From a virus: a DNA stretch of 35,768 nt. Position numbers and translations under genes: made by a program. Location of the stretch: positions 1-35,768 of IMG/VR virus record IMGVR_UViG_3300023238_000023. One strand, given 5' to 3'. Of this stretch, positions 1-35,768 are shown in pieces (position 1 is the stretch's first letter; the number at the start of each line of letters is the position of its first letter). The notes under the pieces were generated by a model. It worked only from the letters and a program-made list of their open reading frames with translations. It ran no database searches and was not told the origin of the DNA.

Positions 1-3000
1 CAGGGACGTCCTGACTTGGCAAATCCTGCGGAGGATTCTGAATCTCGTAGCGTAGTCGACGCAGTTGACGAGGCCATGAAACCTGGACGTGAGCGTGAAA
101 CGGTCGAAATGTGGGACAAAGCGGCACAGGAGCGGCTAGACAAGGACCGGGTGGGCTACGTTAGGGAGTTGATCGATCGCGCCAACGATGGCCGTGGGTT
201 CGATGATCCGGTGCAGACTCGTGCGGCTCAGATGATCGTCAACGACTTGGTTCAGGACGCTGTATCGAGTGGCGATGCCCAGAAGATGAAGGACGCGCAG
301 GCGGTGGTGCTCGCGTATCGGGTGACTGGAACCGAACAGGGGCGAGCATTGGCTGCTCGTCGTGATCCCCACAAAACTCCCGAGGAACGGTTTTCGGAGT
401 TCATCGCGTCGTCGCTGTTTCTACCGAAGGCATCGGTTCGCAAAAACCTTTCTGACTCGTGGTCGGCGTCCGCCAAAGCGCGAGAGGTCGATCGTCTGCG
501 CAACAAGATTGCGGATCTGGAGGCTGCGAAGCTCGGGACCGTGGTTGGTGCACCGGGCACTCCTGGGCAGGATAAGACCTTGGCCAATATGCGGCTGAAG
601 TTGGGTGAAGCGATGCAACGTTCCAGCCAGCAGGAGATCGCTAAGAAGGCGGTTGATGGTCGCATGGCTAAGGTTGAGGCGGCGTTCCGTAAGATGGGTA
701 TCACGCTCGATCACATTTTCAATGGTGAGGCGTATTTGAAGCTGCGTGGAAACAAGTTGGTTGATTCGGCGATGAACAAGGCCGGCTACGATGCGAAAAA
801 GAAACGGGTTGTCGGCCTGATTCGACGGGGTTGGTCGGATTCCGATGTCGCCCGTCGCACGGATCAGAATGTATCTGCGGTGGTCAAGGTTCGCTCTGAG
901 ATTATTGCGGCTACTCGTGCAAGATTGGAAACGCTCGGCGACGCTGCTTTGGATCCGGACAAGCTCGATGCTGCGACGCTGGGTTCTGCTCGGGCTGACC
1001 TGAAATCTGGCACGTCTGGGGGGCTATCGGCAGCGGAGCGCCAGAAGAGAATCGATTTGATGCTCTCACGGATGGGGCTGATCGAGAACAAGGAGGCAGT
1101 GATTCGGACCGAAAAGGCGCAGGCAAAGCGTCGGCGCAGAAGCAATGCAAAGCCTAAACGCAAAGCGACACCGTTTCCGGCCAACGCAAAGCCGGGGAGC
1201 GTCGAGTTTCCTGCTGGTGCTGATGGGCAACGTCCCGACGACTTTGGAAACACGCAGCTCGGGCTCGGTGAGGATGCTGATATGGCTCCACCGGTGTTCG
1301 ATATTTCGGATCCGGCACAGGTGGCCCAGGTCGCGAGAACGATTCAGATAGCTGACAGCGGCGCGTTCGATATGCTGTTTGAGTTTTGGATCAATTCGAT
1401 TTTGTCCGGTCCTTTGACGCAGGGTGCAAATGTCGTCGGTAACTCGTTTAACACGGTTTGGGACATGGGGGTGAAGCGCATGGGCGAGGCGATTCTTAAC
1501 GCGGCAGTCAAGGATCCAACGGCGCCACAGCTCGGCGAGTTTAAGTGGATGCTCAAGGGGATGAATAAGTCGTTAGCCGGGGCATGGGCTGCTGCGGTGA
1601 ATACGTGGGCAACCGAGCAGAATATTTACACCAGTTCGATTCTGAATAGTCAGCTTGAGATTAACCCTGTTTTCGATAAGGCAGGCGGGATCAAGGCGGC
1701 GATTCCGGGCAAGACTGGTCGGGTTGTGCGTCTTCCTGGCCGGCTGTTGATGGCGACGGATGCGTTCTTTAAGGCGGCGATCGCTCGGACGCACGTGGCT
1801 GCGGAAGCATACCGCTTGGGTAAGTCATCAAAAAAGAAGGGGGCGGCATTGGTTTCGTTTATTGAGGCGGAGATTGATACGCCGGGGTCGGAGTCTTGGC
1901 GTAAGGCGCTGCTGCTTGCGAACGAGTTGACCTTTCAGGATGATCATGATGGGACGCGGATGGGTAAATGGATGACCTACCTGTCGAAGGCGCGGGAGTT
2001 GGAGGTTCCGGGTGGGATCAAGCCTTTGCGGTTTGTGATGCCGTTTATTCGGACGCCGTGGAACATCTTCCAGCAGGGTATCCGTCAGTCGCCGGTTGGC
2101 GCGGTGGCTTTCGCTGCTAGGATAGGCAGTGCTGGGCTTTACCGCATCAAGGATGGGCGACCAGTGGCGGTCAGCTACCCGACTCCTCTGCTGATCAAGC
2201 ACACGGTAGAGCAGGTGCTTGCTTGGTCGATGGCCGGTTTACTTTATGGGGCTGCAGCCGGAGACGACGACGATGAGGACAAGCAGTTTTTGATCACTGG
2301 GTCTTTGCCGAGCGATCGGATTTCCCAGCGCAATCTCGACCGACGAGTGGGTCTGGCACCTTACGCCATTCGATTTGGTGGCGCACAGGTCAGTTATTCG
2401 CGGATTGAGCCTTTAGCGACGATGCTGGGGCTTGGGGTGGATATGCTCTCTCGTTTGAAGTCAGGTGAGTCTGGGTTTGAGTCGTTTGGGGCGTTCATGT
2501 CTGCTTTGGGTGACTCGGTGGATTCCAAGACTTTTCTGCGGGGTTGGTCGGACCTTGCAGGCGCCATGTCAGGAGAGTCTCGGTTTACGAGCTTTGTTGC
2601 GTCCCAGTTATCGACGCTGATACCAAACCTTTTTCGTCAACCAGTTCGACAGCTTGATGGTGTCTATCGCGAGCGGGAGCATGGACTATTTGCCGAGGTG
2701 GTCCAGAATGTCTATGGGCCGGCCGGGTCTCCAAAAATCGACCCGTATGGCGAGGAGGTTGAACGTCGAGGAGGGTCGTTATGGCGCATGCTGGTGCCGA
2801 TCGAGGTGGGCAAAATCCCCGAGTTGAATCGAGTGGATCAGCTTTTGCTGAATTATCGGCAAACGGCGGACGATCCGCAGTCGTGGGCACCATCCAACCT
2901 GCAGAAATCTATCACGGTGAATGGGGAGCGTCGCACTTTGTCCGGCAAGGTGCTGGAGGAATATAGCCGACGCTCAGGGAAGATGGCGGCTCGTTTGCTG

Positions 3001-3141
3001 CAATCTGTCTCGCTTAATGTCAGCCGTCCTACCTCCCAGGATGTGGAGAAAATTCGTAGGGCATTTACCTTAGCTCGAGCCAATGTGCGCCGGGATATGT
3101 TTTTTGGAACTAGCGCGGATCGCTTTGCTGATCAAAATTGA
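1..3141 (+). CDS. Large phage virion-type protein, C-terminal part (5' end outside window)
   Basis: The frame is open from base 1; the first possible start in view is a TTG at 16, so the true start is probably upstream and at least 1041 residues are seen here. The N-terminal part is charged and helical. From about residue 440 there is a stretch with an opening 'LSGPLTQGANVVGNSF', then 'RLPGRLLMATDAFFKA' and 'LRFVMPFIRTPWNIF'. This order is familiar from the C-terminal region of very large phage proteins (polyvalent or PLxRFG-type proteins), which are thought to be packaged or ejected with DNA. The portal follows directly, as is common for such genes. An acidic patch (DDDDEDK) follows a hydrophobic segment near residue 750. 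Function is inferred from resemblance and position only. No enzymatic motif is visible in this part; any would lie upstream. Confidence 0.72.
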   Translation, partial: QGRPDLANPAEDSESRSVVDAVDEAMKPGRERETVEMWDKAAQERLDKDRVGYVRELIDRANDGRGFDDPVQTRAAQMIVNDLVQDAVSSGDAQKMKDAQAVVLAYRVTGTEQGRALAARRDPHKTPEERFSEFIASSLFLPKASVRKNLSDSWSASAKAREVDRLRNKIADLEAAKLGTVVGAPGTPGQDKTLANMRLKLGEAMQRSSQQEIAKKAVDGRMAKVEAAFRKMGITLDHIFNGEAYLKLRGNKLVDSAMNKAGYDAKKKRVVGLIRRGWSDSDVARRTDQNVSAVVKVRSEIIAATRARLETLGDAALDPDKLDAATLGSARADLKSGTSGGLSAAERQKRIDLMLSRMGLIENKEAVIRTEKAQAKRRRRSNAKPKRKATPFPANAKPGSVEFPAGADGQRPDDFGNTQLGLGEDADMAPPVFDISDPAQVAQVARTIQIADSGAFDMLFEFWINSILSGPLTQGANVVGNSFNTVWDMGVKRMGEAILNAAVKDPTAPQLGEFKWMLKGMNKSLAGAWAAAVNTWATEQNIYTSSILNSQLEINPVFDKAGGIKAAIPGKTGRVVRLPGRLLMATDAFFKAAIARTHVAAEAYRLGKSSKKKGAALVSFIEAEIDTPGSESWRKALLLANELTFQDDHDGTRMGKWMTYLSKARELEVPGGIKPLRFVMPFIRTPWNIFQQGIRQSPVGAVAFAARIGSAGLYRIKDGRPVAVSYPTPLLIKHTVEQVLAWSMAGLLYGAAAGDDDDEDKQFLITGSLPSDRISQRNLDRRVGLAPYAIRFGGAQVSYSRIEPLATMLGLGVDMLSRLKSGESGFESFGAFMSALGDSVDSKTFLRGWSDLAGAMSGESRFTSFVASQLSTLIPNLFRQPVRQLDGVYREREHGLFAEVVQNVYGPAGSPKIDPYGEEVERRGGSLWRMLVPIEVGKIPELNRVDQLLLNYRQTADDPQSWAPSNLQKSITVNGERRTLSGKVLEEYSRRSGKMAARLLQSVSLNVSRPTSQDVEKIRRAFTLARANVRRDMFFGTSADRFADQN

Positions 3142-3156
3142 TTGAAAATCAACGTT
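3138..3156 (+). promoter_or_regulatory. Dyad element TTGA-N7-TCAACGTT, copy 1
   Basis: It spans the end of the large virion-type gene and lies 19 bp ahead of the portal ATG. It matches 12134-12152 at 16 of 19 bases and 23417-23435 at 15 of 19. Its core TTGAT-TGAAA-ATCAA is an inverted repeat, as in a site for a dimeric regulator. Confidence 0.45.
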
Positions 3157-3175
3157 TAACGGGAGAGAACAAATC

Positions 3176-5383
3176 ATGGCAGAACACGGACAACTCGAAG
3201 TTTTACAGGATCGCATCAGCGGGGTGGAGGCTCCCCCGCATGTTGATAGCACAACTGGACAACTTACGCCACGCGTTGCTTTCCCGTCCGTGCTTCAGCT
3301 CACCTATGATCAGGAGCTTGCGCTGGTGGATCATGCGATGACCCGGCTCGACGATATGGAAAAGGCGATGGGCCGCACGGACGTCATTGAGGACGAGTGG
3401 TGGAAGGGGGAGGGCGTTTCCTCCAATTCAATAGAAGGCGCGGCCGAGAGCTGGATGGGTCGACGTTCACGTTTTGAGGCACTGTTTGAGAACCGGGTGG
3501 ACTGGCGACCGTATTCATTGCCGTCGCCGAATATCTTTGAGGAGTCGAACTTGGTTGTTCCGATCTCGCGCCGGATCTGCCGTCAGATGATTGCTCGAGC
3601 TCAGAACTATTTCTTTGCCACCGATCCTTGGTTTAATGCTACGCCGGAGGGGATGGAGGATGGGGAGTTGGCGGATCAGATCGATCGTTATGCCAAGTGG
3701 AAACTGAACCTGATAGGTTCAAAACGGGGCAAGGAGCGGATCGTCAAGCGTGCCATGCTACTCGGTGAGTGCGTGGTCAAAACCACTTATCAGACGCGTG
3801 ATCAAATCTATGAGACGATGGTCAAGGCTCTAGTGGGCGCGGAGGGTGAGGCTATCCTGGATGCTAACGGGGAGATGATCTTGGAGCGTGCGGACTGGAT
3901 CGACACGGAAACTCCGGGGCTCCGGGTGTTGGGTAGTGATGGGGTGACGCAAGAACCGGAGGCGCCGGTTTACACCGATCAGAAAATAACTAAGCGGCAT
4001 GTGATATTTGAGGGTCCAGAATCGCTCCCAATCTACTACAAGGATTTCTTGGCTCCCCTCGATGCTTTTGATCTCCAGCAGGCGGACTGCATCGCGCATT
4101 TGTATGACCGCAGAGTCATGGATCTGGTCGATACTTACGCAAAGCATGGGGTATTCCGCGGCACGGATACCCAACGTTTCGAGCAGATGAAGCGCACGGT
4201 AGACGCCATGCGGACGATGCTCGATAACAACTCAGAGCCGAAGAGTGGGTCTGCTCGTAATCGGGACGAGGAGGAGGAGGAGGACGATGCTGAATATTCC
4301 GGCGGCGGTCAGCCTATCGTGGAGATGGCCGAGGTGATGCTTTGGTATGATGCCAATGGGGACGGCATACTTGAGAACATCGTTCTGCTGCTTGATCGCA
4401 AGAACCGGCTCCCTGTGCATTATAATTACGTGGCGAATATGTCACCAGATGGCTTGCGGCCGGTGGCGGTGGTGCGAGTTAACGAGGTGGACGACCGTTG
4501 GTATGGGCAGGGCGTCATGGAGATGTTTGACTCTACCCAGACGATCGTGGATCTGCTGGTGAACCGGTGGAACCTGAGCCAATCGAAGGCAGGGCGAGTT
4601 GATTTCTGGGATCCTTCGAAGGTGCTAGAGGGGCGCGACGATCCGAACCTTTGCCTGAATTGGGGGCAGTCCTACACGACAGTGCCGGGAGTTGATGTGA
4701 CCAAAGTGTTACAGTCTGTTTACCTGAACGACGTAAAATTTGAGGCGCTCAAGGATATGCTCGAGTTTTTCATGCAGATGGGGATGAACGAGTCGGGCGT
4801 GACGAATGCGAATGATGGGGCAGCTCTGGGCATGGATACCGCGAAGTTGGCTACCGGGATCCGCAATATTGAGAAGGCCGGCGAGGAGTTGTTTGCGCCG
4901 TTCCTTTCGGACCTGGAGCCGGGTCTTACCGATGTGCTCAAGAGTGAGATTCTAGTGCTTCTGGCTAACCTGAACAAGCCAGAGGTATTCAGCTACTTTG
5001 AGGGGCGAGAGCAGATTACTGCGACGATCGACCCGGCTGACGTGAGCGATGTGAATATGAATGTGACCATGTTCATGACGCGCTACAAGGGAGAGCAGAA
5101 ATTTCAGCAGATGTCGCAGGTTGCTGAAATCATTGAACGGTTTTACATGCTGGATCCGTTGGTCCAGGTGCACGTGGCCGAATACTACCGCGGTATGATC
5201 AAGGCGCTCGACCAGAAGATCAATGTGGACGAGCTGATTGTGCCTTTGCCACCGTTGCCGCCCGAGCAGGCGATCAACAGTGGGAAGGGGCCGCAGCCTA
5301 AGAGGGAGATGGTGACTCGTCCGAAGCCTTCGGCGGCTCCGTCTCAGTTGGACTCATCTTATCAGCCTTCGGCAGGTGGTTAG
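3176..5383 (+). CDS. Portal protein
   Basis: 735 aa. Portal proteins form the dodecameric ring at the capsid vertex through which DNA is packaged and ejected. The N-terminal half carries the pattern 'EESNLVVPISRRICRQMIARAQNYFF', shortened here as EESNLVVP...RAQNYFF. The centre has the wing/stem-like region 'VVRVNEVDDRWYGQGV'. Near residues 530-560 is the glycine/asparagine-rich segment 'NESGVTNANDGAALG', followed by a long helix (KLATGIRNIEKAGEEL), which is typical of podovirus-like portals. An acidic tract (DEEEEEDDAE) at about residue 363 is an insertion. The start has GGGAGAG 7-13 bases upstream. The 3' end overlaps the convergent gene on the minus strand by 86 bp. Size and position before the scaffold/capsid genes agree with the assignment. 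Confidence 0.85.
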   Translation: MAEHGQLEVLQDRISGVEAPPHVDSTTGQLTPRVAFPSVLQLTYDQELALVDHAMTRLDDMEKAMGRTDVIEDEWWKGEGVSSNSIEGAAESWMGRRSRFEALFENRVDWRPYSLPSPNIFEESNLVVPISRRICRQMIARAQNYFFATDPWFNATPEGMEDGELADQIDRYAKWKLNLIGSKRGKERIVKRAMLLGECVVKTTYQTRDQIYETMVKALVGAEGEAILDANGEMILERADWIDTETPGLRVLGSDGVTQEPEAPVYTDQKITKRHVIFEGPESLPIYYKDFLAPLDAFDLQQADCIAHLYDRRVMDLVDTYAKHGVFRGTDTQRFEQMKRTVDAMRTMLDNNSEPKSGSARNRDEEEEEDDAEYSGGGQPIVEMAEVMLWYDANGDGILENIVLLLDRKNRLPVHYNYVANMSPDGLRPVAVVRVNEVDDRWYGQGVMEMFDSTQTIVDLLVNRWNLSQSKAGRVDFWDPSKVLEGRDDPNLCLNWGQSYTTVPGVDVTKVLQSVYLNDVKFEALKDMLEFFMQMGMNESGVTNANDGAALGMDTAKLATGIRNIEKAGEELFAPFLSDLEPGLTDVLKSEILVLLANLNKPEVFSYFEGREQITATIDPADVSDVNMNVTMFMTRYKGEQKFQQMSQVAEIIERFYMLDPLVQVHVAEYYRGMIKALDQKINVDELIVPLPPLPPEQAINSGKGPQPKREMVTRPKPSAAPSQLDSSYQPSAGG

Positions 5384-5663
5384 CTGATTCCATGCTTAGA
5401 ACGAGGTCTCGGCGGGCTCTTTCGAGCATAGATTTGGCGCGCTTGATGTCCTCGGGTTTGCCGTAGTTGAGGGCATCGATGGCGCCGTCGACGTAGGCCA
5501 TTGTGGAGGCAGTGCTGTCGCACAGCGTAAATGCCGCTTTGCTGATGTGCTCGGCTTCGTCGGTGAGTTGGGCGAGGGACTTGCGCTCGGGTTTGATTTT
5601 GAGCGATGCGATCACTCGGGCGTAGCATTGCTTGAGGGCGGTGTAGGCATGGCCTGGCACCAT
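5298..5663 (-). CDS. Small helical hypothetical protein, convergent with the portal
   Basis: I chose the ATG at 5663 because AGGAG lies six bases ahead of it, giving 121 aa. An in-frame ATG at 5732 would add 23 residues but has no ribosome binding site. The protein is predicted mostly helical, with a short hydrophobic-polar stretch (TLCDSTASTMAYVDGAIDAL) and a Pro/Ser/Glu-rich C-terminus. Its last 86 bp lie antisense to the 3' end of the portal gene. It is the last gene of the minus-strand block that includes the three tRNAs. No family recognised. Confidence 0.6.
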   Translation of the reverse strand: MVPGHAYTALKQCYARVIASLKIKPERKSLAQLTDEAEHISKAAFTLCDSTASTMAYVDGAIDALNYGKPEDIKRAKSMLERARRDLVLSMESANHLPKADKMSPTETEPPKASDESPSPS

Positions 5664-5763
5664 TGAGTCTCCTGGCGCTGGGTTGATGTTAACCGGCTGC
5701 GTTTTTTGGTCTTTTATGCTGCGATCTTTCATAATCTGTGGGGTTCTGGATTGTAGTGGAGAC

Positions 5764-5854
5764 TGGCGGAAGGAGGAGGAGTCGAACCCCACCCGATTAA
5801 ACGAGACCTGGGTTTCAAAGCCAGTCGCGGGCCTACCCCACTGCTTCACCTTCC
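5764..5854 (-). tRNA. tRNA-Ser (anticodon TGA), imperfect
   Basis: The minus strand reads GGAAGG...CCTTCC-G-CCA over 91 nt. The length, an encoded CCA, discriminator G73 and an extended variable arm all fit serine tRNA. The anticodon loop TTTGAAA gives TGA. The T loop is TTCGACT. Oddities: a T-T mismatch at position 7:66, a weak D stem, a C-C pair closing the anticodon loop and a T-C mismatch at the end of the T stem. It may be a degraded or phage-adapted tRNA. A selenocysteine tRNA was considered, but the anticodon is TGA, not TCA. Confidence 0.65.
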
Positions 5855-5859
5855 TAAAC

Positions 5860-5935
5860 TGGAGCACCCGGCAGGAATCGAACCCGCAACCTACGATATA
5901 CAAAAACGTCGCTCTACCATTTGAGCTACGAGTGC
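5860..5935 (-). tRNA. tRNA-Thr (anticodon TGT)
   Basis: 76 nt including encoded CCA. The acceptor stem GCACTCG pairs with CGGGTGC (one T-G pair). The D arm is GCTC...GAGC. The anticodon loop TTTGTAT gives TGT, reading ACA. The T arm is GCGGG-TTCGATT-CCTGC, with good pairing. There is one T-T mismatch in the anticodon stem. Discriminator is T. Five bases separate it from the Ser tRNA and six from the Met tRNA, so the three are probably one transcript. Confidence 0.85.
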
Positions 5936-5941
5936 ATAAAT

Positions 5942-6016
5942 TGGAAGCAGGGGACGGAATCGAACCGACGACTTCTGGTTTATGAGGCCAGTGATCTACC
6001 ACTGATCTACCCTGCA
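5942..6016 (-). tRNA. tRNA-Met (anticodon CAT), with initiator-like features
   Basis: 75 nt with encoded CCA. Canonical T8-A9 is kept if position 1 is the T at 6016, which makes 1:72 a T-T mismatch. D stem GATC/GATC gives an A11-T24 pair; D loop contains GG; anticodon loop CTCATAA gives CAT; T loop TTCGATT. The anticodon stem CTGGC/ACCAG lacks the three G-C pairs of true bacterial initiators. It is first in the tRNA cluster by transcription. Ile(CAT, lysidine-modified) is an alternative identity. Confidence 0.85.
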
Positions 6017-6063
6017 TCAAATAAGTTGACCTAAAATCGGGGTGTCCTAAGAGTCAACAAATA

Positions 6064-6327
6064 ATGGACGTTGATGAACTGAACGATCGGAAAGACAGAC
6101 GGTTGCGGGAAATCACGAAGCTGACGGAGTGCGATGCGTTTACGGGTTACTTCTCGGATCGGTTGCGCGAGCGGCAGAAGGAACTGGAGACGGCGGTGCT
6201 GGAGGACGATTCCCTGACTCCTGAGCAACGCGAAATTACGCGGCGCATGGCGACCGAATACCGGACCTACACGCGCAAGATTGTAAGCACTGACCGGGCA
6301 TTGGCGTTGCGGCCGGCTATGGGTTAG
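6064..6327 (+). CDS. Small charged helical protein, hypothetical
   Basis: 87 aa, rich in Arg, Glu and Asp, almost certainly all-helical, with a coiled-coil-like centre (RLRERQKELETAV). No good Shine-Dalgarno precedes the ATG. It is divergent from the tRNA cluster (48 bp gap) and its stop overlaps the stop of the minus-strand glycosyltransferase gene by four bases. It is the only + strand gene between the portal and the scaffold, so it may be a small head component displaced by the minus-strand block. No family recognised. Confidence 0.6.
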   Translation: MDVDELNDRKDRRLREITKLTECDAFTGYFSDRLRERQKELETAVLEDDSLTPEQREITRRMATEYRTYTRKIVSTDRALALRPAMG

Positions 6328-7349
6328 TTTTCAGGGATCCACGGGATGTGTCGCGTCCTCAAATGCCCGATGCATTCTCCTTCTAGTTCATGGTAGGCAT
6401 GGTTGAGCACGTATTCCTTTTCGCTGCCTCCCTTTTTCTTTTCCCATATGACGTGGTCGCACGGGCAATGGGTGATTACGTTTATCCGGCAGTTGGCGGG
6501 AAACCAGCGATTCCATACGATATACAGGTCTTCTGTTCCGGCGCCGGTGTATCCTTCAAAGTGGGCGAGGTCTAGCGCCTTGGTGTTCATTAGCGTGCAA
6601 CCAAACCCACACCAGTCGGAGGGAACTACGGCACCGAGTCCTATGCCGGGGTAGGCGTTTTCAAGCCAGCCACGTCGACGGTATCGCTCTCCGTTAAGTG
6701 TCCAGACGTTTCCCTTGGTCGGGTAGTTTTTGATTCGCTTTTCGATCCGCATCATTCGTTTGGATTCTTTCTGGGCTTCTTCGTATGTTTTGAATTGATT
6801 CGCGATCCTGCGTCGAGCCTCTGCAATGGCACGTTCCGCATACCAGGGGAGTTTTCGTTCATCGACGTCGAAGTCTTCCGCGATTTGATTTTGCGGAGTG
6901 CCCCGACCACCGAGATACATGCCGTTGTTGTAGGGGCAGGTGCTCACGGAGTAGTGACCATCGTCAAACTCCAGCATTTGCAACGAGCACTTGAGTGCAT
7001 TGGGTGGGGGTAACACGTCGGAGTCTAGGGACCAGCAGTGGGTTGCTCCCAGCTTCCGTGCCGCGGTAAATGCTTCTGTGCGCAGACGAGCTATTAGCAT
7101 TTGCGCGTTGGTCTTGTAGTTTTCGTGGTCGTCGGTAAGTCCAGGGATCGCGATTAAGTGTATGCGCCATCCCTCGGGCATTATGCTTCGATATGCCTCG
7201 GCTACGGCGGCGAGTTCGGGCGACTCGTCGCCGACTAGGACAACGTGCCCCCCCTCAAGATGCCTTACGTTAGCTGCAACTCGGCGTAGCTGGGGGATCA
7301 TAGCATAGGTGTATGCGCTCGTCGCGCAGATCGTGATGGCAAGATTCAT
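6324..7349 (-). CDS. Phage GT-A type glycosyltransferase
   Basis: 341 aa. The protein starts with a beta-strand pattern typical of nucleotide-sugar binding (NLAITICATSAYT) and a second strand 'HVVLVGDESPEL'. A DxD-type metal/nucleotide-sugar motif is present as D109-S-D111 in 'WSLDSDVLPP'. Later segments 'VVPSDWCGFGCTLMN' and 'GAGTEDLYIVWN' look like the acceptor-site and catalytic-acid region of GT2-like enzymes (ED motif). The acceptor is unknown. It is the last gene of the minus-strand tail operon, starting one base after the stop of the Ser/Thr-rich protein. Glycosylation of that neighbour, or of a host surface, is a reasonable inference. Confidence 0.78.
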   Translation of the reverse strand: MNLAITICATSAYTYAMIPQLRRVAANVRHLEGGHVVLVGDESPELAAVAEAYRSIMPEGWRIHLIAIPGLTDDHENYKTNAQMLIARLRTEAFTAARKLGATHCWSLDSDVLPPPNALKCSLQMLEFDDGHYSVSTCPYNNGMYLGGRGTPQNQIAEDFDVDERKLPWYAERAIAEARRRIANQFKTYEEAQKESKRMMRIEKRIKNYPTKGNVWTLNGERYRRRGWLENAYPGIGLGAVVPSDWCGFGCTLMNTKALDLAHFEGYTGAGTEDLYIVWNRWFPANCRINVITHCPCDHVIWEKKKGGSEKEYVLNHAYHELEGECIGHLRTRHIPWIPEN

Positions 7350-9407
7350 TTATAGTGCGTTATTTAGAGTCGTATGAAGGTAGATCAGTCGTGAGTCTGG
7401 GTAATAATGACCGTAATCTGATGAAAATGATTGCGGACCAACATCGACAAATCCGCCGCATGCTTCGTGAGCACTCCTAGTGCTACCTGTGAAAGCAATT
7501 AGCTGTGGTTTGAGGAGGGAGGTAGTGCTCTCAGTGGTGGATCCCGTTTGGCTTGTTATACGGTAGAGTCTTTCGGAACGGTTTGCTGCGATTACGTGAT
7601 AATTGGAGTCTGCGTATTGTCCGCCCAGTCCTGCGGTAAAATCCAATTCATCGATGTCTTTGAACGGGCGCGCCAGTTGGTTTGCCGTGGCGGTAATAGC
7701 AATATTACTTAACGCTGGCGGGACCGGGACTGCGGCGGCGGCATCCTCACCAGTAAACGCTGTCAATGGGGGGGTGGTTTGGGTCGTGTTCGTAGTAGCC
7801 GTTGAAATTGAAATATAAAGAGGGTCGGTCGCTTCAATAGCGGAGGGAGGTTTCCAGCCGTTTGCTTGGGAGATCACGGAAGCACCATCGAGTCCTTTAT
7901 GAAAAGTGGTCCGTGGCCATATCGGCATATTTATCCCATTAAGGGTTAATCTGGCGGTGAGGCGTTCACCAAATATATCGGTTCGACTCGCACCAAATGA
8001 AAGAGAACCTGTGGCTGGAAAGCCGTTGGGCGAAACAAGTATCTCGATTACTGCTGTGGTTATTCCGGTCACGCTCCCGACGGACATGACATTTTCAAAA
8101 GTTCCGATCTCTCTGGTGGTGAATGTAGAGATTACGTTGTCTTCGTCGTCGTATTCCTCTTGGATGTATGAGTATGAAGTCGCACGTCCATGACAAGTAA
8201 CCTTGGAGATTCCCATATTGGAATCGTGAGTGAAATAGGTAAAGGTTTGAGGCCAGCCGAACGTGGCAAAGGTTGTTCTTGTGGTAATCTGCGGCCAAAC
8301 TTCTACGGGAATTATATATGGGATCCATAAAGCTCGCGACCACTTTATGGTTTTATCCATGGTGGCTTCAGCAGTTCCTGTCGATCTCTGCGTATCCGTG
8401 GTAGTAATCCAGCTTTCCGCCGTGGTCGTTATAGTATGCGACGGATTTGTCGATAAGCCTTTCGTGATGGTCGCTTCGCGAAGCGATAGCGCTAATGAGA
8501 CCGTCACTGTTTCGTAATTAACCGATATATAGGTCGCTGTCCCTGCGTCTGCGTCTGACGTGTAAGGATAGGTCGCCAGCACATAAGCGTTTGATGACGT
8601 ATTTGGGCTCCCTGTTGCGCGGGTCGCCGTTGTCGTTTCCGTGATCGCTGATAGCAATACCGTGCCGGTTGCAGTCGGGCGAGCGAGGATCAAAACTTCG
8701 CGGAACGGATCGACGATACTGGCATAAACAATCCCTAAATTGGGATTTATGGTTACCGTAGTGACCGCAGTCCCAAGGGTAGACGCGCTGGTGCTCTGTG
8801 TGGAAGTTGAGGATCTGGTAGTGGACGCGGAGGAGGTGACGGGAAATAATACACCTCCTGAATTTGACAAAGTTGTAATAGGAACGGTTGCGCTGCTATT
8901 TAGATACGTCACGACCACGGAAGTCTTAATAGTTGTGGCTTTTGATGATCGCATCGACGCGGTCAATACGTGTGAAGCGGTGGTTATCCCTGAATTTTCA
9001 CCACTGTTCGAGGCTGTGGATGTTACACTCGTTTCCGCCGAGTAAGACGTTGAAGTAGGCCATCCTGTGGTCGTTTCACTTAACGTCGTATATGTCGTCT
9101 CAGACGATTGGCTTAATGAAAAGCTTCTAGACGAGTAGGAAGTTCGACCGTTAGCATCTTGAGTTCGATAACGCTTTATCCGAGTAGACCATGACTGGTA
9201 GGTCATACGTCTAGGGCTATATCCGAATTCGTGAGTATCGGATTTGCTTATCGTTTCGGAAAAAGAAGAATTTACGTTGTAATCTTGATTATTAGTATAT
9301 CCTTCTTTATATACGGTCGCCGAAACGCTCCCTACGCCTGATATATAAGCGCATGTTAACGACATAGCTGGTGAGGCATACGTGGTGCGCTCTTGCCACG
9401 TTATCAT
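7350..9407 (-). CDS. Ser/Thr-rich tail or fibre protein
   Basis: 685 aa with an unusually high content of Ser and Thr throughout (for example 'STRSSTSTQSTSAST') and few Cys. The composition and lack of helix-forming runs suggest an extended beta structure, as in tail fibres. The middle (about residues 360-440) contains aromatic segments such as 'WPQTFTYFTHDSNMG'. Its start overlaps the stop of the preceding gene (ATGA) and the glycosyltransferase follows without a gap, so all are co-transcribed. No family recognised; the role in the virion is inferred from composition and position. Confidence 0.75.
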   Translation of the reverse strand: MITWQERTTYASPAMSLTCAYISGVGSVSATVYKEGYTNNQDYNVNSSFSETISKSDTHEFGYSPRRMTYQSWSTRIKRYRTQDANGRTSYSSRSFSLSQSSETTYTTLSETTTGWPTSTSYSAETSVTSTASNSGENSGITTASHVLTASMRSSKATTIKTSVVVTYLNSSATVPITTLSNSGGVLFPVTSSASTTRSSTSTQSTSASTLGTAVTTVTINPNLGIVYASIVDPFREVLILARPTATGTVLLSAITETTTATRATGSPNTSSNAYVLATYPYTSDADAGTATYISVNYETVTVSLALSLREATITKGLSTNPSHTITTTAESWITTTDTQRSTGTAEATMDKTIKWSRALWIPYIIPVEVWPQITTRTTFATFGWPQTFTYFTHDSNMGISKVTCHGRATSYSYIQEEYDDEDNVISTFTTREIGTFENVMSVGSVTGITTAVIEILVSPNGFPATGSLSFGASRTDIFGERLTARLTLNGINMPIWPRTTFHKGLDGASVISQANGWKPPSAIEATDPLYISISTATTNTTQTTPPLTAFTGEDAAAAVPVPPALSNIAITATANQLARPFKDIDELDFTAGLGGQYADSNYHVIAANRSERLYRITSQTGSTTESTTSLLKPQLIAFTGSTRSAHEACGGFVDVGPQSFSSDYGHYYPDSRLIYLHTTLNNAL

Positions 9408-9973
9408 GCTAGTTCGGGGCCAATCACCCAGGTATAATAAATATCATAAGGGGAGTGCCCAAATACGGGAGTTGCTTGGTCAGACCGGTATGCCTCTACC
9501 GGAGTCGCGGTGATGGAATGGGCGCCAATAGTTTTATAACCCACTAGATTCACGATAATTCCAAGCAGCACCTTGAAAGACGTTGGTGGGCCTCCCTGTA
9601 AGATGCCAGGCGAACCGGGCGCGCTGGAATCAATGGTGATGTTTGCTGACGTGATCCGCCCACTTGATGTATTGACATTCAAAACAACGTATTCGGTTCC
9701 AGACGCCGCGAGGGCGAGAGTCGCAAATATGTTAGAGGGAATCACTTGATTTATGGTGCCGGGGTGAAATTTCAGTTCTTCGTCGTCGCTGTTTAGATAA
9801 AAATCAAATGGGGAAACCGCGGTATATCCGCCGCCGCCGCCGCCGCCGCCGCCAATCGTGGATTCAGGGGGGCGTTCAGGGTAGATTTCATACGTGCGCG
9901 GGGTTTCCGTCGGGGTGAAGTCGCCAGCCCCGTCCTTACTGAACTCATAGAATGGATCTCTTGGATCGTTCAT
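9404..9973 (-). CDS. Structural protein with a nine-glycine linker
   Basis: 189 aa. An N-terminal segment of about 40 residues (proline- and acid-rich) is joined by a run of nine glycines to a domain beginning 'YTAVSPFDFYLNSDD'. That domain has beta-rich segments such as 'EYVVLNVNTSSGRI'. Such short beta domains with flexible linkers are common in tail-associated proteins. The gene lies three bases after the stop of the 711-aa repeat protein and overlaps the next gene by four bases. No family recognised. Confidence 0.7.
   Translation of the reverse strand: MNDPRDPFYEFSKDGAGDFTPTETPRTYEIYPERPPESTIGGGGGGGGGYTAVSPFDFYLNSDDEELKFHPGTINQVIPSNIFATLALAASGTEYVVLNVNTSSGRITSANITIDSSAPGSPGILQGGPPTSFKVLLGIIVNLVGYKTIGAHSITATPVEAYRSDQATPVFGHSPYDIYYTWVIGPELA
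9828..9853. repeat. CCG/GGC trinucleotide repeat (about 8.7 units)
   Basis: The + strand holds an uninterrupted CCG repeat of 26 bp. Read on the minus strand it encodes the nine-glycine run of the 189-aa protein. Such tracts are prone to slippage; each three-base change would lengthen or shorten the linker without a frameshift. Confidence 0.95.
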
Positions 9974-9976
9974 TGA

Positions 9977-12112
9977 TTAGGGCTCAATCAGTTCCCACGT
10001 TACGACCTCGAAGTAGTTCGTGCCATCAAGCGCAGTGAGCACCGGACGCACGTTGCGGCGTAAGATGCCATACTGCGAGCTGGTGTTGGACGTGGCGCCG
10101 GTGCCTTTGGCCTTTGTGGTGATAGTATTAGTGTAGGTGTCAGATTCGGAGTCAGTGGTATCGTATTCCTGCGTTCCCGTCGCCGATCCTCCTCCTGAAA
10201 GATAGCAACCGCGGTATTCGGCCTGCCTCACGCTCGATAATGTGCGGTATATCTCCGTGGAGATCGTGTTCGCAGTGCCGGCACCGATTACTTGAGTGCC
10301 GACATAGAGTTCTTCGGTTCGGATAAACGTCACGGCGCAGGATATTTGCCCGATGTCGTAGGCCGCGGTCCCTGCCGTCGGTGGAGTCGTCACGATTTCA
10401 ACGGTGACAGTCGCCAGCACTTGCTTCGATGACGGCGGAACGACCTCCGCGATTGCTACGGTGCCATCAGGAACGCTCTCGGTCGTAAGGTTCACCGTGC
10501 CGGGAATCGTCACGTTCACTAAATCGGTATAGGTATATTTCTCTTCGACGAGCGTGCCCTGAATCGCTGTCCGGACGTAGACGATATATCCATCGTCCTC
10601 GCGATCTTCGCTCCCAATCAATACCCCGCTCGGGACGTTCGCCGCACCAAACGCCGTATTCGTGACAACCTTTGTGCCAGGAATCTTACCGTCTCTGGTA
10701 ACCGACGAAATCAGGCCAGTGCCTTTAACGAATTCCGCAGTCCATATCCTTATACCGTCTTGATCTTGGTAGTCAGCCCGAATCGCCGTGTAATCGGCAG
10801 GCGTCGAAATCGGGTTGGATGCAGCCAGCGCCACAATATGCCGGATACGTCGGATCAGTATAGCCCCACCTCGGCGCGTTTGGTCGACCTGGGAGACTTG
10901 ACCGTTACCTTCAGCCCATTTCCGGTTGTAGACCGTGTATCCGTCTTCCTCTCTGGTGGATTCGTCGATCAAGACGACGCTGCCGCCGATCGTTTGAGTC
11001 GGAGTTGCTGGCAGGCTCCCTACACGCACTTGGTTGTAGATGACGAGTTTGCCGCCTTCCTTTGTTTGGACGTCGTTGACCAAGTATCCAGTACCGACAA
11101 TTTCAGCGTAGGCTTGGGAGGTGAGGACGTAACCATCTTTTTCGGTGACGTCGCTGTCGATCAGGTTGCCGGACGGGGTGGTGGCATCGTCGGCGCCGAG
11201 ATACTGGATCGACGTGATCTTGACCTGCCCCTTTTGACGGGTGCTTTCTTTGGTGGAGATGCGACCGACTCCTTTGGCAAATTGGTATGAGTATGTTGGC
11301 GATCCATCGGGGTTTTTTACGCTGGTATCGGTGAGCGTAAATCCGGACGGCGTTGATGGGATTTCGTTGAAGAAAACGAGTGATTTTACTATGAGCTTAC
11401 CGTTGCTCGAGTCTTTGGTGCTTTCGGAGAGTTTGCCGGCCGTAATGTATGTTCGGGAGATGGTGCGGACTGCACCGGACGTTTCGCTCTTTATGTCGGA
11501 CAGGGCAACACTGAGCGAGTCGATCGTGCTAATGTCACCGACGTCGCCCGGAACGTAGGTGGCGGCGGATAGTTGCACGAATGTTCGGACAAATGCAGTT
11601 CGTCCGTTTTCCGTGTCGATTCGTTGGTCGCCCCCTATTTGGGTTTCAGAGAGTTCAACCTCGAGGTATTTTACTTTTAGCTGGCGCCGAAACTCGTCAG
11701 ATTGGTTTACGATCTGCGTGGCGGCGTATGATGAGTTGTAAATGCTGCCGATCGATATGGCGGAGATATCCACGTCGGGCTGACCAATGAGTGTGCGAGT
11801 AATGGACTCTCTCGCGTTTACATCTGTGTCGGTAATCGGCTGGATCTCATCGACCATTGCTGTGGTCAACGTCTCGAATACCTGGATCAGGGTGTTGGGT
11901 TTGTTGAGTTCACCGCCGGCTAAATCCTGGGAAACAATGAGGCACTCGGTGTGCTTACTGTCGGCAGTCTTGGGTTCGAGGAGCACGCTGGCCAGTAGCT
12001 CGGCCTTGGTGTCGACGCTGTTGATCACGTCTGAACGGTAGGTGATTCGTAGTCGTCCACCGTAGAGACGATTCACGATTGGTGGTCGGTTTCTGCGATC
12101 AACGAGTGCCAT
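9977..12112 (-). CDS. Repeat-containing tail protein
   Basis: The ATG at 12112 gives 711 aa; a TTG at 12148 is in frame but lies in a region that looks regulatory. Residues 1-230 form one domain. About residues 238-530 are five tandem repeats of 55-63 aa: roughly 238-294, 295-353, 354-414, 415-477 and 478-530. The shared pattern is a strand such as GKLVIYN, then 'TPSG', 'LIDSD..EEDGY', an aromatic strand, and 'GxGxVS'. The remainder (about 530-711) is beta-rich with 'VPPSSKQVLATV'. First gene of the minus-strand operon. A fibre, baseplate or adhesion role is inferred from repeats and neighbours; no family is recognised. Confidence 0.75.
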   Translation of the reverse strand: MALVDRRNRPPIVNRLYGGRLRITYRSDVINSVDTKAELLASVLLEPKTADSKHTECLIVSQDLAGGELNKPNTLIQVFETLTTAMVDEIQPITDTDVNARESITRTLIGQPDVDISAISIGSIYNSSYAATQIVNQSDEFRRQLKVKYLEVELSETQIGGDQRIDTENGRTAFVRTFVQLSAATYVPGDVGDISTIDSLSVALSDIKSETSGAVRTISRTYITAGKLSESTKDSSNGKLIVKSLVFFNEIPSTPSGFTLTDTSVKNPDGSPTYSYQFAKGVGRISTKESTRQKGQVKITSIQYLGADDATTPSGNLIDSDVTEKDGYVLTSQAYAEIVGTGYLVNDVQTKEGGKLVIYNQVRVGSLPATPTQTIGGSVVLIDESTREEDGYTVYNRKWAEGNGQVSQVDQTRRGGAILIRRIRHIVALAASNPISTPADYTAIRADYQDQDGIRIWTAEFVKGTGLISSVTRDGKIPGTKVVTNTAFGAANVPSGVLIGSEDREDDGYIVYVRTAIQGTLVEEKYTYTDLVNVTIPGTVNLTTESVPDGTVAIAEVVPPSSKQVLATVTVEIVTTPPTAGTAAYDIGQISCAVTFIRTEELYVGTQVIGAGTANTISTEIYRTLSSVRQAEYRGCYLSGGGSATGTQEYDTTDSESDTYTNTITTKAKGTGATSNTSSQYGILRRNVRPVLTALDGTNYFEVVTWELIEP

Positions 12113-12187
12113 GTGAACCGTTGTGATAGAAAGTTGAACAAAAATCAACGTTGACGATCAGGCATCTTTAGGAATATCGAGTAATCT
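12113..12187. promoter_or_regulatory. Divergent intergenic region with a palindrome
   Basis: 75 bp separate the leftward tail operon from the rightward scaffold gene, so promoters in both directions are expected here. The perfect 10-bp palindrome TCAACGTTGA is at 12145-12154. It lies within a TTGA-N7-TCAACGTT element (12134-12152) that recurs near 3138 and 23417. No convincing -10 box was found. The function is inferred. Confidence 0.5.
12134..12152 (+). promoter_or_regulatory. Dyad element TTGA-N7-TCAACGTT, copy 2
   Basis: It lies in the space between the divergent tail operon and the scaffold gene. Here the dyad is extended by one base on each side (GTTGA-N7-TCAAC). It overlaps the 10-bp palindrome at 12145-12154. 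Confidence 0.45.
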
Positions 12188-13369
12188 ATGGCAATTTCTT
12201 CAGATCAGGCTGTCGCCGATCCCGAAACAGACACCGGCACCGATGATAATACAGCGGCGACGGTGGTAGAGGTTGCACAGGGTAACGACTTTACGTCGCG
12301 ACTCGACTCAGCGGAAAACCCCGCCGATATCCTTAGTTTGCTTGATGACGTGAATTCTGGAGGGATTGAAGTCCCCCAGGGGGAAGCGAAAGAAAAGCCG
12401 ACTGATGTTATTGAAACGGAGGAGACCGAAGAAACCGAGCAATTGGAAGAAACGGAAACCAACGAAGGGGCGGCAAAATTAGAAGAAAAGGAAGATGAGG
12501 AGCCGGAAGGTTCCGATAGTGCCGAGAAACCCGAGGAAGACGAAGACGAAGACGAAACGGAAGGCGACGCCTCCGCACATCGTAAGCAGTTCAGGATCCG
12601 AGGGAGTGATGCAGTAGAGGAGCGAGCGCTTGAGCTGAAGAAGTTCAATCGCGATATGTCTCTTGACGAGTGTCTCGAACGTGCGCGGCGTGAAACTTCA
12701 GGTAGCAATACCGAAGATTCGAAGGCCGAGGATACGGAGGAAGAGCGGGCGGATGGCCTACCCTCGACCACAGATGCCACACGTCTCAAAATCAAGGAGC
12801 TGCGTACTGAAAGGAGCAAAGCGATGACCGAGGAGTTGGATTTGGCTAAGGCGGACCGCCTAGACCAAGAGATCGACGACCTGCGGGATCACTTGATAGT
12901 GATCGATCGAGAAGAGCACGGTAAAGCGTCACAGAAGCAGTCGGCGGAGACTCGTCTTTACGATGAGTCGTTTGATGCGGCTACGGCAAAAGCCCACGGG
13001 CTATACGATTTTCTGAAAGATTCCAAGAGCGCAGCGATGGTTCGTTTGCGTGAGATTGATGCGACTTTGAAGGAGAACGGCGACCCGCTGTTCAATGATC
13101 CTGACAAGCCGCTGAAGCTCGCGCAAATGGTGGCATCCGAGTTGCGCATTGCGCCTAAGTCCAAAAAGACCGCAGCGCCTTCTAAAGAAGCCAAAAAATC
13201 CGCCCCAGTTGAGTCCGCCCAAAAAGTTCAGCTCGCGTCGGGAAGTTCCCGGACGAGCACACAATCTAATGGGAAGGATCAGCTTACTCAGACGCTGGAT
13301 TCGATCAAGAGCCCTGCCGACCTAGCGCGAGCTATGGAGGCATTGGGTATCAGCATCGATACGGGGTAA
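12188..13369 (+). CDS. Putative capsid scaffold protein
   Basis: 393 aa. Residues about 75-130 are extremely acidic, with runs such as 'ETEETEETEQLEETETNE' and 'EEDEDEDETEGD'. The C-terminal half is helical and charged (DLAKADRLDQEIDDLRDHL) and ends in a Lys-rich stretch followed by a short conserved-looking tail 'LDSIKSPADLARAMEALG'. An acidic, helical protein with a basic C-terminal end directly before the major capsid gene is the usual plan of a tailed-phage scaffold that is lost during head assembly. The gene starts 75 bp from the divergent tail operon. Confidence 0.75.
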   Translation: MAISSDQAVADPETDTGTDDNTAATVVEVAQGNDFTSRLDSAENPADILSLLDDVNSGGIEVPQGEAKEKPTDVIETEETEETEQLEETETNEGAAKLEEKEDEEPEGSDSAEKPEEDEDEDETEGDASAHRKQFRIRGSDAVEERALELKKFNRDMSLDECLERARRETSGSNTEDSKAEDTEEERADGLPSTTDATRLKIKELRTERSKAMTEELDLAKADRLDQEIDDLRDHLIVIDREEHGKASQKQSAETRLYDESFDAATAKAHGLYDFLKDSKSAAMVRLREIDATLKENGDPLFNDPDKPLKLAQMVASELRIAPKSKKTAAPSKEAKKSAPVESAQKVQLASGSSRTSTQSNGKDQLTQTLDSIKSPADLARAMEALGISIDTG

Positions 13370-13430
13370 TCCCCCGGATCCAGTTAATCAGTAGGCTGAC
13401 TCCGGCAGTTAACTTAAGGAGATCAGAAAA

Positions 13431-14912
13431 ATGGCTTATAGTGAAGTATCCCCCAACACTGGGGACGCGCTTTCGACAATGGACGACGGTTCAGTGCGGA
13501 AGCTTTGGCAGAAAACCGTGGATATGTTCGAACAGACCGAGGATTTCTTCGATCAGTTCGAGGGTAAGGGCAAAGGCTCCCCCGTCCTCATCAAAAACGA
13601 CACATCTAAGGGTGCCGGTCAGACGATGACCATCACCAATCGCGCCGGTTATTACGGCGAGGGCAAAAGTGGCGACGCTCTTTTCGAAGAGACTTCCGAC
13701 TACGAGGTTGATCGCATCAACAGCTACACGCTGTCTGTGGATTTTTTACGTAACGCTACGTCGATGACTGAGCGGACCGAGGAAGTCATGGGCATGCGCG
13801 GCGAGCTGCGTGGCGGTCAGGCTGCTGAGTTGGGCAGATGGATGGGCCGTGAAAAGTCCGCCCGGATGATGATGCTCTTTCGCGAGCGTGGTCTCTCGCC
13901 GAATTTGGTATTCGGTGGCGGACGAATGGCGGAGGCTGAGATCGTGTCTGCCGATGGCCTAAACTGGGACGAGATTGTCTCGGCTCAGGCGCAACTCCAA
14001 CCGATGGGCGGTCGTCCGGCTCTCATGGGTTACGATAAGGGTCGCAACGCGATCTATCGTTACATCGTGGCTGGCACGACTCCTGGGTTGTTCAGTCTCG
14101 AGGTCGATGCTGATTTCAAGCAGGTTCTGCGCGAGGCCGGTGTCCGTGGTGACAGCAATGCGGTCTTCGATGGTGGCTTCGTGGACGTTCGTGGTAATCG
14201 CATCAAGCGGTTCAATCCGATCGATCACGATGGCGCTGGCGCTGTGGGTTCCCCTTGGAATCCCAAGGCGTTTCTCGGTGCTGCTATTACGGCTGGCACG
14301 GAGGCTTTTGACGTCAAGGGCGGTGGTAATATCACCTACGGTGCGCTGACTACGCCTCTCTACTTTAAGTATTTTGAGGGTCATGACTTCGAGATGATGG
14401 CTGGTGATTTGCTTACGGCCAGCACGGTTGAGAAGTACTTCCTCATTGTGAATCCTCGCGGTTCTGGCTCAGACCAAGATGGCAAGGTCGGCATGTATGC
14501 ATTCACCGTGGGTAACAACGGCAACAAGATTACGGTGTCGAAGCGTCTCGGTTCTGCCACTGCGGGTATCCGAAATGATACCGTTGGTGAGGTCGATTGG
14601 AACGCCGGCGTGTGGAATGGCAAGCACACCGATGTCCATGAGGTTGGTGCGACGATCATCCCTTGTAATGCAAAGGGTGTTCCTATCGGTGATACGGTAA
14701 TCATGGGGGCTAATGCAGCCCTGCGTGGTTACGGTAAGTATCGGAACAAACGCTCCAGCGAGTCGAAGAACGGCGATTTTGTTCATTATCGCTACATCAG
14801 CTCGGTCTTTGGGCAGGCGTTGCGCAAGGACACGCTGGGTCGGATTCCGGGTTATATCCGGGTTCGCCACGCGTTGAACTACGCGGGTCTCGGTCTTCCG
14901 ACGGTCACTTGA
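13431..14912 (+). CDS. Major capsid protein (N4-gp56/DUF4043-like)
   Basis: 493 aa. The sequence 'TMTITNRAGYYGEGKSGDALFE' (shortened TMTITNRAGYYGEG), then 'YTLSVDFLRNATSMTERTEEV' (shortened FLRNATSMTERTEEV) and 'GREKSARMMMLFRERG', matches the pattern I know from the N4 gp56/DUF4043 group of major capsid proteins. The C-terminal end 'YRYISSVFGQALRKDTLGR' also fits. A strong ribosome binding site (AAGGAG) lies about ten bases before the ATG, in line with high expression. The scaffold gene precedes it and a strong terminator follows it. The family match is from memory, not a search. Confidence 0.85.
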   Translation: MAYSEVSPNTGDALSTMDDGSVRKLWQKTVDMFEQTEDFFDQFEGKGKGSPVLIKNDTSKGAGQTMTITNRAGYYGEGKSGDALFEETSDYEVDRINSYTLSVDFLRNATSMTERTEEVMGMRGELRGGQAAELGRWMGREKSARMMMLFRERGLSPNLVFGGGRMAEAEIVSADGLNWDEIVSAQAQLQPMGGRPALMGYDKGRNAIYRYIVAGTTPGLFSLEVDADFKQVLREAGVRGDSNAVFDGGFVDVRGNRIKRFNPIDHDGAGAVGSPWNPKAFLGAAITAGTEAFDVKGGGNITYGALTTPLYFKYFEGHDFEMMAGDLLTASTVEKYFLIVNPRGSGSDQDGKVGMYAFTVGNNGNKITVSKRLGSATAGIRNDTVGEVDWNAGVWNGKHTDVHEVGATIIPCNAKGVPIGDTVIMGANAALRGYGKYRNKRSSESKNGDFVHYRYISSVFGQALRKDTLGRIPGYIRVRHALNYAGLGLPTVT

Positions 14913-14933
14913 GGTTAAGCCTCTGCTAGTTTC

Positions 14934-14966
14934 AGCCGGTCTTGGTTAATCCCGAGGCCGGCTTTC
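14934..14966 (+). terminator. Rho-independent terminator after the capsid gene
   Basis: Twelve paired bases (14934-14945 with 14952-14963, including two G-T pairs) enclose a six-base loop, TTAATC. The stem is mostly G-C and is followed by TTTC. The position, 22 bp after the capsid stop, suggests it limits read-through so that capsid mRNA is in excess over the connector genes. Confidence 0.8.
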
Positions 14967-14976
14967 TGGGTGAACA

Positions 14977-15384
14977 ATGAAATTGATTATCTGCATTCGT
15001 AAGAAGTTGAACCTGCACGGACATTCGGTGCGGTCGTTTCGATATGATGCGGTGAGGGATGTCCATATTTGGCAGGGGCGGGAGTTGGGAGTGGAGGAGT
15101 TTAATCGGGAGTCACAGGCTGTGATCACGAACAACTCGGACCTGGCTCCGTTTGCCTTGGTGGTCGAGGAGGCGCAAGAGGTGGCCGCAACGAGCGCGGC
15201 TCAGGATACGGTTTCACAGTTGGAGGGATCGCTGAAGAAGTGGAAGGGTTACAATAAGGCCGGAGCTTTGGCGGAGAACCTGGCAACGCTTGTGTCGGAG
15301 CATGCGGCGATGGACTCCATATTGACTCCAGTAGTTCCCGCTCCAGCACGGAAAAAGAAGAAGCGGGGAGGATCGTCCAAATGA
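14977..15384 (+). CDS. Small head-region protein, hypothetical
   Basis: 135 aa. A beta-rich N-terminal domain (KLIICIRKKLNLHG, then 'DVHIWQGRELGVEEF') is followed by a helical Ala/Glu-rich part and a strongly basic C-terminus (ARKKKKRGGSSK). The basic tail could touch DNA. GGTGA lies just before the ATG. The gene begins 11 bp after the capsid terminator and its stop overlaps the next start (ATGATG), so it is coupled to the connector gene. No family recognised. Confidence 0.65.
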   Translation: MKLIICIRKKLNLHGHSVRSFRYDAVRDVHIWQGRELGVEEFNRESQAVITNNSDLAPFALVVEEAQEVAATSAAQDTVSQLEGSLKKWKGYNKAGALAENLATLVSEHAAMDSILTPVVPAPARKKKKRGGSSK

Positions 15385-16085
15385 TGACCGTGGTTGAATT
15401 GCGCGATGATGCGCTGGGTAAGTTGGGAATCGTTTATGCTGATGCCTCTGCGGATGTTTTACAGGATGTGCTGCAGGCGATCAACTGGGGGCAGCAGATG
15501 CTGTGGCGCTCCGGCACGGAGTATTTTACCCGGCAGCGCATTCCGGTTACGCTGATCGAGGGAACGGGGACCTACACGATGGAGGATTCGGTGCAGTCGC
15601 TGATTGGTCCGGTTATCTCTGCTGCGGGTGTCCCTTTGCGGCGGATTGATACGCGGGGCGAGATGGAGGAGTTTGGTCTGATCTACCTTGGTCAAACTGT
15701 TCGGACCCTTTCTAACGCAGCGCCGATTGCCTACTTTGTGGACGATTTGCGGCAGACCGGCGACGACGTGCATGACATTATCCTGTCGATCGTTCCTACG
15801 CCAGATTCTGGCGCGGTTACGAATCATTCGCCGGTGATAGTGGACGGAATACTTGAGCCTACTGTCTACGTGACGGCTGATTTAACCTCTACCGATGCGG
15901 TGCAGGTTGCTGATGGCTACGTGGAGTCTCTTTTGCTGCCATTGGTGCGGCTGGCGATCACTCGCTCGTCCTATTTTAGCCGCGAGGAGCTTGAGGTGCG
16001 GATTCAGGCTGATGCAGATCAGGCGATGGCGATCTTGGGGATTGCGGATCCAGAGAAACCTTTGAAGAGGGAGGCTAAACGATGA
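15381..16085 (+). CDS. Head-tail connector/adaptor-like protein
   Basis: 234 aa. The N-terminal pattern (VVELRDDALGKLGIV) and a long first helix region 'DVLQAINWGQQMLWRSG' followed by beta strands 'TRQRIPVTLIEGTGTYTM' resemble podovirus gatekeeper or adaptor proteins that stack below the portal. The C-terminal segment 'LLLPLVRLAITRSSYF' is a helix, typical of the same group. ATGATG at 15381 offers two starts; the first overlaps the preceding stop. A four-base overlap links it to the next gene. The role is inferred. Confidence 0.6.
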   Translation: MMTVVELRDDALGKLGIVYADASADVLQDVLQAINWGQQMLWRSGTEYFTRQRIPVTLIEGTGTYTMEDSVQSLIGPVISAAGVPLRRIDTRGEMEEFGLIYLGQTVRTLSNAAPIAYFVDDLRQTGDDVHDIILSIVPTPDSGAVTNHSPVIVDGILEPTVYVTADLTSTDAVQVADGYVESLLLPLVRLAITRSSYFSREELEVRIQADADQAMAILGIADPEKPLKREAKR

Positions 16086-16957
16086 CTATTGTTGAGGCAC
16101 TTTCACGTATCTCACGTCGGTATTCATCTCGGGCATATTCGGCGTTATCAGCGGCTGAGACGCAGGAGGCTCTCGAAGGGCTGAACGCGGGGATGCAGGA
16201 GCTGTATTCGCTGCTGCCGGAGGGTTACAAGATCAAGCCATTGTCGCTCTCAGTGGAAGCGCCGGCCAATCAAACGGTGAATGCGACAGAGGGATCTGCT
16301 ACATTGACGGCGGACGATTTTGCTACTGCCGACATTGGGAAGACTTTTGTTTCGAGTGCGGATCCGCTTTGGCACCGGGTGGCGGCGATCAATGCGTTTC
16401 GCGACGTTTGGCTTGGGGCGACAGGGGCCGAGGCCGGGATACTTTATCACGATTTCATTTTTGGCGACGACTACCCCTTTGTGCGGCTGGTCTCGGACCC
16501 GGTGCTCTTAGATGGGGCGCAAGCTCATCCGCTTCGGCTTTTGCAACAGAGCCAGATTGATAAACAGGAAATTGCGGGAGTGACGGCGAGTGTCGGGCGT
16601 CCTCGTTATTACTGGATCGAGCAGCAGGGAACCAGCCAAGGGTTGGATCCCATGATCGCGATCCGCCTGCTGCCAGTTCCCGATCGGGCCTACCGGATTA
16701 GGGTGCGTGCATCCTATCTTCCGCGTCGTGCTCTTTTTGCCGATATTGCCGCAAATGGAGTTTTGCCGATTCCTGATTCTTGCGTTGAGGCGTTTATCCA
16801 AATCGTGGGCGCTCACATGTCGGGTCTTAAGGGCTGGGACGCGGTGACGCCTGCGAAGGCAGAGAGCGACGCTCTGGCTGGTCGAAGTATTCCCAGCCGC
16901 CTCCCTCCTCACATGCATCTCCAAATATCCCGGGTGGGAACGCCTGCCTATTTTTAA
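16082..16957 (+). CDS. Second connector or tail-completion-like protein
   Basis: 291 aa. The N-terminal region 'AAETQEALEGLNAGMQELYSL' is arranged like that of the preceding protein (helix first, then strands), suggesting the same structural class of ring proteins between portal and tail. Later segments include 'YYWIEQQGTSQ' and 'AIRLLPVPDRAYRIRVRASY', a strand-rich part, and a C-terminal helix at about residues 230-260. The start overlaps the upstream stop by four bases. There is no recognisable catalytic motif. Assignment rests on shape and position. Confidence 0.58.
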   Translation: MTIVEALSRISRRYSSRAYSALSAAETQEALEGLNAGMQELYSLLPEGYKIKPLSLSVEAPANQTVNATEGSATLTADDFATADIGKTFVSSADPLWHRVAAINAFRDVWLGATGAEAGILYHDFIFGDDYPFVRLVSDPVLLDGAQAHPLRLLQQSQIDKQEIAGVTASVGRPRYYWIEQQGTSQGLDPMIAIRLLPVPDRAYRIRVRASYLPRRALFADIAANGVLPIPDSCVEAFIQIVGAHMSGLKGWDAVTPAKAESDALAGRSIPSRLPPHMHLQISRVGTPAYF

Positions 16958-16977
16958 TTTACTAAAATCATTACATC

Positions 16978-17490
16978 ATGAGCACATCTCCGTTTAATTC
17001 CTCCCGCACGCCCCTCCGCAACTTGCAACACCTCCTGAGCTCGTTGGTTTTTTCGGTGAGCAAAGTTTTTAATACCTTCGAGATTTGCGCTGCTCAGGTG
17101 CTTTTTAATCATAATGAGCGGATCGACACCATTGAGACGGGCCGGTTAAAGGTATCTCCTCGGGCTGCTGCTGCTGTCATTTCTACGGAAGGGAATGCAG
17201 TGTATTCCGCAGCTAATTTTGCCACCGGAGTCATTGAGCGTGATCCGAACGGATCAAATCGAGCGGACACGACTGATAGTGCCGTGAATCTGATCGCCGG
17301 CTTGGGTTTGACTGCAGATTACCAGAGTATTGATTGTCTCCTTGTTAATAAAAGCTCAGACCGTTCAGTTGGCCTTTCGGGAGGGACTGGAGTCACTCAG
17401 CAGTATGATATTAACTTTCGTGAATTACATGCGATTCGTATTAGTATTGTCCGCACAAGCGCAACTAACGTTTCCATCAGGTCGTTTTAA
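16978..17490 (+). CDS. Small structural protein, hypothetical
   Basis: 170 aa. An N-terminal helix (TPLRNLQHLLSSLVFSVSKVF) of partly hydrophobic character is followed by a beta-rich C-terminal domain with 'SVGLSGGTGVTQQYDINFRE'. It may attach to the tail by the helix and expose a small beta domain. The ATG is preceded by an A/T-rich stretch without an obvious ribosome binding site. It lies between connector-type genes and the fibre cluster. No family recognised. Confidence 0.6.
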   Translation: MSTSPFNSSRTPLRNLQHLLSSLVFSVSKVFNTFEICAAQVLFNHNERIDTIETGRLKVSPRAAAAVISTEGNAVYSAANFATGVIERDPNGSNRADTTDSAVNLIAGLGLTADYQSIDCLLVNKSSDRSVGLSGGTGVTQQYDINFRELHAIRISIVRTSATNVSIRSF

Positions 17491-17535
17491 TTAAATACTA
17501 GGAGCGCCTCAGTTTTACCAGTAATATAATAAATC

Positions 17536-17829
17536 ATGAAATCCGCAATTCCACACATTTCAACGACCGGTCGCGTTCTGACTACTACTACTGGTGATGC
17601 TTACATTAATCTCGGGGACGCTCTTGCGCACGAGGTTCAAATCATTAACCGGTCCGGCACCGAGATTGACGTGAAGACGGCCAATAGCGAAATCGCTGTT
17701 CCGATACCAAATGGAGCCGGATTGGTGCTCGGACTTTCCGCTAATCTTTCGGAGGTAGCGGTGCGACGCACTGACGGCGATAATGCTCAGGTGTTCGTTA
17801 GCTTCGTCCACCTTCGATTCACCAACTAA
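17536..17829 (+). CDS. Small beta-rich structural protein
   Basis: 97 aa, almost wholly strand-forming (HEVQIINRSGTEIDVK, then 'LVLGLSANLSEVAVRR'). The size and 'INRSGTEIDV' style suggest a small beta-sandwich, of the type used as a decoration or tail accessory protein. An AGGAG lies 31 bp before the ATG, too far to set the start, so translation may depend on another signal. No family recognised. Confidence 0.58.
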   Translation: MKSAIPHISTTGRVLTTTTGDAYINLGDALAHEVQIINRSGTEIDVKTANSEIAVPIPNGAGLVLGLSANLSEVAVRRTDGDNAQVFVSFVHLRFTN

Positions 17830-17847
17830 AAAAAGGAGACCCATAAA

Positions 17848-18204
17848 ATGAGATCACAAGGAGGATTAGGATATTCACCGGGGATTAGCTCAGGAGGTGC
17901 CCCTGCAGCTCATGCTTCGACGCATGCATCAGGTGGCAGCGACCCTATTGCTCCCGATGATTTCGGGGCCATGAGCGCTGCGCTTTCTGATTTAACTGGC
18001 GGAGAAGCTGGCTCCCTAGATGGACTGGCAACTGCTGGAGGCGCGATTGCTGAGAACTCTGTTCGGTTCGTGGTTCAAAACTTTGTGCTGTCGTCTTGGA
18101 AGCTAACGGATGACGATTCCGCAGAGAATGTCGCAGGCGGTATTATTCGTCCAGACGACTATGCAACGACTACGAATGAGTTTGTCTGGCTCCAGGTCAG
18201 CTAA
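17848..18204 (+). CDS. Tail fibre N-terminal-type protein with HASTHASGG motif
   Basis: 118 aa. Residues about 22-35 read 'HASTHASGGSDPIAPDDFGA'. The motif H-A-x-T-H-x-x-G-G-x-D-P-I is common in phage tail fibre or collar proteins at the junction between adaptor and shaft. AAAGGAG lies about ten bases ahead of the ATG. The C-terminal half is beta-rich (RFVVQNFVLSSWKL). It is followed by the long fibre-type gene. It is probably a short fibre subunit or the virion-bound part of a split fibre. Confidence 0.68.
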   Translation: MRSQGGLGYSPGISSGGAPAAHASTHASGGSDPIAPDDFGAMSAALSDLTGGEAGSLDGLATAGGAIAENSVRFVVQNFVLSSWKLTDDDSAENVAGGIIRPDDYATTTNEFVWLQVS

Positions 18205-18223
18205 CGGAAAGGGAAACACTATT

Positions 18224-19975
18224 ATGAAAATCATTACACAATATTTGGTGCTTTGGGCACTCTTAGCCGGACTGCTCTTCGGTCAAGTGGAGACGGTCAA
18301 GAAGAGTCCGGGCAATGATGAAATTACAGAGGATTTGGTAATCCCTGAAGGACGGGCTCTGACGGTCGATGGGACTCTGACGGTCAATGGCCTCGATGTT
18401 GGCAGTGTGTCGTCGCAATTCGCCGCCCGGCAAATGGCAGGCTACGGCATCAGCGACGGGGCGACGGCGAACCGTGGCGAGATCCTAACGCCGGGTGCGA
18501 TTGGGGACGTGGCTGGTTTACCAATGTCATTTCTCGCGGTCATAGACGTAGGCACATCTGACCCATCTTCAAATTCTGGCGTCATTTACATCGGAGACTC
18601 TACTTCTCCTAACTTCTCGACCGGGAGCGGGACCAGCAATGCCTCATACGCTTATATTACAACCTCGGGAGACTTGCAGATTAGAGTAAACGGGTCGTCG
18701 GGAAGTAATTATCGCAGAGTGATTTACAGGGATTTCCGCACGGCTTATTCGGGTCGCAATGGACTCCGATTGGCGATAGTTTTCCCTGAAGGGAATAGCA
18801 CCACGAGCCCCAGAATCGAGGTCGATGGGGTGGATGTTACAGGGAGTTTTGACCCCAGCACCGGTGGGGCAATTCCGAACTGGATTCCAACTGCTCTAGA
18901 AACGACCAATTACCTATGGGGGTATGAATGGTCAGGGGGCCGCAATCCCTACGTCCGCGCCATCATCGGCGCACTCAGCAGCGCCGAGTCCGAAACGTGG
19001 GGCACCACCGGCGAGCTGCCGACGTGGGCGACTAAGGCGGGTAGTGCGGTAAATCCTATCGCGAATAGCGGATTTGAAACGACTGGTTCCGAGGGGACTT
19101 CCGTTTTTGCCAATTGGTGGGGCGGCGCGAACCTCACAACATCAGCTGAAACTAGCGATCCTTACGTTGGCGCTAACTCTCTTAGGCTAACCGGAGGGGG
19201 TGCATTGTCCTCAACCCTGAACAACCATTTGAGGGCTGAGCCTTTCGGACTCGACAACTTCGGGGCTCCATGGACTCCCGGTCAATATGGCAGAGTTACT
19301 TTTGCGGCAAAACACGTTTCAGGGGGCAGTCTCTATTTCGGTAACGCTTACGTATCCCTGAAAACAGTCGCATCTGGAGACGCGAGCGGGTGGACTGAGT
19401 TTGAGTGGTCTGGGATTATTACTAGCAGCTCCGGCTATGCAGCCCCTGTTTTTGGAGCGGCATCAAGCGCGGTTTGGTTAATTGATAAAGTAGTGTTTTT
19501 GCAAGAGGGATTAATAGACGACCCATACTACCAGCCAGCCCTTGCTACCGGTGACCGTCTAGGCCGCATGTCCCGCCGCTTGCTGGGTATCACTCCGATG
19601 GTCGCGCTCGGAGTCTCTGAGGTCGTCATCAGTCACACGCTATCATGGGACGGCACCAATCACACCGCGCAATCCCTCACCGGCGGCAAAGCGTTTGAGG
19701 CGGGCTTTGTTCCGACCATGATTTCGCTCGTGCCCGACGCCGCCAGCTCCGGCGACGGTTGGACTATCGGCACCTCCGCCGATGCCGACCAATACAAGAC
19801 CGTGGCGAGCTACTCGACCGGGAAAACGATCTACACGCAGGCCGACTTCGCGAGCCGCGTTCCCGGCGGCACCGGCGCGACCAACCTCGACCTCCTCATC
19901 GATCCCGATACCGCCAATTACACCGGCAGCATCGAGGTCACCATCTACGGCAGCAACACCGCGGGATCCCCCTAA
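18224..19975 (+). CDS. Fibre-like protein with an N-terminal signal peptide
   Basis: The ATG at 18224 gives 583 aa; upstream in-frame starts overlap the previous gene and have no ribosome binding site. Residues 1-22 form a classic Sec signal (basic start, 'LVLWALLAGLLFG', small residue before QVE). Then a short strand repeat, 'GRALTVDGTLTVNGLDVG', as in fibre shafts. About residues 90-260 resemble a LamG/lectin-like fold (RIEVDGVDVTGSF). About 280-430 resemble a carbohydrate-binding module (NSGFETTGSEG...FANWWGG). The C-terminal part is distinct in base composition. It is probably a receptor- or polysaccharide-binding protein, but a signal peptide is unexpected for a virion component. Confidence 0.72.
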   Translation: MKIITQYLVLWALLAGLLFGQVETVKKSPGNDEITEDLVIPEGRALTVDGTLTVNGLDVGSVSSQFAARQMAGYGISDGATANRGEILTPGAIGDVAGLPMSFLAVIDVGTSDPSSNSGVIYIGDSTSPNFSTGSGTSNASYAYITTSGDLQIRVNGSSGSNYRRVIYRDFRTAYSGRNGLRLAIVFPEGNSTTSPRIEVDGVDVTGSFDPSTGGAIPNWIPTALETTNYLWGYEWSGGRNPYVRAIIGALSSAESETWGTTGELPTWATKAGSAVNPIANSGFETTGSEGTSVFANWWGGANLTTSAETSDPYVGANSLRLTGGGALSSTLNNHLRAEPFGLDNFGAPWTPGQYGRVTFAAKHVSGGSLYFGNAYVSLKTVASGDASGWTEFEWSGIITSSSGYAAPVFGAASSAVWLIDKVVFLQEGLIDDPYYQPALATGDRLGRMSRRLLGITPMVALGVSEVVISHTLSWDGTNHTAQSLTGGKAFEAGFVPTMISLVPDAASSGDGWTIGTSADADQYKTVASYSTGKTIYTQADFASRVPGGTGATNLDLLIDPDTANYTGSIEVTIYGSNTAGSP

Positions 19976-19988
19976 CCCCTAACCAACC

Positions 19989-20546
19989 ATGAAGCGAATC
20001 ACTTATCTTATCCTCATTGGGCTGGCGTTATCGCTTGTCCTCTCCGCTCAATCGCAATCGCGAATCGTCGAGCTCGGCAGTGATGCGCCGAGTCCATCTG
20101 CTAGGGTCACGTCTATCGATCCCGGCGCAGGGGTTATCTTCTTCGGTTGGGTTGGGGACGATGGTTTTGCCGTTGGCTCCGGCACCTATATTGCGCGATT
20201 TGCTCCGCTCACTGCCGATGCTGAGACCGGAGAATTTGCCGGTCTCACCGATGCCGAGATCGTAGCCGCCATCCTCGCCCCGGATCCTCCCGCAGCGGTG
20301 CCCGCCAGCGTGACGCCCTACCAACTTTGGCGAGCACTCAAGGCCGAGTTTGGTTTATCACGCACTGAAGTCCTGACCGCTGTAAACGCGATCACGAACG
20401 CGGACACCAAGGACGCCTACCTTACTGCCATCGAGACGCCCCAAACCTACGAACGGGCAGACCCGACGATCGTTGCACTTGGGTTGATGCTCTCTCTTTC
20501 CTCCGATGATCTCGACACGCTGTTCCGTGCGGCCGCGAGGCTCTAA
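19989..20546 (+). CDS. Secreted tail-associated protein with phage-type C-terminal domain
   Basis: 185 aa. Residues 1-23 are a Sec signal peptide (MKRITYLILIGLALSLVLSA, cleavage likely near 'AQS'). A small Gly-rich beta domain follows. The C-terminal third, from about residue 105, contains 'VTPYQLWRALKAEFGLS', then 'YERADPTIVALGLMLSL' and 'DLDTLFRAAARL'. This order (helix with a Leu-Trp/Phe-Arg pattern, 'ER.DP.V', and 'LD.LFR.A') is found at the end of many phage tail fibre or tail-tip proteins. The gene starts 13 bp after the larger signal-peptide fibre gene. Confidence 0.68.
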   Translation: MKRITYLILIGLALSLVLSAQSQSRIVELGSDAPSPSARVTSIDPGAGVIFFGWVGDDGFAVGSGTYIARFAPLTADAETGEFAGLTDAEIVAAILAPDPPAAVPASVTPYQLWRALKAEFGLSRTEVLTAVNAITNADTKDAYLTAIETPQTYERADPTIVALGLMLSLSSDDLDTLFRAAARL

Positions 20547-20551
20547 CCTCC

Positions 20552-21079
20552 ATGCGTCTCTCGCAAACAGAACTTAGATCGATCCTACTCATGGGCGGAG
20601 TGCCGTGTGTGGCACCGGGGTGGACGTTTTTTGATGCTTACTACGAGACGGTGAGCGTTGCGACGGTGCGGAAGATTCAGACTGCTTGGATGGATACGCT
20701 ACCTGATGAATTGACGACCAATCGGCGAATTGGAGGGGGGAAGTCCGTTCGGGTTCCTGTGCACACGATGGCTGGTAAGACAAACCCGGCCGATGACGAA
20801 GCCGGTGATTGCGACGATCACGGCGTGGGGCTGATGAATCACGCCAGAACGGGAAACTGGTTGAAGTCAGTACGGCTTGGCATCCCCCTTGGTGGTCTCG
20901 CAATTGGCCCAACGATTTTCTATTCGCTCCCTTCCCGAGCTAACGGCATGCGGTCCGGCAAGCATCTTCTGAATTGGGCAATCAACGGGAGTCGGCGGCT
21001 TTACTTCTGGGAGCCGGGAGACTCTGACATTGCCATTTTAACGCCCACCGAAAGGGCAACCGCAACCTGGGGATGTTGA
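20552..21079 (+). CDS. Papain/transglutaminase-like cysteine protein
   Basis: 175 aa. The pattern 'DEAGDCDDHGVGLMNHAR' places a Cys before Asp-Asp at about residue 88, at the start of a helix. A later 'GKHLLNWAINGS' supplies a His beside a strand, followed by 'LYFWEPGDSDI' with an acidic residue. This order Cys, His, Asp/Glu is that of papain-fold/transglutaminase-like enzymes, and the 'H..NW.I...L.F.EP' arrangement is one I know from phage proteins of this sort. A muralytic, amidase or cross-linking role is possible. It is first in the lysis-like cassette. No signal peptide is seen. Confidence 0.55.
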   Translation: MRLSQTELRSILLMGGVPCVAPGWTFFDAYYETVSVATVRKIQTAWMDTLPDELTTNRRIGGGKSVRVPVHTMAGKTNPADDEAGDCDDHGVGLMNHARTGNWLKSVRLGIPLGGLAIGPTIFYSLPSRANGMRSGKHLLNWAINGSRRLYFWEPGDSDIAILTPTERATATWGC

Positions 21080-21082
21080 GCG

Positions 21083-21211
21083 ATGATAAAGCGCCTTATC
21101 TTCATTTTTCTCACCCTCGCCTGCGCTGGATGTCAGACGGTCACTCCGGTGGAGCAGACCGATGAGCCCGACGTTTGGCGCAATCCTAACGCCCGATATA
21201 TTGAGCCATGA
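21083..21211 (+). CDS. 42-aa lipoprotein, possible Rz1-like outer spanin
   Basis: A very short gene with an ideal lipoprotein signal: MIKRLIFIFLTLACAGC, lipobox A-C-A-G-C or C-A-G-C with Cys17 as the lipidation site. The mature part is only 26 residues and contains three prolines, in keeping with small outer-membrane spanin subunits. It starts three bases after the previous stop and its stop overlaps the next ATG (ATGA at 21208). Assignment as spanin is inferred from size, lipobox and lysis-cassette position; a small entericidin-like lipoprotein is an alternative. Confidence 0.62.
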   Translation: MIKRLIFIFLTLACAGCQTVTPVEQTDEPDVWRNPNARYIEP

Positions 21212-21966
21212 ATCCCGACGCACTCCCATCTACCTCTGAAGTCTTTTCCATCTCGTTTCTCTCCACGTGGGGCGGTATCTTGTTTTGGATTACGATGCTT
21301 GGTCGCGCATATAAATCGACGCGCAATGGTGGAGGGTTGCGTGGTCTTTACCGCGGTCTCATTTACGGCGAAAACGTGCCGACCTCGATTGCCAAAGACT
21401 ACGAGGTTGAGTTGGCTAGGGAGAATAAGCGAAAACCGAAGGGCCCCTTTCCGATCGCCCTACTTGCCTTGTGCATCGCTTTTTTTTCAGTGGGGCCGAT
21501 TGGTTGCGCCACAAACCCCGGCAATGAACCGACTACGACCGAGCAGCGTGTTCGGCAGGTTGAGCTTATTTCTGCTGCCGTATCCGGTATTGTGCAACTT
21601 GCCGTTGCTTCCGACATTGCCAAAAATCCCGACCATCGCGCCTACTATGCTGCGGCCTCTGATGCTATCCTGATCGCCGCCGACACGGGAGTGAGTGATC
21701 CGACCTCGATTGCCGCTCTGGTCAAACGCTACACCTCCGACAGCTACGACGCGATCGCGGAGGCTTCGCTTGCGGCCGGCATGGGGCTCTACCAGTCGTT
21801 TTATTCCATTAACGTATCTAGTGCCTTGGACACAAAACCCGCGTTTAAGGTGGCCCTTGTCGCCATCGCTCAAGCAATCAACCGGGCTTCTTCTCCCGTC
21901 GCCGCGACCGAGCGACTTGCTGAACCTCCTTTTCTTCGGATTCCCGATGATCTGATCCTGCGTTAA
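21208..21966 (+). CDS. Membrane protein with an internal lipoprotein-type signal
   Basis: 252 aa. A first membrane segment at about residues 13-31 (SISFLSTWGGILFWITMLG) is followed by a basic/charged stretch of about 45 residues. A second hydrophobic segment (PFPIALLALCIAFFSVGPIGC) ends at a cysteine, near residue 101, in a lipobox-like setting (P-I-G-C). The rest, about 150 residues, is helical and Ala-rich and would be outside the cytoplasm. An in-frame TTG at 21412 with GAGG five bases ahead could start a second product with a normal lipoprotein signal. Possible holin/spanin combination or phage envelope protein; not recognised. Confidence 0.6.
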   Translation: MNPDALPSTSEVFSISFLSTWGGILFWITMLGRAYKSTRNGGGLRGLYRGLIYGENVPTSIAKDYEVELARENKRKPKGPFPIALLALCIAFFSVGPIGCATNPGNEPTTTEQRVRQVELISAAVSGIVQLAVASDIAKNPDHRAYYAAASDAILIAADTGVSDPTSIAALVKRYTSDSYDAIAEASLAAGMGLYQSFYSINVSSALDTKPAFKVALVAIAQAINRASSPVAATERLAEPPFLRIPDDLILR

Positions 21967-21967
21967 A

Positions 21968-22162
21968 ATGGGCACGATCAAAGCAGTATTCTCTTTTCTT
22001 GCCGCCTTCCTGGGCGGACGAAACGCTGCGGCCAAACGTGCCAACACGCCAGAGATGAAGGCCAACGCTCAAGCCAAGCAGGACGCTGCGATTAAGGATG
22101 CAGTGCGGACCTCCGCAAAGAAGCGAAACCTCGAACAGATCAGAAAGGACTTGGCGGAATGA
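21968..22162 (+). CDS. Small membrane-associated helical protein
   Basis: 64 aa. An N-terminal hydrophobic segment (VFSFLAAFLGG) is short for a membrane span and is followed by a long Lys/Ala/Gln-rich helix (KANAQAKQDAAIKDAV) ending in an acidic tail. It starts two bases after the previous stop and overlaps the next gene by four bases. The plan is that of a small lysis accessory or inner-membrane spanin-like protein, but no family is recognised. Confidence 0.55.
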   Translation: MGTIKAVFSFLAAFLGGRNAAAKRANTPEMKANAQAKQDAAIKDAVRTSAKKRNLEQIRKDLAE

Positions 22163-22512
22163 GAACGTTTTCAGCACTTCTTTTTGTCGTGGTCCTATCG
22201 GGCTGCGGGACTTCCCCGGTCATCCCTGATTTGGTGGCTCCTGCAGAGTTAGCCAGCTTTGATCCTGCCGATGGCGCCGAGCCTACCAGTGGCATCGTCT
22301 CCGTCGACGAGCAGGGGCTGACAATCACCACCAATGGTCGGGCACGCTACAACTCCTTGGTTGACGAATATGGGCACGAGTTTGTGCCTCGAATAAAAAA
22401 GGATTACGGCGTCTCGCCGTTGGAGGGGGGATTCTATTTTCTAAATAACGCCGGATTTGAAAAGTGGGGCATCATGGCCGAGTGGCGAAAAATGGGAAGG
22501 CAACCAAACTAA
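22159..22512 (+). CDS. Lipoprotein, lysis-cassette type
   Basis: 117 aa. A clear lipoprotein signal (MRTFSALLFVVVLSGCG) with lipobox L-S-G-C, Cys16 lipidated. The mature protein of about 100 residues has a proline-rich start, a beta-type middle and 'YGVSPLEGGFYFLNNAG' towards the end. The start overlaps the preceding stop (ATGA) and its own stop overlaps the next start (TAATG). It could be an outer spanin larger than usual or a superinfection-type lipoprotein. Not recognised. Confidence 0.6.
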   Translation: MRTFSALLFVVVLSGCGTSPVIPDLVAPAELASFDPADGAEPTSGIVSVDEQGLTITTNGRARYNSLVDEYGHEFVPRIKKDYGVSPLEGGFYFLNNAGFEKWGIMAEWRKMGRQPN

Positions 22513-22877
22513 TGACTCAACAACGCAAAGAAGAGCTAAAACAAAAAACGGTCAATGTGGTCGATTTATTCACGCGTTCTGCAGCGGTGATTGCGATGAT
22601 GCTTTCGTCGTGGATGCTATTTACGGTTAACTCTAACGAGAACGATATCGTCAAAAGTCGAGGGGAGTATATTTCGTTGAGTGCCGATGTTTTAGTGCTT
22701 GGTAAGTCGCTCGATGAAGTCAGTCGTCTGTATTATCCTATCGATGCCGCAAACAAGCACGAGGCGTGGGCGTTGCGATTGGCGGCGGATAGTCGCGACG
22801 ATCGCAGGGAGATTAAACAGCGGATGGACACGATCATCGATTTGTTGATGAACGGTCGGCGGCAGGTCTTGCCATAG
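22512..22877 (+). CDS. Single-span membrane protein with periplasmic helix
   Basis: 121 aa, starting at the ATG in TAATG that overlaps the upstream stop. A charged N-terminal part of about 20 residues precedes one membrane segment (AAVIAMMLSSWMLFTV, about residues 24-39). About 80 helical, charged residues follow, which would lie in the periplasm. That topology (N-in, coiled C-terminal domain) matches inner-membrane spanin subunits, and the preceding lipoprotein could be its partner. Holin is less likely with one span and a long outside domain. Assignment is inferred. Confidence 0.6.
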   Translation: MTQQRKEELKQKTVNVVDLFTRSAAVIAMMLSSWMLFTVNSNENDIVKSRGEYISLSADVLVLGKSLDEVSRLYYPIDAANKHEAWALRLAADSRDDRREIKQRMDTIIDLLMNGRRQVLP

Positions 22878-23019
22878 GGGATTTGGAAACGGCTGGAGAC
22901 ACCTCACCCTGTCGGGGTGGGTGGCAGGAAACGCCCTGTGGGTTTGTGGTATCCGTGTGGGTTGCCAGCGATCGAAGTCGCGCCGTAGCAATGCCCCCGG
23001 CATACGTCCAGTTCAGGGT

Positions 23020-23143
23020 TTTGAGCGCTCAGTCGGAGGCACAGGATTTACGCCTGCCGTCTGAATCACTCCGGTCCAGTCCGCTACGGTTGCGAGCCGT
23101 TTGACAAATCCGCCTGATAGGGACCTCCGACTGAGTGCTCAAA
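23020..23143. repeat. 20-bp inverted repeat with 84-bp spacer
   Basis: The arms 23020-23039 and 23124-23143 are complementary at all 20 positions, with one G-T if read as RNA. The right arm contains ACTGAGTGCTC. Chance occurrence of such a pair at this distance is very unlikely. Either it is the main stem of a structured RNA or it marks the ends of a 124-bp non-autonomous element. I see no clear target-site duplication outside the arms. Confidence 0.8.
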
Positions 23144-23415
23144 TGCTACGGTCCTCAGCTCTTGCGAGCACGTAGAATTAAGCCCGGATGGTATTAGTGT
23201 AATCAGTCCGGGCACCGTATTTACCTCAGTGGCTGTCGCTGCACGCTGCACAGGTTGCGGTTCTGGTTGTCCGCATAGTTGGCGGCATCGAGTAAAAACA
23301 GAAAACCCGAAGCGAAAACGGCGCCTCGGGCATCTGAATCTTAAGTCCACAAGAACTAAAAAAGTGTTAGCAGTCAGCACCGTTTTCGCTATGACAGCGC
23401 GATAGGAGCAGAAGA

Positions 23416-23441
23416 GTTGATCTAGAGTCAACGTTTTTTTT
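23416..23441 (+). terminator. Terminator-like hairpin plus T8, at the 3' end of the HTH gene
   Basis: GTTGA (23416-23420) pairs with TCAAC (23428-23432) around a seven-base loop, and eight T follow the next G. The stem is short, so strength is uncertain. It would stop rightward transcripts from the lysis cassette and the structured region before they run into the integrase operon. Its T run lies antisense to the last codons (KKR) of the convergent regulator gene. The same bases form a copy of the 19-bp dyad element. Confidence 0.5.
23417..23435 (+). promoter_or_regulatory. Dyad element TTGA-N7-TCAACGTT, copy 3
   Basis: It coincides with the terminator-like hairpin at the 3' end of the XRE gene, and is followed by further T. 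It keeps the same spacing and the same TCAACGTT half as the other two copies. Confidence 0.4.
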
Positions 23442-23883
23442 GGAGGAACGAGTCAACTCCCAGTAGCCACGCCTTGATTGCGTCGGGATTTGCGAGGGCT
23501 TGGGAGAGGATCTGGGCTTGTTTGGATGTGAGTCCTTTGGAGAGGGCTTCGAGGTCGGCATGAAGCTTTGCGCGTGCCTTGTCTGCGGTCGATCGAGCAG
23601 CGCTGAACCGCCGCCCCATGTCTTTGCGCGATCGACTGTCCTCCACTCGGTCCGATGCGTGTTCGGCGCTCCATATGGCGATCCCGTCGAGGTAGCGGCG
23701 GTCTCCCTCTGCAATGCCCATCCCTTTGGTTAGGATCTTGGCTACCATCTTGAGGCTTGGCGTAATAAGCCCCTTTTGCATTTTCGAGAGGGTGGACTTG
23801 CTGATCTCGGCTCGTCGGGCGATCTCGGCTGGTCGTAGGTCCACCTCGAGGCGGAGTTTGTCGAAGTATTGCGGAAATGTCAT
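23428..23883 (-). CDS. XRE-family HTH regulator, repressor-like
   Basis: 151 aa. Residues about 17-55 (RPAEIARRAEISKSTLSKMQ, then GLITPSLKMVAKIL) form a helix-turn-helix of the Cro/C1 (XRE) type with the recognition helix around 'SKSTLSKMQKG'. The rest is helical and Arg/Lys-rich, ending 'GVDSFLQKKR'; no RecA-cleavable LexA/CI peptidase domain is visible, so induction would need another route. The ATG overlaps the integrase stop (ATGA), so regulator and integrase share a transcript, with the integrase first. It is convergent with the lysis/structured-RNA region. It probably controls lysogeny. Confidence 0.78.
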   Translation of the reverse strand: MTFPQYFDKLRLEVDLRPAEIARRAEISKSTLSKMQKGLITPSLKMVAKILTKGMGIAEGDRRYLDGIAIWSAEHASDRVEDSRSRKDMGRRFSAARSTADKARAKLHADLEALSKGLTSKQAQILSQALANPDAIKAWLLGVDSFLQKKR

Positions 23884-25076
23884 GGCGTTGGTGGGGTAAT
23901 CTTTAGGAATTGTTGAGCTACAGTCGTCGGGACTAAAGCGGAGAGATATGAATTGTAGAGCCGGGTGGGGCTCTGGTGGCGCATTAGGGCTGCGACACGA
24001 TTGGCATTGCCGTCTATCGACATGAGGTAAGTGCAGAATGCTCTCCGGAAGCCGTTAAACGGCCATAGCGGGAGGTGCAGATCGCCCTCAAGCGAGGACG
24101 TGTGTTTAATGATGCGCCGCCAGTATCGTTTGCTGGGGGCGACGAATGGGCCGGTCTGCTCGGTCGTGAGATCCAGCCACCCCCATAAATTGGGGGGCAG
24201 GCCCATATCGGTGCTTAGGATCCAGTCGTCGTCGGTTTTACAGATTTCGGCCGGTATTCGGATCTGCTTTTCGTTGGTCTTGATCATGTCCCAGGTCATG
24301 CGGTCAGCTTCTGCTGTGCGGATGCCGGCGAAGGCTCGGACTGCGATGTTTGGGATGCATTGCGGCCGGTCGCTCATCACGAAGCGCAGGATTTCAGCGA
24401 TCTGGGTCGGCGTCGGTATTTGCTTCGGCTTGCGCTGGGGTTTGGGCAGATCGTCTTTTCGCAGATCAGCAATGGGGTTTTTACCGATCCAGCCGACCCG
24501 CTTGGCGTATCTGAAGAAGTTCCCCAGTGTCGTGCATCGGTTGTGCGCGGTTCTTGCTGCTTTCGGGGATAGAATGAATTTGAGCACTTCGGCGCGAAGG
24601 ATGGATGACATCATCCGGGATGGGCCGATGTTGCGTGCGAGTAGTCCGATCACGGAGTTGAGAGAGTCTACCGTGCGCCATTCTCGGTTGAGGCTACGCT
24701 TGATGCCGATGAAAAGTTGCCGAGCGTCATCGATGGTCACCTTGGAGTTGGAGTAATTGTCGAGGTAGTAGGTTGCGGCATCTGTGAGGGTTGCTCCGGT
24801 CGGCTGCAGGAGTCGGCGTGCTTGATCGAGGTCAGCGAGCACGTCTGGTTGCATGAGTGACTCGGCAGCGCCAGATCCGTAAGCGTTTAGGACTCGGCAG
24901 TGATTGCGCCATGCGGTGAGGGCTTTTTTCTCCGTCTCGAATCCTGGACGCTGGCGACGGCCGTTGATTGTGAGGGTGAGTTGCCACGGCTTTTTTCGTC
25001 CCTCGATGTGGGCGATGGGGATCGTTCCGCTTCGGGATGTCGGTGTCCGTTTTGTGGCAGTTTTGTGGGTGTTCAC
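23880..25076 (-). CDS. int: Tyrosine recombinase, phage integrase
   Basis: 398 aa from a GTG. The N-terminal arm (IAHIEGRKKPWQLTLTINGR) fits an arm-type DNA-binding beta sheet. A core-binding helical domain spans about residues 95-210. The catalytic domain shows R253 in 'AGIRTAEADRMTW', K280 in 'EICKTDDD', R344 in 'NGFRRAFCTY', H367 in 'LMRHQSPT' and Y377 in 'LYNSYL'. The usual His of the HxxR box is Asn341 here. The 'SP...Y' end is reminiscent of integrases in Verrucomicrobiota. No ribosome binding site is seen before the GTG. It is followed by the XRE regulator with a four-base overlap and is divergent from the early genes. Confidence 0.88.
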   Translation of the reverse strand: MNTHKTATKRTPTSRSGTIPIAHIEGRKKPWQLTLTINGRRQRPGFETEKKALTAWRNHCRVLNAYGSGAAESLMQPDVLADLDQARRLLQPTGATLTDAATYYLDNYSNSKVTIDDARQLFIGIKRSLNREWRTVDSLNSVIGLLARNIGPSRMMSSILRAEVLKFILSPKAARTAHNRCTTLGNFFRYAKRVGWIGKNPIADLRKDDLPKPQRKPKQIPTPTQIAEILRFVMSDRPQCIPNIAVRAFAGIRTAEADRMTWDMIKTNEKQIRIPAEICKTDDDWILSTDMGLPPNLWGWLDLTTEQTGPFVAPSKRYWRRIIKHTSSLEGDLHLPLWPFNGFRRAFCTYLMSIDGNANRVAALMRHQSPTRLYNSYLSALVPTTVAQQFLKITPPTP

Positions 25077-25127
25077 GACGGTTTAAATGGGTAAATATGG
25101 GGTATTCGGAAGATATACGAATCGCAA

Positions 25128-25145
25128 CTAAAATGATTATTTTAG
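25128..25145. promoter_or_regulatory. 18-bp inverted repeat, likely operator
   Basis: CTAAAAT-GATT-ATTTTAG is a perfect dyad with seven-base arms in the 114-bp space between the divergent integrase and early genes. This is where a lysogeny repressor would be expected to act. The XRE regulator at 23428-23883 and the RHH protein at 25191 are the obvious candidates to bind it. Binding is inferred. Confidence 0.6.
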
Positions 25146-25156
25146 AATACACGGGC

Positions 25157-25185
25157 TTGACTTGTGTAAGTATTTCCACAATTCT
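25157..25185 (+). promoter_or_regulatory. Possible early promoter with overlapping TTGTG/CACAA dyad
   Basis: TTGACT at 25157-25162 is a good -35 box; the hexamer 17 bases downstream (AATTCT) is a poor -10 box. TTGTG at 25162-25166 and CACAA at 25177-25181 form an inverted repeat with a ten-base spacer inside the same stretch and could be an operator. If this promoter is used, the transcript would begin very close to the GTG at 25191, favouring the ATG at 25212 as the start of the first early gene. Confidence 0.35.
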
Positions 25186-25190
25186 TCGGC

Positions 25191-25439
25191 GTGCCTAAAA
25201 ATTCGAGTCCGATGATTGCGGTTCCGATAAGGTTTCCGGTCGATTTAAAAAAAGAATTGGAGGCGGCGGCGTCCAAGTTTGGGCTCAGTTTTTCCGACAT
25301 CTCCCGTTTATCGATGGAGCGTGGGGTAAAGACCCTAGTTGCTCAGCTAGGAGCACAAGTGGCCACTAGGGGTATCCCCCTACCTGAACGCGTAATTGAA
25401 GACATCAAATTGCGTAAAATATTGGAAAAGAAGGGCTAA
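25191..25439 (+). CDS. Ribbon-helix-helix-like small DNA-binding protein
   Basis: 82 aa from GTG, or 75 aa from the ATG at 25212. The N-terminal strand 'MIAVPIRFPVDLKKELEAAA' followed by a helix, a turn and 'SDISRLSMERGVKTL' fits the RHH (Arc/MetJ) plan, in which the strand contacts DNA. It is the first early gene, divergent from the integrase, so it may regulate that promoter region. No RHH partner toxin follows; the next gene is a second small DNA-binding protein two bases on. Confidence 0.62.
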   Translation: MPKNSSPMIAVPIRFPVDLKKELEAAASKFGLSFSDISRLSMERGVKTLVAQLGAQVATRGIPLPERVIEDIKLRKILEKKG

Positions 25440-25441
25440 TA

Positions 25442-25714
25442 ATGGGTTCATCCACTGAAGTCCTATCTTCGCTTCCACGGGTTCTCAAGATCGGGTTTGT
25501 GGGGCGGGTTATCCGATCGGATGCGCAGGCTGCGACCTACTGCGGTATGGGGCGCGAAAACTTCCGAAGCTGGGCATTGCGGAATAAATTGCGGCCTGAA
25601 ATCAAGGCGCAGGAACGTGCACAAAACATCTACAGCGTCGAGGAATTAGACCTCATCATGGACCAGGAAGTGGCCGATTGTAAGGCCGGCAAGCTGCGCC
25701 TCAGACAGCGTTGA
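25442..25714 (+). CDS. MerR/AlpA-type winged-helix small protein
   Basis: 90 aa. About residues 24-72 contain 'RSDAQAATYCGMGRENFRSW', then 'NIYSVEELDLIM', the order seen in MerR/excisionase-type winged helices (helix-turn-helix then a wing and a helix that begins with a valine-glutamate pattern). It could act as excisionase or as an early regulator. The gene lies two bases after the RHH-like gene and nine bases before recT, all in one transcript. A copy of AAAATCAACG on the minus strand overlaps its 3' end. Confidence 0.62.
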   Translation: MGSSTEVLSSLPRVLKIGFVGRVIRSDAQAATYCGMGRENFRSWALRNKLRPEIKAQERAQNIYSVEELDLIMDQEVADCKAGKLRLRQR

Positions 25715-25722
25715 TTTTCATC

Positions 25723-26805
25723 ATGACCAAAACAAACGATAAAACGGACGGCTCTGCCGCCATCACTAACGCAAAGAAATCCGCCCCACCGACTTTGAGG
25801 CAAATGCTGGAGGGACCGCAGTTTGCCGAGCAGGTGGCTAATGCGCTGCCAAAGCATCTCTCTCAAGAGCGATTCATTCGCGTCGCCATTACCGCGATGA
25901 CCAAGACGCCAAAGCTGGCGCTGTGTCACCAGAAGTCGTTTTTCATGGCTCTGCTCCAGCTTTCGGCTCTTGGCCTTGAGCCAGACGGCCGTCAGGCGCA
26001 TCTGATCCCGTTCAAAAACTCGAAGATGTCGTTGGCTGCGGGCCGCGAGGTTTGCGATTGCCAGCTCATCATCGACTGGAAGGGGTTAGCGGAGCTGGCC
26101 ATGCGCTCCGGGATGGTGAGCAATCTGCATGCTGACGTCATCTATGCGGGTGATTTGTTTGTCTACAGTTCGGGTGAGGTCACTAATCATTTGCCGCATT
26201 GGTTGCGCACCGACGCAGCCAAGCCCGGAAAGCAAGGGGCGCGGTTGGGCTTTTATGCTCAGGCCCGCTTTAAGGATGGGAGCCAGAAGGCCGAGGTCAT
26301 GTCCTTTGATCAGGTGCAGGCTATCCGCGCGCGGTCGGCTTCGGGCCAATCTGGGCCTTGGGTGACTGATTCAGACGAGATGGGGAAGAAGACCGCATTT
26401 CGGCGCCTATCGAAGTGGCTACCGCTTTCGCCTGAGTTTCGGGATGCGATCGCGCTGGACGACGAAAGTAACGGCATGGTCAATGTGACACCTGAGCGCA
26501 TGATGCTGGATCCGGCAGCTGGTCTTGGGGCTGCTCTGGCGCCATATTACGGCGAGGAGGAGGAATCTGGCCCAGAGCCAGAGAAACAGGCTGTGGCGGT
26601 GACGGAGGTGCAGAAGAAGGAGGCGCAGGACGCGTTGGAGGGTGCTATCCTCGATGATGTGACCACCGAGGCGCAGCTCTACGCATTGGCGCAGCGCTCG
26701 CATCTGGTTCCCGACGGGAGTTCGGATCTGTTCTGGGATCTGCCGGCTTCGGCGTTGGTCAAATTGGCCGCGATGATTCCTAGCTTGAAGAAGGAGGGTA
26801 AATAA
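25723..26805 (+). CDS. recT: RecT-family single-strand annealing protein
   Basis: 360 aa from the ATG at 25723; the in-frame TTG at 25711 is less likely. RecT proteins anneal complementary single strands in phage recombination. Recognisable segments are 'LSQERFIRVAITAMTKTPKL', 'SFFMALLQLSALGLEPDGRQ', 'AHLIPFKNS', 'CQLIIDWKGLAELAMRSG' and 'GKKTAFRRLSKWLPLS'. The C-terminal 100 residues are acidic and helical and probably serve partner contacts. It precedes a long coiled-coil gene and, two genes on, a RecE-like nuclease, so the pair is a RecE/RecT-type system. Confidence 0.93.
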   Translation: MTKTNDKTDGSAAITNAKKSAPPTLRQMLEGPQFAEQVANALPKHLSQERFIRVAITAMTKTPKLALCHQKSFFMALLQLSALGLEPDGRQAHLIPFKNSKMSLAAGREVCDCQLIIDWKGLAELAMRSGMVSNLHADVIYAGDLFVYSSGEVTNHLPHWLRTDAAKPGKQGARLGFYAQARFKDGSQKAEVMSFDQVQAIRARSASGQSGPWVTDSDEMGKKTAFRRLSKWLPLSPEFRDAIALDDESNGMVNVTPERMMLDPAAGLGAALAPYYGEEEESGPEPEKQAVAVTEVQKKEAQDALEGAILDDVTTEAQLYALAQRSHLVPDGSSDLFWDLPASALVKLAAMIPSLKKEGK

Positions 26806-26806
26806 G

Positions 26807-28093
26807 ATGACTAACGATACTTCTATTCAAGCTATCGATATCGATGTCGAGGTGGTTGATGCTCCGATCGAGCTGGCTCTTGTGGTGAAGAACGAGGGAG
26901 TGGCTGGAGGTTCGGCAACGGAGATCCTGTCCGCGTTTAGTCCGCACTACCTGTTGGCGTCGGATTTGGTCAAAAAAGCCGAAGCGTTAATTGAAAGCGC
27001 CGGTGATGTGCCGGACGGCACTAATGCTAAGATGGCGCGGTTATTGCGGCTGGAGCTGCGGACTGCTCGGGGTCTCGCCGGAAAGAAGCTTAAGAGTCTC
27101 AAGACTGACGCTTTGCGGTTCAGCCGAGCGGTTGATGGGGTCAATAATCTGTTCCTCCTCATGGTTAAGCCGGTGGAGGAAAGGCTGGCCGAGATTGAGA
27201 ACGCTCGAGAGGTTGCCGCGGAAAAGGCCAAGGTTGAGCTGCGTCTGCAGCGTGACGCTCTGGTGGCTCCCTATGATGTAAATACCCGTTTTATAGTGCT
27301 GGAGGAAATGACCGCCGAGGTGTTTCAGGAATATCTTGACGGCCTCGAGGCGCATAAGGTCGCGAAAATTGCCGCAGTGAAGAAGTTCCAGGACGACCTC
27401 ACTGCTGCCTCGAAGAAAGCCGAGGACGATCGTTTCGCTGCCGAAAAAAAGGCCAAGGAGGACGAGGCTGCGCGGGTGGCGAAAGATGCAGCGGAAAAAG
27501 CCGAACGAGACGCCGAGAACGAACGGCTCCGTAAGGAGAAGGCGGCGGCAGAATCGGAGGCTGTTCGGGTTGCCAAGGAAGCCAAGGAGGAGGCCGATCG
27601 TCTCGCTGCTAAACAGGCGGAGAAGGATGCCGCAGCGAAAAAAGAGCAGGATCGCAAAGATGCCGCAGCCAAGGCCGAGCAGGATCGAAAGGACGCAGAG
27701 GCGAAAGCCGAACAGGAAAAGCGGGACGCTGCAGCCAAGGTGGAGCGCGATCGTATCGAAAAAGAGAAAGCGGAGGCTTTGGCTGCAGCTGAAGTCGAAC
27801 GCAAAAAGCGCGAAGAGTTGGAGGCGAAAGCCAAGGCCGACAAGGATGCGGTGGACGCCGAGGCTGCTCGTGTCGCCAAGGAAAAAGCCGACAAGGATGC
27901 GGCTGTGGCTGCGGCTGCTCATGCGGCTGCGATGGCTCCCGACAAGAAGAAGCTTGAAGCCTACGCCGATGCTCTGCGCCTCGTCCCTATCCCCGAATTG
28001 AAGGACTCAGCGGCCATAGAAGTGCGCGATAGTTCCGTGCGTCGGCTACAGCTGCTGATTTTGCGCATTCTGAGCAGCGCCAGCGAACTTTAA
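26807..28093 (+). CDS. Long coiled-coil, TolA-like Ala/Lys/Glu-rich protein
   Basis: 428 aa. The N-terminal 200 residues are a helical domain. About residues 200-370 are a continuous charged helix built on 'AKAEQDRKDAEAKAEQEKRD'-like heptads, comparable to the TolA or IF2 linkers. A short C-terminal part ends 'RRLQLLILRILSSASEL'. No signal peptide or membrane span is present, so it is cytoplasmic. A ribosome binding site (AAGGAGGG) lies about ten bases upstream. Placement between recT and the exonuclease suggests a recombination partner, perhaps of the group annotated DUF1351. Function is inferred from position. Confidence 0.7.
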   Translation: MTNDTSIQAIDIDVEVVDAPIELALVVKNEGVAGGSATEILSAFSPHYLLASDLVKKAEALIESAGDVPDGTNAKMARLLRLELRTARGLAGKKLKSLKTDALRFSRAVDGVNNLFLLMVKPVEERLAEIENAREVAAEKAKVELRLQRDALVAPYDVNTRFIVLEEMTAEVFQEYLDGLEAHKVAKIAAVKKFQDDLTAASKKAEDDRFAAEKKAKEDEAARVAKDAAEKAERDAENERLRKEKAAAESEAVRVAKEAKEEADRLAAKQAEKDAAAKKEQDRKDAAAKAEQDRKDAEAKAEQEKRDAAAKVERDRIEKEKAEALAAAEVERKKREELEAKAKADKDAVDAEAARVAKEKADKDAAVAAAAHAAAMAPDKKKLEAYADALRLVPIPELKDSAAIEVRDSSVRRLQLLILRILSSASEL

Positions 28094-28115
28094 CCTTTAA
28101 TCACCCCCAAATATT

Positions 28116-28586
28116 ATGCCCAAAATTGACATCAATCAAGTCGCTGAAATCATCAAGCGTAACGAAGTCGCCCCCGAGGTTCTTCGCCAAATCATCGAAG
28201 AAATGCAGGCTGTTATCCAGCCCGAGTCTGATGAGGAGAAGCCACCGCCCATCAAAAAACAGTGGTGCTGTCTCGTCTCGGATCCCGATAATCGTCTTCC
28301 CGCCGATGCTGAGTTCGTCGCGTGGGTTGCGCAGATTCCCGAGAGCGAAAGTCCAGTCACTACGGTTGAGCGGATTCACCGTGCCGCCTACGATTATAAC
28401 GCCAGCAAGCGTGGCCGTTTGCACCCTGCCCTCACGATCGGTGAGGCAATGGAGAACGTCGCAGCAAAGCACTTTAAGGATGCCGAGTGCTGGGTGAAAA
28501 CCAAGACGCCGGTCCTGATGCTTCGCACCGATAATCAAATCCCTACGACTGACTCGGAGAAGGATGCACGTTGGGGGCGCGTTTAA
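28116..28586 (+). CDS. Hypothetical early protein
   Basis: 156 aa. A helical N-terminal part (INQVAEIIKRNEVAPEVLRQ) is followed by a beta/alpha domain with 'QWCCLVSDPDNRLPADAEFV' and 'TTVERIHRAAYDYN'. No known motif. It begins 22 bp after the coiled-coil gene and ends three bases before the RecE-like nuclease start, so it belongs to the recombination operon. It may be a small partner of the nuclease, but nothing in the sequence proves that. Confidence 0.6.
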   Translation: MPKIDINQVAEIIKRNEVAPEVLRQIIEEMQAVIQPESDEEKPPPIKKQWCCLVSDPDNRLPADAEFVAWVAQIPESESPVTTVERIHRAAYDYNASKRGRLHPALTIGEAMENVAAKHFKDAECWVKTKTPVLMLRTDNQIPTTDSEKDARWGRV

Positions 28587-28589
28587 GCC

Positions 28590-29558
28590 ATGAGTGACAT
28601 TACTCCATACGTCGAAGGTCCGATGCAGTTCGGAAAGATCAAGGACGAGCCTGCCGACGTCTACCACGCAGCTGATGCTCTCAGTAATTCCAAGCTGAAG
28701 AATTTCAGCGAGCGACCGCTCTACTTCTGGCGTAAGCATGTAGCAAAGCTCATCAAGCAGGAGGAGACTCGTCCTTTACGCGTCGGGCGTGCGGTTGACG
28801 CGTGGATTTTAGAGGGTCCGGCTGTTTTCCATCGTGAATTCATCGTGGTCCCGGTGAACGCCCCAAAGGTGCCGACGTCAGTTCAGCGTGCCGCGGCGAA
28901 GCCAGCCCAGAAATCGATTGACGCGATGTTATGGTGGGACGATTTCGCCGCGATCGCGCAGGACCGTTGTATCCTCTCCCAAGTCGAGTGGGCGGAGATC
29001 GCTCGTTTGGAGGAGACTTTGCGGTCGAGTCCCGAAGTCTGGGCAGCGCTTAACGCCGGCGAATCCCAGATCACTTGGCGCAAGGATTACGGCAATGGTA
29101 TTGTGGTGCAGGTGCGCACCGATGTTTGGTGCCCTAACGGGATTTCCGGCATTTGTGATACTGCGTGCATCGTGGATCTGAAGTCCTGCGTTAGTCTCTC
29201 GGATTCGTCGTTTTCGTCGTTCAATTCTCAGTTTTCTAAGCTCGGTTATTATCGGCAGGCTGGCCTCTATACCGCGGTGATCAGTGAGATCCTCCCAGCC
29301 GAGGAGCGTCCAGTCGATGGGCTGCGGTTTTTCTTTGCGGCCGCAGAAAAAGGGGAGCCATTTGCCGCTCAACTTTATGAGGCTTCTCAGGAAGATATCA
29401 CGCTTGGTTTCCGGGAGTCGGTTGATGCGATCGAGCAGGTGACCAAGTGCTACCAGACAGGTGTTTGGCCTGGCTCGCTTGGCGGCGTGCAGATGCTACA
29501 TATTCCGGCGTGGCATCGTCGCAAGGTCGAGGAGCGGCTTGATGGAGAACAGTCCTAA
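28590..29558 (+). CDS. RecE-like PD-(D/E)XK exonuclease
   Basis: 322 aa. The opening 'VYHAADALSNSKLKNFSERP' is the signature start of the phage PDDEXK exonuclease group (DUF3799, exodeoxyribonuclease VIII-like). 'VGRAVDAWILEG' at about residue 65 is the next conserved part. Catalytic residues appear as D178 (VRTDVW), D196 and K198 (IVDLKSC), and a Gln in 'YYRQAGLYTAVI' is the usual last motif. It would resect dsDNA 5' ends to give single strands for RecT. The E. coli enzyme is much longer; the nuclease domain alone is normal in phages. The stop overlaps the next start. Confidence 0.85.
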   Translation: MSDITPYVEGPMQFGKIKDEPADVYHAADALSNSKLKNFSERPLYFWRKHVAKLIKQEETRPLRVGRAVDAWILEGPAVFHREFIVVPVNAPKVPTSVQRAAAKPAQKSIDAMLWWDDFAAIAQDRCILSQVEWAEIARLEETLRSSPEVWAALNAGESQITWRKDYGNGIVVQVRTDVWCPNGISGICDTACIVDLKSCVSLSDSSFSSFNSQFSKLGYYRQAGLYTAVISEILPAEERPVDGLRFFFAAAEKGEPFAAQLYEASQEDITLGFRESVDAIEQVTKCYQTGVWPGSLGGVQMLHIPAWHRRKVEERLDGEQS

Positions 29559-29758
29559 TGGCAGGCAAATCTCCCAGTGTCGTCTCTGTAATCATCCACA
29601 GGCGTGGGGATGCTCGCTACGAGTGGCATGCCTTGTGTCGTAGCACTTACATTGCCGTATCCTCCAGATCATTTGGCGATCGCGCTTCAGCCGTCCGAAA
29701 CGCTCGGCGGTGTGCATCGGTGTTCAATCAATCAACAATCAAAATCCAAAAAGAATGA
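29558..29758 (+). CDS. Small YegP/DUF1508-like protein
   Basis: 66 aa. The pattern 'YEWHALCRSTYIAVSSRSFG' followed by 'SAVRNARRCASVFNQ' follows the DUF1508 plan: a strand with W.W/H, 'G/S..IA.S...', then a helix starting with a residue such as S/A. Such domains are small, often duplicated; here one copy is seen. Both ends overlap neighbours (TAATG at the start, ATGA at the stop). The role in phages is unknown. Confidence 0.5.
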   Translation: MAGKSPSVVSVIIHRRGDARYEWHALCRSTYIAVSSRSFGDRASAVRNARRCASVFNQSTIKIQKE

Positions 29759-30165
29759 CAGATGAAAAAGCAGACAAAGTAATCAGTTTACTGACCGAAA
29801 TCAGGGACGCGTTAAAGTCGGGGGTGCCAGGTGGTGGCTCTGGCGGAGGTGGTGGCAAATCCTATACGGGCTGGAGGGCGTTCGTCGTTCCGGTTTTCAT
29901 CAAAAAGCAGGCGGGTCAAGCGCTCGGCGATATGGTGAAGGGTTCGCTGGAATTTTGGTTCTCTAAGTATGAGCCTCGGCCATACAGGGGCAATATCAGC
30001 GATTCGGATGTGGCATTTCGTGCTGCGCTGGACGAGGCAGGCGCAGAGCTTAAGCTCGAGAAGAAGGATTACGAGGATCGGCCTGCTCGCAAAGAGGAGG
30101 AACCGGATAGCGCTGGTGCGCCGCCCGCGCTGCCGCTCGATGAGGATGAAGAACCGCCGTTCTGA
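29755..30165 (+). CDS. Early protein with SSB-like acidic tail
   Basis: 136 aa from the ATG at 29755 that overlaps the previous stop. A short N-terminal helix (KVISLLTEIRDALKSG) is joined by a Gly/Ser linker (GGGSGGGGGK) to a central domain starting 'YTGWRAFVVPVFIKK'. A strongly acidic C-terminus ends in 'LDEDEEPPF'. Bacterial SSB ends in an acidic tail with a final Pro-Phe that recruits repair and replication proteins, so the tail is a mimic or a true SSB tail. The central domain does not show an obvious OB fold. Its place among recombination and helicase-loader genes supports a ssDNA-related role. Confidence 0.62.
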   Translation: MTDEKADKVISLLTEIRDALKSGVPGGGSGGGGGKSYTGWRAFVVPVFIKKQAGQALGDMVKGSLEFWFSKYEPRPYRGNISDSDVAFRAALDEAGAELKLEKKDYEDRPARKEEEPDSAGAPPALPLDEDEEPPF

Positions 30166-30171
30166 TTTCTG

Positions 30172-30558
30172 ATGCGCGAGGACGAGCTCCAGACCATGAT
30201 CATCAAGTGGTGGTCACTTGCCCATCGGGGACTTGGAATTAAGGACGAGCGTCTCCTGTTCCATGTCCCCAATGGGGGCAAGCGCAACTTCCGCGAGGCG
30301 TGCCGGTTCAAGGCTCAGGGAGTTCGTGCCGGGGTTTGTGATTTGATCCTTTTGATTCCTCGGGGCCGTTATCCCGCGATGCTCCTGGAGCTGAAGGTCG
30401 GGAAGAATAAGCCAACGGCGGAGCAGCGGTCATTTATGGCGATCTGTGCGGAGGCCGGCTACTATGTCGATGTCTCGTGGGACTGGAATAATGCGACCGA
30501 TATTTTGAAACGCTACTGCGAGTTGAGTAGGGGTGGATCTATGGAGGAAAAGTCTTGA
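30172..30558 (+). CDS. VRR-NUC domain nuclease
   Basis: 128 aa, the whole length being one VRR-NUC (PD-(D/E)XK superfamily) domain. Visible motifs: 'FHVPNGGKRN' at 30-39, 'GVRAGVCDLIL' with D57, 'LLELKVGKNKPT' with E73 and K75, and 'QRSFMAICAEAGYYV' with Q85. These are the catalytic core residues of Holliday-junction-resolvase-like nucleases of this family. A branch-cleaving role in phage recombination or replication is likely. Its stop overlaps the TTG start of the next gene. Confidence 0.87.
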   Translation: MREDELQTMIIKWWSLAHRGLGIKDERLLFHVPNGGKRNFREACRFKAQGVRAGVCDLILLIPRGRYPAMLLELKVGKNKPTAEQRSFMAICAEAGYYVDVSWDWNNATDILKRYCELSRGGSMEEKS

Positions 30559-31070
30559 GGAATATCTTGGAACTATCGGTGCTGGCTCGGCCAGAGTTTG
30601 CGTTGGCGTCGAGCCAAGCGGTAGGCACGTGGCTGCGATGCGTCTCGTATTTGGTGCGGGCTGGTGGTGATACCATCGTGGGTGCGTCCGGCTGGACGGA
30701 TGCCGATTGGCGTGCTGCGGTCGGATGCTCATATGATGATGTTTTAGCCGCCCTACCTTTGGTTAAGGTGGGACTGTTCGACGTGTATGTGATTGCTGGA
30801 TCGAAGCAGAGCGCAAAGGCCAGCAGGCGTGCTGCTCCGATGACACGTCCATCGCTTGAGGAATGGATGGCTTACTCCGAGGAGGTGGGGTTTGTGCGTA
30901 ATGATGCGCAGGCGTCGTATGACCATTACGAGTCGTGCGGCTGGCGGATCGGGTCCGGGGCAGGCAAGCCTGTTAAAGACTGGAAGGCATGCCTGCGGAC
31001 CTGCAAAAATAGACGGGGTCCCGGGCGATCTACGTTCGGTGGTGATGATAAATTAAGGAATACATTTTGA
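30555..31070 (+). CDS. Replisome organiser-like protein
   Basis: 171 aa from a TTG that overlaps the upstream stop (TTGA). The C-terminal half reads 'PSLEEWMAYSEEVGF', 'DAQASYDHYESCGWRIG' and 'KPVKDWKACLRTC'. This 'P...E..AY..E.G....A..F..HY...GW..G...KP..DWKA..R.W' order is typical of the C-terminal domain of phage replication-initiator or replisome-organiser proteins. The N-terminal half is a winged-helix-like domain (VGTWLRCVSYLVRAGGD). A DnaC-like loader follows at once, the usual partner of such proteins. Confidence 0.72.
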   Translation: MRNILELSVLARPEFALASSQAVGTWLRCVSYLVRAGGDTIVGASGWTDADWRAAVGCSYDDVLAALPLVKVGLFDVYVIAGSKQSAKASRRAAPMTRPSLEEWMAYSEEVGFVRNDAQASYDHYESCGWRIGSGAGKPVKDWKACLRTCKNRRGPGRSTFGGDDKLRNTF

Positions 31071-31924
31071 TGGACGACGACGAAGGATTTGAACGAAAAG
31101 AGGCCACGGTATCAATTGGCAATATCGTGGATGCGATGCATGCTAGTTTACGATACAATGGCTGGTCGGAGGAGCGCATCGAACAGTTTAAGAATGCCCC
31201 GAAGCAGGACCTCGATGAAGTCGGACGGAAGTATCTTGAGGACGCAAAGCGATCCGATCGAAATTCGCGATTTGAGTATGTCGTGGGTGATGAGTATTTG
31301 TCGTCGGATTGGGATCATCCGAGCATGCTGCTGGCGCCAGACTCGATCGAGGCGGTGCTGAAATGGAACCCCGAAAATAAGAAGGGGCTCCTTGCGGCTG
31401 GACCGACTGGTCGTGGGAAGACTCGGTCAATCATGGCGTTGTTGTATCGGCTGATGGTCGTCGACGGTCGGGACGTGCATTACGCTGTGGCTCAGGACTG
31501 GTTTCATGAATTGGCGCAGCAGGAAAGTTTTGGGAGGGACTTGGCGCTGCCGTGGATCCGTAAGCAGGCGGCTTACGATATTTTCTTTTTGGACGATCTA
31601 GGACAGGAGGCGGTGGTGCGGTCAAAGGAGGACTGGGCAATGGGCTGGTTTTTCCGGTTTTTAGACATGCGGCGAGCAAAGGGATTGCCCCTAATTTGCA
31701 CGACAAATTTAAGCGCGACGCAGATTTGTGGCTCGTCGAAGAGTTCCGAGATTCGGACCGATCCTTTGCTCTGCCGGTTATTGGATCTCTGCGACATGGT
31801 GCATTTTTTGACGGTCGATGAAAAGCGAGAGCGCGAGAAAAGAATCCAAAAAGCGGCGGAAGCGAAGAAAAAGCACGCTGACCTTTTTAACGAGGCGACT
31901 TTGCCCAGTAGGGGGGGGGGATGA
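31070..31924 (+). CDS. DnaC-like helicase loader ATPase
   Basis: 284 aa from the ATG at 31070 (TGATG overlap); AAGGA lies 12 bases ahead. It is an AAA+ ATPase that would load the replicative helicase. Walker A is 'GPTGRGKTRS' at 111-120, Walker B 'IFFLDDLGQE' around 171-180 with D175 and D176, and sensor-type 'CTTNLS' near residue 212. A C-terminal helix rich in Lys/Glu ends 'LPSRGGG', where the glycines come from a run of ten G at 31911-31920. The gene follows the organiser-like gene in one operon. Confidence 0.85.
   Translation: MDDDEGFERKEATVSIGNIVDAMHASLRYNGWSEERIEQFKNAPKQDLDEVGRKYLEDAKRSDRNSRFEYVVGDEYLSSDWDHPSMLLAPDSIEAVLKWNPENKKGLLAAGPTGRGKTRSIMALLYRLMVVDGRDVHYAVAQDWFHELAQQESFGRDLALPWIRKQAAYDIFFLDDLGQEAVVRSKEDWAMGWFFRFLDMRRAKGLPLICTTNLSATQICGSSKSSEIRTDPLLCRLLDLCDMVHFLTVDEKREREKRIQKAAEAKKKHADLFNEATLPSRGGG
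31911..31920 (+). repeat. Run of ten G at the loader/next-gene junction
   Basis: Ten consecutive G precede the ATG at 31921. They encode the last residues of the loader and also act as the only purine-rich sequence before the next start. Homopolymer runs of this length slip during replication. A change of one base would alter the loader's C-terminus and remove the overlap between stop and start. Confidence 0.9.
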
Positions 31925-32277
31925 TAACTTCTATGAAATACCCAATTTACAAGCGCACCGTTTGGCGGTGCCTTAAAGGTCTACGGTTGTCCGATCCTAG
32001 GTTTTCCCGTTGGTGCGTTGATCACCATTTCTTCGGGCTTTTTCACCGCAGTGAGCATTGGCTCGGCTGCGAGACGTGGAGCATTGCCGGCGAATTTCGC
32101 GGGTGGTATTTTTGCAATTTTAAGAGCTACGGATGGTTGAATTCGGAGGAATCTAGGACATACCTGGAGCTGCGTCTGGGGCGGGCCATTTGGCTAATTG
32201 GGCGCCAGAGTCCTGATCAGTATAAGGGCGTCGAGGTGTTCGGTGGCGTGCATGATCTCGAGGGGGTGGTGCTGTGA
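31921..32277 (+). CDS. Small aromatic-rich hypothetical protein
   Basis: 118 aa, rich in Trp, Phe and Arg (RTVWRCLKGLRLSDPRF, HHFFGLFHRSEHWLG, RGWYFCNFKSYGW). No motif recognised. A second ATG (residue 5) is possible. It overlaps the loader's stop by four bases and overlaps the next gene by four bases. The ribosome binding region is a G run. Its codon use is like that of its upstream neighbours. Confidence 0.6.
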   Translation: MITSMKYPIYKRTVWRCLKGLRLSDPRFSRWCVDHHFFGLFHRSEHWLGCETWSIAGEFRGWYFCNFKSYGWLNSEESRTYLELRLGRAIWLIGRQSPDQYKGVEVFGGVHDLEGVVL

Positions 32278-32525
32278 GCCTCGAGTATGTGCGCAGTTTC
32301 TACAAGGTGCCGGCAGAGATCGGGCGGCGCGTGGTCGTTTACGGTAAGGCTGGGATCATTGCAGAGGATCACGGTCATTACATTGGAGTAAATCTCGACT
32401 CAGATAGGCCCGGGAATGTCGGCCGTTATCATCCATGCGATGATGTCAAATATTTGGGTATGGGCGAAGTGCGAGAGCTGACGCGAGGAGATACGACGGA
32501 AGCGGTATCGAATGGGAGGTTATGA
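32274..32525 (+). CDS. Small SH3-like phage protein, hypothetical
   Basis: 83 aa from GTG overlapping the upstream stop. The pattern 'YKVPAEIGRRVVVYGKAG' then 'HYIGVNLDSDRPG' and 'YHPCDDVKYLGMG' is one I have met in small phage proteins: a KVPA start, then strands, then 'YHP.....YL'. It is probably a small beta barrel. Function unknown. It is the last gene before the change in base composition. Confidence 0.6.
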   Translation: MSLEYVRSFYKVPAEIGRRVVVYGKAGIIAEDHGHYIGVNLDSDRPGNVGRYHPCDDVKYLGMGEVRELTRGDTTEAVSNGRL

Positions 32526-32587
32526 ACCCTAGGCGCATATCTCATTATTACGAGATCCCAGAACCTGAAATCCTAACTGAATCATGA
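32522..32587 (+). CDS. 21-aa coupled micro-ORF
   Basis: Starts with an ATG that overlaps the previous stop (ATGA) and ends with a TGA that overlaps the next ATG (32584). The peptide begins MNPRRISHYY and contains 'IPEPEI'. The double overlap is the reason to list it: ribosomes finishing the upstream gene could reinitiate here and then at the next gene. It may be a coupling peptide with no function of its own, or chance. Confidence 0.4.
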   Translation: MNPRRISHYYEIPEPEILTES

Positions 32588-32907
32588 AATACACATACTC
32601 AATCGAATCCTACTTCTCCAGTAAGTGGGTAAAGCTCTTCACTGAAACGCGAGACTTCTGCAAGGGTTGGCTTACTCACGCACAATACGACTACCCAAGA
32701 AACGCTAAGCGAATCGTGAGGAGCGACGGCAAGGTCATGGCCGAAATCAAAGCCAACGACGAGGTGAGCATCGGCATGATCGCAAGCTACCCGACTCCGG
32801 AACAATACGAGAGAGCAGCAAATGTCGCTCTCGCAAAGGCGGCACGCATCCGAGAAGCGGACGGACATGAAGAACGCCGAATGAACCGCATATCGCTATC
32901 CACCTAA
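32584..32907 (+). CDS. Hypothetical small protein
   Basis: 107 aa. A beta-type N-terminal part (YTYSIESYFSSKWVKLF), a middle with 'KRIVRSDGKVMAEIK', and a helical C-terminal part with many Ala, Glu and Arg. No motif recognised. The start overlaps the micro-ORF's stop. Codons here end in C or A far more often than in the upstream genes. Confidence 0.6.
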   Translation: MKYTYSIESYFSSKWVKLFTETRDFCKGWLTHAQYDYPRNAKRIVRSDGKVMAEIKANDEVSIGMIASYPTPEQYERAANVALAKAARIREADGHEERRMNRISLST

Positions 32908-32918
32908 CAACTTCTACC

Positions 32919-32963
32919 ATGAACGCCGCCAACAATCACCTCCCAAACATTGACCACCAATGA
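32919..32963 (+). CDS. 14-aa coupled micro-ORF
   Basis: A 14-codon frame (MNAANNHLPNIDHQ) that starts 12 bases after the previous stop and ends with a TGA overlapping the ATG at 32960. It is the second very short frame in this segment that leads directly into the next start. Coding function is uncertain. Confidence 0.3.
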   Translation: MNAANNHLPNIDHQ

Positions 32964-33382
32964 TACCCGCAAACCAAACCCCTCCCACGACCGCCAAGCC
33001 GCGACCAGCTGGTTCGCACTTTTCCGTAGCAGTCAAATCTGAATGGAAAGGAGGCTGGCAAGCTGAGTTCAGTGTCGGAGTGCAGACCTTCGCAGTCGGG
33101 CCAGAGTATAAGACGTTTTCAGAAGCACAGTGGATGTCTGACCGACTACGGGAAGCCCTCACGTCTATTGCGAAGTCTGAACCCGCACAACGGTCTGCAT
33201 CGCTTTGCTGCCCAGACTGCGAGGATACCGGCATGGTGGGCGATCAGGAAGCAGGCGGCATGTATCGGGGATCCAAACGGACGCTCAACGACGAATGGGC
33301 AATGTGCGGGTGTGATCCGGGGGCCCTGGCGGTCCGTAATCTCGCAAAACGATCAGGGCCGAACACCGGAGATCAGCTATGA
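32960..33382 (+). CDS. Hypothetical protein with cysteine cluster
   Basis: 140 aa. The N-terminus is Pro/Thr/Ala-rich (NQTPPTTAKPRPAGS) and resembles the start of the 300-aa protein at 34056. A central domain 'GWQAEFSVGVQTFAVGPEYK' follows. Cysteines at 'CCPDCEDTG' and 'MCGCDPGA' could bind a metal ion. No family recognised. The start overlaps the tiny frame upstream; the stop overlaps the next start. Confidence 0.6.
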   Translation: MIPANQTPPTTAKPRPAGSHFSVAVKSEWKGGWQAEFSVGVQTFAVGPEYKTFSEAQWMSDRLREALTSIAKSEPAQRSASLCCPDCEDTGMVGDQEAGGMYRGSKRTLNDEWAMCGCDPGALAVRNLAKRSGPNTGDQL

Positions 33383-33699
33383 GCGACTCAAATAAAGGCA
33401 ACTGGGCGACGGCTACGGCCGCCCAAAAAGAGGCAGTGAATGAAGCGTGGCGTCGCGCCGCACAACGGTCCGAATCGGTGGATTTGCTGACCAACCGGAA
33501 AACAGACTCCATCGTCAAAGACAGAGACTACCATATCACCGGATACGTGCTTACATCTAAGTCAGGAAAGGAATCCTGCGTCGTAGATAGAGCAGCAGTC
33601 CGATGGCTCACGAGCGTGGAATGGTGGGAGCTCATGCACCCCGCGAGCGACGACCTCGCGCCGAACAATGAACACACCCCGAAAAACGACCGTGAATAA
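33379..33699 (+). CDS. Hypothetical small protein
   Basis: 106 aa. A helical N-terminal segment (TAAQKEAVNEAWRRAAQR) and a beta-type middle with 'DYHITGYVLTSKSGKESC'. A C-terminal 'RWLTSVEWWELM' is aromatic. No motif recognised. It overlaps its upstream neighbour by four bases and its downstream neighbour by 8 or 32 bases, depending on that gene's start. Confidence 0.6.
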   Translation: MSDSNKGNWATATAAQKEAVNEAWRRAAQRSESVDLLTNRKTDSIVKDRDYHITGYVLTSKSGKESCVVDRAAVRWLTSVEWWELMHPASDDLAPNNEHTPKNDRE

Positions 33700-34036
33700 C
33701 ACTCAAAATTCCAAAGGCGTGACTGGATCGAATTGTCTGCATAATCTGGTTTCCTTATTTCGCAACCGGTTGATCCCCAGCGAGGGCCGGACTCAGGGCG
33801 AGCAATACTATGACGACAGGTGGTTCGCGCTCTCCGACGGGTGCGATACGGTCCAGAATCTAGCCGATGACCTCGAACCGATTATCGAGGAAAGTGAACG
33901 TCGAAAGGAAGCACTCGAATGGTGCCTACGCAAACTCAAAACCCATCACGCGACCAAGCGCGGAATCTCCGCGTTAATCAAAGAAACTGAAGCGATGACG
34001 AACACCCAGTTGAGCCGCGAGCCCAAACAACCCTAA
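33668..34036 (+). CDS. Hypothetical helical protein
   Basis: 122 aa from ATG at 33668, which lies 32 bp inside the previous gene. A GTG at 33692 is in frame and would give an eight-base overlap, and 114 aa, which is a more usual arrangement here. The part from 'LADDLEPIIEESERRKEALE' on is helical. The early part has 'GRTQGEQYYDDRWFALSDG'. No motif recognised. Confidence 0.55.
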   Translation: MNTPRKTTVNNTQNSKGVTGSNCLHNLVSLFRNRLIPSEGRTQGEQYYDDRWFALSDGCDTVQNLADDLEPIIEESERRKEALEWCLRKLKTHHATKRGISALIKETEAMTNTQLSREPKQP

Positions 34037-34055
34037 CCCAGCCCCATCCAATATC

Positions 34056-34958
34056 ATGCCCAATAATCCCACCCCTCCCGCTGCCGTGCAACCTAGGCTT
34101 GTTGGCTCAACGTCTGGTTCGGCCAATCTGGAAGACTTACTAGCGAGGTGCAAAAAGCTCCATTCGTTTATCGGATGGTATTGCATGTCATGCGATTCCG
34201 AGGTCGATGCGACATACCGAGAACGCTGCGCGTCATGTGGCGGCGTCCTACATGACGAGACAATCACCGGAAACCTAGTCGAAGCGGCGACTTATGAATT
34301 AAACGCACTGAAGTGTCCGTGGCATCCTATCGAAACTGCACCGAAGGACGATAGGATAGACATATGGCTGTCTTGCGGCACCCGATGGTGCGACTGTTAC
34401 TATGATGTGATTTGCGACCAATGGCGAACGAGTAGGCCATCCGGGAATCTCCTTTCGGTCAAAGCAAGGTTTGTATCTCACTGGATGCCCATACCGCAAT
34501 CACCGAAACCCGCGAATGATGCGCCTCGCCAGAAGCGACTGGTTCGGCTCGATCGCTCAAACTACCTCGACTTCGATCCGCCTCAACGCTGCGAGTGCGG
34601 GGGATCCCTCCAAGTCAAAGACTATCCAAACCGCCGGGATGAATCGAGGTATGAGGTATTCTGCCCGCAATGCTCACAATGTGACCCAAACGGCTACGGA
34701 TCGCAGCGTGAAGTAATCGACCAATTCCCCAGTATACTTTCTGAGAACTCTGGTTCTAAATTTTATGCCGATGATAGAGGCAACGTCGTGGACTACTACG
34801 ACGAAACTGAGCAAGTCGCGCGAATAGATAGAGAGGCTACCGTCAACGGGAAGGCCGATCAAAGCACCTTCGACAACTGGGCGGGAGGCCAAGCACTAGA
34901 GGCGTGGATGCGACTCAACGACTACGGGGAGGAACTCGATGAGGCGGCCCGAATTTGA
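34056..34958 (+). CDS. DUF551-like protein with zinc-ribbon cysteines
   Basis: 300 aa. Residues 43-61 contain two CxxC pairs (C43/C46, C58/C61), as in a zinc ribbon. About 89-150 follow the DUF551 plan: 'WHPIETAPKDDR', 'RWCDCYYD' and 'RFVSHWMPIPQSPKP'. A second cysteine group lies at about 179-209 (CECGG, CPQCSQC), again ribbon-like. The remainder is helical and acidic. DUF551 is common in phage accessory genes but its role is not known. Bases 34506-34544 recur almost unchanged at 35034-35072. Confidence 0.72.
   Translation: MPNNPTPPAAVQPRLVGSTSGSANLEDLLARCKKLHSFIGWYCMSCDSEVDATYRERCASCGGVLHDETITGNLVEAATYELNALKCPWHPIETAPKDDRIDIWLSCGTRWCDCYYDVICDQWRTSRPSGNLLSVKARFVSHWMPIPQSPKPANDAPRQKRLVRLDRSNYLDFDPPQRCECGGSLQVKDYPNRRDESRYEVFCPQCSQCDPNGYGSQREVIDQFPSILSENSGSKFYADDRGNVVDYYDETEQVARIDREATVNGKADQSTFDNWAGGQALEAWMRLNDYGEELDEAARI
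34506..34544 (+). repeat. 39-bp direct repeat, copy 1 (copy 2 at 35034-35072)
   Basis: The two copies differ at one position (AGAAGC here, AGCAGC in copy 2). Copy 1 lies inside the DUF551-like gene and encodes 'KPANDAPRQKRLV'; copy 2 lies in the space before the next gene. The identity shows a recent duplication or recombination. Confidence 0.9.
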
Positions 34959-34973
34959 TGCGAGCCCGGCGGA

Positions 34974-34997
34974 TTGAGCCGCAAGCCGTAGGCTCAA
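34974..34997 (+). terminator. Hairpin after the DUF551-like gene, possible weak terminator
   Basis: TTGAGCC pairs perfectly with GGCTCAA around a ten-base loop that can pair further within itself. It lies 15 bp after the stop. The downstream bases (ATCGCTTTGTT) are only weakly T-rich, so it may be an attenuator rather than a full terminator. Confidence 0.4.
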
Positions 34998-35003
34998 ATC
35001 GCT

Positions 35004-35114
35004 TTGTTCGGCACTATTCCCACCCCACCTCAAAAACCCGCGAATGATGCGCCTCGCCAGCAGCGACTGGTTAGCCTCCGAATTTCAACCGTAACAGAAA
35101 ATATAATACAATGA
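35004..35114 (+). pseudogene. Remnant of a DUF551-type gene
   Basis: The frame reads 'GTIPTPPQKPANDAPRQQRL', matching the end of the DUF551 region of the 34056 gene (MPIPQSPKPANDAPRQKRL). It has no upstream domain: an in-frame TAG sits at 34989-34991 and no ATG exists. Its stop overlaps the ATG at 35111 as if it once formed a coupled gene pair. I read it as a 3' fragment left by recombination, now at most a short translated leader. Confidence 0.6.
35034..35072 (+). repeat. 39-bp direct repeat, copy 2
   Basis: 38 of 39 bases equal 34506-34544. It lies inside the gene remnant. Confidence 0.9.
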
Positions 35115-35359
35115 GCGATACACCCAAAACTGACAGCGCATTTGATACCGGTCCCGGTTCGGGCAAGCTAATGTGCCAACTACTCGAAAAGGAGACCGCA
35201 CGCCACGCGGAGATACTACACGACGGCTATGCTGTCTACTCGCAACTCACGGACCACGAAAAGAAATACACATCAGCAGAAAACGTTTCCACCGTTCTCG
35301 ATGCGTTCAAACGCGCAGTGGCTAACAACGAGGTCAGACGCGACCCGTCGAAGGCTTAA
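35111..35359 (+). CDS. Small phage protein of the 'TPKTD' type
   Basis: 82 aa. The start 'SDTPKTDSAFDTG' followed by 'LMCQLLEKETARHAEIL' is typical of small phage accessory proteins that begin with TPRTD/TPKTD and continue into a helix beginning near 'LE.E'. The C-terminal half is helical. Function unknown. Its ATG overlaps the stop of the gene remnant. Confidence 0.62.
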   Translation: MSDTPKTDSAFDTGPGSGKLMCQLLEKETARHAEILHDGYAVYSQLTDHEKKYTSAENVSTVLDAFKRAVANNEVRRDPSKA

Positions 35360-35380
35360 AACCTCAACCAACCAATAAAA

Positions 35381-35689
35381 ATGTCATACCAAAATAAAAT
35401 GTCAGAAGCCGGACAGCGAGGGTCGTTGTCTGAAGTGGTTTGTTATGCTCAGATTGGCATCGACTGCTGCAATCAACCGATAATCCCAACGCGTGCCAAG
35501 CTGTCGATGCACACCAATCGGCACACCAGCACGTCAGGAAACTCGTGGGGATGGGTCGATGGTTGCTCGCTAAACATATGCTGGTCAAACGACGGCGAGA
35601 AATTCAACAGAAAAAAGGCCGCTGAACTGGTTGCTTTGCATAACAAAAAGTTCAGAGGCGAAGAGAGCGCAGCGAACGCAGTTCTCTGA
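35381..35689 (+). CDS. Hypothetical small protein
   Basis: 102 aa. Mixed composition with 'SEVVCYAQIGIDCCNQPI', 'SWGWVDGCSLNICWSN' and a helical end 'KKAAELVALHNKKF'. Four cysteines, no clear metal site. No motif recognised. It begins 21 bp after the previous stop with an A-rich leader and no clear ribosome binding site. Confidence 0.55.
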   Translation: MSYQNKMSEAGQRGSLSEVVCYAQIGIDCCNQPIIPTRAKLSMHTNRHTSTSGNSWGWVDGCSLNICWSNDGEKFNRKKAAELVALHNKKFRGEESAANAVL

Positions 35690-35713
35690 AACGTCGAGTT
35701 AGATAATTTTACT

Positions 35714-35768
35714 ATGAAAACACCAAGAACCGATCAAGAATCCAAGATGACTCCCCGCACCGGAGTCG
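35714..35768 (+). CDS. Start of another 'TPRTD'-type small gene (cut by window end)
   Basis: The visible residues MKTPRTDQESKMTPRTGV share the TPRTD start with the gene at 35111. It is open to the window edge. It suggests repeated small genes of the same kind in this segment. Confidence 0.5.
   Translation, partial: MKTPRTDQESKMTPRTGV

Follow-up and report, generated by a model that had tools for sequence, protein, structure and literature searches.

A nested hairpin in a non-coding insert, apparently private to one phage lineage, between convergent late and integrase operons

Among described elements, those closest to the one considered here are 3′ UTR hairpins, terminators and processing stems such as lambda sib/tI, in which a long stable hairpin follows an operon in non-coding DNA, between convergent genes and near int. 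Long stems can be cleaved by RNase III, and in lambda the sib stem is a retroregulator. The stretch analysed here has the same features, but its element is predicted from sequence and is absent from seven relatives with the same junction. The attachment site (attP) beside a tyrosine integrase gene offers a second comparison, since the stretch is likewise non-coding, near int and furnished with inverted repeats. A third is provided by the phage RNAs GOLLD and ROOL. According to a published account, GOLLD expression rises during lysis, many GOLLD RNAs exceed 800 nt, and GOLLD and ROOL often lie near tRNA islands (PMC12286853). Our stretch resembles them in being non-coding, folded and located in a phage genome. 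Unlike them, it has no Rfam match and no homologues in the collections searched, its significant fold spans ~170 nt against the >800 nt given for many GOLLD RNAs, and the tRNAs of the phage (tRNA-Thr and tRNA-Met, 5860-6016) are ~17 kb away.

The feature turned out to be real but modest, and smaller than first described: a single nested hairpin that is significant, set in a non-coding insert that the relatives lack. The window, by which we mean the whole stretch of DNA analysed, is virus record IMGVR_UViG_3300023238_000023 (35,768 nt). Its genes include those for an SU10-type portal, a major head protein, a tyrosine integrase, an HTH regulator, RecT and an exonuclease. Near-identical sequence is present in two IMG/VR contigs of 46.5 and 52.7 kb, which differ from the window by 3 and 36 mismatches over the compared parts and by none within 22878-23427; all copies of this stretch that we found are identical and come from the same phage. 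Because all 36 differences are confined to 18570-18993, the stretch offers no variation in which covariation could be sought. The best integrase match among genome contigs belongs to an Opitutae MAG (30%), and the best among phages to two Akkermansia phages (23-25%); judged by these matches, the host is likely to be of Verrucomicrobiota type. Portal relatives in viral contigs have 33-52% identity, and 10 of the 384 genomes of the MAG's class have a match to the portal, in three cases at 45-47%.

The stretch itself covers 22878-23427 (550 nt, no strand assigned), from the stop of the last late gene to the stop of the HTH gene. Upstream, the last late gene (22464-22877, + strand) encodes a small protein with a membrane-like segment recognized by eye and no Pfam or PHROG match. 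On the other side, the HTH regulator gene (23428-23883, - strand; Pfam HTH_3), whose family recurs in relatives, overlaps the tyrosine integrase gene (23880-25076, - strand) by 4 nt. The layout is convergent, a rightward late operon facing a leftward int-HTH operon across the stretch. An earlier note on this DNA placed the region after a lysis cassette, which is plausible in view of small membrane and lipobox proteins, but no lysis family was matched in Pfam or PHROG.

The same note saw no credible reading frame in the region, and the codon scores agree: the three ORFs in the stretch score -0.076, -0.106 and -0.137 per codon, much like spurious ORFs (n=79; mean -0.115, sd 0.094). The codon score is above zero in 25 of the 27 listed genes, but as it is not in the other two, and is only 0.009 for the integrase, the separation of coding from spurious frames is imperfect. 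The stretch looks non-coding. A coding function was rejected on the spurious-like scores, together with best Pfam matches (E 0.0057 and 0.3) below the cut-offs and no PHROG match. A decayed late gene was likewise rejected, 87 late-end frames from nine relatives giving a best E of 0.029 against the stretch.

Folding of the whole 564-base region is somewhat better than that of shuffled sequence on either strand (z -2.87 on + and -2.73 on -, with 1/100 shuffles equally good on each). The signal resides in a structured core at 22983-23151 (+ strand; MFE -74.7 kcal/mol), consisting of an 8-bp outer stem, a small side hairpin, a 20-bp stem and a branched tip. This core of ~170 nt has z -5.22 on + and -3.38 on -, and none of 480 shuffles per strand folded equally well. 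On the + strand the parts flanking it are near background (z -1.15 for the 5′ part, -1.65 for the 3′ part); the dense structure described over ~560 bp therefore shrinks to the core under this check. Sliding 180-nt windows on + (n=14) point to the same place: 22980-23159 is lowest at z -5.05, with -1.79 for the same core window on -. The second-lowest window on + (22800-22979, z -2.99) lies mostly within the last late gene. Among control 180-nt windows (59 per strand), the minima are z -4.2 on + and -4.8 on -. A G+C-corrected scan made without shuffles ranks the core windows 19th per strand among the 200-nt windows of the whole sequence, so the core folds strongly given its base order, yet its stability is not unique in the genome. 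A switch between two folds, suggested by the potential pairing of 22983-22989 with 23083-23089, could be ruled out by its energy cost: the forced alternative reaches -57.1 kcal/mol against -77.5, about 20 kcal/mol worse.

The repeats underlying the fold were also compared with shuffles. The 20-nt inverted repeat (left arm 23020-23039, right arm 23124-23143, + strand) is complementary at 19/20 positions, the odd pair being G.U on + and C.A on -. It tops the list of eight inverted repeats of at least 13 nt within 250 nt in the whole window, and with 19 matches and one mismatch it beats 100/100 dinucleotide shuffles, the best of which reached 12. The nested 8-bp arms are present at 22983-22990 and 23144-23151. 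A second long inverted repeat (23311-23390, no strand) has 14-nt arms at 23311-23324 and 23377-23390 (93%), and the 11-bp exact repeat at 23311/23380 is longer than the longest exact repeat in 100 dinucleotide shuffles (10). Exact repeats of at least 7 nt number seven in the region (4.2 in shuffles, sd 2.0) and those of at least 8 nt four (shuffle mean 1.1), both counts including the two long repeats. The inverted repeats described earlier are present, and the 20-nt and 11/14-nt ones exceed 100 shuffles, but the small ones are mostly at chance level. What is left of the many-hairpin picture is a nested hairpin, a second long repeat and these small repeats. The region does contain two copies each of GCTACGGT and TTGCGAGC, as had been reported.

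The HTH gene served as the anchor for comparing this junction across relatives. An HMM of its family returned eleven rows at E <= 1e-3, three of them sequences used to build the model (G188 and L243 among these); ten rows entered the comparison and G432 (E 3e-5) was left out. In seven relatives the HTH gene faces the late-gene end, and in 7/7 the two genes overlap or their stops are at most 15 nt apart, compared with a gap of 550 nt in the window. With late-gene ends chosen by eye from the ORF listing, the gaps are -9 nt in G188, 15 in L243, -4 in G403, -14 in G400, 2 in G407, 7 in G405 and -92 in G397, this last assuming a circularly permuted record and hence an uncertain overlap. G422 (-29) and G424 (-17) are excluded from the seven because their HTH gene has another location, near the portal. 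L243 also shares the int-HTH order, its integrase being 27% identical and its HTH protein 39% over 62 residues. Since the spacer is absent in 7/7 relatives, the stretch appears to be private to its lineage rather than a conserved RNA of the phage family. The simplest reading of the comparison would be an insertion or expansion private to the lineage; loss in all seven relatives would be less simple. Measuring the gap from a conserved convergent gene is a cheap way to tell conserved phage RNAs from private insertions.

Searches for homologues yielded only the phage itself. In Rfam, a scan of the window at gathering scores detected two tRNAs only, the region searched to E 10 gave two chance-level matches, and the core to E 10 gave none. 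No tRNA or tmRNA remnant was detected in the stretch. DNA searches found no homologue among phages and plasmids, and the only viral contigs with the exact 20-nt arm were the two from the same phage. Among 50 portal-relative records (50 of 67 loci; the other 17 are the window's own phage, in four copies, and 13 contigs that are short or truncated), 7/50 gave matches at E <= 0.5, the best at 0.009, which is chance level. Twenty of the 50 (G435 over its first 20 kb only) and G188 were also read. Matches to genomes at E <= 0.01 (3/384 of the class and 9/387 of the phylum, overlapping samples) were again at about chance level, and the eight inspected cover short pieces of unrelated genes or of the DNA next to them. 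For the core, a covariance model (R1) was built on two identical rows and so carries no covariation. In 80 sources (1.37 Mb) R1 found its own sequence on both strands (21.5 bits on the opposite one) and, besides, a single match at E 4.9; with filters off it gave 47 weak matches in L243 (best E 0.036), and in genomes 4/141 at E <= 1 (best 0.033).

These results bear on the possibility that the stretch is neutral or near-neutral filler, that is, inserted or expanded DNA, possibly left behind by a mobile element, in which the inverted repeats currently serve no function. Such an origin, which we consider unlikely but worth keeping in view, fits its confinement to one lineage, the absence of a homologue, a trinucleotide make-up that is ordinary for the genome and the chance level of most small repeats. 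It is at odds with the core and the 20-nt repeat, both well beyond shuffles. A known mobile element in particular is unsupported, as there is no second copy in the window, no target duplication by eye and no copy in other viral contigs. An integron attC or transposon remnant was discarded on the same observations; the attC core motif, for which the stretch was inspected by eye, was not seen. If the stretch is filler, it would warn that a spacer with several hairpins may owe most of them to chance once shuffled controls are applied.

We next consider signals for transcription. The region was said to end in a hairpin with eight T; both are there, but the hairpin (23416-23441 including the T run, + strand) is weak at -5.2 kcal/mol, and the T8 (23434-23441) is part of the HTH ORF (23428-23883, - strand). 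Toward the int-HTH operon there is a terminator-like hairpin with a T-rich tail at 23305-23331 (- strand; 10 pairs, 7 of them G-C, -16.4 kcal/mol). By count, this single terminator-like site is not significant (0.8 expected in shuffles). No strong intrinsic terminator was found on the + strand of the region, and a scan of 22700-23600 for sigma-70-like promoters, the only type covered, found 0 where shuffles give 0.5.

The promoter scan weighs on the idea that the lineage acquired a discrete phage gene for a trans-acting ncRNA, with the core at 22983-23151 as its folded body. Such an accessory gene of a single lineage, sitting at a junction that is gapless in relatives, might be made together with the late genes and target the host or the int-HTH switch in trans. 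The stretch indeed looks non-coding, its fold is strand-biased, and it was apparently gained at a compact junction. Yet the absence of a promoter-like site in 22700-23600, of an Rfam match and of a homologue makes this improbable in our view. Should the core nevertheless prove to be a functional RNA, the locus would be a clean case of non-coding accessory gain, 550 nt against a spacer-less junction in relatives.

Our preferred reading, adopted tentatively and with somewhat less than even confidence, is that the stretch serves the late transcript, opposite the int-HTH operon, as a structured, cis-acting 3′ UTR and as an insulator. According to this model, a non-coding insertion in this lineage would have entered the convergent late/int-HTH junction, and transcription of the late operon would produce the + strand RNA of the stretch as its 3′ UTR. 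The core would fold into the nested 8-bp and 20-bp hairpin with a branched tip and, most likely acting in cis, would block 3′-to-5′ decay of the late mRNA and/or provide a double-strand-specific cleavage site. The stretch would also separate the two head-on operons, with the terminator-like hairpin facing the leftward operon and the weak hairpin and T8 facing the rightward one. We infer that the stretch is transcribed and contributes to protection or processing and to termination.

Several observations favour this reading. The stretch begins right after the last late gene ends, and that gene shares its strand with the better fold; the core is more stable on + than on - (z -5.22 vs -3.38), and the odd pair of the stem can form G.U only on +. 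The absence of a coding signal, the terminator-like hairpin toward int-HTH and the gapless junction in 7/7 relatives are also in line with it. Against it stand the lack of a sigma-70-like promoter and of a strong + terminator, the shuffle-level count of terminator-like sites and the unexceptional G+C-corrected stability. Moreover, strongly folded spacer windows occur in relatives too (5/444 at z <= -4 in a rough scan with 16 shuffles per window that omitted G435); the gene caller used there accepts a spurious ORF, so the stretch itself is absent from the scanned spacers. As the seven relatives manage without a spacer at this junction, an insulator or 3′ stem would not be generally needed. The region had been interpreted as a new phage structured RNA or a complex 3′ UTR. 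Because position and strand asymmetry fit a + strand 3′ UTR with one folded core, the latter is reasonable. A GOLLD/ROOL-type RNA is not supported, given the lack of an Rfam match, of a diverged homologue in the searched collections and of the spacer in 7/7 relatives.

The strand comparison also speaks to a lambda sib-type retroregulator, in which transcripts running leftward from the int-HTH operon past the terminator-like hairpin would form the stem on the - strand, to be cut and followed by decay of int mRNA. The leftward order of int, HTH, terminator-like hairpin and long stem would suit such a device, and the core on - is still beyond all 480 shuffles (z -3.38). However, + gives the better fold, the 20-nt stem has its mismatch on -, and the read-through is hypothetical; we regard this mechanism as very improbable.

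Finally, the proximity to int raised the question of attP or, more generally, of a DNA-level element such as a protein-binding site. Proximity to the integrase gene and better-than-shuffled folding on both strands are compatible with this, and in the related prophage G188 a dnaG-like gene (named by eye) meets the phage on the HTH side of the late end. The integrase relatives argue otherwise. In 30 integrase loci among the matches listed (203 of 384 genomes had matches; flanks of ~1.5 kb, some ended by contig ends), a tRNA or tmRNA gene was near int in 15, and in 15/15 it lay 5′ of int, away from the stretch. By this rule attP would be expected at ~25077-25190 here. The stretch has no convincing core shared with the 384 class or 387 phylum genomes, and a DNA-level site of this kind seems to us distinctly improbable. 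A search with the int 5′ side (25060-25215) against 188 genomes gave 5/188 matches at E <= 0.1, none convincing either. In record L037 (974-1346), a tmRNA gene is closely followed by a relative of the window integrase (33%), whose integration target may therefore be ssrA.

Some further observations concern other parts of the window and its relatives. The 36 differences from IMGVR_UViG_3300022866_000011 all fall in a 424-nt late-gene patch (18570-18993, + strand) inside the ORF 18110-19975, and 18/36 alter residues. The gene resembles a tail-fibre gene, and the pattern looks like an exchange of alleles. A diversity-generating retroelement was rejected as its source, the changes showing no adenine bias and the records no template repeat. 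Self-comparison of the window revealed one sizeable direct repeat, of 45 bp at 93% identity (34506-34550 and 35034-35078). Among relatives, G403 (record L183-L185, late genes set +) has a 365-bp spacer between called ORFs at 5726-6090; it contains repeats of the type ATGAGCCC and, with 16 shuffles only, scored z -6.9. In G405 (L196-L199) and G407 (L200-L203), crude ORF calling leaves spacers of ~0.9-1.1 kb, for example 51833-52928 and 61183-62103 in G405; L196-L202 gave no Rfam match. Lastly, beside tRNA-Thr and tRNA-Met there is a third tRNA-like stretch at 5768-5854 (- strand), which scores 27.4 bits against Rfam tRNA-Sec (E 0.001; gathering score 47). It has no ARAGORN call; its anticodon reads by eye as UGA, and it is possibly an unusual tRNA-Sec-like gene or a tRNA-Ser.
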